NCBI GenBank assembly: GCA_039938515.1
Contig: JBDUUL010000010.1
Span: 1 to 64,000, forward strand
Direction of reading: 5' to 3'
Origin: Nitrososphaera sp.
GTDB taxonomy: Archaea > Thermoproteota > Nitrososphaeria > Nitrososphaerales > Nitrososphaeraceae
DNA length: 64,000 nucleotides
A model generated the notes under the pieces. It did no database searches and was not told the origin of the DNA. It saw nothing but the letters and a program-made list of their open reading frames with translations. Position numbers and translations under genes: made by a program. Below, piece by piece: positions 1-64,000 of this stretch; position 1 is the stretch's first letter; every line of letters starts with the position of its first letter.

Positions 1-851
1 GCGCTGAACTGGCTGCTTACGTTCTGGCTGCTGCTGATGCCGTATGCATGAAGTACGTACAGCTCGGCAGAGCTTCCTGCAGCATAGCTGATGGTGCCGG
101 TATAGACAGAGTCGGTTGGTGCAAGGACGGTTGCAAAGCCGGTAGAGTTACTGGCTATGGTGCCCTGCTGGACCAGAGGGCTGGACGACGTTGCGACCGC
201 GACATGCGTTGCATTTAGGGCCTGATTGCTGCCGGTGACGCCCTGGCTGGCTAATCCGGTGGCCGTGACGTTTGACAGGCCAGGATTAGACCCCGAGGCT
301 GACTGGTTAGACGCGCCTGAGTACCAGACCACGTTGTAAGTGATAGGTGCGGCCGGATTCCTCCAAGTGCTCCATAGCACTGCTTGGGCGCTGTCTGAGG
401 AATCGAGTCCGCTAAATCCTGCGCTTGGAATCGCAAGGCTCGCGTTCTTGTCTGCGTTAGGGCCAAAGCCGGGAACGCACTCGTCGTGGTTAAACCTGCC
501 AAGGGCTGTCGTCGTCAAAAACGCGCTGCCATTCTGAGTGTTGCCTGACAGGCTCTGGTTTGCAGCATGCAGCGTGTAACTTATGGTATAGCCCGCGTTG
601 TTCTCTGCCCTGAAGGACAGCCCGGGGTTTGCAATCGGGTCAAAGGTCATTGTCCCGTTATTGATGGTCATAGAGGTGAACCGTGTGAGGTAAATATTTT
701 CGCATGAGCCGGGATTTGCGCCCATGCCGGAAGCCGTTTTGGCAATAGATATGGAGCTGGCAAGAACGTATGAAGACATGGCAAGGGAGGCAACGGCAAC
801 TGCCAACAATGGGGCCCGTCGCCTCAGGCTTTTGGTACTGAACCCGGTCAC
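1..851 (-). CDS. Secreted surface protein, C-terminus beyond left edge (partial)
   Basis: This frame is open from a GTG at 851 to the window edge (283 residues visible). The N-terminus is a signal peptide: basic residues (Lys-Ser-Leu-Arg-Arg-Arg) are followed by a hydrophobic stretch ending near Leu-Ala-Ser. The rest is rich in Ser, Thr, Asn, Gly and Ala with several N-x-S/T sequons, as in exported archaeal surface proteins. I recognise no catalytic domain. GTG 851 was chosen because an in-frame TAA lies just upstream and the ATG nearby is in another frame that closes at once. An AT box 25 nt upstream supports it. The function is unknown; the exported location is an inference. Confidence 0.7.
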   Translation of the reverse strand, partial: MTGFSTKSLRRRAPLLAVAVASLAMSSYVLASSISIAKTASGMGANPGSCENIYLTRFTSMTINNGTMTFDPIANPGLSFRAENNAGYTISYTLHAANQSLSGNTQNGSAFLTTTALGRFNHDECVPGFGPNADKNASLAIPSAGFSGLDSSDSAQAVLWSTWRNPAAPITYNVVWYSGASNQSASGSNPGLSNVTATGLASQGVTGSNQALNATHVAVATSSSPLVQQGTIASNSTGFATVLAPTDSVYTGTISYAAGSSAELYVLHAYGISSSQNVSSQFS

Positions 852-871
852 GTACCCTGAATGTTCATGGC

Positions 872-880
872 GTATTTACT
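872..880. promoter_or_regulatory. Shared divergent AT-rich promoter box
   Basis: GTATTTACT lies about 25 nt from the GTG at 851 on the minus strand and about 29 nt from the TTG at 905 on the plus strand. One TATA-like element could therefore serve both divergent genes, with leaderless or nearly leaderless transcripts. Confidence 0.45.
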
Positions 881-904
881 GGTTGCCTCTTCATTTTCCG
901 AGAT

Positions 905-2095
905 TTGGACGATAAGAAAGAGGAGGTAGCGCGTCTTCTTGATGCTACGCCGGATGAAAAGAACCCGTCTGAACCTGCAGCCTTTAAAGGGAGGCGCGTT
1001 TTTAAAACGGCGGTGGACAGCAAGCACTCGTTTACGGGGAAAAAGATCGACCCGCCCTCCATTATCCCTGACATGACGGTGTCGCAGCTAATCGGGTTCT
1101 ATGGTTCCACCGGATATAACGCGAGGCGTCTGGCAGAAGCTGCCTACACTCTAAAAGAAATGATCGACACAAATTCCACTGTGTGTCTTACCCTTGCCGG
1201 AGCAATGACTCCAATCGGCCTTGGCAAGACAATATCTGCAATGATAGAGGCCGGCTTTGTCGACTGGATAGTGTCGACGGGCGCTAACATTTACCACGAT
1301 CTCCACTTTGCATATGACCTGCCCGTAAGGCAGGGGCACTTTGACGTTGACGACGACACGCTTTATGCCAAGCAGATTGTCAGGATTTACGACGTCTACA
1401 TCAAGGAGCTAGGCACCCTTCAGGCGCAGGACCTGATAGTGCAGCAGGAGATCAAGAGGTACGAAAGCCAGCTTCCTGCAAACATATCCACGGCGGACAT
1501 CGCCTACTACCTCGGCAAGGCTGCAAAGGAAAACTCCAGGTACCCTGACAAGTCCTTCGTGGTCAAGGCGTACGAGTGCAATGTTCCAATCTACAGCCCA
1601 GCGATTAGCGACTCGTCGATAGGCCTCAACATGCTTCCACTGCTTTTTGAAGGAACAGGGGTGCTCCCAAATGTGATACTCGACGTAGCCGAGTCTGCCG
1701 CAATTCTCTGGAAGAGCGAGCGCTCGGGCGGACTGGAACTTGGGGGCGGGGTTCCCAAGAACTTTTTCCAGCAGACCGGTCCCGCGCTTTACCAAATCCT
1801 AAAACTCAAGGAAGGCGGGCAGGACTATATCATACAGCTGACTGACGCACGGCCGGACACCGGCGGGCTGTCGGGGGCCACCCTTCAGGAAGGCAAAAGC
1901 TGGGGCAAGATCAAGACCTCACACAAGGATAACGTCATAGTCTACGGCGACTCGTCGGTGTACTTTCCACTCCTGTGTTCATATGCCCTGAGCGAGTGCA
2001 GGCCTAGAAGGCAAAAAGAGCTTTACAAAAGGAAGTCGGAGTGGATGAGCGAGATGCGCGAAATCTATCTGAAGAACAAAAAGAAAGCGAGATGA
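905..2095 (+). CDS. dys: Deoxyhypusine synthase
   Basis: The enzyme transfers the aminobutyl group of spermidine to a lysine of aIF5A, the first step of hypusine formation in the cytoplasm. The 396-residue length fits the family. The C-terminal part carries the signature Ser-Trp-Gly-Lys-Ile with the expected catalytic lysine at about residue 335, followed by a Tyr-Gly-Asp-Ser stretch that matches the NAD/spermidine site region. The NAD-binding core with Thr-Gly-Ala-Asn-Ile is also present. The start is TTG 905, because no ATG lies upstream in frame and the promoter box is 29 nt away. The gene is monocistronic and divergent from the secreted protein. The call is secure; the exact start is less so. 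Confidence 0.93.
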   Translation: MDDKKEEVARLLDATPDEKNPSEPAAFKGRRVFKTAVDSKHSFTGKKIDPPSIIPDMTVSQLIGFYGSTGYNARRLAEAAYTLKEMIDTNSTVCLTLAGAMTPIGLGKTISAMIEAGFVDWIVSTGANIYHDLHFAYDLPVRQGHFDVDDDTLYAKQIVRIYDVYIKELGTLQAQDLIVQQEIKRYESQLPANISTADIAYYLGKAAKENSRYPDKSFVVKAYECNVPIYSPAISDSSIGLNMLPLLFEGTGVLPNVILDVAESAAILWKSERSGGLELGGGVPKNFFQQTGPALYQILKLKEGGQDYIIQLTDARPDTGGLSGATLQEGKSWGKIKTSHKDNVIVYGDSSVYFPLLCSYALSECRPRRQKELYKRKSEWMSEMREIYLKNKKKAR

Positions 2096-2109
2096 TGTCC
2101 CAAGCGCGC

Positions 2110-2496
2110 TCAGACCTGGGCCTCGGCCTTTGCGTGCCATTTCCCGGACCTCGACTCAAGCTCCAGCTGGCCCACGACCTTGCCAGCTGAGTAGACCTTG
2201 GCATATTCCACCCCTCCGCCAAAGAATGCAGAAATCAAGTCACGCTGCTCGTGAAATCCTGCTTCGATCACCTTGGATTTTGTCTTGAAACTCGCCTTTT
2301 TCATAATCGTCCTGGCAACAGACCAGTCGCCCTTCCACGCCATTACCTGGAACTTGCCAAACCTGATCGTCTGGATGTGGTAATCGGCAAGTTCCGCTTC
2401 GAACTTTTGGTTGTTGCGCTTCGCATACTCGTTTATCCACTGCACGACCTCCTCCGCCTTGCCATGCTCTATGGCGAAATTGTCCGCCTTGGCCAT
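2110..2496 (-). CDS. Conserved hypothetical protein, 128 aa
   Basis: A soluble alpha/beta protein of 128 residues with no signal peptide or membrane segment. It starts with a helical, acidic and basic N-terminus and has a Trp-Lys-Gly-Asp-Trp motif near the middle and a Gly-Gly-Gly turn near residue 95. I do not recognise the family. It converges on deoxyhypusine synthase with 14 nt between stops. A TATA-like stretch (CATAAAATAG on the minus strand) lies about 30 nt before the ATG at 2496, so it has its own promoter. No function can be inferred from its neighbours. Confidence 0.7.
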   Translation of the reverse strand: MAKADNFAIEHGKAEEVVQWINEYAKRNNQKFEAELADYHIQTIRFGKFQVMAWKGDWSVARTIMKKASFKTKSKVIEAGFHEQRDLISAFFGGGVEYAKVYSAGKVVGQLELESRSGKWHAKAEAQV

Positions 2497-2598
2497 AAGC
2501 CCGTAACTACATTGGCGGCCCGACTATTACTATTTTATGCGCAAGTACGCAGGGGGCTAATTGCGCGGGACAAACTCATGAAAACTTTCTCTCAAATT

Positions 2599-2610
2599 GA
2601 TTTATGCTTT
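2599..2610 (+). promoter_or_regulatory. TATA-like box for the zinc-finger microprotein
   Basis: GATTTATGCTTT is centred 24 nt before the ATG at 2628. This matches leaderless archaeal transcription and supports that start. Confidence 0.5.
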
Positions 2611-2627
2611 TTCGACCGTCCTGTTGC

Positions 2628-2759
2628 ATGGACCAAGGAGAACCCGGACTTGACTATAACGACCCGAACCTCAACCCGCTCACCTGCGACATTTGCAGCG
2701 AAATGTTCGATAGCCTGGATAAACTGGGCGAGCACCAAAAAATCGCGCATGACATGTAG
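2628..2759 (+). CDS. C2H2 zinc-finger microprotein, 43 aa
   Basis: The product has one classical finger near its C-terminus: Cys-x2-Cys-x12-His-x4-His (CDIC ... HQKIAH), preceded by an acidic, Pro- and Asn-rich tail. Single-finger proteins of this size are known in archaea and are thought to bind nucleic acid or protein partners. The role here is unknown. The promoter box 24 nt upstream and the intact finger spacing make this a credible gene despite its size. Comparable finger microproteins occur at 18001, 37414 and 42758 in this window. Confidence 0.72.
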   Translation: MDQGEPGLDYNDPNLNPLTCDICSEMFDSLDKLGEHQKIAHDM

Positions 2760-2773
2760 CCTCGGTAAAAAGT

Positions 2774-2784
2774 AGATAAATAAC
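2774..2784 (+). promoter_or_regulatory. TATA-like box for thpR-cca
   Basis: AGATAAATAAC is centred 24 nt before the GTG at 2803. It supports the GTG as the start and suggests that the thpR-cca-kinase run is transcribed leaderless from here. Confidence 0.5.
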
Positions 2785-2802
2785 AGGCAAGCTGTCGCTG
2801 TT

Positions 2803-3369
2803 GTGCGCGCCTTTATCGCCGTGGACGCGGTGGCGGCCACCGAGCTTGCCTCACTTCAGCGCCAGCTGCTGACGGAATCCGGCTGGACGGCAGCAGATGT
2901 CAAGGCAGTGGAGCCGGCGAACTTTCATTTTACCCTGATTTTTCTTGGCGAAATAACCGAAGCCGATGTGGCAAACATCTCAAAGGCACTCTCGGAAATC
3001 CGCTTTGAATCCTTTCCTGTTTCATACACTGGAGTCGGAGCGTTTCCGAGGCCCGAAACAGCAAGGGTAATCTGGGTTGGTGTCGATCCGCAGGCAGAGA
3101 GACGCCTGGATGCGCTGGCCGCCGAGGTGGCGGCAAAGATGCGCGGACTTGGATTCCAGCAGGACAAGCCCTTTTCTGCCCATCTCACCCTTTTTAGGGC
3201 AAGGGACCGCCCGCTGAAAGCCAGGGATGTCCTGGCGAAATTCCACTCTCTGTCTCTGGAGGGTCCAAACCAGATTGTCCACAGCCTGCATTTGAAAAGG
3301 AGCGAATTGAGGCCTGCCGGCCCGGTCTATTCTAACGTTTATACCGTAGGTTCGTCAGCTGCGATGTGA
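2803..3369 (+). CDS. thpR: RNA 2',3'-cyclic phosphodiesterase (2'-5' RNA ligase family)
   Basis: A 188-residue protein of the 2H phosphoesterase family. The two catalytic His-x-Thr motifs are visible at about residues 42-44 (HFTLIFLG) and 127-129 (HLTLFRAR), at the usual spacing. Family members hydrolyse 2',3'-cyclic phosphates and can join tRNA half molecules in vitro. The GTG start gives the family's typical N-terminus (Arg-Ala-Phe-Ile-Ala-Val-Asp). Its stop overlaps the start of the CCA-adding enzyme by 4 nt (GTGA), an archaeal gene pairing that points to tRNA repair or maturation. Confidence 0.93.
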   Translation: MRAFIAVDAVAATELASLQRQLLTESGWTAADVKAVEPANFHFTLIFLGEITEADVANISKALSEIRFESFPVSYTGVGAFPRPETARVIWVGVDPQAERRLDALAAEVAAKMRGLGFQQDKPFSAHLTLFRARDRPLKARDVLAKFHSLSLEGPNQIVHSLHLKRSELRPAGPVYSNVYTVGSSAAM

Positions 3370-4763
3370 CCGAGAACTTGGCTGATATCGACCGCGTAAT
3401 CCAGTCCGCCGCAAGGCTGTGCGAACCGACGCCGGCAGAGTCGGCCAAAATTGCCCGCGTCGCCGACAGGGCACTGACGCTTGTGAAACAGACAGTCAGC
3501 GGCCTGGCTGAAGTCGAGGATGTGGAGCCCGGAGGCTCATATGCAAAGGGAACCTGGCTTCACGGGGGTGCTGATGTCGATATCTTTGTGAAATTCAATC
3601 GGTCGGTACCTGTTGAAAAGTTTGAGAAGACCGGCAAGGAAATAGGCCTTTCCGCCCTGCGGGACCATGAGCCTGTACTCCGCTACTCCGACCACCCCTA
3701 CGTAGAGGCGGCAATCAGCGGTGTCAGGGTAAACGTCGTGCCCTGCTATAACGTGGGAAAGGGAGGCTGGCAGAGCGCGGCTGACCGGTCCGTCTTTCAC
3801 ACAAGATACGTTAACGAGCGTTTTGACGACAAAATGCGCTCAGAGGTGAGGCTCCTGAAGCGCTTCCTCAAGACCGTCGGCATTTACGGTGCAGAAATCT
3901 CTACGTCCGGCTTTAGCGGTTATGTATGCGAGGTGCTCGTCTTGCGGTACCACGCCTTTAAGGAAGTGCTTGAAATGGCCGCGGAAATGCAGGACCTGCA
4001 CGTCGTCGCGATAGAGGATTTTGACACCGACATCGTAAAGGGATTCCCCGGACCGCTTATCGTAATCGACCCTGTTGACCCGCGGAGAAACCTCGGAACC
4101 GCCATTTCCCCAGAGAGTGTCGCCAAGTTTGTCCTTGCGGCCAGGTCGTTTCTTGCCAAGCCATCGGCACATTTTTTTTCTGGAAAAGACCCGCCAGGGG
4201 CGAGCAGGGATCCGGCCGGACTGTACAGCTCTGTACTCGTGGTCGAGTTTTCTCACAAGAAGCGCCCACCAGACATTGTCTGGGGACAATTGAAAAGAGG
4301 TGCAAACGCGGTTGCAAAGCAGCTAGAAATTGCAGGCTTTTCAGTCGTCAGATACGACTGCACAACCGACGAGAATAGCTCCGCCGCTTTTGTGTTCCTT
4401 CTTGAATCGCTCGAGCTCCCGCAGAAGGTCAAAAGGAAGGGGCCGGAGGTATTTCGAAAGTCTGATTCAGAGCGCTTTATCGACAGCGCACTTCGGACGA
4501 GCAAGAAAAAGCGTCCGTACCTTTTATGGGCAGACAGGGACATGCGGCTTGCCGTCCTCTCTGACAGAAAGGCGACTGACGCCCGGAAATTCGTAAATTC
4601 TCTGCTTGCGACTCCCGAGAGTGCAGGAGTCCCGCGGGAACTGTTTGACTCTGAGCGCAAGTTCCGAATTTATAGTGGTAGCGAGCGATCACGCCTATCG
4701 CCAGTTGTCCAAAATGCAATCGGAAGGCTCACAACTATCGAGAGACTCCTTTTCGGAGATTGA
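3366..4763 (+). CDS. cca: CCA-adding enzyme (archaeal class I tRNA nucleotidyltransferase)
   Basis: The enzyme adds or repairs the 3'-CCA end of tRNA. It is needed here because the one tRNA gene in the window does not encode CCA. The nucleotidyltransferase motif Gly-Gly-Ser-Tyr-Ala-Lys-Gly-Thr sits at residues 56-63, with metal-binding Asp70 and Asp72. The remaining 390 residues match the archaeal class I layout of central, body and tail domains, and the 465-residue length is normal. Translation starts at GTG 3366, overlapping thpR by 4 nt. The 3' end overlaps the next gene by 50 nt if that gene starts at ATG 4714. Confidence 0.95.
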   Translation: MTENLADIDRVIQSAARLCEPTPAESAKIARVADRALTLVKQTVSGLAEVEDVEPGGSYAKGTWLHGGADVDIFVKFNRSVPVEKFEKTGKEIGLSALRDHEPVLRYSDHPYVEAAISGVRVNVVPCYNVGKGGWQSAADRSVFHTRYVNERFDDKMRSEVRLLKRFLKTVGIYGAEISTSGFSGYVCEVLVLRYHAFKEVLEMAAEMQDLHVVAIEDFDTDIVKGFPGPLIVIDPVDPRRNLGTAISPESVAKFVLAARSFLAKPSAHFFSGKDPPGASRDPAGLYSSVLVVEFSHKKRPPDIVWGQLKRGANAVAKQLEIAGFSVVRYDCTTDENSSAAFVFLLESLELPQKVKRKGPEVFRKSDSERFIDSALRTSKKKRPYLLWADRDMRLAVLSDRKATDARKFVNSLLATPESAGVPRELFDSERKFRIYSGSERSRLSPVVQNAIGRLTTIERLLFGD

Positions 4764-5565
4764 CATTTCGTCTCCCCTGTGCAAGCCTATACTGGCGTAC
4801 CCAGGACATGATGCCTCTGACATTTCAGGCAGAATCTCAGAGCTGAAATCCCTGGGCGTCAGGTCGCTGGTTTCCGGCGGCAGGACTTCGATAGGGAGAT
4901 TCAGGGTCTGTGGCAAGGGATGCGTCGGCCTCGTTGTCATGGCGGTAGTGCAGTCTGGACCTGAAAGCGCCGTCTGCGCGCTCAAGGTGCGTCGCACCGA
5001 CGCCGACAGGATTAACATGCATGACGAGGCGCGCCTGCACGGCATCGCAAACGCTGCATGTGTGGGCCCGCAGCTCCGCGGCTGCACTGATAATTTTTTG
5101 CTCATGGATTTTGTGAAGGGTTCCACGATAATGGAATGGTCACAGGGCACGGTCAAGCCCGATAGTGCACGCCGGATAGCAAAGTCAATTTTGGTGCAGT
5201 GCCGCAAGCTGGACAAGGCGGGCATCGACCATGGCGAGCTATCCCGGCTCGACCGGCACGTGATAATCCCCACGCAAAGTGCCGGCACCGACCATGTAGA
5301 GCCCGTAATAATCGACTTTGAGAGCTCCAGTACTGTCCGAAGGCCCGCGAACGTCAGCGCTGCGGCCCAGGCGCTCTTCGTCGGCGGCAGGCAATTTATC
5401 AGGAAGAAAATGTCGCCCCATGCAAGCAAAAGGCTTGATGACGCAAGGACTCAAGAGGCGATTGCCGCCATCAGAGCCTACAAGAAGGACCTGACTGACG
5501 AGAACTTTGAAAGGGTGCTTGACGTCCTGCTTGGTGGGACGCAGGACGCATGCGCTCCCAGCTAG
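4714..5565 (+). CDS. Predicted RIO-like Ser/Thr protein kinase (COG2112 type)
   Basis: A 283-residue kinase-like protein. Visible elements are the beta-3 lysine (Cys-Ala-Leu-Lys-Val, Lys91), a candidate alpha-C Glu105, a catalytic loop Asp-His-Gly-Glu-Leu-Ser at 172-177 and a metal-binding motif Asp-Phe-Glu at 201-203. Compared with RIO kinases (His-Gly-Asp-Leu and an Asp-Phe/Asp-x-Gly motif), Glu replaces the usual catalytic Asp. Archaeal COG2112 proteins are predicted kinases of this kind; the substrate is unknown. Start ATG 4714 is preferred over a more upstream in-frame TTG-type start because it begins just before the conserved part. It overlaps cca and probably belongs to the same transcript. 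Confidence 0.75.
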   Translation: MQSEGSQLSRDSFSEIDISSPLCKPILAYPGHDASDISGRISELKSLGVRSLVSGGRTSIGRFRVCGKGCVGLVVMAVVQSGPESAVCALKVRRTDADRINMHDEARLHGIANAACVGPQLRGCTDNFLLMDFVKGSTIMEWSQGTVKPDSARRIAKSILVQCRKLDKAGIDHGELSRLDRHVIIPTQSAGTDHVEPVIIDFESSSTVRRPANVSAAAQALFVGGRQFIRKKMSPHASKRLDDARTQEAIAAIRAYKKDLTDENFERVLDVLLGGTQDACAPS

Positions 5566-5575
5566 CTTTTAATCT
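5565..5575 (+). promoter_or_regulatory. TATA box for the PAC2 gene
   Basis: GCTTTTAATCT is centred 28 nt before ATG 5598. It overlaps the stop codon of the upstream kinase gene and favours ATG 5598 over an earlier in-frame ATG at 5550. Confidence 0.5.
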
Positions 5576-5597
5576 AGAATACGTGGTATTTCAAACG

Positions 5598-6344
5598 ATG
5601 ACGGACCCTTTGATAGAGATCCGAAAACTGCGGGACATAAAGCTCCGCGGCGGGATTCTGCTTGATGGCTTTCCAAGCGTAGGCCTGGCAAATGCCATTG
5701 CGTCTGAGTGCCTGATACATTCCATGAACACAGAGCTTGTGGGAGTGCTTGACTCCCCTGCGTTTCCTCCGCTGTCCGTCATCCGGGCTTCGCGGCCGAA
5801 CTTCCCCGCCAGAATTTACGCCAACGATTCGTCAAACCTTGCCTTTTTCGTATCGGAGCTTAGCCTCGACCCTTCGCTATACCGCCCTGTTGCCTCTACA
5901 ATGATTCACTGGGCACAGGCCGCAGGCTGCGAGCTTTTGATAAGCGCTGCAGGCATACCTTACGAGACTGCAGAAGAGTCCGCCGAATCTACGCCTGAAG
6001 TATACGCCACCGCCAGCACTCCTCGCGCTGCAAAAAGATTCGAGCAGGCCGGCATCAAGACGCTGGGCAGCGGGTCTGTTGTCGGTATCCCTGCTATCCT
6101 TCTAAACGAAGGCATATGGCGAAAAATCGACGTCATCGTGCTTCTCGTAAGGGTGCTCAAGGACGCGCCTGACTTTCGAGCAGGCGCCGCAATTGCGGAG
6201 GCGATTACGAAACTCGTCCCAGGCACATCCTGCGACATCGGAGCCCTTTTGCAGGAGGCCGGCGTGACTGAAAAGACACTCCGGCAGCTCAGAAGCGAGC
6301 AGCAGTCGAACAGTGCGATGCGGCAGCAAGAGATGTATGGCTAA
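5598..6344 (+). CDS. PAC2 family protein (proteasome assembly chaperone-like)
   Basis: A 248-residue soluble protein of the PAC2/COG2047 type. It shows the family's early Gly-Phe-Pro-Ser-Val-Gly-Leu-Ala motif at about residues 24-31, a Pro-x-Phe-Pro-Pro segment near 52, and a central Gly-x-Pro-x-x-Leu-Leu-x-Glu element. Family members include eukaryotic proteasome assembly chaperones and archaeal homologues of uncertain role. The first ATG in frame (5550) lies inside the preceding gene and before the TATA box, so ATG 5598 is chosen. The stop overlaps the start of the downstream glycosylase gene, consistent with co-transcription. Confidence 0.82.
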   Translation: MTDPLIEIRKLRDIKLRGGILLDGFPSVGLANAIASECLIHSMNTELVGVLDSPAFPPLSVIRASRPNFPARIYANDSSNLAFFVSELSLDPSLYRPVASTMIHWAQAAGCELLISAAGIPYETAEESAESTPEVYATASTPRAAKRFEQAGIKTLGSGSVVGIPAILLNEGIWRKIDVIVLLVRVLKDAPDFRAGAAIAEAITKLVPGTSCDIGALLQEAGVTEKTLRQLRSEQQSNSAMRQQEMYG

Positions 6345-7023
6345 CGGTACGCGCACCGCACGCACAGGCTCTCAGACGCGTGCCTCTCGCCATTCGCTGC
6401 GAGAAAGAGAAGGCATCGCCGCGTCGCGCCATCTCTGCGCCTGCGACCCTGCACTGGCCCGGATTATCGGCCAGGTTGGAGCATGCACTATAAGGTCCGA
6501 GCCCGATGCCTTCATGTCGCTGGTGAGGGCAATAGTTTACCAGCAGCTGGCAGGAAGCGCCGCAGATGCGATTTTTGGTCGCTTTTTGAATTTGTACGGC
6601 AAAGACACATTTCCCCGGCCGGCGCAAATCCTTGCGACCGATGTCTCGGCCCTGAGGTCAACGGGTCTTTCTGCAAGAAAAATAGAGTACATATGCGATC
6701 TTGCAGCGCATGTCTCGGACGGCCGGCTCGACCTCGCTTCGCTATCGTCGCTTCCAGACGAGGAAATAATTGAGAAGCTCACATGCGTAAAGGGGATTGG
6801 CAGGTGGACGGCTGAAATGTTTTTGATATTCTGTCTTGGCAGGCCCGACGTGCTGCCTGTTGGTGACCTCGGGTTCCGGCGAGCGATAAAAATCCATTAT
6901 GGGCTTGAGGAGCTGCCGACGCCAGAAGTGGCAAGAAAAATAGCGGAACCCTGGAAGCCGTACTCCAGCATCGCGACGTGGTACCTCTGGAAGTCCCTTG
7001 AAAAATTCAAGGGGATCGGCTGA
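6337..7023 (+). CDS. DNA-3-methyladenine glycosylase II family (AlkA-like, HhH-GPD)
   Basis: A base-excision repair glycosylase of 228 residues. The helix-hairpin-helix (Val-Lys-Gly-Ile-Gly-Arg-Trp-Thr-Ala-Glu, residues 151-160) is followed by the catalytic Asp177 in Pro-Val-Gly-Asp-Leu-Gly, the AlkA-type arrangement. No iron-sulfur cluster cysteines of the EndoIII type are seen. The first ~30 residues are basic and low in complexity and may be disordered. ATG 6337 overlaps the preceding PAC2 gene by 8 nt. The gene converges on L2 with only 4 nt between stops. Confidence 0.88.
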   Translation: MANGTRTARTGSQTRASRHSLREREGIAASRHLCACDPALARIIGQVGACTIRSEPDAFMSLVRAIVYQQLAGSAADAIFGRFLNLYGKDTFPRPAQILATDVSALRSTGLSARKIEYICDLAAHVSDGRLDLASLSSLPDEEIIEKLTCVKGIGRWTAEMFLIFCLGRPDVLPVGDLGFRRAIKIHYGLEELPTPEVARKIAEPWKPYSSIATWYLWKSLEKFKGIG

Positions 7024-7027
7024 AACC

Positions 7028-7771
7028 CTACGCCTTCTTCTGCCTGAGGTCTTTGACTCTTCCGCGGCCAGTCTTTCTCGGAGAGATGTTGCCTACCTTG
7101 CGGCCCGGAGGAGTTGTCCTGCCGACCGACGACTGGCGACCAATGTGCTGGTGCCTGCCACCTCCGTGGGGGTGATAGACAGCTGCCTGGGCTATACCCC
7201 TTACCGTCGGGTAAAGCCTGCCGTGGGCCTGCATGTATTTTGCTCTGTTTCCGGCCTTGAGAAACGGCTTTTCCTTCCTGCCGCCTCCTGCTACGATCCC
7301 GACCATCGCCCTGCATTTCTGGTTGAGAACCAAAAACTTGCCCGACGGGAACTTTATCGTAACGCCCTCGGTCCCGTGAGCAAACACGGTCGCTCCGGAG
7401 CCTGCAGCCTTTGTAAGCTTGCCGCCATCGCCGGCGTTCTTTTCGATGTTGCAGACCATCGTGCCGTCGGGAATTGATTCGAGCAAAAGTATGTTGCCCG
7501 CCGTGGCTTTGGCGCCGGCCCCGACCTCTATGGTCTTTCCAACGACAGTGCCCTCTGGTGCCGGCACGTAAGAGTACTTGCCGTCATCAAAGCGAACCTT
7601 GGCCAGCGGCGCGTCGCGGCCTCGTTCATGAACAATGTCAAGCACGGTACCGGAGTGATGCTCTTCAAGTTTGAAATTCGGATACTTGGCCGGTGCTATC
7701 TTGCCAACTATAATAGCGCGAAACTGTTTACCTGCATGGCCGCGTCGGCGAACCAGCGTCCTCTTACCCAT
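7028..7771 (-). CDS. rpl2: Large ribosomal subunit protein uL2
   Basis: A 247-residue L2 protein of archaeal type that binds 23S rRNA at the peptidyl-transferase region. The C-terminal signature Pro-His-Gly-Gly-Gly-Arg-His-Gln-His contains the conserved histidine region needed for peptidyl transferase activity, and the N-terminus (Gly-Lys-Arg-x-x-x-Arg-Arg-Arg-Gly) is typical. A TATA-like GCTTAAAATC on the minus strand lies about 40 nt before ATG 7771. L2 stands alone here with no L3, L4, L23 or S19 neighbours, so it is outside the S10-type ribosomal cluster. Confidence 0.96.
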   Translation of the reverse strand: MGKRTLVRRRGHAGKQFRAIIVGKIAPAKYPNFKLEEHHSGTVLDIVHERGRDAPLAKVRFDDGKYSYVPAPEGTVVGKTIEVGAGAKATAGNILLLESIPDGTMVCNIEKNAGDGGKLTKAAGSGATVFAHGTEGVTIKFPSGKFLVLNQKCRAMVGIVAGGGRKEKPFLKAGNRAKYMQAHGRLYPTVRGIAQAAVYHPHGGGRHQHIGRQSSVGRTTPPGRKVGNISPRKTGRGRVKDLRQKKA

Positions 7772-7872
7772 TTAGTTTTCAGAAATTGACCTTCCAGAAG
7801 GTGATTTTAAGCTTGTGTTGCCTGCCCTGAAATTCCGCATGCCCATCCTATATACTAGGAATATTATCAGGT

Positions 7873-8937
7873 GTGGTATTCGGCTGCCCTTATGAGCGAA
7901 ATTATGCCAGTCAAGCTATAGTGCAGCAATTTTCCTTTCCTAAAGGTAAGTCAGAAAATCGAAAGGAGCCTGCCGAGGTTGTTCTTGTTGTAAATCCGAA
8001 TTCAGCGAGTGGCAAGACCGGCAAGAACTGGGACACGCTATTTTCCGAAATCAGAAAGATTCTCGGCTCAGAAGTCGACTTTGCGTTCACCGCCAAGCCC
8101 GGGGACGGCACGACGATTACGAGAAACCTCATCCGACAGGGCGTAAAGCGCATAATCCCAATCGGAGGCGATGGCACCATCAACGAGGTTGCAAACGGCT
8201 TTTTCGAAGAGCAGGTTGGCATTAGAAACAGTTCGGACAAGCTCAAGCCGATAAACCCCGACGCCGCGATGGGAGTGGTTCCAAGCGGCACAAGAAATGT
8301 TCTGGCCAGGTCCCTTGGCCTAAATTCCGACCTTCTGGAATGCTTTGGCTGCTTTGTGCACGGCAAGCCAACAAAGATAGATGTTGTTGCCGTGTCTGCG
8401 ACAAATCCCTCGTCGGGAGAATTGAATCCCGCCAGAATATTCCTTAACGCAGCGGAAATGGGGATCGCCGGGGAACTTGTGGACAGGTCAAAAAAAGTCC
8501 GGGGTACATTAAACAGCAGGCTAATTTCCACCATTACGGCAGCTGTGGCGACCGTCCCAAGCTACGAGAGCAACCTGTGCGATATAGACCTGGACAATGG
8601 AAGGGAAAGATTGCTGGCCAAAATGACTCTGGGAATAGTTGCAAACGGCAAGTACCTGGGCGGGGGATTCAAGGCCGCGCCGCTGGCGGATGTTTACGAC
8701 GGCCTCTTTGACCTTGTGGTTCTCAAGGATTCGGGAAGCTTCAAGATACTCGACGAGCTCGTAAAAATGAAGTCGGGCGATTACCGTAACGAAGGCGACA
8801 TCATTTACCTGCAGGGCAAGGACGCGTTGGTACGCTCGAAAGAGCGGGACGTGACTGTCACTATCGACGGCGAGCCGGCGGGCATCCTCCCTGCTGAATT
8901 TAGCGTGCATGAGGGCTCGCTCTCTGTGGTCCTCTAG
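7873..8937 (+). CDS. Diacylglycerol kinase family lipid kinase (YegS/DagK-like)
   Basis: A 354-residue protein of the DAGK catalytic superfamily. The ATP-binding Gly-Gly-Asp-Gly-Thr (residues 98-102) is followed by Ile-Asn-Glu-Val-Ala-Asn-Gly, and Asn-Pro-Asn-Ser-Ala-Ser-Gly-Lys-Thr marks the N-terminal nucleotide region at about 41-49. Such enzymes phosphorylate lipids, possibly archaeal polar lipid precursors or sphingoid-like lipids; the substrate cannot be read from sequence. The start is uncertain: GTG 7873 gives the longest product, but a TATATACTA box at about 7849-7857 is close to it, so a downstream GTG at 7921 is also possible. Confidence 0.85.
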   Translation: MVFGCPYERNYASQAIVQQFSFPKGKSENRKEPAEVVLVVNPNSASGKTGKNWDTLFSEIRKILGSEVDFAFTAKPGDGTTITRNLIRQGVKRIIPIGGDGTINEVANGFFEEQVGIRNSSDKLKPINPDAAMGVVPSGTRNVLARSLGLNSDLLECFGCFVHGKPTKIDVVAVSATNPSSGELNPARIFLNAAEMGIAGELVDRSKKVRGTLNSRLISTITAAVATVPSYESNLCDIDLDNGRERLLAKMTLGIVANGKYLGGGFKAAPLADVYDGLFDLVVLKDSGSFKILDELVKMKSGDYRNEGDIIYLQGKDALVRSKERDVTVTIDGEPAGILPAEFSVHEGSLSVVL

Positions 8938-8994
8938 GCCCATCCTTTTCTTGCCGCCGACATCATATTTTGCGGTAGAAATGGATAATTCCAC

Positions 8995-9010
8995 AAAAAA
9001 TATATGATTT
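8995..9010 (+). promoter_or_regulatory. TATA box for sulfite/nitrite reductase operon
   Basis: An A/T-only stretch interrupted once (AAAAAATATATGATTT) is centred about 33 nt before ATG 9035. It predicts a very short leader. Confidence 0.55.
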
Positions 9011-9034
9011 GAATTGACCCTTTTCCTTCATATA

Positions 9035-10900
9035 ATGAGAAAGTCCGCCAGTCGTGGCCGCGCAACCCAAAAGGGCGTCTCCGCTCCAAAGGCTAACCCT
9101 AGATGGGGAAGGGAGGAGGAAACCGAGGTTTTTGCAAAACGTGTCAAGCTTTTCAGACAGGGTAAGCTCTCAAGCGACGATTTCAGACGTTTCAGGCTTC
9201 AGCATGGCGCTTACGGCTCGCGCCTTCACATGGATTACAGCATGATAAGAATCAAGGTCCCAGGCGGCGAAATGACGCCTGAGCAGGTGGAAAAGATAGC
9301 CTCCCTCTCTGAGGCCTTTTCGATAGGCTCTGCCCACGTCTCGACGCGGCAGAACATCCAGCTGCACTGGGTCCAGTTAGAAGACGTAAGCGAGGTCATG
9401 AGGGGCCTAGTCGAAGTCGGGCTCACAACCCGTGAGGCATGTGGCAACACTGTCAGAAACGTCATGTGCAGCCACTTTGCGGGCGTGTGCCAGGACGAGG
9501 CATTCGACTCTACGCCCTACTCCAAGGCGATTGCCCGGTTCTTTTTGAGAAACCCGATGAGCCAGAACCTGCCCCGCAAGTTCAAGATCAACTTTTCGTG
9601 CTGCGACAAGCACGGCCTTGAGCGGATCGCAGACATCGGACTTGTCCCGGCTACAAGGGAGAAGAAGGACGAGGATGGCAACACCGTAGTAGAAAGGGGC
9701 TTCAAGACATATCTAGGGGGCGGCCTGGGCGCTGCGTCATTTATCGGACACCTGCTTGAGGACTTTACCCCCGAAGACAAGCTTCTCGCAACCTGCATGG
9801 CAACCGTGAGGCTCTTTGACAGGCACGGAAACCGGGAGAACATGGCCCGAAACCGCATGCGCTACCTGGTGCATGAGATGGGCTGGGAAGTATTTCAGAA
9901 AATGGCGCTCAAGGAAAGGGCGGTCGTGGAAATGACCACCGCTACGTCGACTGCACGGATGTTTGACGTAAAGGCAGAGGAGGACACAAGGCAGCTCCCA
10001 AAGGCGCCCCTGATGGCAAGACTTCCAATGCTAAACGAGCAGGTGAACAAGGAAAGTCCAGCCTACGAGAGGTGGCTGCACTCAAACGTGGTTCCTCAAA
10101 AACAGCAGGACTACTTTACTGTGTTCATAACCCTGGGCGCCGGGGACATTACCGCAAGCCAGCTCAGGGTCCTTGCCTCGGTAATACGCGAATATTCAGT
10201 GGAAGGGTCCGCCCGCAACACCCCACAGCAGAACTTTGCGCTCAGGTACGTCAGGGGTACTGAGCTTCGCGACATGTACGAGAAGCTCTCGTCGGCCGGG
10301 CTTGCTAACCCCGGTGCACTCACCATCGCATCTGCCGTAGGCTGCTCCGGCACCACGTCTTGCAACCTCGCGATAACAAACTCCCATAGGCTTGCAAAGG
10401 AAGTGCAGCGCAGGTTCCTGGAGCTTGGGCTCGACACGGACGACTCCCTTCGCGACTCTACCATCAAGGTAAGCGGATGTCCGAACTCGTGTGGCCAGCA
10501 CGAAATTGCAACAATCGGGTTTTTCGGCGGCGCAACCAGGACAAACAATTCCATGACGCCCACGTACACGATGCTCTTTGGAGGCAGCGGAGGCGAGCTG
10601 GGCAAGGCAGTCATGAGGGTTCCTGCCAAGCGTGTCATAGACACAATTCTCAAGATAATTGAAATCTACCGAAAGGAGCGATCCTCTGAGAGCCAGACGC
10701 TTCGCGAATGGGTAAGCAGCCTTGCAAAGGGCACGGCCTCCGGCTCAAACGCGACGGTCAGGAACCTGGAAGAAATGAAGGCCGCGCTAGCCCAGGTTAC
10801 GCAGCTCCCAACGCCGGAGCAGGACCCGGATGCGTACCGCGACTATGGTAGCGACTCGAGGTTCAGCGCCAAGACTGCCAGAGGAGAATGCGCTGCTTGA
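9035..10900 (+). CDS. Ferredoxin-dependent sulfite/nitrite reductase (siroheme, 4Fe-4S)
   Basis: A 621-residue enzyme catalysing six-electron reduction of sulfite or nitrite at a coupled siroheme-[4Fe-4S] centre. The cluster cysteines are clear: Cys437-x5-Cys443 and Cys482-x3-Cys486 (SGCPNSCGQHEI). Two ferrodoxin-like half domains flank them, the first with Ser-Thr-Arg-Gln-Asn-Ile-Gln and the second with a degenerate Asn-Thr-Pro-Gln-Gln-Asn repeat. The ORF overlaps the following rhodanese by 13 nt, which favours sulfur assimilation; related archaeal enzymes are also annotated as assimilatory NirA. I cannot decide between sulfite and nitrite from sequence alone. ATG 9035 was chosen over an earlier TTG because of the TATA box. 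Confidence 0.9.
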   Translation: MRKSASRGRATQKGVSAPKANPRWGREEETEVFAKRVKLFRQGKLSSDDFRRFRLQHGAYGSRLHMDYSMIRIKVPGGEMTPEQVEKIASLSEAFSIGSAHVSTRQNIQLHWVQLEDVSEVMRGLVEVGLTTREACGNTVRNVMCSHFAGVCQDEAFDSTPYSKAIARFFLRNPMSQNLPRKFKINFSCCDKHGLERIADIGLVPATREKKDEDGNTVVERGFKTYLGGGLGAASFIGHLLEDFTPEDKLLATCMATVRLFDRHGNRENMARNRMRYLVHEMGWEVFQKMALKERAVVEMTTATSTARMFDVKAEEDTRQLPKAPLMARLPMLNEQVNKESPAYERWLHSNVVPQKQQDYFTVFITLGAGDITASQLRVLASVIREYSVEGSARNTPQQNFALRYVRGTELRDMYEKLSSAGLANPGALTIASAVGCSGTTSCNLAITNSHRLAKEVQRRFLELGLDTDDSLRDSTIKVSGCPNSCGQHEIATIGFFGGATRTNNSMTPTYTMLFGGSGGELGKAVMRVPAKRVIDTILKIIEIYRKERSSESQTLREWVSSLAKGTASGSNATVRNLEEMKAALAQVTQLPTPEQDPDAYRDYGSDSRFSAKTARGECAA

Positions 10901-11760
10901 GCACTGCTAGGGCAAAGAGCAGGGCAAGAACAGAACCGCTGGCAAAAAAAGATCGCAAGGAGCAGGTCGCCAGGCTTCCGATTATCTGCGACGCAGACAC
11001 CCTGAGATCGCTCATTAGAAAAAAAGCCGTCCGCGTAGTTGACGTGCGAAAGGCGGAGGATTACGCAAAGGGACACATCTCGACCGCAGTGTCGCTGCCG
11101 CTTGCCCGGGTCTTGGAGAACGACACTCCAGAAAAAACAGTGGAAATCCTGCGCGAAATTGGAGTCACGGAATCAATGCCCGTCGTGGTTTATGACGATA
11201 CCTTTGGCGCGCTTGCGGCCCGAGTAGCCTGGACCTTCCAGTACGTCGGACACGAGAATACCGCGCTTCTTGAAATGACTTTTAGCAAGTGGAAAGAGCT
11301 TGGCCTGGAGACTGAAAAGCAGCCACGCACATTTGCGCGGACCATCCACGGGCTAAAGCTCAACAAGTCGATTTATGCGGACGCGCCGTACGTCGAGTCG
11401 GCCAAATCTCAGAACGACAAGGTAGTCGTGGATTCCAGGGAAAGGCTGAACTTTTTGACGGAGCACATCCCCGGCGCAAGGAACATACCCTATACAATGC
11501 TCGGATCCGACGGCAGCATTCTGCGCAATCCGGACGAACTGAAGCGGTTCATGGAAAACCGCGGAATTTCTGGGCAGTCGGAGATTATCACCTACTGCGG
11601 AAGCGTGGGCACGCTCTCGGGGCTCGCATATTATGCCCTGAAGCTTGCAGGCTACAACAACGTCAAGCTGTATCCAAAATCATTCAAGGAATGGAAGTCC
11701 CTTGGCAAGCCAAGGGAAGAGTTCAAAGACGCCAACTACTGGGATTTGTCTGCGGAATAG
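10888..11760 (+). CDS. Thiosulfate/3-mercaptopyruvate sulfurtransferase (tandem rhodanese)
   Basis: The protein has two rhodanese domains in 290 residues. The C-terminal one holds the catalytic cysteine (Thr-Tyr-Cys-Gly-Ser-Val-Gly, Cys237). The N-terminal one has Asp-Asp-Thr-Phe-Gly at the equivalent position and so is inactive and structural, as usual for the family. It transfers a sulfane sulfur from thiosulfate or mercaptopyruvate to a thiophilic acceptor. It starts inside the reductase gene (ATG 10888, 13-nt overlap), so translation is coupled and the two probably work in one sulfur-assimilation step. The basic N-terminal ~25 residues are not a clear signal peptide. Confidence 0.9.
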   Translation: MRCLSTARAKSRARTEPLAKKDRKEQVARLPIICDADTLRSLIRKKAVRVVDVRKAEDYAKGHISTAVSLPLARVLENDTPEKTVEILREIGVTESMPVVVYDDTFGALAARVAWTFQYVGHENTALLEMTFSKWKELGLETEKQPRTFARTIHGLKLNKSIYADAPYVESAKSQNDKVVVDSRERLNFLTEHIPGARNIPYTMLGSDGSILRNPDELKRFMENRGISGQSEIITYCGSVGTLSGLAYYALKLAGYNNVKLYPKSFKEWKSLGKPREEFKDANYWDLSAE

Positions 11761-11803
11761 GCTTGTCATTTCGGCACTCTACCGGAGCCCTGATTGCATA
11801 ACC

Positions 11804-12382
11804 TTGGGCAGGAGGCTGATTGTCTGCCTTACGGGGATGCCCGGAGCAGGCAAGTCAACGGTCGCGACGTTCCTTAAGGAAAAGGGCTTTGAAAGTCTTA
11901 CAATGGGCGACGCGGTCCGTGACGAGGCAAGGTCGCAGGGCCTTGAACCTACCGATGCCAACCTCGGAAGACTGATGCTGCAGCTGCGAGAAAAGTATGG
12001 TCAGGGTGCCGTGGCGAACCTGATTCTAAAAAGGCTTGAAGAAGCGGCGCCCGGCAGGTCTGGCCGCAACATCGTCATTGACGGCGTGAGGAGCGTCGCC
12101 GAAGTGGAGGTGCTGAGAAGAGCCGGCCTTGTCAGGCTGCTTGCTATCCACGCATCGCAGGACATCCGCTTCCAGCACCTTCGTGTGAGAGGCCGCTCGG
12201 ATGCCCCTGCGACTGCCTCCGAGTTTGCGGGAAGGGATCAGCGCGAGCTTTCGGTCGGCATCAGCGAGGCAATCGCACTTGCGGACGAATCGCTGTCAAA
12301 TAACGAGCTGACGCTTGAGCAGCTAAAGAAGCGTGCGTGCGAGATAGTGGACGAGTGGCTTTCAGAGGCGGAAAAGTCATGA
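11804..12382 (+). CDS. UPF0200 family nucleotide kinase-like P-loop protein
   Basis: A P-loop protein of about 192 residues with Walker A Gly-Met-Pro-Gly-Ala-Gly-Lys-Ser-Thr at residues 11-19 and the UPF0200 landmarks Met-Gly-Asp-x-x-Arg-Asp-Glu, Val-Ile-Asp-Gly-Val-Arg-Ser and Arg-Gly-Arg-Ser-Asp. The family resembles dephospho-CoA kinases and is archaeal; its substrate is not established. No ATG precedes the P-loop in a sensible place, so TTG 11804 is the best start. The stop overlaps the next ATG by 4 nt (ATGA), giving the conserved UPF0200-UPF0201 pair. Confidence 0.82.
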   Translation: MGRRLIVCLTGMPGAGKSTVATFLKEKGFESLTMGDAVRDEARSQGLEPTDANLGRLMLQLREKYGQGAVANLILKRLEEAAPGRSGRNIVIDGVRSVAEVEVLRRAGLVRLLAIHASQDIRFQHLRVRGRSDAPATASEFAGRDQRELSVGISEAIALADESLSNNELTLEQLKKRACEIVDEWLSEAEKS

Positions 12383-12804
12383 AAAAGCCTGCAATAGTGT
12401 CGCCAGTCGAAGTAAAGGTCGAGGCGACTGTCAACCCTTCCGAAGACTCGCAAAAAGTAATTGGCGCGATAACAAACGTGGTTGGTAGGTGCTCGCCGGA
12501 ATTTCGCTATGGTAGCAGGGTCGTTGGAAGGGCAACGGGCCTCGAGTCACTTGCAAACATTTACGAGCAGGTCAGGTCGAGGTCAGCGATGGGAGTGCTC
12601 CGCAGGATGCTCGTCGACAACAGGGCGGGTCAGAGCACCTGGTTTCTGCTCAACAAGCAGGCCGCAACGGCCGGCATTGCCGTGATAATTGAAGACGACC
12701 AGGAATCACCTCTGGGCCCTATCCGCGTTACGATAGACTGCGAGGAGCTTGACAGTGTCGTTGACTGGCTGGTTCCTTCTGACGAAGACCGCGAATGGCA
12801 CTAG
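12379..12804 (+). CDS. UPF0201 family protein (predicted RNA-binding, exosome-linked)
   Basis: A 141-residue protein that opens with the UPF0201 pattern Val-Lys-Val-Glu-Ala-x-Val-Asn-Pro-Ser-Glu-Asp and has a C-terminal Gly-Pro-Ile-x-Val-x-Ile-Asp element. The family (COG1325) was proposed from gene context to be linked to the archaeal exosome, and its fold is RNA-binding-like; this is prior knowledge and was not tested here. ATG 12379 overlaps the UPF0200 stop, so the two are translationally coupled. Confidence 0.82.
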   Translation: MKKPAIVSPVEVKVEATVNPSEDSQKVIGAITNVVGRCSPEFRYGSRVVGRATGLESLANIYEQVRSRSAMGVLRRMLVDNRAGQSTWFLLNKQAATAGIAVIIEDDQESPLGPIRVTIDCEELDSVVDWLVPSDEDREWH

Positions 12805-12860
12805 CAGACGGCCCACTTGAGATAATGCCTCCGGAAATCCGCCCCGAAAAGCAGCTACAA

Positions 12861-12870
12861 AGCTTTTAAA
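12861..12870 (+). promoter_or_regulatory. TATA box for the DUF5679 microprotein
   Basis: AGCTTTTAAA is centred 29 nt before ATG 12895, a textbook archaeal position for a leaderless transcript. Confidence 0.6.
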
Positions 12871-12894
12871 CCCCTTTTTTCTGTACGACCTGCA

Positions 12895-13032
12895 ATGGAA
12901 GCATATTGCGTCAAGTGCAAAGCAAAGAGGAACATGAAAGACGAAAAGAAAGTAACAATGAAAAACGGCAAGCCTGCCACACAAGGAATCTGCACTGTCT
13001 GCGGAACCAAGATGTTCAAGATTGGCGGCTAA
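12895..13032 (+). CDS. DUF5679 zinc-ribbon microprotein, 45 aa
   Basis: A 45-residue protein with two Cys-x2-Cys knuckles (CVKC near the start, CTVC near the end) separated by a Lys-rich loop containing Thr-Met-Lys-Asn-Gly-Lys-Pro-Ala-Thr. This matches DUF5679, a small zinc-ribbon family found in thaumarchaea, chloroflexi and actinobacteria with no assigned function. It has its own promoter and stands between UPF0201 and an ABC transporter. Its basic loop suggests nucleic-acid binding, which is an inference. Confidence 0.88.
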   Translation: MEAYCVKCKAKRNMKDEKKVTMKNGKPATQGICTVCGTKMFKIGG

Positions 13033-13111
13033 GCCGAGGCAGCCCGTTTCCTTCTCACTCATTTTCGTTTCACCGTCCGTGCGGGTCAAGGCATAATACC
13101 CGCAACGGATA

Positions 13112-14086
13112 ATGTTTTGCTGCAACCTCTCCGTGATAAAGATAAAAAACCTCACCAAGCAATTTGGGCGGATTACCGCCGTCGACAACCTGTCGCTTGA
13201 AATTGACGACAGCGAGGTTTTTGGACTGCTCGGTTCCAACGGCGCGGGCAAGACCACGACGATTCACATGCTTGCAACACTCCTAAAGCCGACCTCGGGA
13301 ACCGCAACGGTAAACGGATTTGATATCATAGCCGAGCCTTCGAAGGTTCGCTCAAGCATCGGGATTGTCTTTCAGGCGCCAAGCAGTGACGACATGCTCA
13401 CAGGAGAGGAGAACCTTCATCTTCACGCGCTGCTATACGGCGTTCCCCGTAACCAGAGAAAAGACAGGATCTCGTCGGTGCTCGAACTAGTCGGCCTCAC
13501 TGACAGGCGGGACGACCAGGTCAAGACCTACTCTGGCGGAATGAGGAGGCGGCTTGAGATCGCCCGCGGGCTATTGCACCGGCCGAAGGTCATGTTTCTT
13601 GACGAGCCGACTCTCGGGCTTGACCCGGCAAGCCGCGAGACGATGTGGAAGTACGTAAAGCGGCTTGTGATTGATGAAAAGGTGACGATAATTCTCACAA
13701 CTCACTACATGGAAGAGGCTGACATGCTCTGCAACAGGATCGCAATTATCGACAAGGGCAAAATAGTCGCGCTGGATACGCCTGCCGGGCTCAAAGCTGG
13801 ACTTGGAGGAGACATTATCAAGATCAAGACAGGCGACGGATGGGGCCCGGAGAAAATCGCACAGCAGTTCAGTTTTGTCCGCAAGGCCGAGCGCGCCGAC
13901 GGATACGTAGTGCTGGCGGTGGAAAATGCCAAGAAGGATCTGCCGATTCTCCTGCAGCACGTCGAGGCCGAGTCGGCCGAGTTCTCAAGCCCCAGCCTCA
14001 ACGACGTTTTCATAAGGCTTACCGGCAGACACATAAAGGAAGAGGCGGAAGGAGGCTTTACAGAGAGATTTGCAAAGTACGATTAG
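13112..14086 (+). CDS. ABC transporter ATP-binding protein (DrrA/NatA type)
   Basis: The ATPase subunit of an ABC-2 exporter, 324 residues. Walker A Gly-Ser-Asn-Gly-Ala-Gly-Lys-Thr lies at 41-48, the signature Tyr-Ser-Gly-Gly-Met at 140-144 and Walker B Val-Met-Phe-Leu-Asp-Glu-Pro at 160-166. The C-terminal ~90 residues are the accessory domain common in DrrA-like proteins. It overlaps the permease gene by 17 nt, so both are made together. The substrate is unknown; the family exports drugs, lipids or polysaccharide. ATG 13112 is used, but a GTG at 13133 would remove a short Cys-rich start. Confidence 0.93.
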   Translation: MFCCNLSVIKIKNLTKQFGRITAVDNLSLEIDDSEVFGLLGSNGAGKTTTIHMLATLLKPTSGTATVNGFDIIAEPSKVRSSIGIVFQAPSSDDMLTGEENLHLHALLYGVPRNQRKDRISSVLELVGLTDRRDDQVKTYSGGMRRRLEIARGLLHRPKVMFLDEPTLGLDPASRETMWKYVKRLVIDEKVTIILTTHYMEEADMLCNRIAIIDKGKIVALDTPAGLKAGLGGDIIKIKTGDGWGPEKIAQQFSFVRKAERADGYVVLAVENAKKDLPILLQHVEAESAEFSSPSLNDVFIRLTGRHIKEEAEGGFTERFAKYD

Positions 14087-14849
14087 TCTCGAAGGCGAGC
14101 TCTCAAAGGTCTATGCGATATGGCTGCGGGAATTCAAGGTTTTCCTGCGCGAAAAAAGCAGGCTGGTAGCCTCGACTTTTACGCCGATACTCTGGCTCTT
14201 TGTCATTGGCTCCGGCTTTGGCTCTGCAAATCCCACGACGATACCCGGCGTGAGCTACCAGGAGTTCATTTTTCCCGGCATCATTTGCATGTCGATAATC
14301 TTCAGCTCCGTCTTTTACGGCTCGTACATAATCTGGGACCGCAAGTTTGACTTTCTAAAGAGCGTGATGGTCGCGCCTGTAAGCAGGGGAGCGGTGTTTG
14401 TGGGAAAGACTCTTGGCGGCATGACAAACTCGCTGATCCAGTCTGCCATACTGCTTGCGATAGGCGCCGCAATAGGGATAGGCTTTACCCCGCTTTCAAT
14501 CGTCCAGACCTTTGCCATAGTGCTTCTCCTCTCATTCGGTCTGACCTCGCTTGGCCTTGCGCTTGGAAGCTACATGTACAGCCTGGAGGGCTTTCAAATG
14601 ATAGTCAGCTTTGTCGTGTTTCCCCTGTTCTTTCTCAGCGGCGCGCTGTTTCCACTCGACCATCTGCCGGCCTGGCTGCGGGTCCTGACGGCCATCGATC
14701 CGGCCACTTACGGAGTCAGCGCAATGAGGGAGGCCATCCTCAACAGCGGAGTGCAGGATCTGGCCGTCAACACGGCCATTCTGGCGGCATACACTGCCGC
14801 CCTTGGGCTCTTTGGTACGTATTCCTTCAGCCGCATGAAGGCGGTCTAG
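14070..14849 (+). CDS. ABC-2 type transporter permease
   Basis: The membrane subunit partner of the preceding ATPase, 259 residues with six hydrophobic segments. It has the ABC-2 motif region near the fifth segment (Phe-Pro-Leu-Phe-Phe-Leu-Ser-Gly-Ala-Leu-Phe-Pro-Leu) followed by Leu-Pro, as in DrrB/NodJ permeases. TTG 14070 lies 17 nt inside the ATPase gene. The stop overlaps that of the convergent ThiL gene through the self-complementary CTAG. Confidence 0.92.
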   Translation: MQSTISLEGELSKVYAIWLREFKVFLREKSRLVASTFTPILWLFVIGSGFGSANPTTIPGVSYQEFIFPGIICMSIIFSSVFYGSYIIWDRKFDFLKSVMVAPVSRGAVFVGKTLGGMTNSLIQSAILLAIGAAIGIGFTPLSIVQTFAIVLLLSFGLTSLGLALGSYMYSLEGFQMIVSFVVFPLFFLSGALFPLDHLPAWLRVLTAIDPATYGVSAMREAILNSGVQDLAVNTAILAAYTAALGLFGTYSFSRMKAV

Positions 14850-15802
14850 CGTGCAAAGTGGTCGTAACCTTTCCGCTCGATTGCCTTGCCTCTGTAGAGA
14901 ACTTTGCCTGAGCCCTCGACCACTTTTCCGATTTGAATCAGCCTGACCTTGCTGGCCTTTGCCGCCCGAATTGCCGCGGAAATCCGGTTCTTTGGAATGG
15001 TGCAGACTATTTCGTATTCCTCTCCACCAAACAGCGCAAGGCCTTCGGGGTCATAGCCATTTTCTCTTGCAAACTCGCCAAGGCCGCGCTCAGCTGGCAT
15101 GGACTCGATCACGATGTCGGCCCTGCTCTGCGAAGCAATAGTGTAGAGCGAAATAGCAAGCCCGTCGCTTGAATCCATTGACGCGGAAAAATACCTGGAC
15201 AGTCCAAGCCCGAACTTTATTGCCGGCTCCGGCCTAAGGACAGAGCGCACCGCCTTTTTTTCGAATTGCTTGGCAGCCCGTGCACCGTGCAAAAGTATCT
15301 TCAGGCCGGCGGACTGCAGGCCGAAGGTTCCTGACACCGCGACGGCATCGCCCGGCATTGCGCCATTGCGTTTTGGAATAGACGCGGGTGCGATTCCTAT
15401 CATGCTGCAGTCAATCACCGTTTCATTGGAGATGCTGTTTGTATCTCCTCCGATTATGCTGACGCCAAATTCCCGGGAGGCACCTGCAAAACCCTTTGCC
15501 AGCCCCGCGACGTAACTTGGCGTGACGTCTGAAGGAAGCGCAAGCGCGACCATCGCCGCAAGCGGCCTTATGCCCTTTGACGCAAAATCGCTGACGCAGG
15601 CGACGATGCTTTTTCGCGCAGTCTGCTCGGGGGTCATGGTCGGCGGAACGTCGGTGCTGGCGACAAGCATGTCGCACTTTAGTGCAATCCTGCCTCCTGA
15701 CTGGAGCCGTCCAAGATTTGCAATGGCAACGTCATCGAGATCCGATATCTTGAGCTTCGAAGAGAAAATGCCGATTATCTCGGCTTCATTTAATCTGCTC
15801 AT
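14846..15802 (-). CDS. thiL: Thiamine-monophosphate kinase
   Basis: ThiL phosphorylates thiamine monophosphate to the active cofactor thiamine diphosphate. The 318-residue protein belongs to the PurM/AIR synthase fold. It has the metal-binding Asp-Asp-Val-Ala after the N-terminal helix, Thr-Asp-Val-Pro-Pro, and Ile-Gly-Gly-Asp-Thr-Asn in the middle, and ends with Phe-Gly-Gly-Glu-Glu-Tyr-Glu and a C-terminal substrate domain. A long upstream extension is open but lies in the downstream part of the phosphohexomutase gene, so ATG 15802 (Met-Ser-Arg-Leu-Asn-Glu) is chosen. That start overlaps the mutase stop by 17 nt, so the two minus-strand genes form an operon. Confidence 0.92.
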   Translation of the reverse strand: MSRLNEAEIIGIFSSKLKISDLDDVAIANLGRLQSGGRIALKCDMLVASTDVPPTMTPEQTARKSIVACVSDFASKGIRPLAAMVALALPSDVTPSYVAGLAKGFAGASREFGVSIIGGDTNSISNETVIDCSMIGIAPASIPKRNGAMPGDAVAVSGTFGLQSAGLKILLHGARAAKQFEKKAVRSVLRPEPAIKFGLGLSRYFSASMDSSDGLAISLYTIASQSRADIVIESMPAERGLGEFARENGYDPEGLALFGGEEYEIVCTIPKNRISAAIRAAKASKVRLIQIGKVVEGSGKVLYRGKAIERKGYDHFAR

Positions 15803-17102
15803 ACACCTGAAGCACCTTCTGGCTTGCCCACTTGTAGAGAGAGTCCGCGCGCTCCGCACTTGACTCTGCCGAGACGCGGATGGCGTGCTCGGTGTTAGAC
15901 GGCCTGACCAGAACCCATGAACTCTCGTCCATGATGGCCTTGACTCCGTCAATCGTTATCACTTCCGAAGCATCCCTGCCGAGGATCTCCGGCAGCTTTT
16001 CTATAACCCTGCCGTGCAGGGCGGAGTCTGCAGGAATTTTCGACCTTACCTGTGAGAACTGCGATGCAAACTTGAGTACCTGTTTGGCCCTGTCCCGCTC
16101 AAGAGTGGAAATCGTGGCTGCCGCGAGCAGCCCGTCGCGGCACATGTTAAAGCTGGGCATGATAAAGCCGGCGCTGCTGCCCTCGCCGCCTGCATCGGCG
16201 CCCTGCTTGAGCATTTCGTTTACGACGTTTGCCTCGCCGACCTTTGACTGGGTGATGGTCCCGCCGTGCTCCTTTACGTACCTGGCGATGGCGACGCTGG
16301 TATCAATGCTGGTGACAAACTTTTTCATCCCCATCTCTATCGTCCGTGCTATGCTCAAGAGAAGCGTGGCATCAGAGTTGAGCTTCTCGCCGGATTCGCT
16401 GACAACCACGAGCCGGTCAGCATCAAGATCCAGGGCAAAGCCCACGTCGAGCTTGTTTGAGGTCACAATTGCCCTGAGGTCTGACAGCTCGTCGACGGTG
16501 GGGTCCGGCCCGCGCGATGATATCCCCTGAATGCCGTTTACGCTGATGACGCGTTTTGATATCTTTTTGAAGAGGGCCTCAGAGTAGCCGCAGCCCGCTC
16601 CACCGCCAGAGTCAACCGCAACCGATACAGGCGATGACGAGCGCGATGAGAGCGTCAGCGATACAATGTCGTCAACATAGGTCGATTCTGCAGGATATTC
16701 CTTGCCAAAGACGGGCGGCACGGCTTCGCGCCTGGCGGCTTTTTGCATTGCCTCGAGTTCCGACTCGAACAGGCCCCTCCCACCGACTACGAACTTGAGG
16801 CCGTTCCACTCTAGCGGATTGTGGGATGCGGTGACTATGATTGCGGCACCTGTCTTGCGGGCTTCCCTAAACGCAGCCGGGGTGGGAGCGATGCCGAGAT
16901 TGTAAACGTCTATTCCGCTCCCCATCAGCGCCGACCCGACCACTTCTGACAACACCCTGCCTGACGGGCGGGTATCTCGTGCGAGGGTACACTTGCCGGA
17001 CTTTATCAGAGAAGAAAATGAATCTGAAAACTTGGTGACCTCGTGCAGGTTCAGGTCAGAGTCGCTGTAAATCCCCCTAACTCCGGAAATTGATACTTTC
17101 AT
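15786..17102 (-). CDS. Phosphohexomutase (phosphoglucosamine/phosphomannomutase family)
   Basis: A four-domain alpha-D-phosphohexomutase of 438 residues. The phosphoserine loop Thr-Ala-Ser-His-Asn-Pro contains Ser93, and the metal loop Asp225-Leu-Asp227-Ala-Asp229-Arg follows in domain 2. The sugar-binding Gly-Glu-Gly-Ser-Ser-Ala-Gly and the C-terminal phosphate loop Arg-Pro-Ser-Asn-Thr-Glu are also present. It interconverts 1- and 6-phospho sugars for surface glycan or UDP-GlcNAc synthesis; the exact sugar (GlmM or ManB) cannot be fixed. A minus-strand AT box at 17129-17137 lies about 30 nt before ATG 17102. Confidence 0.92.
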   Translation of the reverse strand: MKVSISGVRGIYSDSDLNLHEVTKFSDSFSSLIKSGKCTLARDTRPSGRVLSEVVGSALMGSGIDVYNLGIAPTPAAFREARKTGAAIIVTASHNPLEWNGLKFVVGGRGLFESELEAMQKAARREAVPPVFGKEYPAESTYVDDIVSLTLSSRSSSPVSVAVDSGGGAGCGYSEALFKKISKRVISVNGIQGISSRGPDPTVDELSDLRAIVTSNKLDVGFALDLDADRLVVVSESGEKLNSDATLLLSIARTIEMGMKKFVTSIDTSVAIARYVKEHGGTITQSKVGEANVVNEMLKQGADAGGEGSSAGFIMPSFNMCRDGLLAAATISTLERDRAKQVLKFASQFSQVRSKIPADSALHGRVIEKLPEILGRDASEVITIDGVKAIMDESSWVLVRPSNTEHAIRVSAESSAERADSLYKWASQKVLQVYEQIK

Positions 17103-17148
17103 GCCGCGGCTGTACGGTGTGAACTGCGATATTTATTCCAGCAGCAAC

Positions 17149-17158
17149 GATTTATTAG
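17149..17158 (+). promoter_or_regulatory. TATA box for tRNA-Thr
   Basis: GATTTATTAG lies 28-37 nt before the first base of the tRNA and is the likely TBP site. The adjacent minus-strand box GATATTTATT (17129-17137) would serve the phosphohexomutase. Confidence 0.5.
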
Positions 17159-17185
17159 ACAGGCACCGACTTTAGTTTGCGTTTT

Positions 17186-17259
17186 GCCCTAGTAGCTCAG
17201 CCTGGCAGAGCGAAGGTTTCGTAAACCTTAGGTCGTGGGTCCGAATCCCACCTAGGGCT
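17186..17259 (+). tRNA. tRNA-Thr (anticodon CGT)
   Basis: A 74-nt cloverleaf. The acceptor GCCCTAG (17186-17192) pairs fully with CTAGGGC (17252-17258), followed by discriminator T. The D-arm is AGCTC...GAGC, the anticodon stem is AGGTT/AACCT-type with loop TTCGTAA and anticodon CGT at 17220-17222, and the T-arm GTGGG-TCCGAAT-CCCAC is perfect. No intron is present. The 3'-CCA is not encoded and must be added by the CCA-adding enzyme found at 3366. Confidence 0.96.
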
Positions 17260-17574
17260 CTTAGGCCGTATTATCCGGGCGACCGACCTGCACGTCAAAC
17301 TTCGGCGGGCAAGTCATTGTACTAAAGCCTTTATTTGAAACGCCGTGCATGTGCAATTAGCACTTGCGTGCCATCAACAAGTTTGTGCGACCATGTGCCT
17401 TTACGTCATTTCAAACCCGCTGGTTCAAGCCGGCGGTCTTTGCTTTTTAAAACTAGAACCCTCTTATGGTCGCAATGTTGACCGCGACTAGCATGCTAAT
17501 TACGTCTCGACTAGCTATTTTGCAGCACATTCTTGCCATTGCTTTAATTAACATGCAGCGAATATGTTCTGCAA
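17260..17574. other. Intergenic 315 bp, promoter-like only
   Basis: No convincing gene is seen. A TATA-like GCTTTTTAAAACTA at about 17439-17452 could drive the response regulator with a ~100-nt leader. A 46-codon frame from ATG 17466 overlaps the regulator start and has no recognisable features. Confidence 0.4.
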
Positions 17575-17958
17575 TTGTCAAGTGCCTTACGGCTGCTCGT
17601 GGTTGAAGACGAGCCGGACATACTTTACCTAGTACAAAAGCACTTGCGCAAGAATGGCTTTGAACCAACGGGCTTTGTCAACCCACTAAAGGCGCTTGAC
17701 GACTTTAAAGCCAGCCCAGCAAAATACGCTCTGGTACTAACTGACATTCGAATGCCTGGCATGAACGGCGTTGACTTGGCACACCACTTACTAGACATTA
17801 ACCCAAACGTCAAGGTCATTTTGATGTCAGCGTACGAAGTACATGCAAAAGACCTTCAGGCAAAGTTGCCGGTTGTAACCTACGAAGATATAATTCGCAA
17901 ACCGTTCAAGCTTGTTGAAATCTGCAATAGGGTAAGGCAACTTACAGGTGCAAACTAG
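17575..17958 (+). CDS. Stand-alone response regulator receiver protein
   Basis: A single CheY-like receiver domain of 127 residues with no output domain. The acidic pocket (Glu-Asp-Glu at 11-13), phosphoacceptor Asp57 in Leu-Thr-Asp-Ile-Arg-Met-Pro, switch Ser85 and Lys109 in Arg-Lys-Pro-Phe are all present. It would be phosphorylated by a histidine kinase elsewhere in the genome and act by protein contact. TTG 17575 is the only sensible start; the ATG nearby is out of frame. Codon choice is more AT-rich than in neighbouring housekeeping genes. Confidence 0.88.
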   Translation: MSSALRLLVVEDEPDILYLVQKHLRKNGFEPTGFVNPLKALDDFKASPAKYALVLTDIRMPGMNGVDLAHHLLDINPNVKVILMSAYEVHAKDLQAKLPVVTYEDIIRKPFKLVEICNRVRQLTGAN

Positions 17959-18000
17959 TTTTCAAACCAGCACCAAGTCCGCAGGTTAGGCCGGTGGGCT

Positions 18001-18153
18001 TTAATTGCATAGCACTTCAAAGTCGTCATGCCTAGTCAGGCTGCTATGCATCGCCAAACCGTAAGCAGTAGTGAATTTGGCTTTGCATGCAAGGCATTCA
18101 AAGTTCGGTTTACCGTCAAGTACAGTCAATGCTGGCACAGCGTAAAGCGACAT
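18001..18153 (-). CDS. C2H2 zinc-finger microprotein, 50 aa
   Basis: A short minus-strand gene encoding one finger: Cys-x2-Cys-x12-His-x5-His (CLAC ... HSSLTRH), with Phe-Glu before the first Cys as in classical fingers. Residues 1-17 are mildly hydrophobic. ATG 18153 is used; an in-frame GTG lies 24 nt further upstream. The finger geometry is the reason for calling it. The function is unknown. It lies between the response regulator and a secreted PEFG-type protein. Confidence 0.62.
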   Translation of the reverse strand: MSLYAVPALTVLDGKPNFECLACKAKFTTAYGLAMHSSLTRHDDFEVLCN

Positions 18154-18292
18154 TATTAAGAGTACTGCGGGCACAATATTGTTGCATCAGCCAAGTGATG
18201 CAAAATGTCGATTTCATAAAATACAAATATTACAACATTGTATGAATGTGCATTAACGCTTTTTACAAAAACTGAAGCAGTAATCTAAGATG

Positions 18293-18330
18293 CATGCATC
18301 GGTCGTCCGGTTCCAGCCCGGGCCTTTCGC
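18293..18330 (+). other. tRNA 3'-half-like sequence (T-arm), possible relic
   Basis: GTCCGG-TTCCAGC-CCGGGC folds as a six-base-pair stem with a seven-base loop resembling a tRNA T-arm, preceded by a GGTCG-like variable loop. No matching 5' acceptor strand or anticodon arm is found upstream, so this is not a functional tRNA. It is not a copy of the tRNA-Thr 3' end at 17259. Confidence 0.3.
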
Positions 18331-18352
18331 TCCGTGCTCTACTGAACTGGAT

Positions 18353-19330
18353 TCATCCGCGGTAAGTATTCATCGAGCCCCCCATCAGCCGCCTTGCAAT
18401 CAGAATGGCTCCTGCAATTCCTCCCAACAGCGCAACCGCGGGCAGCGGAAACTCTGGGACTGCATTTTCGCCATAGCTGCCCTTGGTCTTGTTTTGAACA
18501 TCAAGGGCGCCAATCCTCTGGTTTCCCACGCTAACTGAATCATTGTTTGCACGTATCACAAGATTTACGGGCACCAAGCTGGGAGCCGAGGGACTGGCAT
18601 TGTTGCCTATGGTGGTGTAACGGTTGGCGTCGTAACTCAGTGCATTGAGCAGAGAAAACCGGATATCTTTTGCATGATCTCCATAAATTGTAAATTGAAA
18701 TGGCACCGACTGGTTGGGGGCTATGCTGCTCATTCCCGCGTTTTCAAAGTCAACCGCCACCAGGCGTTTTTGCGCGTCAAAAAAGCCTCCGTTAACCTGG
18801 GCAAACTGTACTGTCGCATTTCCGCGGTTTGACAGCTTGCCTGACAGGTGGAAGTTGCCATTAGGGTCAATAGACACACTGTATTGTTTCAGCTCAAGAG
18901 CGGGAACGTCCGGATCCGGTTTTGGGTCAAAAGTGGCTGTCACCTGAAAATAGGCCCAGCCGTTTGAAACTGCCGGGTCAAACGAGCTTGAAAACGCCGA
19001 GTACTGGCCGGGGCTTAGCATATAGTCGTGCAGATAATCCCTGTTTGAGGCCATAACAGCCCCTGTCTTGTTGTACAATTTGACGTAGACCTGGATGTTG
19101 TCCACGGAGGAATTCTGATTATTGTGCACAAGCCCCAGCACGGTGAACCTGCCGCTAGAATCAGTGTAGCTGTTCATGTTTAGGACCTGAAGGCTATCCG
19201 CTGGCGCCTGAGCAGGCTGCGCAGAAGCGCCGTGAAGCCACACGCCCAGCGCAGCGAAGAGTATTACCGCGCCAATCGGCCTTGTACAGCGGGCAAGCAT
19301 CGGGCAGCTTGGCACTCGTTCCTTTAACAT
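18353..19330 (-). CDS. Secreted protein with PEFG-type C-terminal sorting signal
   Basis: A 325-residue exported protein. A signal peptide (Arg-Pro-Ile-Gly-Ala-Val-Ile-Leu-Phe-Ala-Ala-Leu... ending near Ala-Ser-Ala) is followed by two similar beta-rich repeats that resemble FxLYD/NEW3-like domains; each carries Gly-x-Val/Leu-x-Asn-x-x-x-x-x-Val. The C-terminus has Val-Pro-Glu-Phe-Pro (291-295), a hydrophobic helix and a short basic tail (Ala-Arg-Arg-Leu). This is the thaumarchaeal PEFG-CTERM layout, here with Pro in place of Gly. The family is thought to be anchored or processed by an archaeosortase-like enzyme. Met 11 is an alternative start. Confidence 0.8.
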   Translation of the reverse strand: MLKERVPSCPMLARCTRPIGAVILFAALGVWLHGASAQPAQAPADSLQVLNMNSYTDSSGRFTVLGLVHNNQNSSVDNIQVYVKLYNKTGAVMASNRDYLHDYMLSPGQYSAFSSSFDPAVSNGWAYFQVTATFDPKPDPDVPALELKQYSVSIDPNGNFHLSGKLSNRGNATVQFAQVNGGFFDAQKRLVAVDFENAGMSSIAPNQSVPFQFTIYGDHAKDIRFSLLNALSYDANRYTTIGNNASPSAPSLVPVNLVIRANNDSVSVGNQRIGALDVQNKTKGSYGENAVPEFPLPAVALLGGIAGAILIARRLMGGSMNTYRG

Positions 19331-19348
19331 CTAGCGCGTACAGGTTCT

Positions 19349-19495
19349 ATGCCATTATGTCATCAGGCGGACTATAGATCAATCCTCAATAGAAATCAGG
19401 AAGCTGTTAAGGATCTGATAACAGACGGAATCCAGGATTGCAATAGACTCTCAAAGCACCTTACCAAGGCTCGCGACTTACTTTCTAGCAGATAA
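19349..19495 (+). CDS. Small helical protein, 48 aa (putative)
   Basis: An open frame of 48 codons with protein-like content: after Met-Pro-Leu-Cys-His, the rest is a charged amphipathic helix (Asn-Arg-Asn-Gln-Glu-Ala-Val-Lys-Asp-Leu-Ile ... Leu-Leu-Ser-Ser-Arg). It begins 19 nt from the divergent PEFG-type gene. No family is recognised, and it could be a chance frame. Confidence 0.4.
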   Translation: MPLCHQADYRSILNRNQEAVKDLITDGIQDCNRLSKHLTKARDLLSSR

Positions 19496-19568
19496 TTCCC
19501 CTACGGGCCGACAGAAATTTAGCTGACTCGCTTAATAAGCGATAATCATTGTAGGATTGCTGCATCTA

Positions 19569-19775
19569 ATGCATAAAGTCAGCAACCTACCTAATACCGG
19601 CATTTATCATTGCAAATGTGGCGCATGCAATCACGATTCTCGGTTCGCATGTATACAAGGGCGATGCTACTGCTGCGACCTGGAAGACATATTCACGGTG
19701 CTGTCGCAAAGAGCGTTTGACGGATCTAGTACAAGAAGGTCGAGGGAGAAGAGCGTGTGGGAGACACTAGCCTAA
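19569..19775 (+). CDS. Cysteine-rich putative zinc protein, paralogue A
   Basis: A 68-residue protein whose centre reads Cys-Lys-Cys-Gly-x-Cys-x-His-x-Ser-Arg-x-x-Cys-Ile-x-Gly-x-Cys-x-Cys-Cys followed by Asp-Leu-Glu-Asp-Ile-Phe and Leu-Ser-Gln. Seven cysteines and one histidine suggest one or two zinc sites. The same block occurs in the protein at 22326, so the two are paralogues 2.6 kb apart. A Ser/Arg-rich tail is unique to this copy. I do not recognise the family. ATG 19569 is used; an in-frame TTG lies four codons upstream. Confidence 0.72.
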   Translation: MHKVSNLPNTGIYHCKCGACNHDSRFACIQGRCYCCDLEDIFTVLSQRAFDGSSTRRSREKSVWETLA

Positions 19776-19817
19776 CTAACTCCTGCAAAGAAACTCTCGC
19801 CAGGGTCCGCGGGCTCG

Positions 19818-21548
19818 CTAGCTCCGAGCTAGAATTTCGTAGTACTTGTCCTCATACACCGAATGGTAATGCTCGTCAAGAGCTGGTCGGTGATCCTGCC
19901 AGTATTTTATAACACTGACCGCATCAGAGTCTGGTTGTCTGCCCAAGATTATGAACCGATCATCTGTGTTCCACGGTGCGTAGAAAGATTTTTTCCATGA
20001 ACTGGACTCAGTGATGTCATCAAAGTTATGAAGCTGAATTCCGCTGGCAATCATTATTCTATGCTCCTGTGAGGACCCCGTAATTACCATGATTTTGCCC
20101 TCGCCGTCATACAAGTGCCTCATCATTTCGCCAGCAGCAACGGAATAGGACGACGAGCCCGTATCAAAACCAGCGCTTGCATCTGCTAGCGTTACAACTG
20201 CACCATACGCGGGAAGGCAGAATTGAAAAGCAAACAAAGATCCGATAACAGCGAACAGAAATAATTTATTGCGAATTATCATCTTGGGCTGGCGAGAGAT
20301 GTATACCGAGACCAGTACAAGGACCAAGGGTGCAATGAGGATAACGAATCTAGAATTGAACCAGAGGGTCATCTCACCTATGCCAATTAGCAACGATGCA
20401 ATTGTAAATCCGGCCGGGAGCAATAGATAAAGTAGAAAGAATGAGGTCTTTTCAGTTCGTGGACGATCGCCTCTGGAGAGCGACTTTCTCAGACGAAGAT
20501 ACAGGTAATAACCAAAGCCAGCGCTAGCCAAAACAACTGGACCGTAGACAATAAACATTGTAGTGCCATAAACATTGAAGTCATTTAGTGGCTGGAGGAA
20601 CAGGGTTTCACGGATTGGCCTGCTTAGCGCCTGAGCTGCCGCCGAATAATACTTCTGACTTTCAAATTCGAGCGCGTTGCCATAAGTCACTTTATTGTAG
20701 ACGAGCCAGAATGCAATACCCGACGCTGACACCAGAGAAGCCATTATCATGAGAGCAACCGACGTCTTCTTTGTGGCATGTACCATCCCTGAGATAGAGG
20801 CACTTCGTGAAGTTTCCTTTGCAAAAGATCGATTCTCGCCAATTTTCCTTCTCCTGAGTTGCAAAATTTCCGCAAGCACGACAGCAGTAATGATAAACAC
20901 TGGTAGCACCCAGCCTTCGTACCTGCAGAGCGTTGCCGCGGAGGCAAATATGGATGAAATTAGCACATACTTGCTCCTCTTGCGCAGATCAGCAGTCGAA
21001 TAAAGTTCAAACCATTTCAATAGATAATATGCCGACCCCGCGAAAAACAGCATGAAGGGCGCCTCAGTCATTGCGGTAATGCCAAGGTACAAAAAGTTTG
21101 GATTAAGTGCGTACAGAAGTGCACCGGCAAACGCAGCATACGAAATTATCCAGCGATTTGCCTGCAAGTGAGCGGAAAGAATCCTTTCAATTATTTTGTA
21201 GATAAAGACGGCAGTCAATGCGAGGCATGGCAGGCTAATGGCCAGACCTGCAAACCCTGTAAAGAATAACGAGTCTATCAACGAAGGAAACACAAGCAGG
21301 AAGTGTGGAAGAGGAAGCCACACGGTGCCCAGCTGGGACCATCCGGGGTTTTCTGACCAGTCAAATAGCTTTCTTGCCCCGACAAGATGGGAGACTGCGT
21401 CGCCGTAAAAGAGAAGCGAATACCTGTCATGACTATACATGATTAGCGCGACGGCAGTGCCGGCGGCTAGTACAGCCACAAATAGTATAGCAATATTGCG
21501 TTTATGGGCCAGGTTTTCGTCTGTGGTCTGTACGCCCGTAACGCTCAC
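19818..21548 (-). CDS. Multi-pass membrane glycosyltransferase-like protein (GT-C/PMT superfamily)
   Basis: A 576-residue integral membrane protein with about ten to twelve hydrophobic segments. Between the first two lies Phe-Tyr-Gly-Asp-Ala-Val-Ser-His, an acidic first-loop motif at the place where GT-C enzymes have their catalytic Asp. A Met-Thr-Glu-Ala-Pro-Phe segment follows near residue 160. The soluble C-terminal ~110 residues resemble the extracytoplasmic tail of dolichol-phosphate-sugar transferases. It probably transfers a sugar from a lipid carrier on the outer face of the membrane. Substrate and acceptor are unknown. It has no operon partner. Confidence 0.7.
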   Translation of the reverse strand: MSVTGVQTTDENLAHKRNIAILFVAVLAAGTAVALIMYSHDRYSLLFYGDAVSHLVGARKLFDWSENPGWSQLGTVWLPLPHFLLVFPSLIDSLFFTGFAGLAISLPCLALTAVFIYKIIERILSAHLQANRWIISYAAFAGALLYALNPNFLYLGITAMTEAPFMLFFAGSAYYLLKWFELYSTADLRKRSKYVLISSIFASAATLCRYEGWVLPVFIITAVVLAEILQLRRRKIGENRSFAKETSRSASISGMVHATKKTSVALMIMASLVSASGIAFWLVYNKVTYGNALEFESQKYYSAAAQALSRPIRETLFLQPLNDFNVYGTTMFIVYGPVVLASAGFGYYLYLRLRKSLSRGDRPRTEKTSFFLLYLLLPAGFTIASLLIGIGEMTLWFNSRFVILIAPLVLVLVSVYISRQPKMIIRNKLFLFAVIGSLFAFQFCLPAYGAVVTLADASAGFDTGSSSYSVAAGEMMRHLYDGEGKIMVITGSSQEHRIMIASGIQLHNFDDITESSSWKKSFYAPWNTDDRFIILGRQPDSDAVSVIKYWQDHRPALDEHYHSVYEDKYYEILARS

Positions 21549-21683
21549 GATTGCTCTCTATCCATATCTCGTCTCAATATTTAAAGCGATAAGGGCCAGT
21601 CCTTGTCTGCAAATTCCCAGATTCAAACCTGCTTTGGTTAGCTTTGTATATCTGAACAACATAAGATTTCAAAGGCAACGGTC

Positions 21684-22148
21684 ATGGCAGAGCCTGAGAA
21701 AAAGTCCGCTTCTGGCAGCAAAAAGTCCCTCTTTTACGTTGGCATAGGCATCGCTGTCGGAATTGGCGTCGCGCTCATTATATTCAATCTCATGAACAAG
21801 AGCCAGACAGACCAGCTCGTGCAAGGGGCGGTTGACGAATCTCAGGGAAATAGCGGGCCCGTGTTCAGCCTTCCGTTCATTAACCAGGCGCCTCAGCCAA
21901 AGGTCTTTGTTGCCGTGACTTATCCAAACACGGCGCTAAAAGGAAGCCCGACTACCTTTTCAGCCGAGGGGACCGGCGGAATAGCCCCCTACACATACCA
22001 CTGGCAGTTACCGGACGGAACAACGGCAGCAGGCGAGAACGTGACTCATGTCTTTAACAGCTCAGGCCGGCAGCAGGTAACGGTGACCTCGACCGACTCG
22101 AAAGGCGAGTCGTCCGCACCAGTGCCCGCGTTCGTGCAGGTAAATTGA
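21684..22148 (+). CDS. Membrane-anchored PKD-domain protein
   Basis: A 154-residue protein with a short Lys-rich cytoplasmic N-terminus, one transmembrane helix (about residues 14-36) and a 75-residue extracellular PKD domain. The PKD landmarks are visible: Phe-Ser-Ala-Glu-Gly-Thr-Gly-Gly, Pro-Tyr-Thr-Tyr-His-Trp-x-Leu-Pro-Asp-Gly and His-Val-Phe-Asn-Ser-Ser-Gly. PKD domains mediate adhesion in archaeal surface proteins. It diverges from the glycosyltransferase at 19818, so it could be one of that enzyme's targets, which is speculation. ATG 21684 is a clean start. Confidence 0.85.
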   Translation: MAEPEKKSASGSKKSLFYVGIGIAVGIGVALIIFNLMNKSQTDQLVQGAVDESQGNSGPVFSLPFINQAPQPKVFVAVTYPNTALKGSPTTFSAEGTGGIAPYTYHWQLPDGTTAAGENVTHVFNSSGRQQVTVTSTDSKGESSAPVPAFVQVN

Positions 22149-22325
22149 CATCTAGTCCGGCATAGACTACTAATTACCGTGGCCGGGTACAGCATATTAT
22201 TATAAATTTTCAGCAGTAGCAGAAAGTGCGAGAAGCATCGGCAGTCTCTTCATTTAGGGCATGTCGTTGAGAATAAACAACGTCTAGGCTATTATCGCAT
22301 TGACGGTATCCTCTATCAGAAGCAC

Positions 22326-22526
22326 ATGCAAATCACTCATAATAAGAACGGCAGGGGCCCAACTATCAACCCGGACCTGCCCACAATGCGCGCTTTTGAA
22401 CTCATGGCATGCAAGTGCGGACTCTGCGGGCATCAGTCAAGGGAGTCATGCATAGCAGGCAAGTGCCAGTGCTGTGACCTTGAGGATATTTTCAGCCTGC
22501 TGTCGCAGCACGAATTTGTCCATTAG
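22326..22526 (+). CDS. Cysteine-rich putative zinc protein, paralogue B
   Basis: A 66-residue protein with the same Cys-Lys-Cys-Gly-x-Cys-x-His...Cys-x-Cys-Cys-Asp-Leu-Glu-Asp-Ile-Phe...Leu-Ser-Gln block as the protein at 19569, here ending a few residues later. ATG 22326 is the first start in the frame; Met 28 just before the Cys block is an alternative. An AT-rich box at about 22195-22210 would give a leader of roughly 95 nt. The function is unknown; duplication with conservation of every Cys argues for a metal-dependent role. Confidence 0.74.
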   Translation: MQITHNKNGRGPTINPDLPTMRAFELMACKCGLCGHQSRESCIAGKCQCCDLEDIFSLLSQHEFVH

Positions 22527-22646
22527 AGCATTTGGAAATCCCTGTCTCCAGAGGGTTACCCGGGTTAGCTAAAGCTGATTCAAGCTGAACAGTTCGCTAG
22601 CTTTACGATTGATAAGCCGTCCGCCACGGAAATAGCCGTCATTCAT

Positions 22647-22955
22647 ATGCCGATCTCAGATCAGAATCAAATCTCCCAGCATACCTCTGCAGAGAGTGAA
22701 GCGTCAGGCAGCATTTTTGAAAGCAGCCTCCCATCGCGGGTCTTTGTCATGTGTGAGAACTGCTACTGGAGCGCTTCTCTATTGCAGACCAAAGCGTTGA
22801 GCAGCGACTTTTTACCGAGAATAGACCTGTCTTCCTGCCCTGCCTGCAAAGCCAGCCAGCCCCTCTCAACGCTTCCTATAGCCGATAACGAGGTCTTTGA
22901 GTTCAGCTACAGCGAAAGGCACGGCGTGGAGCTCGATTTTATGCCATGCAGGTGA
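22647..22955 (+). CDS. Small protein with split Cys-x2-Cys pairs, 102 aa
   Basis: A 102-residue soluble protein with a Ser/Glu-rich N-terminus. A Cys-Glu-Asn-Cys-Tyr-Trp knuckle (about residues 36-41) and a Cys-Pro-Ala-Cys knuckle (about 64-67) lie 26 residues apart, a probable zinc ribbon. The C-terminus is rich in aromatic and acidic residues. No family is recognised. It lies in a stretch of cysteine-rich small genes (19569, 22326, 23009). Confidence 0.65.
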   Translation: MPISDQNQISQHTSAESEASGSIFESSLPSRVFVMCENCYWSASLLQTKALSSDFLPRIDLSSCPACKASQPLSTLPIADNEVFEFSYSERHGVELDFMPCR

Positions 22956-23008
22956 ACATGGCGGGCTGCCCGGATACAGGCATTCAATTACTAATGAAAC
23001 CCGCAGTT

Positions 23009-23254
23009 CTAAGATCCAGGGTAGGAGGTAATTCTGTTGTGGTACGAGATTTCCGCTTCTTCCTCGTATTCTTTGAACGGGTGGCAGAGGTAGCAGTAAC
23101 CGCACCTCAGGCATGGAGTCGACCTCCTTGCGCATTTTTTGCAGTACCCGTATGCCTCCTTTAGCGGCGCCAAGTATTCATGAGGACGCCTGACGGGACT
23201 GTTCTTTTCGCGCAGCCTCGTCGCGGTGCCGGGATTAGAGTTATTGTCGGTCAA
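23009..23254 (-). CDS. Small cysteine-rich zinc-binding protein, 81 aa
   Basis: An 81-residue protein with Cys-Lys-Lys-Cys followed by Cys-Leu-Arg-Cys-Gly-Tyr-Cys-Tyr-Leu-Cys-His, six cysteines and a histidine within 23 residues, which would bind one or two zinc ions. An acidic Glu-Tyr-Glu-Glu-Glu segment follows. It starts at TTG 23254. A competing minus-strand frame over the same region has no such motif and was rejected. It converges on the gene at 22647. The function is unknown. Confidence 0.62.
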   Translation of the reverse strand: MTDNNSNPGTATRLREKNSPVRRPHEYLAPLKEAYGYCKKCARRSTPCLRCGYCYLCHPFKEYEEEAEISYHNRITSYPGS

Positions 23255-23434
23255 TTGATAAGCTCCTCAAGAAATGAATAGCTTTAGTACAAACAGCTTT
23301 TCCCATGCCATCAGATTCGCACCTGCGACATAAAAAATTATACAAACCAAAAAGGGTATTGCCTCGCCGGAAGAGTGTTCTGTACAGACAATTCGCTGAT
23401 ATTAAATACTCACCCTAAGAATTGTTAGCGGACT

Positions 23435-23692
23435 ATGAAATATAGAAGTCGGACAGATATCGTTTCACAGATACTTGAGGCGGCAAACGGAGGCACCACC
23501 AAGACAAAGATAATGTACAGCGCCTACCTCTCGTACGCACAGCTGCGCGACTATCTATCGGTCATGATAGAAAACGGCCTGCTTGAATACGAGCCAGGAG
23601 TAAGCAGATACAAGACCACATCAAAGGGACTCCAGTTCTTGAAGATGTACAACGAAATGGGTCAACTCACTGCAACCGCTGCACAAGAATAA
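23435..23692 (+). CDS. Winged-helix DNA-binding protein, 85 aa
   Basis: An 85-residue stand-alone winged helix of the kind abundant in thaumarchaea (COG3432-like). Helices and wing are readable: Ile-Val-Ser-Gln-Ile-Leu-Glu-Ala, then Thr-Lys-Thr-Lys-Ile-Met-Tyr-Ser-Ala-Tyr-Leu-Ser-Tyr as turn and recognition helix, then Gly-Leu-Leu-Glu-Tyr...Tyr-Lys-Thr-Thr-Ser-Lys-Gly as wing. It probably acts as a dimeric repressor. A TATA-like GATATTAAATAC is centred about 32 nt before ATG 23435. The target genes are unknown. Confidence 0.88.
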   Translation: MKYRSRTDIVSQILEAANGGTTKTKIMYSAYLSYAQLRDYLSVMIENGLLEYEPGVSRYKTTSKGLQFLKMYNEMGQLTATAAQE

Positions 23693-23857
23693 ACTCGTCG
23701 GTCACCGTTCGGTACTGCCGAGTTACCCTTCTTTTTGAAAAATGCACCCCAAGACTTAAAGCAATTTTGACAGCTGAACCCCTTTGAATTATACGAGCCC
23801 GTGCTAGGGAATACTCCCCTATCGCGCTTATTTCCTGTGTCCTCCAGTGCTAGCTGT

Positions 23858-23938
23858 ATGATCTGGACAATAGTATGGGTCGTTCTGGGCATTATCGTCC
23901 TGATAATCCTGCTCAGGCTCCTGTTTGGAATACTGTAA
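23858..23938 (+). CDS. Single-pass membrane microprotein, 26 aa (putative)
   Basis: The frame from ATG 23858 encodes 26 residues that are almost wholly hydrophobic (Met-Ile-Trp-Thr-Ile-Val-Trp-Val-Val-Leu...), with one arginine before Leu-Leu-Phe-Gly. It would form a single membrane helix. It lies in an otherwise empty 312-bp gap after the winged-helix gene. Such tiny proteins are easily missed; the even hydrophobic pattern is the only evidence. Confidence 0.5.
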   Translation: MIWTIVWVVLGIIVLIILLRLLFGIL

Positions 23939-24004
23939 CCTCCGGCAAAATCCAAACTGGCGGCATTTCCCAATTTTATTTTGAGCGCTTGCCCTTTTGC
24001 AGGG

Positions 24005-24715
24005 TTATTCGAGCTGATAGAGCTTGTACCTGCCGCCATGCTTCTCGTCTTGGTACGACCACTCCGCGGGGGTCGTTCTGACCTCTGAAAATCTATACTT
24101 GCCCGACTTGTCGGATGCAAGCTTGCTGTAAATCGAGTTGCCCATCATGATGTTGTCAGAGTGTGCAAGCGACAGCATCTTTGCGGCCATGCTGATGCTT
24201 GGGCCGACAATGTCAATGTGCGATCGCTCGATGCTCTTTCCGTAAAGCACCACCAGCAGCTCTCCGTATTCAAGCGAGACCTTGATCTTGATTTCAGGAA
24301 GCGAGTGAGACTTGAACTCCGGGTTGATTGATGTCCTGACTATTTGCTGCATCTCTGCCGCGCAGTCCAGCGCGCTCTTTGAAGTCTGGACGCCGTTATG
24401 CTGTCCCGGAAAAAGGGCAATGACAGCGTCGCCAACATACTTGAGCGGATAGCCTCCAAATTCAGAAATAAGCAGGCTCATCTCCTGCGAAAAAATCTGA
24501 AGCATGAGGGCGAACTTGGGGGCAGGGAGCGACATGCTCATTTTCGTGGATCCGTCAATGTCCACATACAGGATACCCACCGCGACCTTGGAATTTACGT
24601 GCCTGCGCAGAAACCGCTTGCAGGGTTCAGTTGAAAGGTCGATTTGAACGCCTCTTTCAAGTGTCTGCCTGACCCTTTCTTGGACTGCCACCGGTTCCCG
24701 AGTTGGAGAAAGCAA
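24005..24715 (-). CDS. Class III nucleotidyl cyclase-like protein
   Basis: A 236-residue protein with a class III adenylate/guanylate cyclase homology domain from about residue 45. Metal-binding aspartates are Asp52 (Tyr-Val-Asp-Ile-Asp-Gly-Ser) and Asp96 (Lys-Tyr-Val-Gly-Asp-Ala), and the later Ile-Asp-Ile-Val-Gly-Pro-Ser-Ile-Ser-x-Ala-Ala-Lys-Met aligns with the conserved Gly-x-x-Val-Asn-x-Ala-Ala-Arg region. Here the transition-state Asn is replaced by Ser while the following basic residue is Lys. The protein may be an active cyclase or only a nucleotide sensor. No receptor or membrane segment is fused. TTG 24715 is a tentative start. Confidence 0.75.
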   Translation of the reverse strand: MLSPTREPVAVQERVRQTLERGVQIDLSTEPCKRFLRRHVNSKVAVGILYVDIDGSTKMSMSLPAPKFALMLQIFSQEMSLLISEFGGYPLKYVGDAVIALFPGQHNGVQTSKSALDCAAEMQQIVRTSINPEFKSHSLPEIKIKVSLEYGELLVVLYGKSIERSHIDIVGPSISMAAKMLSLAHSDNIMMGNSIYSKLASDKSGKYRFSEVRTTPAEWSYQDEKHGGRYKLYQLE

Positions 24716-24978
24716 GTGCCGAGCCTTTCGGGTAGAGGATGAACTCTCTTACATATTAATGCCATTATCGTCGCAAGCTGCATCCAAAGAAATGGCAGGT
24801 CCAATTTGCACGTAGATCGCCGCAACTTGTCGGATCGATAAAGGCAAGAGATTGACAGGAAAAGGCTTGGGATAACGGCCAATCAAGACCTCTTTGATCT
24901 GGCTGGCTGAACCGGACGGGGGCATTTCTGCCTGCAGAGTGCTTAAATTGTCGTCGGTTTTTTCTCGTTGTCGGACGC

Positions 24979-25446
24979 TTGATTAGCTTCGACCCGTTTA
25001 TCCTCCAAGCTGCAGGAGTGCTTATTGTTTCGGTCCTCGCGTTCATTTTGGGGCTGGTCATAGCCTGGATCATAGTCTCGGTACCTGTATATATCGCGGC
25101 AAAGATTCTCACCGGCGGCAAGGCCCGCTTTACAAGAGCAATGCTCGTGACGGCAATCGGCCCGATAGTCATCGCAATCGTCTTTATCATAGCGCAGTTG
25201 GCGCTGGAGCTGACCATAGGCCAGAGGCCGCTTGTGATCGGAATATCGTTTATCTTAGCCTTTATCGCGTGGATCGGAGTCTTCAAGAAGGGCTTTGATA
25301 CCGGCTGGCTGAGGGCCTTTGGCATTGCCGTCCTTGCGTCCATCGTCTTCATAGTGATAGGCATAATTGTCACAATCGCCATCCAGCACTTTGTGCCTCA
25401 GGCCCAGCCGCTGACGCCGTTTCCCTACCCGCTGCAGCAGGCCTAG
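24979..25446 (+). CDS. Small integral membrane protein, 155 aa
   Basis: A hydrophobic protein with about four transmembrane segments and short loops, Lys- and Arg-rich on one side, ending in a Pro/Gln-rich tail. It has no catalytic motif or family I can name. TTG 24979 is used because no ATG lies at the beginning of the frame. It is convergent with the HTH-B12 regulator at 25454, 7 nt away. Confidence 0.65.
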   Translation: MISFDPFILQAAGVLIVSVLAFILGLVIAWIIVSVPVYIAAKILTGGKARFTRAMLVTAIGPIVIAIVFIIAQLALELTIGQRPLVIGISFILAFIAWIGVFKKGFDTGWLRAFGIAVLASIVFIVIGIIVTIAIQHFVPQAQPLTPFPYPLQQA

Positions 25447-25453
25447 GCTGCAG

Positions 25454-26359
25454 TCATCGGGCCTGCTGCCTGGCGCACCAGTTCAGGAAAGACTCTAGGT
25501 CTTTTCCTGCAAAGTCCCCGTTTTCCTCGCCTATGGCCAGCAGCTCCGGGGTAGTGTGGATCCCTATTCGCAGCTCGCCCTTGAGCCGGCCCTTGAGAGC
25601 CCTTGACGCCGAGCAAAGAAACCTCAGCGAGCCCTCGCCACTCGTAAAGATCCCGATTACGAGGCTGCCGCTCTTGTCAGCCCATTCCTTTGACACAAAG
25701 CGCTGGAAATCAATGTCAAAGAACGGGTCAATCTCGTGCTCCACGCTTCCAAGGTATTTCGTGTCCCAGCCCTCGAGTGCGAGCGCGCCTGCGGCACACT
25801 TGGCGGCAAGCCCCCTGTCGGCCGACCCTGCAACTATTATCGCATGCGCGTTTCGCAGGCTGGACTGACGCGGCTGTGCGGTCAGCTTGACAAGGTCGGT
25901 CAGCTCGCCAAGCAAATTCAGAAAATAAGAGCGCTCACTCCTGCTAAGCCTTCCGACGCTGTAAAGCTCTCCAATGGTGTTGACGGCAGGCATTATCACG
26001 TCGGTGAGGGCCTTGACAGGCTCGACGTTGGAGGTCAGGATGCCGGTCATCAGCCGCTGGGCCTGCTTTTCATTTCCGGCAAAAACAGCGGCGATTAGCT
26101 TTTGCTGCGCCTGCACGTAGCTTACCGGAAATTCCAGATCCGCTGCGCCCGGTTCAATGAACCAGACGTTGACGCTCCCGATTTTTTTCTTGCCGACAAG
26201 TCCCACGGCGTGCAGGACATCAAGATATTTTGTGACCGTCATCCGGTTAATGCCCGTCTTGTCTGCAAGTTCCACTCCTGAAAGCCCCGCGCCGGAATTC
26301 TTTAGCTCTTCGATTATCCTGCGCTTTACCTCGTCAAGCGTATAACGCCGGCTCACCAT
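25454..26359 (-). CDS. HTH transcriptional regulator with B12-binding-like sensor domain
   Basis: A 301-residue regulator. Residues 1-70 form a winged helix (Leu-Ser-Gly-Val-Glu-Leu-Ala-Asp-Lys-Thr-Gly-Ile-Asn-Arg-Met-Thr-Val-Thr-Lys-Tyr). About 80-165 form a helical bundle like the cap of methyltransferase corrinoid domains (Val-Met-Pro-Ala-Val-Asn-x-x-Gly-Glu-Leu-Tyr), and 170-290 a Rossmann-like half with Ile-Val-Ala-Gly-Ser-Ala-Asp-Arg-Gly. The layout recalls B12-dependent regulators such as CarH. The cobalamin-ligating Asp-x-His-x-x-Gly is not intact: no His is seen at that position. The ligand may therefore be bound differently or be something else. The target is unknown. Confidence 0.68.
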   Translation of the reverse strand: MVSRRYTLDEVKRRIIEELKNSGAGLSGVELADKTGINRMTVTKYLDVLHAVGLVGKKKIGSVNVWFIEPGAADLEFPVSYVQAQQKLIAAVFAGNEKQAQRLMTGILTSNVEPVKALTDVIMPAVNTIGELYSVGRLSRSERSYFLNLLGELTDLVKLTAQPRQSSLRNAHAIIVAGSADRGLAAKCAAGALALEGWDTKYLGSVEHEIDPFFDIDFQRFVSKEWADKSGSLVIGIFTSGEGSLRFLCSASRALKGRLKGELRIGIHTTPELLAIGEENGDFAGKDLESFLNWCARQQAR

Positions 26360-26409
26360 TTCCGAGACCCCGTTCTGCGATGAATGTTATGCAAGCAATT
26401 CCTCCGGGC

Positions 26410-27102
26410 CTACTTGTGCGCCTGCTTTTTCTTTGGCAGCTTGCGGGAACTTGAGATAAGGTCAGTCAGCGCGTTAAATGCCTTGCCAACCTGGTCCATC
26501 CTTACAAGGACTATTGTGTCGGTATAGCAGCTCACCGTGTCTTCGATGTTGATGTGCCTGCGCGCAAGCTGGTTGTAGAACGCTATCGCGCAGCCCGGGG
26601 TCTTGATGATTTCCTCGGGACTGTGAATGATAATCGCCGCCAGGTCGTCCTCGACTTCCAGGATGTCGTCGTCTGAGAACATCTCCCTTACGTCCTTTAG
26701 CAGCGTGTCATCAAATACCAGCGTTATCGACATTATGCTCTCAGAAACGCTGGTGAAGCTGTCGACGCTCTGGGTGAGCGATTTTGCCACTTTCTCGATA
26801 TTTTTCTTGCTCTTTTTGGCCGAGAGCTTGGCGACATCCGTCTTGACGCTTATTGTGCTTGCGGCAAGTATGGACGCAATGGGCCTCTCCGGGACCTCGT
26901 AGTCAAGCCGGGACCGCTTGAGCGCCGTGACGATGCTCTCTATGCTCGTGTTCCTGTCAAGCATCTTGTCCACCTGCGGCTTTATTATCCTGGCCAGAGC
27001 GCTTATGTTGCAGTAGTCCCTCTGCAGAGAATCCTGGAACGAAAGGTCGCCGCTCACCACTTCCTTTACTGCATTTGTAATAGATCTATCGCTGACCAAC
27101 AT
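26410..27102 (-). CDS. ACT-domain protein divergent from argG
   Basis: A 230-residue soluble protein. The N-terminal ~75 residues are helical (Ile-Ser-Ala-Leu-Ala-Arg-Ile-Ile-Lys-Pro-Gln-Val-Asp) and could hold an HTH-like fold. About 120-215 contain two ACT-like beta-alpha-beta units (Ile-Thr-Leu-Val-Phe-Asp-Asp; Ala-Ala-Ile-Ile-Ile-His-Ser-Pro-Glu-Glu-Ile; Gly-Cys-Ala-Ile-Ala-Phe-Tyr-Asn-Gln-Leu), and the tail is Lys-rich. ACT domains sense amino acids. Its ATG (27102) lies inside the operator array in front of argG, so it may be autoregulated and is a candidate arginine- or lysine-responsive regulator. That role is inferred from position only. Confidence 0.7.
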   Translation of the reverse strand: MLVSDRSITNAVKEVVSGDLSFQDSLQRDYCNISALARIIKPQVDKMLDRNTSIESIVTALKRSRLDYEVPERPIASILAASTISVKTDVAKLSAKKSKKNIEKVAKSLTQSVDSFTSVSESIMSITLVFDDTLLKDVREMFSDDDILEVEDDLAAIIIHSPEEIIKTPGCAIAFYNQLARRHINIEDTVSCYTDTIVLVRMDQVGKAFNALTDLISSSRKLPKKKQAHK

Positions 27103-27151
27103 CGGTCAAATGCCCCCCGTTTGGGTCAATACTGACCAAAAAATATAAATG
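27094..27151 (+). promoter_or_regulatory. 10-bp-phased GGTC/GACC operator array and TATA box, argG
   Basis: Half-sites GACC 27094, GGTC 27104, (CCCC at 27114, degenerate), GGTC 27124 and GACC 27134 alternate every 10 bp. AAAAAATATAAATG follows at once (27138-27151). ATG of argG is at 27179. The same arrangement with all five half-sites intact precedes argC. The array also covers the start codon of the divergent ACT gene (27102), and the AT box can be read as a promoter in both directions. Bound protein would cover the upstream edge of the TBP/TFB site, so repression is likely. Confidence 0.72.
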
Positions 27152-27178
27152 TAGTGCTCTTGACGCGAACGGCTGTTT

Positions 27179-28408
27179 ATGGCACGCGGCACTGCTGTCC
27201 TGGCATATTCTGGAGGCCTCGACACTTCCGTCTGCATAAGGTACATCCAGACATTGCACAAGCTCGACGTTATCACGGTAACAGTCGACGTCGGCCAGGA
27301 CGACGACTTTGGCGAGATAGAGCAGAGGGCCAAGACTATTGGCGCCATAAAGCACGTCTATATCGATGCCAAGCAAGAGTTTGCCGCGGACTATGTCACG
27401 CCAAGCATCAAGGCAAACGGGCTGTACCAGTCAAAGTATCCCCTTGCGACTGCGCTTGCCAGGCCGCTAATTGCCGCAAAGGCAGTCGAAGTGGCTGAAA
27501 AGGAGTGCGCCGAGGCAATCGCGCATGGCTGTACGGGCAAGGGAAACGACCAGATAAGGTTCGACGTCACAATGCGCGCGCTGAGCCCCCGCCTGAAGAT
27601 TATCGCGCCCATCAGGGACATGAATCTGACAAGGGACGTAGAGATAGAATTTGCAAAAGAACAGTCCATACCGATAAGCTCCGAGGCAAAAAAGTACAGC
27701 ATCGACCTGAATCTGTGGGGCCGCGCGGTCGAGGGCGGCAACATAGAGGATCCGTACTTTGAGCCCCAGCAGGACGCGTTCGAGTTTGTCGATCTGCAGA
27801 ATACCAAGGCAGGCTATATCGAGATCACGTTTGATGCCGGAGTGCCTGTTGCAGCGGATGGAAAGGAAATGCCACTTACCGACCTTATCTCCTATGTGAA
27901 CGACAGGGCAGGTTCGCACGGCGTCGGAATAGTCGACCACATCGAGGACAGGGTCGTCGGGATAAAGTCGCGTGAGGTCTACGAAGCCCCGGCGGCAGTC
28001 ACGATAATTGAGGCGCATAAGGATCTTGAAAAGATGGTGCTGACAAAGCACGAACTGGCGTTTAAGAGAAGCGTCGATGAGCAATGGAGCTGGCTGTGCT
28101 ACTCCGGCCTCTGGCAGGATCCTCTGCGCACGGATCTGGATAGGTTTATAGATGCGACTCAGATCCGCGTTAGCGGAAAAGTAAAACTAAAGATGCAGAG
28201 TGGATCTCTCCGCGTCGTTGGCCGCGAATCACGCTACTCACTTTACAAAAACGATCTGGCAACCTATGCCGCCGGGTCCACCTTTGACCAGAGTCTGGCC
28301 AAGGGGTTCGTAGAGCTCTGGGGACTGCAGTCTATAACGGCAAATTCGGTTGCAAGCCAGGGGCAGACAAGGCTGAACGAAAAATCTCCTAAAGGGAGGG
28401 GGGCATAA
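27179..28408 (+). CDS. argG: Argininosuccinate synthase
   Basis: ArgG joins citrulline and aspartate with ATP, the penultimate step of arginine synthesis in the cytoplasm. The 409-residue length fits. The PP-loop Ala-Tyr-Ser-Gly-Gly-Leu-Asp-Thr-Ser is at 9-17, and the conserved Gly-Cys-Thr-Gly-Lys-Gly-Asn-Asp-Gln and Tyr-Glu-Ala-Pro-Ala motifs are present. It is the first gene after the operator array, with lysW starting 4 nt after its stop and lysX following, so the arginine end of the pathway is co-transcribed with the carrier protein. A GGGAGGGGGG stretch at its 3' end may help translation of lysW. Confidence 0.96.
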   Translation: MARGTAVLAYSGGLDTSVCIRYIQTLHKLDVITVTVDVGQDDDFGEIEQRAKTIGAIKHVYIDAKQEFAADYVTPSIKANGLYQSKYPLATALARPLIAAKAVEVAEKECAEAIAHGCTGKGNDQIRFDVTMRALSPRLKIIAPIRDMNLTRDVEIEFAKEQSIPISSEAKKYSIDLNLWGRAVEGGNIEDPYFEPQQDAFEFVDLQNTKAGYIEITFDAGVPVAADGKEMPLTDLISYVNDRAGSHGVGIVDHIEDRVVGIKSREVYEAPAAVTIIEAHKDLEKMVLTKHELAFKRSVDEQWSWLCYSGLWQDPLRTDLDRFIDATQIRVSGKVKLKMQSGSLRVVGRESRYSLYKNDLATYAAGSTFDQSLAKGFVELWGLQSITANSVASQGQTRLNEKSPKGRGA

Positions 28409-28412
28409 AGAA

Positions 28413-28592
28413 TTGAAAGCAAAGGTCGAGTGCCAAGAATGTGGAGCCGACATTGGCGTTCCCGAAGACGCGGTCGTGGGCGAAATTGTCACGTGCCCCG
28501 ACTGCGGGGGCGACTTTGAAATTTCCGCGAAAGGAAATGACAAGGTCGAGCTAAAGCCGGCAGAAACAGTAGGCGAAGACTGGGGTCAATAA
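28413..28592 (+). CDS. lysW: Amino-group carrier protein LysW (ArgW), ending in Gln
   Basis: A 59-residue acidic zinc protein with Cys-Gln-Glu-Cys and Cys-Pro-Asp-Cys knuckles. It carries glutamate or alpha-aminoadipate derivatives through LysX, LysY/ArgC, LysZ/ArgB and LysJ/ArgD. In described LysW proteins the C-terminus is Glu-Asp-Trp-Gly-Glu, and the substrate amino group is joined to the gamma-carboxylate of the last Glu. Here the frame reads Glu-Asp-Trp-Gly-Gln-stop (28578-28592). TTG 28413 is the start. The stop overlaps the lysX ATG (TAATG). The call is secure; the Gln terminus is unusual. Confidence 0.93.
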   Translation: MKAKVECQECGADIGVPEDAVVGEIVTCPDCGGDFEISAKGNDKVELKPAETVGEDWGQ

Positions 28593-29452
28593 TGGTCGAG
28601 GTCTGCATCATTTACGACAAGGTGCGATTCGAGGAAAAGGCTCTTTATGAAAAGGCCCAACAAAAAGGGATAAAGGCACAGATCGTAGATGCAAAGTCGG
28701 TCGTTGTCAGCACGGAGAGCAAAAAGAAGGACTTTCAGCTTGGCGATGTGATACTGCAGCGCTCCGTGAGCCACTACCGCGGCCTTTACCTCACCGCGTG
28801 CCTCGAGTTCCTCGGATTTAGAGTAATCAACAAGTTCAAGGTGGGCGAGACCTGCGGAAACAAACTGCTGACCTCGCTGGTGCTGGCAAAGAGCAGGATC
28901 CCCACGCCGCGCACCCAGTTTGCGTTCAGCTCCGAGTCGGCTATCTCGAGCATCCAGAAGACCGGCTTTCCGCTGGTTCTAAAGCCAATCGTCGGCTCGT
29001 GGGGCCGCGGCGTCTTCCCGCTGCGCGACGACGAGATGGCAAACGTCATTGTGGAGATGCGCGAAGAAGACGACAACCCGCTTGCAAGAATATATTACAT
29101 TCAGGAAATGATTGAAAGGCCGCCGCGTGACATCCGCTGCATCGTAGTCGGCGACGAAATAGCCGCTGCCATCTACCGGTACTCTGCAGAAAAGGAATGG
29201 CGCACCAACGTGGCAAGGGGCGGGACCGCGGAGCAGGCTCCGATCACCGCTGAACTCGAAGAAATGGCGCTCAAGGCGGCCAAGGCGGTGGGAGGCGGAA
29301 TAGTCGGCGTCGACCTCATGGAGGACAAGACCCGCGGACTGGTCGTGCATGAAGTAAACAACACCGTGGAGTTTCGCGGCGCTGCTAGCGTTTCAAAGTC
29401 GGACATTCCCGGCACCATGCTGGACTACGCGGTGAGGATAGCCAAAAAATAA
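28592..29452 (+). CDS. lysX: LysW-glutamate/alpha-aminoadipate ligase
   Basis: An ATP-grasp ligase of 286 residues that attaches the amino group of glutamate (arginine branch) or alpha-aminoadipate (lysine branch) to the C-terminus of LysW. Typical elements are Leu-Lys-Pro-Ile-Val-Gly-Ser-Trp-Gly-Arg-Gly, Tyr-Ile-Gln-Glu-Met-Ile and the metal site Val-His-Glu-Val-Asn-Asn-Thr-Val-Glu-Phe-Arg-Gly near the end. Substrate preference cannot be fixed by eye; argG upstream argues for the glutamate branch, and bifunctional enzymes exist. It shares an A with the lysW stop, so translation is coupled. Confidence 0.93.
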   Translation: MVEVCIIYDKVRFEEKALYEKAQQKGIKAQIVDAKSVVVSTESKKKDFQLGDVILQRSVSHYRGLYLTACLEFLGFRVINKFKVGETCGNKLLTSLVLAKSRIPTPRTQFAFSSESAISSIQKTGFPLVLKPIVGSWGRGVFPLRDDEMANVIVEMREEDDNPLARIYYIQEMIERPPRDIRCIVVGDEIAAAIYRYSAEKEWRTNVARGGTAEQAPITAELEEMALKAAKAVGGGIVGVDLMEDKTRGLVVHEVNNTVEFRGAASVSKSDIPGTMLDYAVRIAKK

Positions 29453-29455
29453 CAT

Positions 29456-29513
29456 GACCAAAATTGGTCAAACCTGACCCGCTTTGGTCATATTCGACCA
29501 AAAAATATAAATG
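29456..29513 (+). promoter_or_regulatory. 10-bp-phased GGTC/GACC operator array and TATA box, argC
   Basis: Five half-sites alternate at an exact 10-bp period: GACC 29456, GGTC 29466, GACC 29476, GGTC 29486, GACC 29496. They are followed directly by AAAAAATATAAATG (29500-29513), identical to the argG box. The array begins 4 nt after the lysX stop, so argC-argB-argD has its own regulated promoter. The ATG of argC lies about 60 nt beyond the TATA box, leaving a leader of roughly 40 nt. Confidence 0.76.
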
Positions 29514-29574
29514 AGGATTTTTGAGGCATCCAGTTAAAGAAATGCGCAGCATTGCGGAGTTGTACATTTAGCAC

Positions 29575-30630
29575 ATGACAAAGGTAGGAGTCGTAGGAGC
29601 ATCGGGCTACGTCGGCGGCGAACTGCTGAGGCTGCTGGTCACCCATCCAAAGGTCGAGATTTCCATGGTTACCTCAAGGCAGAAGGCCGGCGAGTACGTC
29701 CAGCGCGTCCATCCTAGCCTCAAGGGCTTTATCGATCTCACGTTTTCGCCGATGGACATGGACAAGCTCTCAAGCGCCTGCGACCTTGTCTTTACCTCAG
29801 TCCCCCACGGCAAGGCAAACAAGATTGTGAAGGACCTTTACGACAGGGGCATGAAGGTAATCGATCTCTCCGCCGACTTTAGGCTCAAGAACCCCAAGGA
29901 CTACGTCAAGTGGTACGGCTGGGAACACCCCTTCCCCGAGATGCTCAGCAAGTCTGTTTACGGCGTGCCGGAGTTCCACCGGGACGAGATAAAAAAGGCC
30001 CAGCTTGTTTCGTGCCCCGGCTGCATGGCCGTGACTTCGCTTCTTGCGCTAAAGCCGCTTATAGAGAATAATCTTATTGATACCGAGCACTTGGTGGTCG
30101 ACAGCAAGATAGGCTCCTCGGGCGCGGGCCAGAAGGCAAACGCCGGCACGCACCACGCAATGCGCTACGGAGTCGTCAGGCCGTACAAGCCTGCAAAGCA
30201 CAGGCACACCGGGGAGATTGAACAGGAGCTCTCCTCGATAGCCAAGAAGCATATTCACGTAAGCATGAGCCCGCACGCGGTAAACATTGTCCGCGGAATC
30301 CTTACTACAAACCACACCTTCCTCAAGCGCGACGTTGAGGAGCTAGACCTCTGGAAGATGTACCGCGCCTCCTTCAAGGGCGAGCCCTTTGTCCGGCTCA
30401 TACGCGACAAGAAGGGGCTGTACAAGTTCCCAGATCCCAAGTTTGTGGTGGGCTCGAACTTTTGCGACGTCGGCTTTGACATAGACCAGGACAACCACCG
30501 CGTCGTCGCGCTTTCTGCGTCTGACAACCTCATGAAGGGCGCCGCCGGCTCGGCCATCCAGAACATGAACGTCATGGCCGGCTACGAGGAAACCGAAGGG
30601 CTCAAGTTCACCCCGCTTACTCCGGTATGA
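29575..30630 (+). CDS. argC: LysW-gamma-glutamyl/aminoadipyl-phosphate reductase (ArgC/LysY)
   Basis: An NADPH-dependent reductase of 351 residues that converts the acyl phosphate on LysW to the semialdehyde. The nucleotide loop Gly-Ala-Ser-Gly-Tyr-Val-Gly-Gly is at 8-15, and the catalytic cysteine is Cys150 in Ser-Cys-Pro-Gly-Cys-Met-Ala. The conserved Ser-Gly-Ala-Gly-x-Lys and the His-Arg-His-x-Gly-Glu segment follow. Its start ATG 29575 is 60 nt after the TATA box. The stop overlaps argB by 4 nt (ATGA). LysW-type and acetylated ArgC enzymes are homologous; the neighbouring lysW supports the carrier-bound reading. Confidence 0.95.
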   Translation: MTKVGVVGASGYVGGELLRLLVTHPKVEISMVTSRQKAGEYVQRVHPSLKGFIDLTFSPMDMDKLSSACDLVFTSVPHGKANKIVKDLYDRGMKVIDLSADFRLKNPKDYVKWYGWEHPFPEMLSKSVYGVPEFHRDEIKKAQLVSCPGCMAVTSLLALKPLIENNLIDTEHLVVDSKIGSSGAGQKANAGTHHAMRYGVVRPYKPAKHRHTGEIEQELSSIAKKHIHVSMSPHAVNIVRGILTTNHTFLKRDVEELDLWKMYRASFKGEPFVRLIRDKKGLYKFPDPKFVVGSNFCDVGFDIDQDNHRVVALSASDNLMKGAAGSAIQNMNVMAGYEETEGLKFTPLTPV

Positions 30631-31430
30631 TTGTCATAAAGATTGGCGGAAGTGTCGTTGACGGCCTGCACCTGTCAGCGCTTTCCGACATAAAGGCAGT
30701 CGCGGAAAAGGACAAGGTCGTGTTTGTGCACGGCGGAGGTAAGGAGGTCACGAGCATTGCGACCAAGCTTGGGAAGGAGCAGAGGTTCATCGTATCGCCC
30801 GGCGGCGTTCGCAGCAGGTACACCGACAAGGAGACTGCAGAAATCTACACGATGGTAATGTCGGGCAAAATAAACAAGGCCATCGTTGGCATGCTTTTGC
30901 GGCAGGGAATCCGGGCGGTAGGCATCGCCGGGGTTGACGGCGGGATTCTCAAGGCAGAGCGCAAAAAGAAACTCATGATTATCAATGAGAACGGCAGGAA
31001 AATGATGATAGACGGTGGCTACACCGGCAAGATAAGTTCAGTCGACCCGGCGCTCGTCGACAACCTTGTAAACACGGGCTACGTGCCGGTAATCTCGCCG
31101 ATAGCGCTCAGCGAGGACTATGACTTTCTAAACGTTGACGGCGACAGGGCGGCCGCCTATGTTGCCGGCGGGGTCAAGGCCGACAAGGTCATCTTCATTA
31201 CAAACGTCCCCGGGCTTATGCTAAATGAAAAGCTGGTCACCGCCATGACGCTCGAGCAGGCCAAGGATACGCTCCCAAAGATTGGCTTTGGAATGGAAAA
31301 GAAAGTCCTTGCCTGCACCGAGGCCATCGAGATGGGCGTGAAGGAGGCCATTATCGCTTCCGGCCAGGTGGAAAGGCCTGTCTCCTCGGCTATTGCCCAC
31401 CAGAACTGCACGGTGATAACGCCGAAATGA
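30627..31430 (+). CDS. argB: LysW-glutamate/aminoadipate 6-kinase (ArgB/LysZ)
   Basis: An amino-acid kinase of 267 residues that phosphorylates the side-chain carboxylate of the LysW-bound amino acid. Lys-Ile-Gly-Gly-Ser at 5-9, His-Gly-Gly-Gly-Lys-Glu-Val in the substrate loop, Asn-Val-Asp-Gly-Asp near 173 and Thr-Asn-Val-Pro-Gly-Leu show the family. It overlaps both neighbours by 4 nt (ATGA and ATGA), making argC-argB-argD one tightly coupled operon. Confidence 0.95.
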   Translation: MIVIKIGGSVVDGLHLSALSDIKAVAEKDKVVFVHGGGKEVTSIATKLGKEQRFIVSPGGVRSRYTDKETAEIYTMVMSGKINKAIVGMLLRQGIRAVGIAGVDGGILKAERKKKLMIINENGRKMMIDGGYTGKISSVDPALVDNLVNTGYVPVISPIALSEDYDFLNVDGDRAAAYVAGGVKADKVIFITNVPGLMLNEKLVTAMTLEQAKDTLPKIGFGMEKKVLACTEAIEMGVKEAIIASGQVERPVSSAIAHQNCTVITPK

Positions 31431-32632
31431 GTGCCGAAGACCAGTACCTTGCAAACCTCTACCAGCGCTTCCCGGTAAATCTTGCGCGCGGAAAGGGCGC
31501 GCGGGTGTGGGACACGTCCGGCAAGGAGTACATCGACTGCATGGGAGGCTACGGCGTCGCGCTTGTGGGCCACTGCAACGACAGGGTCGTCTCTGCAATC
31601 AAGAGTCAGGCAGACACGCTGATTACGGCCCACATGTCAGTCTACAACGAAACCCGTCTGGCGTTCATGAAAAAATTTGCCGAGATTTCGCCGCCCGGGC
31701 TGTCCAAGATTTTCTTTACAAACAGCGGCGCGGAGTCGATAGAAGGCGCGCTGAAATTTGCCCGCAAGTACACGGGAAAGCCCGGAATCATTGCCATGAA
31801 CGGCGCCTACCATGGCAAGACGTTCGGTGCGCTCTCGGTCACCTACAATGAAAAATATCGCAAGTCGTTCATGCCCCTGCTTGAAGGAGTCAAGTTCGTC
31901 CCGTACAGCGACCCGGCAAAGCTTGAAGAGTCAATCGACGAGAACACCGGAACCGTCATCCTGGAGCCGATACAGGGCGAGACCGGAATCATAGTGCCTC
32001 CGGACGACCTTCTTCCGAAAATACGCGAAATCTGCGACAGGCGCAAGCTCGTGCTGATATTTGACGAAATACAGGCGGGCCTTGGAAGGACCGGCAAGAT
32101 GTGGGCAGGCCAGCACTGGAACACCACGCCGGACATCATGTGCCTTGCAAAGGGCATCGCAGGCGGCATCCCCATGGGCCTTATTGCATCCCGGCCGGAG
32201 ATAATGGAGGCGACCAAACTAGGCGAACACTCGTCTACCTTTGGCGGAAGCCCCATTGCCTGCGCTGCAGGGCACGCCACGCTCCAAGCGCTGACCGAGG
32301 ACGGCCTTGTCGACAACGCCGCCAGGATGGGCGTACTGTTCAGGGAAGGGCTGGAGCGACTCAAGGAAAAGCACAGGATAATCCGCGAGGTTCGCGGCAA
32401 AGGCATGATGATTGGCGTCGAGCTGCGCTTTGAGGTCAAAGACGTGCTCTTTGACGGAATCCGTCAGGGACTGCTCATGCTGTACTCGGGAAGGAACATA
32501 ATCAGACTCCTTCCGCCTCTTGTGATGGATGAAGCGTTGGTTTCTCGCGCAGTCGACATAATCGACTCGATCTTGAGAAAAATGTCAATACAGAAGGGAC
32601 TGGAACCGTCAAGCAGGATGGACAAGGAGTAA
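31427..32632 (+). CDS. argD: LysW-gamma-L-ornithine/lysine aminotransferase (ArgD/LysJ)
   Basis: A class III PLP aminotransferase of 401 residues that aminates the LysW-bound semialdehyde. Phe-Asp-Glu-Ile-Gln-Ala-Gly-Leu-Gly-Arg-Thr-Gly holds the PLP-contacting Asp, and the Schiff-base lysine is Lys242 in Leu-Ala-Lys-Gly-Ile-Ala-Gly-Gly. Asn-Ser-Gly-Ala-Glu-Ser supplies the phosphate-binding region. It is the last gene of the operon. No LysK/ArgE-type hydrolase for release from LysW is in the window; that gene must lie elsewhere. Confidence 0.95.
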   Translation: MSAEDQYLANLYQRFPVNLARGKGARVWDTSGKEYIDCMGGYGVALVGHCNDRVVSAIKSQADTLITAHMSVYNETRLAFMKKFAEISPPGLSKIFFTNSGAESIEGALKFARKYTGKPGIIAMNGAYHGKTFGALSVTYNEKYRKSFMPLLEGVKFVPYSDPAKLEESIDENTGTVILEPIQGETGIIVPPDDLLPKIREICDRRKLVLIFDEIQAGLGRTGKMWAGQHWNTTPDIMCLAKGIAGGIPMGLIASRPEIMEATKLGEHSSTFGGSPIACAAGHATLQALTEDGLVDNAARMGVLFREGLERLKEKHRIIREVRGKGMMIGVELRFEVKDVLFDGIRQGLLMLYSGRNIIRLLPPLVMDEALVSRAVDIIDSILRKMSIQKGLEPSSRMDKE

Positions 32633-32817
32633 GTCATCATGTGCTCTATTCTTCATTGACATTTATGCCCATGTTCTAAACGCGGTCCCAATTGGTCACA
32701 AGAATAACAGTAAAGGCAAGCCAACCAATTACACCTGCCCAATAAACTCGATTGGATAGCGATCAGACAGTACAGCTACAGGCGGTTGAACTGACCTACA
32801 GACATGTAATCTACAGT

Positions 32818-33117
32818 TCAACTGGCGAAAGACGGGAGTTGGCAGGCGAATAATTCAAAAGACGCCAAAGCTTCATCGAGCTCTGGAATCATTGCTCAGT
32901 TTTCCTTCAATCCATCGCGTATGGCATCGAACTAAGCCAACTTTCTCTCTACCTTTCTCTTGCTTTCTTCAGGACTCTCCTAAGCTGTAGGGATATCCTC
33001 AATATTTGCAAGAATCTCGCATAGCTTGGCTGCCCGTGCCTTCCAACACTGATGCCTATCCATTTTGCCAAGCGGAATAACTAACAGGGATGTTCTGAAG
33101 GTGTTGAAGTAAACTGC
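32818..33117 (-). pseudogene. Decayed gene with three in-frame stops
   Basis: One minus-strand frame reads as 100 codons of protein-like sequence interrupted by TAG, TAG and TGA. It begins with a hydrophobic/aromatic stretch (Tyr-Phe-Asn-Thr-Phe-Arg-Thr-Ser-Leu-Leu-Val-Ile-Pro-Leu-Gly), then Met-Asp-Arg-His-Gln-Cys-Trp-Lys and a helical part, and ends with Ile-Pro-Glu-Leu-Asp-Glu-Ala-Leu-Ala. The fragments together resemble a soluble helical protein I cannot name. It lies in the 840-bp gap after argD; the remainder of that gap shows no gene. Confidence 0.45.
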
Positions 33118-33472
33118 TCACAAAACATGACAGGTTGCCCAAATTGGAATACAACTACATCAAGAACGCGCATGGAGAATTATTGGGATGCAATTACTGA
33201 GAAGCTAAATAGGATATTTTTCATGGCTATTTTATGCCGCCAAAACGGCAGAAACTCCGCACCTCGGACCAAAAAAGGCAAGTGAGCTGTTGGCCGCATA
33301 TTGATTGCTATCGGAGAACTAGATGCGAATGTGGTCGAACGGAATTGTATCCTTAAAATTGCTAAAGAATGGAACCATAACTCAAAGTTCACTAATTAAT
33401 TGTTAATCGACCTAGCTTCGGAATCAACTTCGAAATAAAAATTTAATAACTGCCCATCTGACACCATGGAAA
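33118..33472. other. Intergenic, AT-rich, no gene seen
   Basis: No credible coding sequence was found. A minus-strand frame at 33180-33392 has no protein-like pattern. A TATA-like AAAATTTAATAAC at about 33437-33449 probably serves the gene at 33473. Confidence 0.4.
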
Positions 33473-34894
33473 GTGCGCCCTACAATAGTTACTTCTGCTT
33501 TTCTCGCAGCATTGGCTTTTTCGATCTGCATCATGTCGACAAGCAGTTTCTTGCAAAAAGTCTCAGCTGCTTCAATCCCGGATGCTCCAACCAATCTTAC
33601 GCTCAGCGCAAATGCTACCAGCATTACTCTCCATTGGAATACTCCCGCATCAGATGGAGGGTCTCCAATCACAGGATACAAAATAGACACTCTAGCAACA
33701 GCAGTTTTGCCAACTAAAGACGCAAACACGAGCTCATTTCAATGGGGTCCTGTCCTGATATCAAATACGCAATCCCCTGATACTTTCTTTGTTGACAAAC
33801 GGGTTGTCCCGACCTGCTACGAGTACTATAGAGTATCGGCAATAAATTCTGCAGGAACTGGCATGCCATCAAATGTAGCAATGGCGCATTTTGTATCGCT
33901 GTATGGCACAATTACAGATGCCACAGCCAGCTGTGGCATTAACGCTTTCGATCTTGCAATAGATAGCTCTGGCAACTTTGCACTTGCCTCAAACGCTAAA
34001 GTTCTTGTGTTTGACAAGAACGGTCTATTAAAAAACACAGTTCAGCCACTCTCTAATGGCAAGGGCAACTTTGCCCGTGCAACCGGTGTTGCGTTTGACA
34101 AGTCAGGGAACTTGTATGTTGCCGACGCGTTCAATGCAAAAATCTACAAGTTTGATCCCAGTGGAAAACTATTGAATTCATTTGGTTCGAGGGGCACGGG
34201 CGACGGTCAATTCGGCTCCCCATTTCAGGTAATTTTAGATAATGCTAGCAACTTTTACGTCCTTGAGGGTTCTCCAAATGCGATAGGTCCAAATTCAAAT
34301 AACCGAGTCCAAGAGTTCGATTCGAATGGAAACTACCTGAGGACTCTTGCATCCCGCAACCAGATTGCAAATCCAGTTGGGGTTGCCGTTGACAAATCCA
34401 ATAACCTGTATATTACTGAAAATATCCCGAGCAATTCTTCAGTAGTGAAGCTTGATTCTAATGGAAACTTTGTTTCACGGGTTATAGCATCAAACGGTCG
34501 TGGTCTGGACAATGGAACTTCTCTGATTAGCCCTGCAAAGTTGGTGGTTGACAGCGGTGGAAACATTTACGTTCTTGACAAGGGCTACATCAAAGAATAC
34601 AAGTCAGACGGAACTTTTGTTTCATCGTCGCCCACGCGTACCAATTATGGCGCATTCATCGCAATTGACAGTTCCGACAACGTGTATTCCTTGAAGGGAG
34701 TACCAGCTATTGGTCCAGTTATTGGCTCAACAATGGGCTCGTACGAAGACACCCGCGTCGCGCAGGTCAATTCTGGTGAATCCGTCGTTCCGGAATTTGG
34801 CATGGTCGCAGCAAGCGTACTCGCATCGTCAGTCATTGCTGTGGTGCTGATAATGCGTTTTTCCGGGCGCCTACAGGGCTTGCCTCAAAAGTAG
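33473..34894 (+). CDS. Secreted FN3-NHL repeat protein with PEFG-CTERM anchor
   Basis: A 473-residue exported protein. A signal peptide (hydrophobic 6-30) leads to a fibronectin type III domain at about 35-130 (Pro-Asp-Ala-Pro-Thr-Asn-Leu-Thr-Leu-Ser-Ala; Trp-Asn-Thr-Pro). About six NHL-type propeller repeats follow, each with Asp-x-Ser/Lys-Gly/Asn-Asn-x-Tyr-Val/Ile and then x-Asp-Ser/Pro-x-Gly. The end is Val-Val-Pro-Glu-Phe-Gly (PEFG at about 440-443), a hydrophobic helix and a basic tail, the thaumarchaeal PEFG-CTERM sorting signal. It probably sits on the cell surface and binds protein or glycan. GTG 33473 is the start. The gene is AT-richer than the arg operon. Confidence 0.87.
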   Translation: MRPTIVTSAFLAALAFSICIMSTSSFLQKVSAASIPDAPTNLTLSANATSITLHWNTPASDGGSPITGYKIDTLATAVLPTKDANTSSFQWGPVLISNTQSPDTFFVDKRVVPTCYEYYRVSAINSAGTGMPSNVAMAHFVSLYGTITDATASCGINAFDLAIDSSGNFALASNAKVLVFDKNGLLKNTVQPLSNGKGNFARATGVAFDKSGNLYVADAFNAKIYKFDPSGKLLNSFGSRGTGDGQFGSPFQVILDNASNFYVLEGSPNAIGPNSNNRVQEFDSNGNYLRTLASRNQIANPVGVAVDKSNNLYITENIPSNSSVVKLDSNGNFVSRVIASNGRGLDNGTSLISPAKLVVDSGGNIYVLDKGYIKEYKSDGTFVSSSPTRTNYGAFIAIDSSDNVYSLKGVPAIGPVIGSTMGSYEDTRVAQVNSGESVVPEFGMVAASVLASSVIAVVLIMRFSGRLQGLPQK

Positions 34895-34963
34895 CTTGCA
34901 TTGCAGTTCCGAATAGTCGACAGTCAAGATGATATAGTAGCGAGTACCTAGTGATTCTTACTC

Positions 34964-35170
34964 ATGGGATTTCTAAAGAAACTTCGTGAAACCACAGAGA
35001 AGGCGGTAGACAAGGGAGCCGAGCTTGGCAAAAAAGGCATAGAGAAGGGCGCGGAGGTAAGCGTAAGGGCCTATGATGGTACGAAGGAAGCAGTGGAGAA
35101 GGGGCGTGAAAGGGCCAGAGAAGATAAACAGAAACCCCCTGATGCAAGAGACCAGGGGATAGAGTCTTAA
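34964..35170 (+). CDS. LEA-like amphipathic small protein, 68 aa
   Basis: A 68-residue, highly charged protein without cysteine or aromatic core. It is built of Lys/Glu/Ala repeats (Glu-Lys-Ala-Val-Asp-Lys-Gly-Ala-Glu-Leu-Gly-Lys-Lys-Gly-Ile-Glu-Lys-Gly-Ala-Glu) spaced at roughly 11 residues, as in group 3 LEA and related stress proteins. The tail is Lys/Asp/Gln-rich and probably disordered. A role in desiccation or osmotic protection is an inference from composition. It is monocistronic. Confidence 0.72.
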   Translation: MGFLKKLRETTEKAVDKGAELGKKGIEKGAEVSVRAYDGTKEAVEKGRERAREDKQKPPDARDQGIES

Positions 35171-35625
35171 AAGCAAGACTGCTCTCCTTCGGTAGGTCAG
35201 AATTAGCATTTAAGCTATGTCTGCTATGTCATGATTGTAAAGTTGATTGGTTTGGTAAGTTCAGCCGCGGTTACTATGGACGACAACATCCAACGTTGGC
35301 CGTCAGTTAAGTGATGTCCTTCAAAGATTATCCAAGGACTTTTCACACGTGAATATCCAATCCGCATCGAGCAAAATTCAATCTTTGTTCAGTTAGGCTA
35401 GTTAGTTGTTATGCTCTAGCATGACTTGTGCGGTCATTAAACGAAATGGGCAAAATCACGCTTGGACAGCTGGCAGATGCTGACCTCCAATTAGGGAAAA
35501 ATTATGTTCTGCCGTCGAAACTATTGATGAACCTGAGTAACGAACGCTCATGTCCTCCTATTTCATTCTTCAATTGGTAACTATGTAAAGCAAAAGTTAT
35601 AATCGCTGAGTATATCGTTGGTGCA
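35171..35625. other. Intergenic 455 bp, no gene seen
   Basis: No open frame has protein-like content on either strand, and no RNA gene is recognised. A GAGTATATCG box near 35604-35613 may be the promoter of the gene at 35626. Confidence 0.4.
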
Positions 35626-36933
35626 TTGTCAATTCCGTTACGGTTCCAATTTCTGATTTTGGTTGCATTTTCTTTCATTCCTATCCCCGCACTGGCTTCT
35701 GCACCCGAAGACCCGGTGATTGAGGACAAGGATTTTGTGGTCCAAAAATACATGACCGGGATTTGTTGCAGCCCAGTCACGATTGGATGGGTAAATAATG
35801 GCACTGACATGATAATCTTGCAACGGGATACCGGCGACGTGCACTATGCTCGAAATGGCGTATTCCGGCCGGAGCCTGTAACAAGTGAGACCATAACAAA
35901 TGTTGGAGAGCAAGGGATGCTTACAATTGCTACAAAGCAAAACAAGGTCTACCTCTACTTTACCGAAGCCGACGCATATCGGGGTCATGCACTCGGAAAA
36001 CGTGTATACAGTTACGACTGGGACGAAGCTGAAGGCAAGCTTGTAAACAAGACTCTGATAAAGGACATGCCTCAAACCCAGACGTATCACAACGGGGGAG
36101 AAATGACATTTGATAAGAACGGCACTCTATACATAATAGTGGGAGATGCAGGGCGCGCCGATAAGCTCGAAAACTTTGCAAATGGAGAGCCCGATGACAC
36201 CGCTGTCGTTCAGCAGCTGGTGCCTCCCGGACCTTACTATGCCATGGGGATCAGGAACAGTTTTGGTTTAACCACCGACCCTGTAACTGGCAGTCTCTGG
36301 GATACTGAGAACGGTGAAACGTGCTGCGACGAGGTCAATATTGTTACTCCCAAGTTCAATAGCGGGTGGGAAACTATAATGGGGCCGGCAAACAGCACGC
36401 ACAACAGAAACCATCAACCGTTGACGCAGCTGCCTACCTACCTGGACTACAAGTACCATGATCCGCAGTTTACCTGGGAAACATGCGTTGCCCCGACAGG
36501 ACTGGCGTTTCCAGTCTCAGCTCCCTTTGCAAAATACAATAACAGTTTGTTTGTTGGAGACTTTAACAACGGCAATCTGTACAGATTTGAGCTAAATTCA
36601 CGGCGCGACGGCTTTGACTTCCATTCTCCTCAGCTCAACGACTCTATCGCCAATACCGGAGAATCAATGGATGAGATAATATTCGGCAAAGGATTTGGCA
36701 ATATTAGCGATGTCAAAATGGGACCTGATGGCTATTTGTACCTCGTCTCGTTTAATGAAGGCAACATTTACAGAATAGTACCTGCGGGTATAGCACTGCA
36801 GAATACGATACATGCTGACCCGCCCTTAGATCCGATTTACATTATCGTTGCCTTATTGGGGGCAGGAGGAGCTCTGGCTGCCACTGGAGTTTTGAGAACC
36901 AGATTAAACACAGGACGCAAAAGAATTGGCTAG
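35626..36933 (+). CDS. Membrane-anchored glucose/sorbosone dehydrogenase-like beta-propeller
   Basis: A 435-residue exported protein: an N-terminal signal peptide (about 1-26, ending Ala-Leu-Ala-Ser-Ala), a six-bladed propeller of the GSDH/soluble aldose dehydrogenase type, and one C-terminal transmembrane helix (about 398-420) with a basic tail. Family elements include Glu-Gln-Gly-Met-Leu-Thr-Ile, Asn-Gly-Gly-Glu-Met-Thr-Phe-Asp-Lys-Asn-Gly, Gly-Ile-Arg-Asn-Ser-Phe-Gly-Leu-Thr, Trp-Asp-Thr-Glu-Asn-Gly and Gly-Pro-Asp-Gly-Tyr-Leu-Tyr. Relatives oxidise sugars with PQQ, but many archaeal members are uncharacterised. Paired Cys-Cys residues occur twice and could form disulfides. TTG 35626 is the start. 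Confidence 0.85.
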   Translation: MSIPLRFQFLILVAFSFIPIPALASAPEDPVIEDKDFVVQKYMTGICCSPVTIGWVNNGTDMIILQRDTGDVHYARNGVFRPEPVTSETITNVGEQGMLTIATKQNKVYLYFTEADAYRGHALGKRVYSYDWDEAEGKLVNKTLIKDMPQTQTYHNGGEMTFDKNGTLYIIVGDAGRADKLENFANGEPDDTAVVQQLVPPGPYYAMGIRNSFGLTTDPVTGSLWDTENGETCCDEVNIVTPKFNSGWETIMGPANSTHNRNHQPLTQLPTYLDYKYHDPQFTWETCVAPTGLAFPVSAPFAKYNNSLFVGDFNNGNLYRFELNSRRDGFDFHSPQLNDSIANTGESMDEIIFGKGFGNISDVKMGPDGYLYLVSFNEGNIYRIVPAGIALQNTIHADPPLDPIYIIVALLGAGGALAATGVLRTRLNTGRKRIG

Positions 36934-37413
36934 AGTAGATGTAGAATAGAATGCATTACTGAAATCAGTAAAGACATTCTTGTTTGACCTGAGTATCTTG
37001 TTCTACTGCTGTGGATAGCCTGATAGGAGTCCTAAGTAAGCAACTAAAAAAGGACGGCAAATGACCTTGGTAATACTGAACGAATCCAGATATCGTAGCC
37101 AATAAAATCACGAGACTGCTTTGGAGTTTTTCCTTTTGCTCTTTTAAGATTTCCGACTAGTGGCAGAGGACTCTATAGACGGAATTGCCTGTCCAGGCCA
37201 ACTAAATCACAGAACAATGCCAAAGATGAGTCTAACCAAATGGCATGTTCCTGCAATCATGACTGGAACTTGCCTCATAGAGGCCTGCCAGAGCAAGGCA
37301 GTTTCAAACCGTCATTTGGTTTTCTGATCTAACTATTTTGCAACCAGCTGCAAATCTAATTCTAGCTTGTATTGATATAGTAGAACAAGATATGAAGAGA
37401 GAACCTAATTCGA
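36934..37413. other. Intergenic 480 bp, no gene seen
   Basis: Neither strand has a credible coding region or RNA gene. The right end holds an AT box (TGATATAGTAG, about 37373-37383) that could serve the small zinc-finger gene at 37414. Confidence 0.4.
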
Positions 37414-37584
37414 TTGACAGAACGTAAACCCTGCGCTCAAAAAGCGCCTTTTCCGTGTATGACCTGCGACCGCGTCTTTGCAAGTTACGAGGAATATGCA
37501 GGACATACGCCTTGCAAAGTCACGGTGCCTGATCATTCCGGCAGATCGCAGGGGACGTTCAGGCCAAAGGAACACCGGTATTGA
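37414..37584 (+). CDS. Zinc-finger microprotein (C2HC type), 56 aa
   Basis: A TTG-initiated frame of 56 codons with a Cys-x2-Cys-x12-His-x3-Cys finger (CMTC ... HTPC) containing Asp-Arg-Val-Phe-Ala-Ser-Tyr-Glu-Glu-Tyr. The last ~25 residues are basic and His/Arg-rich. The spacing matches one classical finger with Cys as the fourth ligand. An AT box lies about 35 nt upstream. No partner or target can be inferred. Confidence 0.55.
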   Translation: MTERKPCAQKAPFPCMTCDRVFASYEEYAGHTPCKVTVPDHSGRSQGTFRPKEHRY

Positions 37585-37638
37585 TCGGTTGGACCTTTGG
37601 ATAAGCGCGCCCGAAGTGCAGGCGATTCCCCAAGCCAA

Positions 37639-37649
37639 CTTTATAAATT
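37639..37649 (+). promoter_or_regulatory. TATA box fixing the start at 37669
   Basis: CTTTATAAATT is centred 25 nt before ATG 37669. It lies after the first possible ATG-like start of the frame (37597), which rules that start out and predicts a leaderless mRNA. Confidence 0.6.
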
Positions 37650-37668
37650 GCGTCGAAAGCCTAAGATC

Positions 37669-38073
37669 ATGCTAGGGGAAAAAATTTACGAAGCTCAGGG
37701 CAAAGTTACTGGGACGAGGGTGCTCGATGCGGCCACATACAAGATCGAAAGCTCGTACACTGTTCAGGGCAAGTTCAAGGGCATTGAAGTAACAGAGATG
37801 GGAACTTTCTGGTCTGTCATGCGTCCTGGTGGCTTTCTTTCCGGAGAAGACCAAGCAGTGGTGATGACGGCAGAAGGTGACGTTGCTCAGGCGAGGCCTG
37901 TCGGAGTAGGCAGGTACACTGGCGGGGGGAAAATCAGGTACATAGGAACCGCTATCTATGGCGACAATTGCACGGGAAAACTCGCCTTTGCAAATAACAT
38001 GGTGGTCAACTTTGACGTCGAAGTCGATTACATGAACGGCACGATGTCGGTACAGGGGTGGGAGTGGAAGTAA
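37669..38073 (+). CDS. Conserved hypothetical beta-rich protein, 134 aa
   Basis: A 134-residue soluble protein dominated by short beta strands: Tyr-Lys-Ile-Glu-Ser-Ser-Tyr-Thr-Val-Gln-Gly-Lys-Phe-Lys-Gly, then Gly-Thr-Phe-Trp-Ser-Val-Met-Arg-Pro-Gly-Gly-Phe-Leu and Gly-Val-Gly-Arg-Tyr-Thr-Gly-Gly-Gly-Lys-Ile-Arg-Tyr. The pattern resembles a lipocalin or allene-oxide-cyclase-like barrel, but I cannot name the family. It has no signal peptide, and its own leaderless promoter. Confidence 0.72.
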   Translation: MLGEKIYEAQGKVTGTRVLDAATYKIESSYTVQGKFKGIEVTEMGTFWSVMRPGGFLSGEDQAVVMTAEGDVAQARPVGVGRYTGGGKIRYIGTAIYGDNCTGKLAFANNMVVNFDVEVDYMNGTMSVQGWEWK

Positions 38074-38093
38074 ATTCTCCCTCGCCTGGCCGT

Positions 38094-38396
38094 CTAATCA
38101 ATCTGGCGGCCAGATAAACCTCGTAGGAATGTTTCGCTGCGCTCCTGGGTGTAACCCTTGTCCCGCACGCGGCCCTGGTTCTGTGGAATCCTGGACTTGA
38201 GCCACTTCCAGTTCAGCATGCTTTCCGCCCTGTTTTCGGTGTAAAACTTTCGTATTGCAGACAGTGTCATGTCTATGGTCTTTGTCGCCAGGCCCTTCTT
38301 TCCCATCATTTTGAAGTAGGATACAGTGTGCTCCTCTTTGGCTCGAACATCAACGGTAAGCAGGTCATTACAGATGTCGGTCTCCTTGGGAGCTCC
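38094..38396 (-). pseudogene. Truncated tyrosine-recombinase (integrase) relic
   Basis: About 100 codons match the SAM-like core-binding domain of archaeal XerC/D-type integrases: Thr-Ile-Asp-Met-Thr-Leu-Ser-Ala-Ile-Arg-Lys-Phe-Tyr, then Leu-Asn-Trp-Lys-Trp-Leu-Lys-Ser-Arg-Ile-Pro and Arg-Val-Arg-Asp-Lys-Gly-Tyr-Thr-Gln-Glu. The sequence stops where the catalytic domain should begin, and a stop precedes the N-terminal side (38397-38399). No catalytic Arg/His/Tyr part is present, so this cannot recombine DNA. It marks an old integrated element. Confidence 0.72.
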
Positions 38397-38592
38397 TTAC
38401 GAATACCGCCAATTTTTAAAGTTAATAAAGTGGGATTCATAATTCGGTCTTGTGAATTCGTTATTGATACCCTCAAGCATAGTGCGAAATGCGTCTGAAC
38501 TGGCCATTCAGAATAGTATAGCAGGCGTTGATACATTGACCTTCTACCTAAGACAGTCGACTAGGTGTTAACAGGCAAGGAGCAAGGGAGAA

Positions 38593-39039
38593 ATGTCAAC
38601 CGCGACACCGCCATCTAGAAACACTGACGAGCTGGACGCCAAGATACTTAAAATCCTTCAAAACGACGCTCGCAAGGCGTTTGTGGACATTGCGGCCGAG
38701 GTGGGGCTTTCAGAATCAGCCGTGCGCCGGCGCGTCAAGAACCTGACGGACAATGGAACGATCCGGCGCTTCACTCTCGATCTTGGCGCCAGCGACAGGA
38801 CGAGCGCCATCAGCCTGATTTCCGTAAGCTCTACCGCGGACACTTCGGCAGTGTCTGCAAGGCTCATGAAGCTCGGCAACGTGGAGACCGTCTATGAGAT
38901 CACCGGCCAGTTTGACATTGCGGCAATCATCAGCGCGCCGGCGATATCTGAGATAAACGGCTGCATTGACGAGATACGCAAGATTGAGGGCGTCTCGGAC
39001 ACCAACACCGTGATTATTCTAAAGACCATCCGCCAGTAG
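38593..39039 (+). CDS. Lrp/AsnC family transcriptional regulator
   Basis: A 148-residue feast/famine regulator. The N-terminal HTH (Leu-Asp-Ala-Lys-Ile-Leu-Lys-Ile-Leu-Gln-Asn-Asp-Ala-Arg; Ser-Glu-Ser-Ala-Val-Arg-Arg-Arg-Val-Lys-Asn-Leu) is followed by a RAM/AsnC ligand-binding domain with Val-Tyr-Glu-Ile-Thr-Gly-Gln-Phe-Asp-Ile-Ala-Ala. Such proteins form octamers and respond to amino acids. An A/G-rich stretch (AAGGAGCAAGGGAG) precedes ATG 38593, unlike most leaderless genes here. Its target is not evident, and the arg operators are 10 kb away. Confidence 0.93.
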   Translation: MSTATPPSRNTDELDAKILKILQNDARKAFVDIAAEVGLSESAVRRRVKNLTDNGTIRRFTLDLGASDRTSAISLISVSSTADTSAVSARLMKLGNVETVYEITGQFDIAAIISAPAISEINGCIDEIRKIEGVSDTNTVIILKTIRQ

Positions 39040-39082
39040 TACGTAACTGCCGCTTCATACGCGGCGTTTAAGGGCCGGAGCC

Positions 39083-39757
39083 TTGTCAAAGTCTCGGCAG
39101 TGCGCATGGTTGTCTAGGCGATGGACGCTCAGAATCTCGTTGGCCGTTGCGGCTATGATTGCCTGTTTTGCCGCACTTGCACTCACTCCGCCGGCCCAGC
39201 TGTATGACCCAAATCACAAGCCTGCGCCCGTGCAAAAGCCCATAACAAAACTGAGCGGAGAGAACACCGCGCAACAGGCAGACCAGGCGTTTGAATATAC
39301 CGTGTCGACCGATCACCCTTTTACTGACAAGCTTTCAAGCGGAGCCAGCGAGCTTGCTAGCACCATCAAAAGCCCCGTCGAGTCGCTGTTTGAATATCAA
39401 AAGGTGCTAAACGCAAGCGAGATCTTTCCAAACCCCGCGGTAAAGCAGCGCGTCGTAAACCTGCAGAACGAGACGGAGTACCATCTCCCCAGGCTCACGT
39501 ACAACATCCTTGGCCAGCACATCGAGGCAGCGAACGTGACCGTCGACATCAAGCCGACAAAGCTGGACAGCACAAGCACCAGGCTTGACCTCTACCTGTC
39601 AGCCCCGCACGCGACGGTCAACGGGGGTGCTCAGGGAATGATAAGCAAGTCCTATGACGATCTCGAGCTCAAGTCAGTATACGGAATCTATGACAGCTCG
39701 ACTGACAAGGTCACCGTACATGCGCCTTACAGCGTGATATGGTATCTCGTCAAGTAG
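39083..39757 (+). CDS. Membrane-anchored or secreted hypothetical protein, 224 aa
   Basis: A 224-residue protein with an N-terminal hydrophobic segment (about 16-34, Ile-Ser-Leu-Ala-Val-Ala-Ala-Met-Ile-Ala) that is a signal peptide or anchor. A Pro/Lys-rich linker follows, then a Ser/Thr-rich extracytoplasmic region with several N-x-S/T sequons and predicted beta strands at the end. No known domain is recognised. TTG 39083 is the start. It follows the Lrp regulator by 43 nt. Confidence 0.7.
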   Translation: MSKSRQCAWLSRRWTLRISLAVAAMIACFAALALTPPAQLYDPNHKPAPVQKPITKLSGENTAQQADQAFEYTVSTDHPFTDKLSSGASELASTIKSPVESLFEYQKVLNASEIFPNPAVKQRVVNLQNETEYHLPRLTYNILGQHIEAANVTVDIKPTKLDSTSTRLDLYLSAPHATVNGGAQGMISKSYDDLELKSVYGIYDSSTDKVTVHAPYSVIWYLVK

Positions 39758-39825
39758 CTGCTGCAATCTCCTGTCGACCTGCCGCAAATCTATTAAACCG
39801 AGGGCTAGAACATTAGGATGCTTAC

Positions 39826-40224
39826 ATGTCTTCGCAAAAAAGGCCGCAGGCTGACCCGGAAGTTGCAAAGTACAGGGAAAAGTGCAACAGCATCCTTGCC
39901 GTTTCGCCGAACATCCGCTACGCCGGAATAATGAACAAATTTGGGCGGACCATAGCTGGCGGCCTCCGCAAGGGAGTTACGCCTCTCCTAAAGCCGGACG
40001 AAGCAAGAAACGAGTATTTTATCGAGGCAACACGAAACCAGCTCCGCAAGAACTTTGAGAGGTCAATCGGCAGAACAGAGTACACGTTCACCGAGAACGA
40101 GAAGGTAAAGATCCTCACTCTTTCGACTGACGAGTACTTTTACTACATCACGATAGACAAGGAGGCTCCGCAGACCGAAGTCTTTAGGACAATAGAGTCT
40201 GTAAGAAAACTGGTCGCAAAGTAA
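39826..40224 (+). CDS. Roadblock-like thaumarchaeal protein (DUF6659-like), 132 aa
   Basis: A 132-residue soluble protein. After a charged N-terminus, the sequence Ser-Pro-Asn-Ile-Arg-Tyr-Ala-Gly-Ile-Met-Asn-Lys-Phe-Gly-Arg-Thr-Ile-Ala-Gly-Gly looks like the first strands of a roadblock/LC7 fold. Later strands are Val-Lys-Ile-Leu-Thr-Leu-Ser and Tyr-Phe-Tyr-Tyr-Ile-Thr-Ile-Asp. Thaumarchaea have many such proteins (DUF6659 type) without assigned function. It converges on L15e with 2 nt between stops. The assignment to DUF6659 is by pattern only. Confidence 0.62.
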   Translation: MSSQKRPQADPEVAKYREKCNSILAVSPNIRYAGIMNKFGRTIAGGLRKGVTPLLKPDEARNEYFIEATRNQLRKNFERSIGRTEYTFTENEKVKILTLSTDEYFYYITIDKEAPQTEVFRTIESVRKLVAK

Positions 40225-40226
40225 GG

Positions 40227-40685
40227 CTACTCTGCAAAGGCCTTGAGCTTGCCGCGCATTTCCCTGTCTCTTGAAATCGCCGGGTGATTCGGGTCCGCCA
40301 GAATGATCTCGTACCAGATGTTCATTCCGTCCTTGTGCAAATAGTATGAGCCCAGGACTTCTAGGTTCGGGAACTTTTCCGCAACCCTGCGCTCGGCCAC
40401 CTTGCGCATGCTTATTCCCTGCTTGATGCGGACGACACCCAGGTGCTTCGGCCTTCTGCCAGCGACCGGCCTCTGCTTGCGCATGCCGCCCCTGCCAACG
40501 CGCGTGCGAATCACTACAATGCCCTGTTTTGCCTTGTAACCCAACCGCCTGGCCCTGTCAAGCCGGCTTGGCCTCTCAATCCTGTGTACCGTAGGTTCAG
40601 TTCGCCACAAGATTGCCTTGGACTTGAGCTCGTCAGAATTGTTCTTCCACATCCTTGTCCAAGTGTCGGCCATGTAGCTGCGCAT
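40227..40685 (-). CDS. rpl15e: Large ribosomal subunit protein eL15
   Basis: An archaeal/eukaryotic ribosomal protein of 152 residues, extremely basic. Family hallmarks are Arg-Ala-Arg-Arg-Leu-Gly-Tyr-Lys-Ala-Lys-Gln-Gly-Ile-Val-Val-Ile-Arg and Gly-Gly-Met-Arg-Lys-Gln, ending in Tyr-Glu-Ile-Ile-Leu-Ala-Asp-Pro-Asn-His-Pro. ATG 40685 is used; ATG 40673 (Met-Ala-Asp-Thr-Trp) would give a start closer to other archaeal sequences. It stands alone next to serA. Confidence 0.95.
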   Translation of the reverse strand: MRSYMADTWTRMWKNNSDELKSKAILWRTEPTVHRIERPSRLDRARRLGYKAKQGIVVIRTRVGRGGMRKQRPVAGRRPKHLGVVRIKQGISMRKVAERRVAEKFPNLEVLGSYYLHKDGMNIWYEIILADPNHPAISRDREMRGKLKAFAE

Positions 40686-40739
40686 AGGTCAGACTCTCTC
40701 CCAGTCCCCCTTATATCCTATTTGCCGGAAGAAAAATTG

Positions 40740-41672
40740 CTAAATGACGCCGCGGAGAATCTGGATGATCTTTTCGGCAATGACAGTCGAGGCGAGTTCC
40801 TGGCCTTCCTTTGTCTGGGCGCCGATATGCGGCGTGCATATTACGTTTGGAAGCTCTATCAGCATCCTGTTTGTCGGCGGCTCGACCTCAAAGACGTCAA
40901 GGGCGGCGCCGGCCAGCCTGCCGGCCTTGAGCGCGTCATGCAGCGCCTTTTCGTCGATAATCTCGCCCCTTGAAGTATTGACAAGAAAGGCCGTCGGCTT
41001 CATTTTGGCCAGCCTCTCTGCGTTGAACATCTTTATCGTTTCCTGCGTTGCAGGGACGTGACAGCTTACAAAGTCAGAGCTCTCAAGAAGCGTGTTTAGG
41101 TCAGTGACTACCATGCCCGTCTCTCTTACAAATTCCGCGTTTATAGGATAAGGGTCGTAGCCTACGAGGTTCATCCGCAGCGCCTTGGCTATTCTGCCAA
41201 GGTTTCTTCCGATGTTGCCGACTCCGACGATTCCCAGGTACTTGCCCTTAAGCTCGGTACCCATCAGGTCTTTTTTAATCCAGTTGCCCTTCTTGAGCTC
41301 CGAGTCAGCTCTTGGAATGCTCCTTGCAAGGGAGAGCATCAGGCCGATTGCGAGTTCTGCCACCGCGGTCGATGCTGCCTCCGGCGCGTTTATCACCCGG
41401 ATCTTTCTCGACTCGGCAGCCTTGACGTCGACGTTGTCAAGCCCGACGCCAACGCGGGCAATGATTTTCGCCCGGCCGGCTGCTTCTATGACTTCCTTTG
41501 TCACCTTGGTCCTGCTCCGTACAACTATTACGTCAAAATCCTTAACAGCGCCTACCATCTCGCTTGCCTTGATATCGGGCTTGTAATCGACAACAAGACC
41601 GGAACGCTTCAGGCTTTCAATGCCAGCCTGGTCTATGGAGTCGCAGATTAGAACCTTGCCGGCGACTTGCAT
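40740..41672 (-). CDS. serA: D-3-phosphoglycerate dehydrogenase (short form)
   Basis: An NAD-dependent D-2-hydroxyacid dehydrogenase of 310 residues for the first step of serine synthesis. The dinucleotide motif Gly-Ile-Val-Gly-Val-Gly-Asn-Ile-Gly-Arg is near 147-156. Catalytic Arg, Glu and His are in Asn-Thr-Ser-Arg-Gly-Glu, the Glu of Phe-Glu-Val-Glu-Pro and Thr-Pro-His-Ile-Gly-Ala-Gln-Thr. The C-terminal ACT regulatory domain of long SerA forms is absent, so no serine feedback is expected through it. Other hydroxyacid dehydrogenases are possible, but the length and motifs fit SerA best. Confidence 0.88.
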   Translation of the reverse strand: MQVAGKVLICDSIDQAGIESLKRSGLVVDYKPDIKASEMVGAVKDFDVIVVRSRTKVTKEVIEAAGRAKIIARVGVGLDNVDVKAAESRKIRVINAPEAASTAVAELAIGLMLSLARSIPRADSELKKGNWIKKDLMGTELKGKYLGIVGVGNIGRNLGRIAKALRMNLVGYDPYPINAEFVRETGMVVTDLNTLLESSDFVSCHVPATQETIKMFNAERLAKMKPTAFLVNTSRGEIIDEKALHDALKAGRLAGAALDVFEVEPPTNRMLIELPNVICTPHIGAQTKEGQELASTVIAEKIIQILRGVI

Positions 41673-41718
41673 AGAGCATGAGAACTTTACGCTAGTAATA
41701 TAATGCTAGTGCCGGCGT

Positions 41719-41735
41719 GAAAAAAGATAAAAAAA
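41719..41735 (-). terminator. Oligo-T terminator after the TFB gene
   Basis: On the minus strand, two T runs (TTTTTTT and TTTTTT, separated by A-T-C) begin right after the TFB stop. This matches the intrinsic poly-T terminators of archaea. Confidence 0.5.
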
Positions 41736-42644
41736 TCAGGCCATTGCCGGCATTAGGCGGCGCAGATCCTTTGCCCTGTTCCTGACGGTCACTTCCGTCA
41801 CGCCGGATGCCTTTGCAATCTCTGCCTGGCTCCTTGGGTTGCCGCTGCTTTCCTGCAGGTTAACCAGATATAATATTGCGGCTGCCATTCCCACTGGGTC
41901 CTTCCCGACAAGGGCGTTTCTCTTTCTCGCCTCGGCCATAAGCTCCAGCGCCTTTCTCTTGGTCTTCTCGTCAAACCCGAGGCTGTTTGCAACCCTGGCG
42001 ATGTACTTGCCTTCGTCAATCAGAGGCACTCTCAGGTCAAGCTCCGCAACGACTCTTCTGTACGACCTGGCAGCCTGTTTCGGCCTCACGTTCGCCGTCT
42101 TTGATATGTCGTCAAGCGTTCGGAGCACGCCTGACTGACGTGCGGCAATGTATATCGAGGCTGAAAGCACCGAGCCTATCGTGCTACCGCGGATCAACCC
42201 CCTCTCCTGGGCTTTTCTGTAGACGTAGGCAGCCTTTTCTATGATGTAGTCCGGCAGGTTAAGCTGGTCCTTGAGTTTTGACAGCATGGAGAACGCCTGC
42301 TGCAGGTTTCGCTCAGTTGGAGAGCGCCTCTGGCTACGGGTGTTCCACATCCGGAGCCTGCTCATGTTCGCACGAGTAGCCGCGGCGAGTGCATTGCCCG
42401 ACGCGTCGACGTCATTTCTTCCAATTACGGTCGAAAGCCCCATGTCGTGAAACGCAAGAGTAGTTGGGACGCCTGTCCTTGCGCGGTCCGCGCCCTCGGA
42501 GGCGTCAAAGCTGCGCCATTCACGTTCAGTTGAAACAATATTCGAGACAACTTCGCCGGTGTCCCGCCGGATTATTTCTCCAGTGTCAGGGTCCGTAATA
42601 AGGTCCGACCTCGACGCAGGAGTGGAGGTGATTGCTTTTTTCAT
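41736..42644 (-). CDS. tfb: Transcription factor B (TFIIB) paralogue lacking zinc ligands
   Basis: A 302-residue TFB with two cyclin-like repeats (about 115-205 and 210-300) and a B-reader/linker region with Gly-Leu-Ser-Thr-Val-Ile-Gly. It would bridge TBP-DNA and RNA polymerase. The N-terminal region keeps the ribbon framework (Leu-Ile-Thr-Asp-Pro-Asp-Thr-Gly-Glu-Ile-Ile ... Asp-Thr-Gly-Glu-Val-Val ... Glu-Trp-Arg-Ser-Phe), but all four zinc cysteines are missing: Arg-Arg-Asp-Thr-Gly stands where Cys-x2-Cys-Gly is expected, and the first pair is absent. A minus-strand TATA (CTTAAATACG) lies 24 nt before ATG 42644, so the mRNA is leaderless. Confidence 0.92.
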   Translation of the reverse strand: MKKAITSTPASRSDLITDPDTGEIIRRDTGEVVSNIVSTEREWRSFDASEGADRARTGVPTTLAFHDMGLSTVIGRNDVDASGNALAAATRANMSRLRMWNTRSQRRSPTERNLQQAFSMLSKLKDQLNLPDYIIEKAAYVYRKAQERGLIRGSTIGSVLSASIYIAARQSGVLRTLDDISKTANVRPKQAARSYRRVVAELDLRVPLIDEGKYIARVANSLGFDEKTKRKALELMAEARKRNALVGKDPVGMAAAILYLVNLQESSGNPRSQAEIAKASGVTEVTVRNRAKDLRRLMPAMA

Positions 42645-42757
42645 ATGTAATTATCGTGAATGCCGTATTTAAGACTAGTAGCACTAAGTTACTTAGCAGG
42701 TTTGTCCTACCGTACGTGGTAAGCCGGATATTACTGGCGGTAAACAATTAGTAACCG

Positions 42758-42895
42758 CTATGCCCGAAAGCCGAGCGTCATCTCGTGGCACGCCCTACTG
42801 TGCTTTATCGCCTCTTCTTTTTCATTGCGCTTGTCTATGTCAAAGACGAGATTGCAGGTATAGCACCGGACCAGCATCATGACGTTATCCTTCAT
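42758..42895 (-). CDS. Zinc-finger microprotein, 45 aa
   Basis: A 45-residue minus-strand gene with Cys-Tyr-Thr-Cys, then 17 residues to His, then Ser-Arg-Ala-Cys-His. This gives a Cys-x2-Cys-x17-His-x3-Cys finger, with a second His next to the last Cys. The frame is preceded by Met-Met-Leu-Val-Arg just before the finger. ATG 42895 is the first true start after an in-frame TGA. It lies downstream of another zinc-ribbon gene (42998) in the same direction. The function is unknown. Confidence 0.58.
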   Translation of the reverse strand: MKDNVMMLVRCYTCNLVFDIDKRNEKEEAIKHSRACHEMTLGFRA

Positions 42896-42997
42896 TTCCG
42901 TCGAAATAAAGCCTGCGCGGTTTGCAGACAGCAGGGTTATCGATGCGATACCGGTTCAAACAGGCCTATCGGTCGGCTCCGTCCGGACAAGACCAGG

Positions 42998-43282
42998 CTA
43001 GAATGCCGCGAAATGACAGAATCCTTGGAGCTTGTGGTTACAATTCGAGCAGCTCGTAAAAGACGCCAGGTTTTCCTTCCCGCACCAACGGCATACCTTC
43101 ACCGGCGGTGGATACGTAACCTCCTTGCAGCGGACGCGCAGCGACTCTTCGATTGCCAGCCTGCGCAATCCAAGATACAAATCCTCAAGGTCGGCTTGTG
43201 TAGGCTTCAATGACATTACGACGTCAATGTTGACGCCCAATTTTGCCAGCTCTGAATACAGGTTACCAAGCCTTAATTGCAT
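42998..43282 (-). CDS. Small zinc-ribbon protein, 94 aa
   Basis: A 94-residue protein. The N-terminal ~60 residues are helical (Leu-Arg-Leu-Gly-Asn-Leu-Tyr-Ser-Glu-Leu-Ala-Lys-Leu), followed by a zinc ribbon: Val-Cys-Arg-Trp-Cys-Gly-Lys-Glu-Asn and Ser-Cys-Ser-Asn-Cys-Asn-His-Lys-Leu. It starts at ATG 43282. The overlapping plus-strand frame (42785-43213) has no such pattern. No family is recognised. Confidence 0.65.
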   Translation of the reverse strand: MQLRLGNLYSELAKLGVNIDVVMSLKPTQADLEDLYLGLRRLAIEESLRVRCKEVTYPPPVKVCRWCGKENLASFTSCSNCNHKLQGFCHFAAF

Positions 43283-43530
43283 GCAAATTTGACTCTGCCA
43301 CAGCCGAATAATAAGTTCAGTCAGGTGGAATTCGTTACAGTCTCGCCGCAGATTTAACCGGGCGTTGCAAATGGCGCATAGCAGTGTCCCGCTCTGGCTT
43401 TTGACAGCTCTTCATGCCTGCAGCGAGATAACCGGCGCCAGGGCATCATTGCATTATCACTGATTGCGCAATCCGTAAAGGGGGAGTGAGTTTATTAGGC
43501 ATCTTTCGTGAGCACCCCCTGTTAGCAGCA

Positions 43531-43641
43531 ATGATGCTAAGTTGCCCAAACCGCGGCAGAAAAGAGCAGGTTCCAGACGGCTTTAAGCACGAGCTGTACT
43601 GCTTAAATTGCGGCACCAAGCTGTCGGGCGACAAATCTTGA
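43531..43641 (+). CDS. Zinc-ribbon microprotein, 36 aa (putative)
   Basis: A 36-codon frame with Ser-Cys-Pro-Asn-Arg-Gly and, 18 residues after that Cys, Tyr-Cys-Leu-Asn-Cys-Gly-Thr-Lys-Leu. The second knuckle is typical of zinc ribbons; the first lacks one Cys (Arg instead), so zinc binding may be partial. A GTG at 43486 would add 15 residues. A TTTATTAGG box about 35 nt upstream fits ATG 43531. Confidence 0.42.
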   Translation: MMLSCPNRGRKEQVPDGFKHELYCLNCGTKLSGDKS

Positions 43642-43756
43642 TGATTTCGCCGCGTGGCGAGATGGAATCCTAGTACTCCGCTCCGGGCATTGCAGCGCGC
43701 CTAATAGTTACGCAAGGATCCGGGGCAGATCGTCGGAGCCCTTGAGCCCTGCAAAA

Positions 43757-43768
43757 TGATATATTTAG
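43757..43768 (+). promoter_or_regulatory. TATA box fixing the start at 43789
   Basis: TGATATATTTAG is centred 27 nt before ATG 43789. It overlaps an earlier in-frame ATG (43756), which therefore cannot be used. Confidence 0.6.
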
Positions 43769-43788
43769 AGCCCGCCCTAGCCTGCCAC

Positions 43789-44352
43789 ATGCCAAAGGAA
43801 CCAGGTTTACGCAGGTTCGGCGTGACTATTGAGGCCGATGCCACATGTGCGGCCTGCCCGCCAGGCAGCAAGCTGAGCGCTGCCGCGCGGAGCAGCAAGG
43901 GTGAGCTGACAGGTCTCCAAAACAGCGCCGCCGCGACAAAAGAGCCGTGCAGCTGGTTTGAAATTCATCACCTTGTTCGCATGCTTGCCGAGCAGATTGA
44001 AAAATCAGGCAGGAAATATGACCGCATCCTCGCGCTGTCCACTGGTGGGCTTGTCCCTGCAAAGCTTCTTGCAGAGGAGCTGCAGATGGACGACATTGCG
44101 ATTATTCCGTTCCGAGAAAAGATGCTTGTAGCGTCGGAAATGCCGAGGCTAAAAAAGAGCAGGCGCTACCTCGCAGTTGACGACATCTATGACAGCGGTA
44201 AAACCTTCACGCAGGTCCAAAAGGCTGTGAAAGGTTTTGACTGCGACTTTGCCTTCTGCATGAGCAGGTTTCCGGGCCATCCGGGCTTTGCAGGAAGAAT
44301 TCTCAATCACAACCTCTGGATTGTCTTCCCGTGGGAAAAAGAGATTCGATAG
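43789..44352 (+). CDS. Purine-type phosphoribosyltransferase
   Basis: A 187-residue type I phosphoribosyltransferase. The PRPP loop Tyr-Leu-Ala-Val-Asp-Asp-Ile-Tyr-Asp-Ser-Gly-Lys-Thr is at about 123-135, and Ala-Leu-Ser-Thr-Gly-Gly-Leu-Val-Pro-Ala forms the PPi loop. The C-terminal Trp-Ile-Val-Phe-Pro-Trp-Glu resembles xanthine/guanine transferases (Gpt-like). It would salvage a purine base to its nucleotide. The first ~60 residues are an extra, Cys-containing extension (Thr-Cys-Ala-Ala-Cys-Pro-Pro) absent from E. coli Gpt. It ends 6 nt before the SDR gene. Confidence 0.82.
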   Translation: MPKEPGLRRFGVTIEADATCAACPPGSKLSAAARSSKGELTGLQNSAAATKEPCSWFEIHHLVRMLAEQIEKSGRKYDRILALSTGGLVPAKLLAEELQMDDIAIIPFREKMLVASEMPRLKKSRRYLAVDDIYDSGKTFTQVQKAVKGFDCDFAFCMSRFPGHPGFAGRILNHNLWIVFPWEKEIR

Positions 44353-44358
44353 GCCAAG

Positions 44359-45207
44359 TTGCTTGAGGGAAAGACATGCCTTGTGACGGGCAGCACTTCC
44401 GGCATAGGGAAAGAAATTGCGATCGGCCTCGGCAGGCTTGGCGCGTCAGTCATTCTTGTAGGTCGCAGCCAGGAGAAATGCAGGAGCGCTGCACGTGAGG
44501 TCGCAGGCTTTTCGTCCAATCAAGTCCCTCGCTACTTTGTCGCAGACCTGTCCTCGCAGCAAGCCATCAGAAACCTTGCATCGGAAGTAACCTCGGCCCT
44601 TGACCATCTTGACGTGCTAGTAAACAATGCCGGAATTTTTATGGCCAGCCGCGAGGTTTCGCCGGAAGGAATCGAGCTGACATTTGCGGTAAACCACCTC
44701 GCCCCGTTTCTGCTGACAAATCTCCTGCTGGGCTTGTTGAAAAAGACCCCTTCAGCCAGAATCGTAACCACAAGCTCCATCGCGCACAGGGGGGCACACA
44801 TCGATTTTGACGACATCAACTTTGAAACAAAAAAGTACAGCGGAATAAGGGCATACGGGCAGTCCAAGCTGGCAAACATCCTTTTCACAAGGGAGCTTGC
44901 CCGGCGCCTGTCAAGCGCCGGAGCTAATGTAACGGCGAACTGCTTCCACCCCGGCGGCGTACGGACGAACTTTATGCGCAATAACCCGCTCGCCTACAAG
45001 CTGGTCTGGGCGGTAGCGGCTCCCTTCCTGATAAGCGCGCAAAAAGGAGCAGACACCGGAATATTTCTGGCCTCCTCGCCCGACATAGAGGGGGTGAGCG
45101 GAAAGTATTTTGTCAAGAGGCGACAAGTGGTACCCTCGTCTGCTGCTCAAAGCGACGAATCGGCCAGCAGGCTCTGGAGCTTGAGCGAGAAAATGACGTC
45201 TGCATGA
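44359..45207 (+). CDS. Short-chain dehydrogenase/reductase
   Basis: A classical/extended SDR of 282 residues. The cofactor loop Thr-Gly-Ser-Thr-Ser-Gly-Ile-Gly-Lys is near 10-18, Asn-Asn-Ala-Gly at about 90-93, catalytic Ser in Thr-Thr-Ser-Ser-Ile-Ala and the Tyr-Gly-Gln-Ser-Lys pair (Tyr-x3-Lys) near 155-159. The sequence is closest in style to retinol dehydrogenase/WWOX-type SDRs, which prefer NADP. Substrate unknown. TTG 44359 is the start, 6 nt after the phosphoribosyltransferase. Confidence 0.9.
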   Translation: MLEGKTCLVTGSTSGIGKEIAIGLGRLGASVILVGRSQEKCRSAAREVAGFSSNQVPRYFVADLSSQQAIRNLASEVTSALDHLDVLVNNAGIFMASREVSPEGIELTFAVNHLAPFLLTNLLLGLLKKTPSARIVTTSSIAHRGAHIDFDDINFETKKYSGIRAYGQSKLANILFTRELARRLSSAGANVTANCFHPGGVRTNFMRNNPLAYKLVWAVAAPFLISAQKGADTGIFLASSPDIEGVSGKYFVKRRQVVPSSAAQSDESASRLWSLSEKMTSA

Positions 45208-45313
45208 AAGGTGCAGACAGCTGTGCCGTACTCATTTATCATGTGGGAAGTCGCCGCCAGCAATTGCTTGCCGCTCGAGCGTAAACGCTAAATCATCATC
45301 TGACCAGTACCAT

Positions 45314-45847
45314 TTGATAGAATTGGACACGTTTGAGTGCATAGCCACGAAATTTGACGTGCGAGAGTTTGCCGACAGGCCCGTGCCGCAGGACATCAGG
45401 CTGAAGGTTCTAGAGGCCGCCAGGATGACTGGCACCGGTCTCAATACCCAGCACTGGCGCTTTGTCCTGGTAGACGGCGGGGACCTTTCCCGGCTCGCTG
45501 CGGACAGCACTAGCGGCATGTGGGTTTCGGGGGCGAACTTTGCGGTGATTGTACTGACAAACCCAAAGCACAGGTTCCACGCCCTTGACGCCGGCAGGGT
45601 AGTGCAGGACATGCAGCTGGCAGCATGGAACTTTGGCGTGGCGTCGGGGATTTACACCGGCGTCGACGAGACTAGGCTGCGCAAAGATTTCAACATTCCA
45701 GCAGAACTTTCGCCGACGGTTATCGTGGGATTCGGCTACCCAAAGAATCAGGCTTTTCCGCCGCAGACAGGTAAAACCAAAAAGAACAGGCTGCCGCTCT
45801 CCGACCTGGTCTTTTCCGGCAGATATGGGAATGCATTTGCAGCCTGA
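45314..45847 (+). CDS. Nitroreductase family protein
   Basis: An FMN-dependent nitroreductase-like protein of 177 residues. The opening Phe-Asp-Val-Arg-Glu-Phe-Ala-Asp-Arg-Pro-Val-Pro is the usual FMN phosphate-binding start, followed by Ala-Ala-Arg-Met-Thr-Gly-Thr-Gly-Leu-Asn-Thr-Gln-His-Trp-Arg-Phe. The central Gly-Arg-Val-Val-Gln-Asp-Met-Gln-Leu-Ala-Ala-Trp and the late Val-Gly-Phe-Gly-Tyr-Pro match the fold. The physiological substrate is unknown. TTG 45314 gives the normal N-terminus. It is separated by 53 nt from the EgtB gene. Confidence 0.87.
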   Translation: MIELDTFECIATKFDVREFADRPVPQDIRLKVLEAARMTGTGLNTQHWRFVLVDGGDLSRLAADSTSGMWVSGANFAVIVLTNPKHRFHALDAGRVVQDMQLAAWNFGVASGIYTGVDETRLRKDFNIPAELSPTVIVGFGYPKNQAFPPQTGKTKKNRLPLSDLVFSGRYGNAFAA

Positions 45848-45900
45848 GCATTCCCGAGCTCTGCTTATTAGTCTGGCAGACGTTTCAGTGTCATAGTAAA

Positions 45901-47253
45901 ATGGAGACTGCGCAAAGGCCCAGAAACTCGGGCGAGCATTCCGGCGGCCTTTTGGCCGATTTCACCGAGGCACGCAATCTAACACTCGAGCTGTTCGGCC
46001 CGCTAAACGTTGAGGACGCAGTTATCCAGTCCGACTCGTTTGGCAGCCCACCAAACTGGCACATCGCCCACGTCACCTGGTTTTTCCACAAGGTTCTTGA
46101 AAAATACTCGGTGGACCTTTCAGGGGCCAGCCTCAATCTCGACTACCTGAACTCGTACTATCAAAAGTACGGAGGCATACTCCCCAAGGCAGAGCGCGGC
46201 AGGTTTCCGCGACCGACCGTCCAGCAGACCCTGCAGTACCGGGAGTTTATCGACGGCAAGGTGAGCGAATTTCTCCAGTCCGATGCGATGTCGGCCGAGG
46301 CTGCCTACGACATTACGCTTGGCATCCAGCATGAGATGCAGCACCAGGAGCTGATGATTTACGACCTGCAGCATTATTTTGAAAGGTTTTCCGATCCCGC
46401 GGACAATTACATTCCGCACAGGCGATCAGTGCCTCGCGGGGAGCAAATGGCTGCCGAGCGTCCTGCTGGCATGGTCTTCATTCCGGGAGGCCTTTACGAA
46501 CTGGGTTTTTCCGGCCGGGGCTTTAGCTACGACAACGAACTTCCCGAGCACAAAGTGTTCCTGTATCCATTCAGGATTGATGTCGCGCCGGTAACAAACG
46601 GCGAGTTTGCCGAATTCATAGACGCGGGAGGCTACCATGACTACAAGTACTGGCTAGCAGACGGATGGGAACTTGTCAGGGAAAACGGGTGGCAGGCGCC
46701 CTTGTACTGGCGCAAGGACGAGGGCAAATGGGTAAAGAAAGATTTTGCAGGAAGCCGCGACCTTGTACCGGACGAGCCGGTTGTCAATGTAAGTTATTTT
46801 GAGGCAGACGCCTTTGCACGCTGGAAGGGAAAACGGCTTCCGACCGAGGCGGAATGGGAAAAGGCTGCAAGCTGGAGCGAGGAGCTTGGTCGAAAGACTC
46901 TCTACCCCTGGGGAGACGAGCTGCCGACGGCGGGGCACGCCAACCTCCTAGAGTCCTACGAGTGGCAGCCCTCGCCCGTGGGGTCGTATCCTCTCGGAAG
47001 GAGCCATTACGGCTGCCACCAGATGATAGGCGATGTCTGGGAATGGACGTCCTCGGAATACGTGCTCTACCCCGGCTTCATGTCGAGATTTCCCGAGTAC
47101 ACCGACAAGTGGGCGGTCGGACAGAAGGTGCTCCGGGGCGGATGTTTTGCGACTCCCCGGAAGCAGATCCGAACTAGCTACAGAAACTACTTCAAGCCTC
47201 ATGAGAGAATACTTTTTGCCGGCTTTAGGTGCGCGCAGGATGCCGACCGCTAA
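45901..47253 (+). CDS. egtB: EgtB-like sulfoxide synthase (ergothioneine biosynthesis)
   Basis: A 450-residue non-heme iron enzyme of DinB_2 plus FGE-sulfatase type. EgtB proteins couple a sulfur donor to N-trimethylhistidine with O2. The iron ligands are readable: Trp-His-Ile-Ala-His (His54/His57) and His144-x3-His148-x-Glu150. The C-terminal half has the FGE-like core Gly-Gly-x-Tyr/Phe-x-x-Gly, Arg-Leu-Pro-Thr-Glu-Ala-Glu-Trp-Glu, Gly-Asp-Val-Trp-Glu-Trp and Arg-Gly-Gly-Cys-Phe-Ala. Its stop abuts that of an EgtD-like gene on the other strand. Related enzymes make ovothiol, so the product is inferred. No EgtE lyase or EgtC hydrolase is in the window. Confidence 0.85.
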   Translation: METAQRPRNSGEHSGGLLADFTEARNLTLELFGPLNVEDAVIQSDSFGSPPNWHIAHVTWFFHKVLEKYSVDLSGASLNLDYLNSYYQKYGGILPKAERGRFPRPTVQQTLQYREFIDGKVSEFLQSDAMSAEAAYDITLGIQHEMQHQELMIYDLQHYFERFSDPADNYIPHRRSVPRGEQMAAERPAGMVFIPGGLYELGFSGRGFSYDNELPEHKVFLYPFRIDVAPVTNGEFAEFIDAGGYHDYKYWLADGWELVRENGWQAPLYWRKDEGKWVKKDFAGSRDLVPDEPVVNVSYFEADAFARWKGKRLPTEAEWEKAASWSEELGRKTLYPWGDELPTAGHANLLESYEWQPSPVGSYPLGRSHYGCHQMIGDVWEWTSSEYVLYPGFMSRFPEYTDKWAVGQKVLRGGCFATPRKQIRTSYRNYFKPHERILFAGFRCAQDADR

Positions 47254-48270
47254 TCAGGCCCGACGCAGCAGGCAGAGGTCAAACCACTTTTTGCCGTCGG
47301 TGTAATGGCTCGCCGCCTCAAGTCCGCAGCGCCCGGCAAGCGCCTCGATCCGCTCGACAGAATACTTGTACGAGCTCTCGGTATGAATTGATTCGCCGCG
47401 CGCAAACGTAAAGGATTTTCCGGCCGCCCCAATCAGCACCGACTGGTCTTTGGCTGACACCAGGTGCATCTCCGCCCTGTGAAGTTCTTCGTTGTATAGC
47501 GCACTGTGCGAAAAGGCGGAGGTGTCAAACTTGCCGCCAAGCTCCCTGTTAATCCGCTCAAGCACGTTGAGGTTGAAAAGAGCCGTGACGCCGGCAGCGT
47601 CGTCGTATGCGCGCTCTATGGTGCGCCTGTCCTTCTCAAGGTCAAAGCCCACCAAAAGCCAGTCGTCGTCGCCGAGAGAGTTGTAAAGCATTCGGAGGAA
47701 GTCGCACGCTTCATCCTCGTCCATGTTGCCGATGCTTGAGCCCAGAAACAGCACGATCTTGCGCTCTGAAGTACCGCGGGATCTCTTTTGAATCAATTTT
47801 GCAGCCGTTTCAAGTCCCCTGGCATAGTCTCCAACTATCTGCCGCACCGAAAGCTCGGGGAAATCGCCGGAAATCAGGTTGGCGCTTTCCACAAGCGCCG
47901 AGCGGGAAATGTCAATTGGGATGTACTCGATCTTGAACCTGTGCTCCGACGCAATAAGGGCCCGAAACAGGATCCTTGTCTTTATCGAGGACCCACTTCC
48001 AAGCTCCACCACGTTGACGTGCTTTGCTCCGCTGCAGGTTGCGTCAACGATATCGTGACAGCAGGCCTTGAGGATCTGGGCCTCTGTCCTCGTCAGGTAG
48101 TATTCCGGCTGCACGCAGATGCGCTCGAACAGTTGCGAGCCGCGTTCGTCGTAAAAGTACCGCGGAAGCAGGTACTTTTGCGGGCTCGCCGCAAGCCCTT
48201 CAATCACGTGCCGCAGGAATTCGCCGGTCGGAGTGCTAAGCGGCTGTACTTGATATGAACGCGGATTCAC
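47254..48270 (-). CDS. egtD: L-histidine N(alpha)-methyltransferase (EgtD-like)
   Basis: A SAM-dependent methyltransferase of 338 residues, the first enzyme of ergothioneine synthesis (histidine to hercynine). Family markers are Leu-Pro-Arg-Tyr-Phe-Tyr-Asp-Glu-Arg-Gly-Ser-x-Leu-Phe, Glu-Leu-Gly-Ser-Gly-Ser-Ser-x-Lys-Thr, Tyr-Ile-Pro-Ile-Asp-Ile-Ser and Leu-Gly-Ser-Ser-Ile-Gly-Asn. The substrate region Ile-His-Thr-Glu-Ser-Ser-Tyr-Lys-Tyr near the end matches the Glu/Ser pair that binds the histidine amino group. It converges end to end with egtB. Confidence 0.9.
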   Translation of the reverse strand: MNPRSYQVQPLSTPTGEFLRHVIEGLAASPQKYLLPRYFYDERGSQLFERICVQPEYYLTRTEAQILKACCHDIVDATCSGAKHVNVVELGSGSSIKTRILFRALIASEHRFKIEYIPIDISRSALVESANLISGDFPELSVRQIVGDYARGLETAAKLIQKRSRGTSERKIVLFLGSSIGNMDEDEACDFLRMLYNSLGDDDWLLVGFDLEKDRRTIERAYDDAAGVTALFNLNVLERINRELGGKFDTSAFSHSALYNEELHRAEMHLVSAKDQSVLIGAAGKSFTFARGESIHTESSYKYSVERIEALAGRCGLEAASHYTDGKKWFDLCLLRRA

Positions 48271-48448
48271 GCCTAGGAAAAGATGATGCTTATCCTTGAT
48301 AAGGCTTCATGTGGCAGATATCAGTCAAACTTCATTGCCAATCGTTTTCAAGGGATTATCAAAAACGAAAATTCTAAGGTCAAAACCAGGGGGAAGGAGG
48401 ACGGAATGACAGTAATTGCAAATTTGCAATCAGCCATCCTGCAGCGCC

Positions 48449-48820
48449 CTAGCGCCTTATTGTGGGCATCAGCTCGAAGGCGACCTTCTTGCGGATCCTG
48501 CCCCATTTTCCGTTTCCCCGGAAGCAGATTAGCTGGCCACACTTGTGGCAGCGCACGCGCTTTGGATACGTAAGGTCCAGGTAGTACAGAGGCAGCAGCT
48601 TGCAGATGGGACATCTGTAGTGCGTAAGAAACAGCCTCTGGATAGGCTCCAGTCCTAGGTAGTCTATCTGCTCGTCGGCGCACACCTGGCGAACCTTGGC
48701 TTCAAGAAGCCTTTCGACGGGTATGCCCGTTTCGAATCCAAGCCTTCTTGGAATCGCCGAGCTTGCGTCTTTTTCCTCTCTTTTTGCGGTTTTTTCGATT
48801 TCGGGCTCATATAGTGCCAT
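48449..48820 (-). CDS. Zinc-ribbon protein, 123 aa
   Basis: A 123-residue protein with a charged helical N-terminus (Lys-Thr-Ala-Lys-Arg-Glu-Glu-Lys-Asp) and a C-terminal zinc ribbon: Tyr-Arg-Cys-Pro-Ile-Cys-Lys-Leu and Arg-Cys-His-Lys-Cys-Gly-Gln-Leu. The basic tail (Lys-Trp-Gly-Arg-Ile-Arg-Lys-Lys) could contact nucleic acid. A minus-strand TATA (TTTATTAAAAACTATAG) lies about 34 nt before ATG 48820. I do not recognise the family. Confidence 0.72.
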   Translation of the reverse strand: MALYEPEIEKTAKREEKDASSAIPRRLGFETGIPVERLLEAKVRQVCADEQIDYLGLEPIQRLFLTHYRCPICKLLPLYYLDLTYPKRVRCHKCGQLICFRGNGKWGRIRKKVAFELMPTIRR

Positions 48821-48899
48821 AACATCATGATCTGAAAGCAGGCTATAGTTTTTAATAAAAAGCGGGCAGCATTAGAAGTATTCCAACATTCATGGTATA

Positions 48900-49109
48900 A
48901 TGCTGCAATGTTTGATCCAAATCACGCACTCATACTCAAAAGTATGCAATATCAGTAATAACGGGGCTCCTCTAATGCGTATGAATATTGAAGCGAACCA
49001 ATCAAAAAACGCTAGGAATTACAAGATTGTCATGCCGGGCCCATATACCCTGCCAAGCGTTGGCCTAGTTGAGAAGCAAGACAGCACAATAATGCCTTTC
49101 TACTCCTGA
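48900..49109 (+). CDS. Possible small protein, 69 aa
   Basis: An open frame with weak protein character. A possible later start at Met 26 leaves a 44-residue sequence (Met-Arg-Met-Asn-Ile-Glu-Ala-Asn-Gln). It has no motif and no recognised family, but it lies in the same direction 6 nt before the next gene and has an AT box (TTTTTAATAAAAAG) upstream. Confidence 0.25.
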   Translation: MLQCLIQITHSYSKVCNISNNGAPLMRMNIEANQSKNARNYKIVMPGPYTLPSVGLVEKQDSTIMPFYS

Positions 49110-49115
49110 CTACCG

Positions 49116-49589
49116 ATGCATGTCAGGATGCTGGTCTCGGAGGCACTGGCTGAGGAGCTGATGCTTCATCCTCAGAATTGCAAGCCTGACATATCAATCG
49201 AAAACTATGTACTTCAGTGGAGCAGCGATTCAGCAGGCATTCCTCGGTCGGAGGAGGCGAATCTTAGAGCCTTTGTCCGCGAGCTTGCCACGCATATATC
49301 CACTGCAATATTTGAGGCAAGCAATGAAATGCACAAGGGCATTTCGCGCTACACCCAGAGCGAGAGAGATTCGCGAAAAATCGAGGAATCCCTCAAGCCG
49401 TGCATCTGCTTGTCGAAAAGAACCGGCACGGCTGCATACCTAGCGGTGATGGACAGAGACGGGAGGACAGTCATATCGCTAATGCAAAAGCCTGTTGCTC
49501 CCGAGCCGCTGAAAAGCGCGTCTAAAATGCCGTACGTTCTCTTCGAACTGGGCGAGCTTGTCTTTGACAGGCGGCCGCGACGCAAATGA
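49116..49589 (+). CDS. Conserved hypothetical protein upstream of Clp1 kinase, 157 aa
   Basis: A 157-residue soluble protein without recognised motif. It shows helices (Leu-Arg-Ala-Phe-Val-Arg-Glu-Leu-Ala-Thr-His-Ile) and a later strand-rich end (Val-Leu-Phe-Glu-Leu-Gly-Glu-Leu-Val-Phe-Asp). Its stop overlaps the next start by 4 nt (ATGA), so it is translationally coupled to the RNA kinase and may assist it. The function is unknown. Confidence 0.68.
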   Translation: MHVRMLVSEALAEELMLHPQNCKPDISIENYVLQWSSDSAGIPRSEEANLRAFVRELATHISTAIFEASNEMHKGISRYTQSERDSRKIEESLKPCICLSKRTGTAAYLAVMDRDGRTVISLMQKPVAPEPLKSASKMPYVLFELGELVFDRRPRRK

Positions 49590-50692
49590 ATTCAGGCGGC
49601 CGAGTCAGACTTGTCAAGGGCCCTGCAGTGGTCCGCGTGTCCGGCCGCTGTTCGGTCCTTGGCTGCGACCTGTCTGACAGTGAGGTCCGCATACGGCAGG
49701 GAAAAATCCTTCCCTTTGAATTGGAAGGGCGCACTCGGCTTGACGTAACACTAGGCGCGGGAGCAAAGGCCTGGTCCGCCAGCCCATTTTCCGCGGGGAC
49801 AAGGATGTGGCGCGCCGTCGTCAAGAATATAGTTGAGCATGCAGGCGCAAAGGAGGGTCTCAAGGTGCTTGTGCTAGGCGACTCCAACGCCGGCAAGTCG
49901 ACCTTCTGCCTTTACCTGGCAAACCGCTGCATCTCGGCTGGTATGAAGCCGTGCATAGTTGACTCTGACATAGGGCAGTCCGATCTGGGGCCGCCGGGAG
50001 TGGTGACCTTCGCGGCACCTGCCGGCCCTGCCACAGACCTTAGAGACGCAGTGCTTCGGTGCAGGAAGTTTCGATTTATAGGCAGCATATCGCCTCCGGG
50101 GTTTGAGCATCAGATCATTGGTGCGACAAGAGACATTTTAGAATCGGAGCAGCGGGCGTATGACATCTTCATTGTAAATACCGATGGCTATATTGCGAAG
50201 CAGGGCGCACAGTACAAGCTGCGGATGGCAAGGGAGCTGTTGCCTGACGTCCTAGTCTGCCTTGGAGCAGCAGGACAGGCCTTGTGCCGCGCGTACCGGG
50301 GACGCTCCAAAATCATGAGGGCAAGATCTAGCCGCTTTGCAGTCAAGTCGCCGCAGGAGAGGACTGCCCGGAGAAACGAGCAATTCGCAAATTTTCTCGG
50401 ACAGGATAGAATCCTGATATTTCCGACCAGCAAAATCCGGCTCGTTTACCGGGATGGTGTGCCTACAAAGGACGAAGTCGAATCACTGCTCGCCGCTCCG
50501 GGGCTTCTTTTCGTAGGGCTTGCCCTTGGCGGAATTCTGGCCGGCTTTGGCGCAGCTTCTATTGCAGGGACGGGGCTGATAGGAATACAGACCGGATATC
50601 CCGGGGCATTTGATAAAGTACTGCTAAGCGACATTACCCTTTCTTTGGATTATGACTCTGACGGACAATCAGCGCGGGATCGGAGACCTTGA
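49586..50692 (+). CDS. Polynucleotide 5'-hydroxyl kinase, Clp1 family
   Basis: A 368-residue RNA 5'-kinase of the Clp1/Grc3 type. Walker A is Gly-Asp-Ser-Asn-Ala-Gly-Lys-Ser-Thr at 98-106. Asp-Ser-Asp-Ile-Gly-Gln-Ser-Asp-Leu-Gly-Pro-Pro-Gly follows, the family's clasp and Walker B region. The N-terminal ~90 residues and the C-terminal ~100 form flanking beta domains. Archaeal members phosphorylate RNA ends during tRNA and rRNA processing. Its 3' end overlaps QueC on the opposite strand by 59 nt. Confidence 0.88.
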   Translation: MNSGGRVRLVKGPAVVRVSGRCSVLGCDLSDSEVRIRQGKILPFELEGRTRLDVTLGAGAKAWSASPFSAGTRMWRAVVKNIVEHAGAKEGLKVLVLGDSNAGKSTFCLYLANRCISAGMKPCIVDSDIGQSDLGPPGVVTFAAPAGPATDLRDAVLRCRKFRFIGSISPPGFEHQIIGATRDILESEQRAYDIFIVNTDGYIAKQGAQYKLRMARELLPDVLVCLGAAGQALCRAYRGRSKIMRARSSRFAVKSPQERTARRNEQFANFLGQDRILIFPTSKIRLVYRDGVPTKDEVESLLAAPGLLFVGLALGGILAGFGAASIAGTGLIGIQTGYPGAFDKVLLSDITLSLDYDSDGQSARDRRP

Positions 50693-51359
50693 GCGCGTCA
50701 AACGCTTCTGCCCTCTGCTTGCAAGCGTAGCACCTGCCGCAGGGAACTTCGTCGTCTTCGTGGCAGCTCCACGTAAGGTCTATGGGTACGCCCAGCTGCA
50801 TTGCAAGCCTGATTATCTGCTGCCTTGTCAATTCTGCGAGGGGCAGGATTATCTTGTATGTCTTGCCGTTGCAAGAAAGGCATCCACGCTCAAGCAGGTT
50901 GTTAAGGTGCTCAAAAAAGTCCGGCGAAGAATCCTTGAAGAATGCCGAGTCGTGAGCGTTGTGCCCCCCGACGATCGCATTTATCCCCAGCGCCTCCGCA
51001 TGAAAGGCTGCGATCGAGTAAAAAATCATGTTTCTTGCAGGGATATAGGAGGACCAGCGCGAATCACGCAGCGGATCCTGTCTTTCTGCGACTTCAAATT
51101 CGGACATTTCCTTGAGAAATGGCAGGTCGATTTTAGTGAATTTGGAGACCCGGGCGGCCTTTGCCAAGAGCCCCGTTGCCTGCTTTTCTTTCTCCAGCCT
51201 CCCCGCATAATCAAACGTAATGGCATGCACTTCGCCATAGTGCTGCCTTGCCCAGTAGAGGCACGTAGCAGAGTCCAGGCCGCCAGAAAGCAGCACGAGG
51301 GCGGCTTGCGCGCTGCCATTGCCCACGAGCGGGATCTCGCCATCGCGGCCTAATTGCAT
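50634..51359 (-). CDS. queC: 7-cyano-7-deazaguanine synthase
   Basis: QueC converts 7-carboxy-7-deazaguanine to preQ0, the precursor of archaeosine in archaeal tRNA. The PP-loop Leu-Ser-Gly-Gly-Leu-Asp-Ser is at 24-30 in the 241-residue protein. Zinc is bound by Cys in Trp-Ser-Cys-His and the Pro-Cys-Gly-Arg-Cys-Tyr-Ala-Cys cluster. Ser-Ser-Tyr-Ile-Pro-Ala-Arg-Asn is the substrate loop. The start lies 3 nt after the QueD-like gene, so both are one operon. The 3' end overlaps the Clp1 gene. Confidence 0.95.
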   Translation of the reverse strand: MQLGRDGEIPLVGNGSAQAALVLLSGGLDSATCLYWARQHYGEVHAITFDYAGRLEKEKQATGLLAKAARVSKFTKIDLPFLKEMSEFEVAERQDPLRDSRWSSYIPARNMIFYSIAAFHAEALGINAIVGGHNAHDSAFFKDSSPDFFEHLNNLLERGCLSCNGKTYKIILPLAELTRQQIIRLAMQLGVPIDLTWSCHEDDEVPCGRCYACKQRAEAFDALKVSDPALIVRQSHNPKKG

Positions 51360-51362
51360 TAT

Positions 51363-52187
51363 CTAGCCTTTCTGGACCCCTGCTATGATATGAGCGCCCT
51401 TGTTCACGCCCTCGTAAATGTAAACGCCGATTGCCTCGATGTTCTTTGGCATCTTGGGGGCTAGCAGCCTGATTATCTCAAGCGACAGGTTCTCGACCGT
51501 CGCCTCTCCGCCAAGCATGTATGTCGTGGTCTTGGGCAGCTGCAGGCTAAAGTATCCGCGCGGCCCCTCAAAGGAAACGTAATAGTGGAGAGTGTCCTCT
51601 TTGTGCAGGTACTTGCGGTTGATAAAGAACTTGTGGTCGATTTCATTAAGAGTCTCTTTAATCACGCGCTTGGCCTCTCCGAAATCTATGACTAGGTTGT
51701 CTTTCATGACGCCTATCAGCTCGACCATCACAGTCGAGGTGTGGCCATGGAGTACCGAGCACTTTTCAACCAGCGGGAGTATGTGAGCGTAATCAAAGGC
51801 AAGAGACGGGTCTTCGATAAATATGGAGCCGGTGTGCTCGCGGTCTGGATCTCCCAGGACAAAGAATGAATTTATTTCCTTCACGGTTGCTGCGAATTTT
51901 GGGTGCCCGATTCCGACAACCGCAAGTTCTGGACTGTCTGCCTTTACGCGTTCCACCTTGCGGACATCCTCGTCGCCCTCTACCACCTCGATAAACCTGT
52001 CACCAACTCGAAAGTCAAGCCTTAGGCGACTGCCGTCCTTGAGCAGGACCTCCTGATTGTACTTGTAGCTAAGCCCGAGAAATGAGAGCATCTTTGCAAC
52101 GCTGTGCTCTGTCCGGCTCCTCAGCAGATTGCCTTGAGAATCGATATACCTGCGGTCAGAGTCAAGGACGACCCTTTCTTGTGGCAT
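51363..52187 (-). CDS. queD: QueD (6-carboxytetrahydropterin synthase) with an N-terminal nuclease-like domain
   Basis: A 274-residue two-domain protein. Residues ~120-274 are QueD: Phe-Asp-Tyr-Ala-His135, catalytic Cys143 three residues before His147-Gly-His149 (zinc ligands with His135), Val-Ile-Asp-Phe-Gly and Glu-Ile-Asp-His-Lys. QueD makes 6-carboxytetrahydropterin for preQ0/archaeosine. Residues 1-~110 are extra: Leu-Arg-Ser-Arg-Thr-Glu-His-Ser-Val-Ala, then Leu-Arg-Leu-Asp-Phe-Arg-Val-Gly-Asp-Arg-Phe-Ile-Glu-Val-Val-Glu, an arrangement like PD-(D/E)xK endonucleases, though Lys is missing after the last Glu-x. QueD proteins are normally about 120-150 residues. A minus-strand TATA lies about 35 nt upstream. 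Confidence 0.82.
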   Translation of the reverse strand: MPQERVVLDSDRRYIDSQGNLLRSRTEHSVAKMLSFLGLSYKYNQEVLLKDGSRLRLDFRVGDRFIEVVEGDEDVRKVERVKADSPELAVVGIGHPKFAATVKEINSFFVLGDPDREHTGSIFIEDPSLAFDYAHILPLVEKCSVLHGHTSTVMVELIGVMKDNLVIDFGEAKRVIKETLNEIDHKFFINRKYLHKEDTLHYYVSFEGPRGYFSLQLPKTTTYMLGGEATVENLSLEIIRLLAPKMPKNIEAIGVYIYEGVNKGAHIIAGVQKG

Positions 52188-52339
52188 CTTGCCCTATCGG
52201 GCTAGTTTTCCTGAATCCTATATAAATGGTATTTAGGTCGAATTAATTTCATCTGTAATGGCAAGTAGGCTGCTGGGAACAAAAGTGATCTGCTTTACAA
52301 GGACTAATTGACGCTCTGTCATGCGCGCTCGCAGAAACC

Positions 52340-53053
52340 ATGCCTGAAAAGACCGTGGGAGTCGCGTTCTCGGGCGGCGTTGACAGCTCGCTTCTTGCGG
52401 TACTTTGCGGCCGAGCAGGAAAGGACGTAACCCTTCTTACCGTGGGCTTTGAGGGCTCGCACGACCTCGGGTTCTCAACGCAAATCTCCCGCACACTGAA
52501 AATCAGCCACAAGACCGCGACGCTGAGCGATCAGGAATTTCAGCAAGACATTGCTGCCGTAAAGGCGCTAATTAGCTGCAGAAACACGTCGCATGTTGAG
52601 AACTGCATCGCCTTTCGCTCAATTGTCCGGCTGGCGCGCCAGAACAAGCTGGATATAGTGCTGAGCGCCAACGGCCTCGATGAACTGTTTTGCGGGTACA
52701 ATGGATACAGACTCGTGTATGGCAGAGGCGAGGGGGCGATTATGGAGCTCATGCAGGAAAAGATAGCAAACGAGCTAGAACTTGTGCGCGAGATTACGCG
52801 GACCACCAAGGAGTACGAGGTGTCTGTGCGCCAGCCATTTCTGTCTGACAGTTTTATACAGTACTCAAAGAAAATCCCCCTTGCCGACAAGATTACCGGA
52901 GAGGACGACATGATGCGAAAGCATGCCATACGCAGGGCCGCCCTGGAACTGGGCGTAGCGGCCGAATCTGCACTGAAGAGAAAAAAGGCCCTGCAGTACG
53001 GTTCGCTTATTGACAAGCGATACAAAACGGAACTAAAAAAAGCATGGCGTTAG
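52340..53053 (+). CDS. Asparagine synthase-like PP-loop protein (no glutaminase domain)
   Basis: A 237-residue adenine-nucleotide alpha hydrolase. Ser-Gly-Gly-Val-Asp-Ser-Ser is at 11-17, and Ser-Ala-Asn-Gly-Leu-Asp-Glu-Leu-Phe-Cys-Gly-Tyr matches the Gly-x-Asp-Glu-x-Phe-x-Gly-Tyr motif of asparagine synthase C-terminal domains. The N-terminal glutaminase is absent, so it would need ammonia or a partner. Arg-Gln-Pro-Phe-Leu-Ser in the later part resembles the asparagine synthase pocket. Product unknown; it could adenylate another substrate. ATG 52340 follows directly on a divergent queD promoter region. Confidence 0.8.
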   Translation: MPEKTVGVAFSGGVDSSLLAVLCGRAGKDVTLLTVGFEGSHDLGFSTQISRTLKISHKTATLSDQEFQQDIAAVKALISCRNTSHVENCIAFRSIVRLARQNKLDIVLSANGLDELFCGYNGYRLVYGRGEGAIMELMQEKIANELELVREITRTTKEYEVSVRQPFLSDSFIQYSKKIPLADKITGEDDMMRKHAIRRAALELGVAAESALKRKKALQYGSLIDKRYKTELKKAWR

Positions 53054-53149
53054 AGACAGTACCGGTTTTGCATCTCAATGTCTGTATCGTTTCCAACATG
53101 CTAAGTCTTTTCGATTACAGAGTCGCGCTTTACATTCAAGATAGCGCAC

Positions 53150-53560
53150 ATGTCGAATAATGTATCAGTCGCCACGATTCTTGAATCCATTTCCGATGAG
53201 GGGTCGCTTGAGCTCTTTAGGCTGATTGCCCGGGAAGCAGGGGACTCTGAATCGCTCAGAAGCAAGATAAAACTGACAAGAAAGCAATACTACTCTAGGC
53301 TTTTCAAGCTTACCCAGTCCGGCTTGGTCAAGCGCAAGGAAAACCAGTACGTGCTGACCGCGCTTGGAAGGGTAGTGCATGACTGCGAGGAGACAATTTC
53401 GACTGGTCTTGCAAACTACTGGAAGATAAAGGCCATAGACTCGATTGACATCGCCGACGGAACGCCAAACGAGGAGCAGAGGAAGCTGCTTGAACTGCTC
53501 ATAAAGGACCAGGATTTGAAAAAGATCCTCTCCAAAGACTTTAGGCTAGAGTTCCACTAG
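53150..53560 (+). CDS. Winged-helix transcriptional regulator, 136 aa
   Basis: A 136-residue protein with an ArsR-like winged helix in residues 10-75: Ser-Leu-Glu-Leu-Phe-Arg-Leu-Ile, then Leu-Thr-Arg-Lys-Gln-Tyr-Tyr-Ser-Arg-Leu-Phe-Lys-Leu as recognition helix and Gly-Leu-Val-Lys-Arg-Lys-Glu-Asn-Gln-Tyr as wing. The C-terminal ~50 residues form a dimerising helical part. Similar proteins are numerous in thaumarchaea. It is the first gene before the pilus-type block, and may regulate it, but this is only positional. Confidence 0.87.
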   Translation: MSNNVSVATILESISDEGSLELFRLIAREAGDSESLRSKIKLTRKQYYSRLFKLTQSGLVKRKENQYVLTALGRVVHDCEETISTGLANYWKIKAIDSIDIADGTPNEEQRKLLELLIKDQDLKKILSKDFRLEFH

Positions 53561-53643
53561 CCTCTTCTATCTCTTTTCCTTAAAGCCAAAGTGCGTTCAA
53601 AAAGCACACTGGCATTATGCGGCGGTCAGAAATAATTGCGAAA

Positions 53644-54015
53644 TTAAGCCTTGAACTCGTGGACGATGTCCTGCTTGACCGTGTCCATGTTCTTTTTGGT
53701 TGCAGGCGACAAGAGCGCAAGGACGTGCACATCGTCTGTTACCGGAAAGACAAGTATCTCAGACTTTGAATTGAAAGACGCGCTGGTATAATCAAGCCTC
53801 CCTAGGCTCTCGGACCAGACTGAGGACATGCCTACCAGGAGAGCCGCCTGCACATGCAGGACGTGGATCTTGGATGGATGAAGGTCGATAAAGCCCTTCT
53901 GCGACAGTACCTTGAGCTTGCTGTTAACAGCAGCAATGTACGAAATATCCTCATGAGCATCAAACGCCCGTTCGACGGACTTTGTAAGAGAATCAATTAC
54001 GCTCTTGCTACTCAT
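53644..54015 (-). CDS. Roadblock-like protein downstream of the pilus genes, 123 aa
   Basis: A 123-residue soluble protein with alternating helix and strand: helix 1-20, strand Ile-Ser-Tyr-Ile-Ala-Ala-Val-Asn, helix, then Ser-Glu-Ile-Leu-Val-Phe-Pro-Val-Thr and Val-His-Val-Leu-Ala-Leu-Leu-Ser. This is the roadblock/LC7 pattern and resembles the protein at 39826 (DUF6659-like), by eye only. ATG 54015 is preferred over a longer in-frame start at 54063. It is transcribed in the direction of the pilus genes, 119 nt after their end. Confidence 0.6.
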   Translation of the reverse strand: MSSKSVIDSLTKSVERAFDAHEDISYIAAVNSKLKVLSQKGFIDLHPSKIHVLHVQAALLVGMSSVWSESLGRLDYTSASFNSKSEILVFPVTDDVHVLALLSPATKKNMDTVKQDIVHEFKA

Positions 54016-54134
54016 TTCTCTATCTGGTAGGGATCTCCGATGAAAGCCAAATAGCGTTTGCAAGTCCGGCTGGATTACACATTGAATTCTTATGGATGTT
54101 TGTTAGAGGCCGCGCTTTACGGCGGCGTTTCTCC

Positions 54135-55742
54135 TCACCCAAAGATTGAGCCGCCGGCAGGCGACTGCGCGGCATTAGTGTTCAAGAACGACGCCGGGCT
54201 AAGGTGTAACTCGAGTGTCATGACAATGGCCAATGTCGCGATTCCCATAAGAATAATGGCGTACTTGAAGCCGGTTGCAAAAGAGCCGCTTGATATCTTG
54301 CCTACAAGAAAGCCGGTCATCCATGACTGCGAAGTGATGCCGATAGCAAGCAGCTGCGTTGAAGTTAGAGTTCCTGGCACGTGCGGGGCCTCCACAGTAG
54401 CCGGCGAGCCGGGGGCGTTGAGGATGCCCTTGCTAATTTCTGTAAATGTCTGTGCGACCATCAGCGTTGTAAAGGCACTCAGCGCGGTAACGAGAAATCC
54501 AATTACAAAGTATGGCTTGAGCATGGCGTCCTTTTCCCTCTCTACGTTAAACGATGACTCGCTTGACTGTGCCAGTATTTCAAGCGAAGTCGTATAGCCG
54601 CCACCGCTTTCGATTGCTTCCATCAGGATGCGGAAGTGAATCAGGGCTGAAAACGACTTGATGTTTGCCGATAGGTTAGAGTATATTTTGCGAAGCGGCA
54701 CACCCCACTCCAGCTGGTTTGCAAAAGCCTTTACAACGAAATGGAATGCAGGGTTTCTGATTCTCTCAGATGCATACACTATGCACTTTTCCGGCGAAAG
54801 GCCTGCCTTTCTCGACTCGGCGACATCGCGGAGGTAGCTTGGAAGGTCCGACTCCATACCGCGCATGTTCTTTTCAAGCTTCATTCCCTGGTAAGCCGGC
54901 CATGCGGATGCGGCGATTGCGAAAATTGAAAAGCCATAGACCGGGTCAATTACTTTTTCCAGAAGCCCGGACATCGTAATTGCCGCAAAGCCCACGATGG
55001 CGCCAACCGAGTAGATTATCCCCCTGAGCAGAACCTTGCGGGCCCCGACGAGCGAACTTGAGACCGTCTTGTCCATGACGTAAAGTATTGCAAAGGAGAT
55101 GCCCGGCAAGAGTACAAAGATCAGAAGATAGGTGAAAATTGGCGATGAAAACGATGCCGGCATGATGCTGACCGAGCCAATGGAACCGAGGGCCACGACC
55201 ACAACGTACATGCTGAGGCCGATTACCTGCATTATCATGTATGCATCCACGAGGCCTCCAATCTTCGCCACCGACTGCTTGGCGATGGACACTTCGTACT
55301 CGAATATTGATTTCATTTTGCTCTGCAAAAAGCTGGCAATGTCTCCTCCGTTTCGAACCGTAGAAACGTAGCCAAGAAGCAAGTCCCTGTACTGCCGTGA
55401 GTTCGAGTTGTTTGCGCGCTTTTCCATCGCCGTAAGTGGGTCTTCTCCCAGAATGTGCACCTGGGCGATAACCTTGCGCGCCTCTACCATGATGTTTGGG
55501 AGCAGCTTGTAGCTTGCGAGTTTTGTAAAGCTGCCAAAGGGGCTAATGCCGCTTGCGGCCATTATCGTAATGAGCGTAATTACATACGGCAATTCCCGGT
55601 CAAGCTTGCCATCGGCTGCCTTTTTGTTGGATGGCTTCTTCTTCTGGCCGGTCTTTTTTGCGAAAAAATTGAGCGCGCCAAGACCCGAGCTATTCTTGCC
55701 ATCGGCTGCCTTTTTTCCTGGACCTGGTTGTGGCCGCCACAT
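54135..55742 (-). CDS. Type IV pilus/archaellum-type membrane assembly protein (ArlJ/PilC family)
   Basis: A polytopic protein of 535 residues, the platform of a type IV filament machine. It contains two T2SSF domains (about 85-230 and 320-450) with the family's Arg-x-x-Gly/Asn-Gly-Gly-Asp/Tyr motif repeats (Val-Arg-Asn-Gly-Gly-Asp-Ile; Ser-Gly-Gly-Gly-Tyr-Thr-Thr). Hydrophobic segments cluster at about 50-70, 165-270, 400-430 and 465-510. It sits 1 nt after the ATPase gene. The N-terminal 50 residues are Lys-rich and hold a duplicated Lys-Lys-Ala-Ala-Asp-Gly-Lys (30-residue period). It works with the ATPase at 55744 and the pilin at 57465. Confidence 0.9.
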   Translation of the reverse strand: MWRPQPGPGKKAADGKNSSGLGALNFFAKKTGQKKKPSNKKAADGKLDRELPYVITLITIMAASGISPFGSFTKLASYKLLPNIMVEARKVIAQVHILGEDPLTAMEKRANNSNSRQYRDLLLGYVSTVRNGGDIASFLQSKMKSIFEYEVSIAKQSVAKIGGLVDAYMIMQVIGLSMYVVVVALGSIGSVSIMPASFSSPIFTYLLIFVLLPGISFAILYVMDKTVSSSLVGARKVLLRGIIYSVGAIVGFAAITMSGLLEKVIDPVYGFSIFAIAASAWPAYQGMKLEKNMRGMESDLPSYLRDVAESRKAGLSPEKCIVYASERIRNPAFHFVVKAFANQLEWGVPLRKIYSNLSANIKSFSALIHFRILMEAIESGGGYTTSLEILAQSSESSFNVEREKDAMLKPYFVIGFLVTALSAFTTLMVAQTFTEISKGILNAPGSPATVEAPHVPGTLTSTQLLAIGITSQSWMTGFLVGKISSGSFATGFKYAIILMGIATLAIVMTLELHLSPASFLNTNAAQSPAGGSIFG

Positions 55743-55743
55743 G

Positions 55744-57426
55744 CTATGAGCTCTCCACCTTTTCCAGAAGCCTCTGGGGATCCTGGTTGAACATCCCGAT
55801 TATCTTGCTGATGCTTCTAAAGTCGCGAATTCCCCTGTTTATCAGCCATGTTAGAATCTGTTTTCTTTCGGCAAGGCTGCTGATGACATCTTCCATCGAG
55901 ATGCCTACGTCCTCTACCACGCGAGGCAGGTGCTTGCTCCGCGCCAGGTTGTCAAGGTATCCGTCGTACTGCGGGTCCCACGAGAAAACCGGGTTCAGGC
56001 TGTCTGAGGACAGCACTTCGGTGACTTCAGTGACGCGTCTTGTCATCACATAGGACTTGCCTGTGTTGACCTTGACTCTCTTGACTGTAATGATGCAGTT
56101 CATTAGCGGAACGTATGCGGGCGGAATGTCCATAGGCTTTTGCAAAAGCCTCCTGACCGCGGCCTCCGAGTCATCCGCGTGCATTGTAGCCATGCCACCG
56201 TGACCGGTTGCAAGAGCCTGAAACAGCACATAGGCCTCCTCGCCTCTGATCTCACCGACAAGAAGGTAGTCAGGCCTGTGCCTCATTCCGGATTTCAATA
56301 GATCGAAAAGTCCAATCTCGCCTTGGCTTTCAAGACCAAAGCTCGCACGGGAAACAAGGCTGAACCAGTTCTCATGGGCGATATTGATTTCAGCAACGTC
56401 CTCTACGGAGAAGATCTTGTATGACGGGTTGATTAGCGCCGTCACGGCGTTTAGGATAGTCGTCTTGCCTCCTCCTGTTGACCCTATGATTATGAGCGAC
56501 TTTTTGTTGTCAAGCAAAAGCCAGAGGTAGGCCGCCATATCGATGTCAAGCGCGTCAGAGTTTATGAGATCTACAATGGTAATGGGATCCTCCCTGAATT
56601 TTCTGATTGTAAAACTGCTTCCCATGGTAGTTACCTCTTTCTTGTACAGCGCGGCGAGACGATGGTTTCCAGGGAGCGATGCGTCCACTATTGGATGTGC
56701 TGCGCTGACGTGCTTGCCCGCGCGGTGTACCATCTTCATTACGAAACTATCCAGAAACTCGGCGTCAGCAAAAGTGACGTTTGTGCGCAGGCCCTCGTAC
56801 CGCCTGTGGTAAACAAAGATTGGCTTGCCTGCACCACCGCATGTAATGTCTTCGATAAACGGGTCGTGAAAGAGAGGGTCGATTAGACCAAAGCCCACAA
56901 TGTCGCGGCGAAGGTAGTACTTTACCTTCTCAAGAAGCACTGCTTCTTCCTTTGTCGCAGGAAAATGGGATTTTAACAACCGCGAAACTTCCGAGCTGAA
57001 GCTGAGCTCGACGTTTTCAAGCATCCTAGGAGAATCTATCTCTTTTTCCAAAAGCTCCTTGATGCTGTGGTAGATTTTTACCTCCTCGTTATTCATGGGG
57101 AGTTCGTCGACGCTGTAGATTACATCGGAATACTCTTCATTCTGCAAAACGTTGACGTAGCAAAAAGGCGGAACAAGGGAGTAACGCTGGATGCTCTTGT
57201 ATCCGTCGGGAATCTTGCTCCCAGACCATTCCTTCCTTGAGACCTGGTCGAGGTAATTTGCCACCTTTTCAAGGCGGCTGTCAAATGCCGTTTCGCCAAA
57301 ATCAATATCCTTTATCGCGTTGATGGCCGCTTCGTTGTTGTCTAATTCGAGCTTGTCCTTTTCCGTCACCGGTTTGGCAGTATTTTTTATCTTGAACTTT
57401 GAACCGAGGTTAAGAATTGCGGTCAT
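55744..57426 (-). CDS. Type IV pilus/archaellum-type secretion ATPase (ArlI/GspE family)
   Basis: The motor ATPase of 560 residues. Walker A Gly-Ser-Thr-Gly-Gly-Gly-Lys-Thr is at 315-322. The Asp-box is Ser-Val-Glu-Asp-Val-Ala-Glu, Walker B is Leu-Leu-Val-Gly-Glu-Ile-Arg-Gly and the His-box is Gly-His-Gly-Gly-Met-Ala-Thr-Met-His. The 260-residue N-terminal part carries the specific fold of archaeal filament ATPases. It hydrolyses ATP to drive pilus assembly. Archaella also need ArlH and stator proteins, which are not seen here. A T-rich tract separates it from the pilin gene. Confidence 0.92.
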   Translation of the reverse strand: MTAILNLGSKFKIKNTAKPVTEKDKLELDNNEAAINAIKDIDFGETAFDSRLEKVANYLDQVSRKEWSGSKIPDGYKSIQRYSLVPPFCYVNVLQNEEYSDVIYSVDELPMNNEEVKIYHSIKELLEKEIDSPRMLENVELSFSSEVSRLLKSHFPATKEEAVLLEKVKYYLRRDIVGFGLIDPLFHDPFIEDITCGGAGKPIFVYHRRYEGLRTNVTFADAEFLDSFVMKMVHRAGKHVSAAHPIVDASLPGNHRLAALYKKEVTTMGSSFTIRKFREDPITIVDLINSDALDIDMAAYLWLLLDNKKSLIIIGSTGGGKTTILNAVTALINPSYKIFSVEDVAEINIAHENWFSLVSRASFGLESQGEIGLFDLLKSGMRHRPDYLLVGEIRGEEAYVLFQALATGHGGMATMHADDSEAAVRRLLQKPMDIPPAYVPLMNCIITVKRVKVNTGKSYVMTRRVTEVTEVLSSDSLNPVFSWDPQYDGYLDNLARSKHLPRVVEDVGISMEDVISSLAERKQILTWLINRGIRDFRSISKIIGMFNQDPQRLLEKVESS

Positions 57427-57432
57427 GTCGCT

Positions 57433-57452
57433 TCAAAAAAAGGAAAAAAGAG
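57433..57452 (-). terminator. T-rich partial terminator between pilin and ATPase genes
   Basis: On the minus strand a pyrimidine run with T6 and T7 lies in the 38-nt spacer after the pilin stop. It could end most pilin transcripts and allow limited read-through into the ATPase gene, giving more pilin than motor. Confidence 0.45.
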
Positions 57453-57464
57453 AGTAGTCAGCGT

Positions 57465-58022
57465 TTACTTGCTGATTACTTGGACTTGCTGTACTGCGAT
57501 TGCCTGGCCTGACTGGACTTGGAGTGAGTATGTGTTGCCTGCGTCGATTGTACCGATGTTGCCGGCGCCGGTCATGTATACTACTTGTGCCTGACCCTGT
57601 GTCAATGACACTGGACCGGTCTGCATTGCATAGTTAGTACCACCGAGTGGGACACCGCTGGTTGGGTTATACTGTGTTGGAAGGTCTGTGTTGATGTTGG
57701 TTGAAGTCGCGCATAAGGTCGGGTTTGTACACGAGTACCAGCTTGTCTGTGGAATCGGAAGACCTCTCAAAGATATGGAGTTGATTGCCACTGCCTTGCT
57801 GCCAGTGTTCTGGACTGCAAACGCTGTTACCGTCGTGCCGTTAGAGTTAACCCAGGTATGCACGTTTGACACCTTGATGGATTCGCTTTGTGTGTTGGTC
57901 TGGAACATACTACCCCCGAAGAAAATTACTCCCGCGCCCAGAACGACTGAGGCGATGAGGATAATCAGGGTCGTAATTACGTTGCCAATACCCTTTCTTT
58001 TCTGAACCCTTCGTAAGTTCAT
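57465..58022 (-). CDS. Type IV pilin/archaellin-like major subunit
   Basis: A 185-residue class III signal-peptide protein. Met-Asn-Leu-Arg-Arg-Val-Gln-Lys-Arg-Lys-Gly precedes the probable prepilin-peptidase cut (Lys-Gly|Ile-Gly at residue 11/12), followed by a long hydrophobic helix (about 14-36). The rest is Thr/Asn/Ser-rich beta sequence with several N-x-S/T sequons, and ends in Val-Gln-Val-Ile-Ser-Lys. An earlier in-frame start at 58121 would put 33 extra residues before the signal peptide and is rejected. It shares the minus strand with the ATPase and membrane protein. Confidence 0.88.
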   Translation of the reverse strand: MNLRRVQKRKGIGNVITTLIILIASVVLGAGVIFFGGSMFQTNTQSESIKVSNVHTWVNSNGTTVTAFAVQNTGSKAVAINSISLRGLPIPQTSWYSCTNPTLCATSTNINTDLPTQYNPTSGVPLGGTNYAMQTGPVSLTQGQAQVVYMTGAGNIGTIDAGNTYSLQVQSGQAIAVQQVQVISK

Positions 58023-58154
58023 TTGCAGCCTAATCAAGCATGTTTGGATAATAGTAAGTGGGTGTATCCCATTCTTACAGTTCTGACAGCCCTTTCTGTC
58101 AAAGATACTACATACTTTCATTATTATCTCATCCGGCTGCTTTTCTTATCGCTA

Positions 58155-58673
58155 TTGTCGCAGGACATACGGGCTATTGAAGCGGGACCGGGTCCACTAA
58201 CCCCTGAGCAGTCCCAATCTCTGCTTCAGGGCATTGATTCCCTTGTTGACCAGGCCATACAGATCTATGAGCTTAACTCAAGGGAAGGCGAGATAATAGC
58301 ATCCATTGGGTCGTCGATTTCAATCCTGCTTAACACTCTCAAGGTTTCACTTCCGCTTTCTCAAAAAATATTTCAAAACGAATTTCCCGGCGTCAAGAGC
58401 ACGATACTCAACAACAAGGCGGAGATTATAATCATGCAATCAAACGGCAACATAATTACCAAGGAATTTTCCGATCTCGACAGCAAGCAGGTGATGGACA
58501 TCATGACAGAGATTGTGCCAAAGCTGAGGCAGAATGCTGAGGAGACAAAGGCCGACGTAATGGAAAAGATGGGCATGCTCAAGAAAATGGCAAAGCAGCT
58601 CCAGCGGGTAAAGGGAATAAACAACACTACACCAACTTCAAGACCGCCTAATTCGCAGGAGGACGACCAGTAA
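58155..58673 (+). CDS. Uncharacterised helical protein, first gene of the pilus-flanking pair
   Basis: A 172-residue soluble, mostly helical protein. It opens with Gly-Pro-Gly-Pro-Leu-Thr-Pro-Glu-Gln-Ser-Gln-Ser-Leu-Leu, passes a Leu-Asn-Asn-Lys-Ala-Glu-Ile-Ile-Ile-Met-Gln-Ser-Asn-Gly-Asn strand region, and ends in a Lys-rich coiled-coil-like part and a disordered tail (Pro-Pro-Asn-Ser-Gln-Glu-Asp-Asp-Gln). TTG 58155 is preferred over a start at 58023 that would abut the pilin start codon. Its stop and the next ATG overlap (TAATG). I do not recognise it. It diverges from the pilin. Confidence 0.68.
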   Translation: MSQDIRAIEAGPGPLTPEQSQSLLQGIDSLVDQAIQIYELNSREGEIIASIGSSISILLNTLKVSLPLSQKIFQNEFPGVKSTILNNKAEIIIMQSNGNIITKEFSDLDSKQVMDIMTEIVPKLRQNAEETKADVMEKMGMLKKMAKQLQRVKGINNTTPTSRPPNSQEDDQ

Positions 58674-59317
58674 TGGGGTCTGCGTCCTTGTTATCTACCA
58701 AGTCCTCAGTCACGGTCTCCGCCTCGACTTACATTCTCTCATTTGACAACTTTGTAGCGCTAGAGTCGTTTCTCACCTCGACAAAGCAAAAGTGCGAGGA
58801 TTCCATCCACAGATACGAGGAAGTACTCGGAGACATACTGCGGGAATCTGGTACCGCCGCGGGTTCTGACAAGGCAAGCTCCCAAGAGCAGTGGGCTCAG
58901 GAGATCAAGCAAGCGCTTGACTCCAAGGATGCAAAGCCGAAGTCAAAGCCCAAGGGAAATGACAAGAAGCAGAAGCACGGTGACGGTCTCGAGGAGTGGA
59001 TAGATCTTGACCCTGTTTCGGTGTTTGTGGGCCGGCAGAACCGCGGCATAGCCGAGCTTTACTTTGAGGTAATCAGCCAGCTCAAGTCAGACCGGGTAAA
59101 GATCGATTCAGCGATAGCGCTTGTTGGCAGACTCAAGGCAAAGGCCACGGCTACTGGCAATACTGCGCTGACAGTCTCGATTCTGAACGGGATTCCAAGC
59201 AAGATTGTGGTGAGGACCGCGGGTCAGGAGTTGAAAAAGTTCTCCTTGGCAATTCGAGCGGAAGTTCCTGCGGTTGCGCCTAACTTTGCTATGGCAAAGC
59301 CCACGATGGTCCGGTAA
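58673..59317 (+). CDS. Uncharacterised protein, second gene of the pilus-flanking pair
   Basis: A 214-residue soluble protein translationally coupled to the one before it (TAATG). An N-terminal helical segment (Phe-Val-Ala-Leu-Glu-Ser-Phe-Leu-Thr-Ser-Thr-Lys-Gln-Lys-Cys-Glu-Asp) leads into a Lys/Asp-rich linker at about 80-103 and a C-terminal region with Leu-Ile/Val and Thr-Leu-strand patterns. The linker is likely flexible, so it may tie two domains or partners. No family is recognised. Confidence 0.65.
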   Translation: MGSASLLSTKSSVTVSASTYILSFDNFVALESFLTSTKQKCEDSIHRYEEVLGDILRESGTAAGSDKASSQEQWAQEIKQALDSKDAKPKSKPKGNDKKQKHGDGLEEWIDLDPVSVFVGRQNRGIAELYFEVISQLKSDRVKIDSAIALVGRLKAKATATGNTALTVSILNGIPSKIVVRTAGQELKKFSLAIRAEVPAVAPNFAMAKPTMVR

Positions 59318-59809
59318 AGGCCAATCCTCTTTCGACTTTGGCAAAAAATATGCATACCCTGGAAATCATCTCGTGAGTAGCATACTAGCTACGTTTGAGC
59401 TTCCTGTCATCGCTTTTGTGGGAGGCTATCGGGTGCCGTCCCGGACCATTGTCACACCTTCGCGCAATCAGTGGAATCGGATAAGTATAGTGACTCCGCG
59501 AATACTGCTTTGGTATAATTGGGATAACGGAGGGATATTGAAGTGGATATCCAGCGGATATTGAATGGAGAATAGAAGGAGATTGAAAGGGATACCAGAG
59601 TCCAAAATGCATGCTCTATCTGCGCTCAGTTTGAAGAGCTCATCACCATGAAAATAGCCTGTCTTTTGCTTGCCAATTCGAATCAGGCATCCGGCCAAAG
59701 CTGATAAAATGCAAGTTTTCAGTATCCCTTGGGCTGCAATATTGCATGCAATGGCAGAATCAAAAGTTGGAGGGCAGTCTTCTAGTCTTACGATGACGAG
59801 AAATGAAAA
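59318..59809. other. Intergenic 492 bp with repeated GGATA motifs
   Basis: No gene is seen. Between about 59479 and 59600 GGATA occurs six times, including two copies of GGATATTGAA at 59533-59542 and 59556-59565, and a GGATATCC palindrome at 59545-59552. The cluster lies between a convergent gene pair and could be a binding region or a relic. Confidence 0.35.
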
Positions 59810-60589
59810 CTAGGCAGTGACTGCACCAGAGCTAACCGACTTGTCCTTGTTTGCATTCTGCGGTGTTTGCACTGCAGTTGGAACATCCGCCTTGACATTA
59901 CCCGCCGGGCTTGACGCGGGCCTGACATATGGCCCGTTTTTAGCAGTATTGCCTAAAGTCTGTATCGTTGGGCCTGAAGAGTCAGGTGTAGCGACCCTTT
60001 TGATAGTCGGCGCTGCGGCCGGAATCGGCTCTCCTGCTTTTTCATCAGCCTTCTTGGGAACTATGGTGCTGGGTTTCTTCTCGCCAGCAGCCTTCATGGC
60101 GCTAATTACTCTTTCCTCCGCACTCTTTTCCTCCAGGTTCGACATCTGGCCCGCTGTGCTTAGCATTTGCGCGCCAAGCGCGACTGACTGTGGGTATGAG
60201 GCAAAGGTCGCACCGGCGAGCATAAACACCACGGGGTAAAGCCTCTGATAAATGACATCTAGGATCTTTGGAACCTTGTTCTTTTCTGCCTCGAGGAGCG
60301 ATGTGAATTCAGCGGTACTTCCATTCACTGTGCATGTGCCGCGAAACTCATAGGTTACAAGTCCCCTAGAATCATTGAGCGTAAGTGTGAATGAAAGGTT
60401 TAGCTGGCTGTCACGCCTAGACTCCTCGTCGAGTGTGGCAGAGACCTGAAAGTTGCCTGGCGTAAGTGTCTGCGCGTGGTCCTGGACGCCCTGCTCTTTG
60501 CCAAGGCTCTTTTTCTTTGACGCAAAAACGCTGTTCAATGCGAGTTCTATGTTTAGGCTTGTTTGCGAGGCTGAAGGGGATGTCGACAT
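59810..60589 (-). CDS. Uncharacterised protein with a possible SecB-like fold
   Basis: A 259-residue protein. Residues ~5-140 contain strands (Gly-Asn-Phe-Gln-Val-Ser-Ala-Thr-Leu; Leu-Asn-Leu-Ser-Phe-Thr-Leu-Thr-Leu; Tyr-Glu-Phe-Arg-Gly-Thr-Cys-Thr-Val) and then two helices (Val-Pro-Lys-Ile-Leu-Asp-Val-Ile-Tyr-Gln-Arg-Leu-Tyr-Pro-Val-Val-Phe-Met-Leu). The order recalls SecB, a chaperone for exported proteins. The C-terminal ~110 residues are Ala/Pro/Lys-rich and disordered. The fold is inferred from pattern and needs structure prediction. It diverges from the AAA ATPase gene. ATG 60589 is preferred over a GTG at 60607. Confidence 0.5.
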   Translation of the reverse strand: MSTSPSASQTSLNIELALNSVFASKKKSLGKEQGVQDHAQTLTPGNFQVSATLDEESRRDSQLNLSFTLTLNDSRGLVTYEFRGTCTVNGSTAEFTSLLEAEKNKVPKILDVIYQRLYPVVFMLAGATFASYPQSVALGAQMLSTAGQMSNLEEKSAEERVISAMKAAGEKKPSTIVPKKADEKAGEPIPAAAPTIKRVATPDSSGPTIQTLGNTAKNGPYVRPASSPAGNVKADVPTAVQTPQNANKDKSVSSGAVTA

Positions 60590-60694
60590 ACGGTAATACT
60601 TCACCACGCTGTGCGCTACAAATGATTGTGTGCATGTCCCACTTTTTACACAAAAAGGACTTTGTTGCTCTCAAGCACCCTTTCAATTTGGATT

Positions 60695-61795
60695 ATGGAT
60701 TATCATTACTCAACTTCCGGTAAGGGAGCAAAAGGTGCAAATAAAATCACCACCCGGCTGCGCGCATATTATCCTCAAGGCAAGGTCTCGCTCCAGTTAT
60801 CACGTCTTAAATTCTATGAATCCCCTTTACGAAAAAAGTACAAAGTCGAAAAGTACAACCTTGCGCCCAACTACGTCTTTCCGGAGGGCGTCAGCGGGCT
60901 AATCCCGTCAAACACTCCTCCATACGTAGACCAGGGAGACAACTATGTCGAGAAGATAATGCGGGCACTTTATCACTTCAAGCAGTGCGCGCTTATTGGC
61001 CCCAGCGGAACCGGAAAAACGCACATTGTATACGTAGCAGCTGAACTTGCGGGACTGCCCCTGTGGGAAATTAACTGCGGTCTACAAACCTCATCGTTCG
61101 ACCTGTTTGGCAGGTACATCGGGCTGGGAAAGGAAAACTGGGTGGATGGACAGATCATCTCTTGGTGCAGAAATGGCGGCTTGCTCTACCTGGACGAGGC
61201 AAACATGATGCGGCAGGACGTTGCAACCCGGCTTAACCCGCTGCTTGATACAAGAGGCCACATAGTACTCAACGAAAAGGATAACGAAATAATCACACGG
61301 CATCCCCTCAGCTACGTGATAATCTCCATGAACCCATTTTCGGTAGAATTCGCCGGAACCAAGCCTCTCAACGCGGCATTCAGGAGAAGAATGAGCGTAT
61401 GGATCAATTTTGACTACCTTAGCGTGGGCACAAAGATAAATGAAGAAGAGGCGCAGCTGCTGGTAGAGAAGGCTGGTCTCAGCAGAGAACTTGCGCTGAA
61501 AATGGTCAGGGCAGCGGGTCATCTCAGGCAGAGTTACAAGAAAGGCGAGATCCCTTACGCGCCCTCGGTGGGCGACCTTGTGAACTGGGCACTGCTCATC
61601 TCAGATGGGCTCGACGTGATTCACGCCGCAGAGCAAACCATAATCTCGACCACAAGCGACGATTCGACAACACAGGAAACTGTTAGACGAATGATAATTG
61701 CTGCAATTTCCGGAGACAACCAGACATTTTCAAAACCTGCCGTGCAAGCCCGGGAACCGGAGTTTGAGTTTGGCAGTGCTGAAGCACCCTTCTGA
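60695..61795 (+). CDS. MoxR-family AAA+ ATPase
   Basis: A 366-residue AAA+ ATPase. Walker A Gly-Pro-Ser-Gly-Thr-Gly-Lys-Thr is at 102-109, Walker B Leu-Tyr-Leu-Asp-Glu-Ala at 164-169 and the sensor/Arg region Pro-Leu-Asn-Ala-Ala-Phe-Arg-Arg-Arg-Met after that. It resembles CbbQ/NorQ/GvpN-type MoxR proteins, which act with VWA partners in metal insertion, enzyme activation or complex assembly. The first ~60 residues are a basic extension. ATG 60695 is chosen over a TTG at 60626 that would add an unlikely Cys-rich start. The partner gene follows 8 nt after the stop. Confidence 0.88.
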   Translation: MDYHYSTSGKGAKGANKITTRLRAYYPQGKVSLQLSRLKFYESPLRKKYKVEKYNLAPNYVFPEGVSGLIPSNTPPYVDQGDNYVEKIMRALYHFKQCALIGPSGTGKTHIVYVAAELAGLPLWEINCGLQTSSFDLFGRYIGLGKENWVDGQIISWCRNGGLLYLDEANMMRQDVATRLNPLLDTRGHIVLNEKDNEIITRHPLSYVIISMNPFSVEFAGTKPLNAAFRRRMSVWINFDYLSVGTKINEEEAQLLVEKAGLSRELALKMVRAAGHLRQSYKKGEIPYAPSVGDLVNWALLISDGLDVIHAAEQTIISTTSDDSTTQETVRRMIIAAISGDNQTFSKPAVQAREPEFEFGSAEAPF

Positions 61796-61802
61796 TCCCT
61801 GA

Positions 61803-63530
61803 ATGATCCTTCAAGGTTCATTTTACTCGCAGTTATACGAAGCATTCACATCGCTTCAAATTGACGACTATTTTCAGTCCTCGCACCTGACCTATCCCGG
61901 GGAGCAAGCGTCTCCGTCCCTATGGATTGACGCCAAGACCTGCGCGGTCTCAATTCCAATCTACTATTCTTCAAAAGGCGCTGTTGCGTACTGCAAACTG
62001 GCATTCTCACCGGATGGCTTTGGCTATACTTCACTTGGCAGACTCGCCCTTGCCTCTACTACGCTGTTGGCTGCAAAGGGCATCGAACTGGCGACGCGAA
62101 AGCCAGCCGCAATCAACAAGTGGATTCATTCGAAGGATGATGTTGTCAGGGCCTCCTATGTCGTCAACTCTATCCTTGATCGGCTCGCAAGACAAAGAAT
62201 ACAGCAGTCTTTGGGCGAACAGTTCTACACCGACGTAATTCGCTCAGCAGATTTGCTCTCCCTATGTTGCATACCAAAATATCCGGGAGATCTGAACGGC
62301 CTCTTCAAAAGGGTTCTCACAGAGTCGTCCATGCTGCTTTCTCAGGATTGGACGCAGCGGTATCCGGGTCCTGCAGTTTCCTTTGCTTCAGAGTACTCGG
62401 GTTTAATTGAAGGTTATCAGGCAAGCCAAGGTGAGAAAGACAAAAGCAGCGGTGATTCAAGCGGCAGCATTTCGTCATTAGCGGAATCGCTATACTCTCT
62501 TCTGAAGAAAATACCGCCAGCTTTTAGCGATGGCACATATCTAGCGTATTCAAACCTGCTTGATTCGGGCAAGAACAAGACCACCCGAAACGCGCGTGCG
62601 CCGAGTATTATTTCCGAGAGCGATTTCGCCAAGGCGTGTGTTGACTTTGGACTTGAGATAAAGCCGGTTGACGATACCTATGCCGAAATGGTCCGCCAGT
62701 TAGCAAGGGACCAGAAAAAAATAGCGGCGCTGCGGGAAACAATTGCCCAGACCTCGCAGGGCTTGAACTTTGATTATTATGACATAGCACGGATGGACTA
62801 TGGGTCATACAAGCAGCTAAGCAAGGAGATTGCACTTGAGATCAGGATGATCTCTGAAAGGATAAGCACCATAAAGTATGTGTCGGAAGAGAAGCATTTC
62901 CTGGACTCGGGCAACGTGGACCTGCAGGTGGCCATACAAGCCATTGCAAGTCAGTCCGCAAGGGACGACATGTTCTTCAGAGAGGAGGATACAAACAAGA
63001 GTGAAGCCTGGACAATTTTGCTTGACGCTAGCAAAAGCCTTCAGGGTTCAAGCCGAACCGTCAGAACCATTGCTATATGCCTCGCGGAAACTGCGAATCA
63101 AATAATCGGCCAGCGCAACTGGGCAATGTTTGCCTTCTCGGACAGGATTTCCGGCATAAAGTACTATGGCGAGCCATTTGACTTTACTGTCAAGTCAAGA
63201 ATTGGAGGTCTCAAACAGTCTGGACTCACTCACATTCCAGACGCTCTACGGCTGACAAGGAACCTGGCGGGCGGTGCAAGCCAAACGGAAAGAAACTACA
63301 CCATAATGGTCACGGACGGGATCGCGTCGGGCTACTCTAACATAGAAGACGAGTTCTCAAAGTCGGTATCTGAGGTCAAGGGAAGAGGGATAAAGCTGGC
63401 TGCAATTGGAGTTGGGAGCGGGGGAGAAAGCGTTGCGAAAAACGTCAAATTGACACGAACTATCGACCAGCCCGCAGAAGTTGTCAAGGCTTTTGTCGAC
63501 ATTTACTTTGACTTGTCTGCAAGTGCATAA
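61803..63530 (+). CDS. VWA-domain protein, MoxR partner (CbbO/NorD-like)
   Basis: A 575-residue protein. The C-terminal ~190 residues form a von Willebrand A domain with an intact MIDAS: Asp408-x-Ser410-x-Ser412, Thr in Gly-Leu-Thr-His-Ile-Pro and Asp in Met-Val-Thr-Asp-Gly. The N-terminal ~390 residues are helical with a Ser/Asp-rich linker at about 210-230. This is the layout of VWA partners of MoxR ATPases, which use the metal site to hold a target. It follows the ATPase by 8 nt. The target may be a machine part encoded nearby, but this is inferred. Confidence 0.88.
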   Translation: MILQGSFYSQLYEAFTSLQIDDYFQSSHLTYPGEQASPSLWIDAKTCAVSIPIYYSSKGAVAYCKLAFSPDGFGYTSLGRLALASTTLLAAKGIELATRKPAAINKWIHSKDDVVRASYVVNSILDRLARQRIQQSLGEQFYTDVIRSADLLSLCCIPKYPGDLNGLFKRVLTESSMLLSQDWTQRYPGPAVSFASEYSGLIEGYQASQGEKDKSSGDSSGSISSLAESLYSLLKKIPPAFSDGTYLAYSNLLDSGKNKTTRNARAPSIISESDFAKACVDFGLEIKPVDDTYAEMVRQLARDQKKIAALRETIAQTSQGLNFDYYDIARMDYGSYKQLSKEIALEIRMISERISTIKYVSEEKHFLDSGNVDLQVAIQAIASQSARDDMFFREEDTNKSEAWTILLDASKSLQGSSRTVRTIAICLAETANQIIGQRNWAMFAFSDRISGIKYYGEPFDFTVKSRIGGLKQSGLTHIPDALRLTRNLAGGASQTERNYTIMVTDGIASGYSNIEDEFSKSVSEVKGRGIKLAAIGVGSGGESVAKNVKLTRTIDQPAEVVKAFVDIYFDLSASA

Positions 63531-63836
63531 ATTACTATGTACTTTTTTACCCCACTAGGCAATCAGTTACAGAGTTGAACTAAGTGACCGTCAGCTGCCG
63601 AGCCCGCCGAATTTCGCAATGCAATCGCCAATTGACGATAGACAATCATGTTCGCTAAGAAAGGAGACTTTATTCTCATTGCAGAACAAACTCTAGTTTA
63701 TGAGAAAGGCTTCTGTATCTCAACATGCCATCGTCTGCTGTCGAAGAGACTTGCTTGGCTCGTTTTTCGCACGTAGACAAAATTACGGAAGCTACTTTTT
63801 ATACTGATCCAGCATTGGTCAAGTTCCGAATCTGAA
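63531..63836. other. Intergenic 306 bp with promoter for the last gene
   Basis: No coding sequence is seen. A TATA-like CTTTTTATAC at about 63795-63804 lies some 37 nt before ATG 63837. The beginning has no clear terminator. Confidence 0.4.
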
Positions 63837-64000
63837 ATGCCAGCGGAATACATAGACGAATTCAAGCCTTCAAATCCGAACGAGGGAACGGAGTCAAAAC
63901 TTATCACTGAGCTTCAGAAACTGGACCTGACACTAAACGAGGCCCGGATACTCTTGTTCCTCATTACAAAAGGAAGCGCAAGTGCTGCCGAGGTATCAAG
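63837..64000 (+). CDS. TrmB-type transcriptional regulator, N-terminus (partial)
   Basis: Fifty-four codons are visible before the window ends. After an acidic start, Leu-Ile-Thr-Glu-Leu-Gln-Lys-Leu-Asp-Leu-Thr-Leu-Asn-Glu-Ala-Arg-Ile-Leu-Leu-Phe and Ala-Ser-Ala-Ala-Glu-Val-Ser match the HTH opening of TrmB/sugar-responsive regulators (Gly-Leu-Thr-x-x-Glu-Ala-x-x-Tyr-x-x-Leu). The effector domain lies beyond the edge. It follows the MoxR-VWA pair and could regulate it, on position only. Confidence 0.7.
   Translation, partial: MPAEYIDEFKPSNPNEGTESKLITELQKLDLTLNEARILLFLITKGSASAAEVS

Follow-up and report, generated by a model that had tools for sequence, protein, structure and literature searches.

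Bacterial arginine genes are placed under end-product control by ArgR, which acts through palindromic operators known as ARG boxes, and an ARG box has also been described for the arginine genes of the Sulfolobales. COG2150 is a predicted regulator of amino acid metabolism with an ACT domain. For Nitrososphaeria and Bathyarchaeota we are not aware of any arginine regulator that has been characterised, and a literature search for one turned up none. COG2150 has been listed among the proteins of almost all Euryarchaeota (PMC1852104), and the literature search found no operator or target described for it. Described archaeal regulators of the Lrp/AsnC family include LysM of Sulfolobus, which acts on lysWXJK, as well as FL11, Ptr2 and Ss-LrpB (PMC2995911).

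The locus considered here lies in a window of 64,000 nucleotides (the whole stretch of DNA that was analysed) and combines arrays of GACC/GGTC half-sites before argG and argC with a divergent gene for a protein with two ACT domains, hereafter the ACT protein. Its likeness to the Lrp/AsnC systems lies in a proposed amino-acid-responsive control of a LysW-type pathway, in several palindromic sites on one DNA face beside the BRE/TATA region and, as with Ptr2, in a regulator reading frame that overlaps the control region of its target (PMC2995911). Unlike these regulators, the ACT protein has no match to the Lrp HTH or RAM domain and carries aspartokinase-type tandem ACT domains; moreover, its half-sites stand one turn apart in alternating orientation, whereas Lrp site centres are two or three turns apart (PMC2995911). 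With ArgR the locus would share end-product arginine control through palindromic operators, but the ACT protein matches neither the DNA-binding nor the C-terminal domain of ArgR, the half-sites are GGTCA/TGACC, and the phased array is longer and stands beside an archaeal TATA box. The Sulfolobales ARG box is similarly a cis element shared by archaeal arginine promoters, and the name of COG2150 would fit the ACT protein. Judged by profile tests, the system appears to work like those of ArgR or LysM yet to belong to neither. No report of this combination of array and ACT protein was found in the literature search, and what would be new is an amino-acid-responsive, autoregulated operator with a candidate reader of uncharacterised type.

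Two phased arrays before arginine genes

The window comes from Nitrososphaera, a soil archaeon, and contains the following features.

26410..27102 (-), candidate reader of the arrays, a 230-aa protein (PF13840; AlphaFold2 model; aspartokinase-type ACT match; co-occurrence with the array)
27094..27137 (+), putative argG operator array: GACC at 27094, GGTC at 27104, degenerate CCCC at 27114, GGTC at 27124, GACC at 27134 (read directly)
27138..27151 (+), AAAAAATATAAATG, presumed to be the BRE/TATA region of argG and perhaps used by the divergent gene as well; conserved, with the promoter role suggested by position
27179..28408 (+), argG, argininosuccinate synthase (profile match)
28413..28592 (+), lysW/argW carrier protein (NF041070)
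28592..29452 (+), lysX/argX ligase (TIGR02144)
29456..29499 (+), putative argC operator array: GACC at 29456, GGTC at 29466, GACC at 29476, GGTC at 29486, GACC at 29496 (all five exact)
29500..29513 (+), AAAAAATATAAATG, presumed BRE/TATA region of argC, identical to the argG copy
29575..30630 (+), argC, first gene of argC-argB-argD (TIGR01850)
30627..31430 (+), argB, [LysW]-aminoadipate/glutamate kinase (NF010662)
31427..32632 (+), argD-type aminotransferase (TIGR00707)

The genes argG, lysW/argW, lysX/argX, argC, argB and argD represent the LysW-dependent arginine pathway, and this gene set perhaps serves lysine too. The sequence-only reading had placed five half-sites before argG in steps of 10 bp, ending at AAAAAATATAAATG, and had described the same pattern before argC with all five half-sites and an identical 14-nt TATA region. 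Read directly, the argG coordinates are exact, and the argC counterpart is confirmed at 29456-29513. The argG array thus has four exact half-sites and one CCCC, the argC array five exact half-sites, and the identical AAAAAATATAAATG directly abuts the 3' end of both. The argC leader also contains a 9-codon reading frame, MRSIAELYI (29542-29571, +), whose start is as far from the TATA region as that of argG; it is probably due to chance.

The long pattern GACC-N6-GGTC-N16-GGTC-N6-GACC occurs at two places in the 2,556,235-base genome, and both, the argG and argC arrays, precede arginine transcription units. From base composition 0.0017 occurrences of the pattern are expected, and its reversed control does not occur in the genome. 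The TATA-proximal part, GGTC-N6-GACC-AAAAAATATAAA, recovered no places but the same two even when up to 3 mismatches were allowed (control 0), and imperfect copies of the long pattern at other genomic positions were no commoner than for the control. These searches covered the genome by patterns and stretches, through which a weaker, differently built operator elsewhere could have escaped. Within the window, single 14-bp palindromes with one mismatch gave counts of 17 against 20 expected and, in a second count, 29 against 19; since single palindromes are not clearly enriched there, the signal is the phased array and not the single palindrome. The sole other exact TTGGTC-N5-TGACC in the genome (C5:67695) was rejected as a further member, having coding-like surroundings and no adjacent TATA. 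The conserved TGATTTAGG of the argG arrays was considered as the TATA box of the ACT gene itself and dropped because it is too close to the start codon.

Conservation, phasing and joint loss with the ACT gene

The sequence-only reading missed both the divergent ACT gene, whose ATG (27100-27102) lies inside the distal palindrome of the argG array, and the absence of the array from relatives without this gene. With the sequence of the ACT protein itself, 80 loci of the ACT gene were retrieved. Its divergent partner is argG in 76 of the 80, up to Bathyarchaeota, and carA in the other four, which belong to two Candidatus Terraquivivens, one Methanosuratincola and one further archaeon (Pfam confirms carA in L342 and L343; in L340 and L338 it was recognised from the sequence). 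The ACT gene of family f8 is followed by the gene for ornithine carbamoyltransferase (argF). The neighbourhood is arginine-related throughout.

Relatives are coded here by genus (g) and family (f), g1 and f1 being those of the window. The argG array was found in g1, g3, g6, f3, f8 and f16 and, in varying form, in the majority of the other families, giving it a range over most of the order and into Bathyarchaeota. The argC array is kept in g3, in g6/Nitrosopolaris and in every one of the six g1 relatives that gave an argC match, and it is absent from g2, g4, g5, g7 and g8; its range is Nitrososphaera and the nearest genera. It had been suggested that an operator would keep its spacing at argC and argG of relatives while the spacer drifts, and this is what was found. 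The strict 10-bp step holds in the window (10-10-10-10), but the usual spacing in Nitrososphaera relatives is 10-10-11-10. The middle argG half-site, thought to be degenerate only in this genome, is degenerate in every g1 argG array, which leaves a weaker argG repression special to this genome without support. In Bathyarchaeota the layout is the same, for example GACCATTTTTGGTCAC ... ATATTGACC, with a TATA-like stretch a few bases on. The family-weighted consensus of exact sites reads GGTCA-N4-TGACCAAAA followed by TATAAA for the proximal palindrome and TGACCA-N5-GGTCA for the distal one.

To measure phasing, the distance between every two exact half-sites was taken over the 150 nt before argG in 76 genomes that carry the ACT gene. 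Distances peak at 10 (50 pairs, 8 families), 20-21 (25), 30-31 (35) and 39-41 bp (30), with few pairs between, so that multiples of about 10.5 bp are kept in relatives, as predicted for binding on one face of the helix; the earlier view of helical phasing as an operator sign therefore held up. No half-site pair at 10, 20 or 30 bp occurs upstream of argG in 53 ACT-less genomes. As for the bound form, this phasing would fit a filament, dimers or a tetramer alike.

Each genome was also scored, out of 8 positions, by its closest match to GACC-N6-GGTC or GGTC-N6-GACC lying no more than 160 nt from argG. At least 7 positions were matched in 60 of the 76 genomes with the ACT gene, against 0 of the 53 without it, a set that includes one genome cut at a contig end (G062). 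Dinucleotide shuffles reached this score in 6% and 1% of cases, respectively, and the remaining 16 ACT-bearing genomes score only 6 of 8. Wherever the ACT gene is present, the array is neither absent from close relatives nor equally frequent in random intergenic DNA of the genome, either of which had been named as a refutation.

Because relatives are not independent data points, a tree of ArgG was built, on which ACT status needs at least 3 changes on well-supported branches. Losses fall in the Nitrosopumilaceae-like f9, in the g2/g4/g5/g7 part of f1, and in G119 beside Nitrosopolaris. Each is accompanied by loss of the array, and the A/T-rich core promoter stays; on at least three occasions the ACT gene and the array have disappeared jointly. 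In G119 and G032, a gene for an HTH and B12-binding-type protein (HTH+B12), which in g1 comes next after the ACT gene, now adjoins argG, showing that the ACT gene was removed from between. This keeping together of the array and the neighbouring ACT gene across lineages makes the ACT protein the likely arginine regulator of these archaea, one so far unrecognised.

Two further observations concern array-less relatives. Around the argG start, the f9 loci L120, L125, L127 and L128 share a conserved stretch that includes TGATCA (such as TGATCACAGAAAA) and is perhaps another control element. The ACT-less g2 genomes L372, L373, L375 and L376 carry a site like GGTCAC-N2-TTGACCAAAA that comes right after a TATA-like stretch and precedes a kinase-like gene, at the same orthologous position in each. 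As an operator of ACT-less g2 genomes, GGTC-N6-GACC-AAAA was rejected: it stands at a single orthologous spot and was taken as chance fixed by descent.

The ACT protein as candidate reader

The candidate protein belongs to the ACT fold. It matches PF13840 (ACT_7) above the cut-off, and its AlphaFold2 model (pLDDT 81) has helices at residues 8-17, 20-28, 33-48 and 54-67, followed by two ACT domains. With Foldseek, this C-terminal tandem matches aspartokinase regulatory domains (E about 1e-7), and a fold search with the whole model returned aspartokinase ACT domains only. From these models, the ACT domains would be expected to sense an amino acid. The four-helix N-terminal domain modelled alone (pLDDT 83) has no significant structural match in the PDB, sequence searches of the PDB found no relative, and no HTH domain of Pfam matches it. 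Among 23 orthologues, AsnC-type HTH and RAM (Lrp) Pfam domains were absent at E up to 10, the same scan giving ACT domains and scattered weak unrelated matches only. Since there is neither a solved relative nor a Pfam HTH match, a DNA-binding role for the N-terminal domain is something that we infer. What a paralogue in Nitrososphaera and f9 has in common with the ACT protein is mainly this domain (residues 6-68; hhalign probability 97%). Its gene is transcribed away from those of hsp20 and a CDC48-type AAA ATPase (4458-5111, -, against 5204-7940, +, in L382; also in L387, L383 and L384), and the intergenic region has TGTMAT-N4-ATTACA right after a TATA-like stretch at all four loci read. A paralogue across a different palindrome is as expected of a DNA-binding regulator family and supports the proposed role of the N-terminal domain.

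It is quite likely that the arrays are operators of an autoregulated, amino-acid-responsive arginine switch, read most probably by the ACT protein (26410-27102, -). The array, its conservation, its phasing, the gene order and the co-loss, on which this reading stands, were observed; from them we infer DNA binding by the ACT protein, a ligand and a sign of regulation. DNA contact would be made by the helical N-terminal domain, at GGTCA/TGACC half-sites that follow one another at roughly one turn of the helix, and dimers or a higher oligomer would sit on one DNA face. On the argG array, the protein would touch the BRE/TATA edge of argG and at once cover the beginning of its own gene, so that a single complex would control the two genes and the regulator would act on itself, and the second array in Nitrososphaera and the nearest genera would bring argC-argB-argD under the same control. 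As sensors, the tandem ACT domains would respond to arginine or a closely related metabolite; together with the gene context they point to arginine or an intermediate of the pathway as the probable ligand, and lysine is possible because LysW enzymes may serve both pathways.

Other readers, other origins and the sign of control

The arrays may instead be a real arginine operator with another reader, such as an Lrp-type or other winged-helix protein; the ACT protein would then be only an allosteric subunit or a partner under the same control. Its N-terminal domain is not recognised as an HTH, and archaeal Lrp regulators do bind phased arrays just upstream of the BRE (PMC2995911), yet the array follows the ACT gene through three losses and contains its start codon. 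The nearest alternative is the HTH+B12 protein (25454-26359, -) encoded downstream of the ACT gene. It is confined to families f1, f2, f3 and f9, occurs in the array-less f9 and g2 and was not found in many array-bearing families; with a distribution opposite to that of the array, it was rejected as the reader. We therefore regard a different reader as improbable. Far less probable still is that no operator exists and that the elements are conserved as a by-product of divergent promoters that overlap and of the opening codons of the divergent gene. The distal palindrome does overlap the first codons of the ACT gene, start codon included, so that part of its conservation could be coding, and AAAAAATATAAATG could serve both directions. 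However, the argC array has the same five phased half-sites and no divergent gene, which makes such an origin unlikely; ACT-less relatives retain the A/T-rich core without half-sites, and in Bathyarchaeota the ACT start codon is shifted relative to the palindrome, which itself has not moved. A search of 26900-29700 against Rfam gave no match, on which ground an RNA element was rejected; this also speaks against a by-product.

For the operator read by the ACT protein, the sign of control divides the preferred explanation. Repression, in which the amino acid would serve as co-repressor, is favoured somewhat over activation relieved by it, because the last GACC directly adjoins the presumed BRE and because three lineages that lost gene and array kept similar core promoters. 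Such retention is easier to understand if the lost protein had repressed these needed genes than if it had activated them. As an activator, counted as a sub-case within this explanation, the same protein on the same operator would recruit TBP/TFB when arginine is scarce and be turned off by the amino acid, as proposed for LysM. The array is wholly upstream of the TATA box, and activation is possible given that the published archaeal Lrp activators Ptr2, LysM and Ss-LrpB work from sites just upstream of the BRE (PMC2995911); taken on its own, this sub-case is doubtful.

On a wider view, we give an even chance to the proposal that the ACT protein founds an unrecognised class of archaeal transcription factors, in which a new small helical DNA-binding domain is joined at its C-terminal side either to tandem ACT domains or to another, unidentified domain. 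Every paralogue would stand back to back with the operon that it controls and read its own one-turn-spaced palindrome: GACC/GGTC at argG, argC and carA, and TGTAAT/ATTACA at hsp20-cdc48. The class would extend from ammonia-oxidising archaea to Bathyarchaeota, Caldarchaeales and Methanomethylicia. The result supplies a candidate protein, an operator, target genes and natural losses of both gene and array in globally important ammonia oxidisers and, if true, would add a helical-domain-plus-ACT class to the archaeal regulators.
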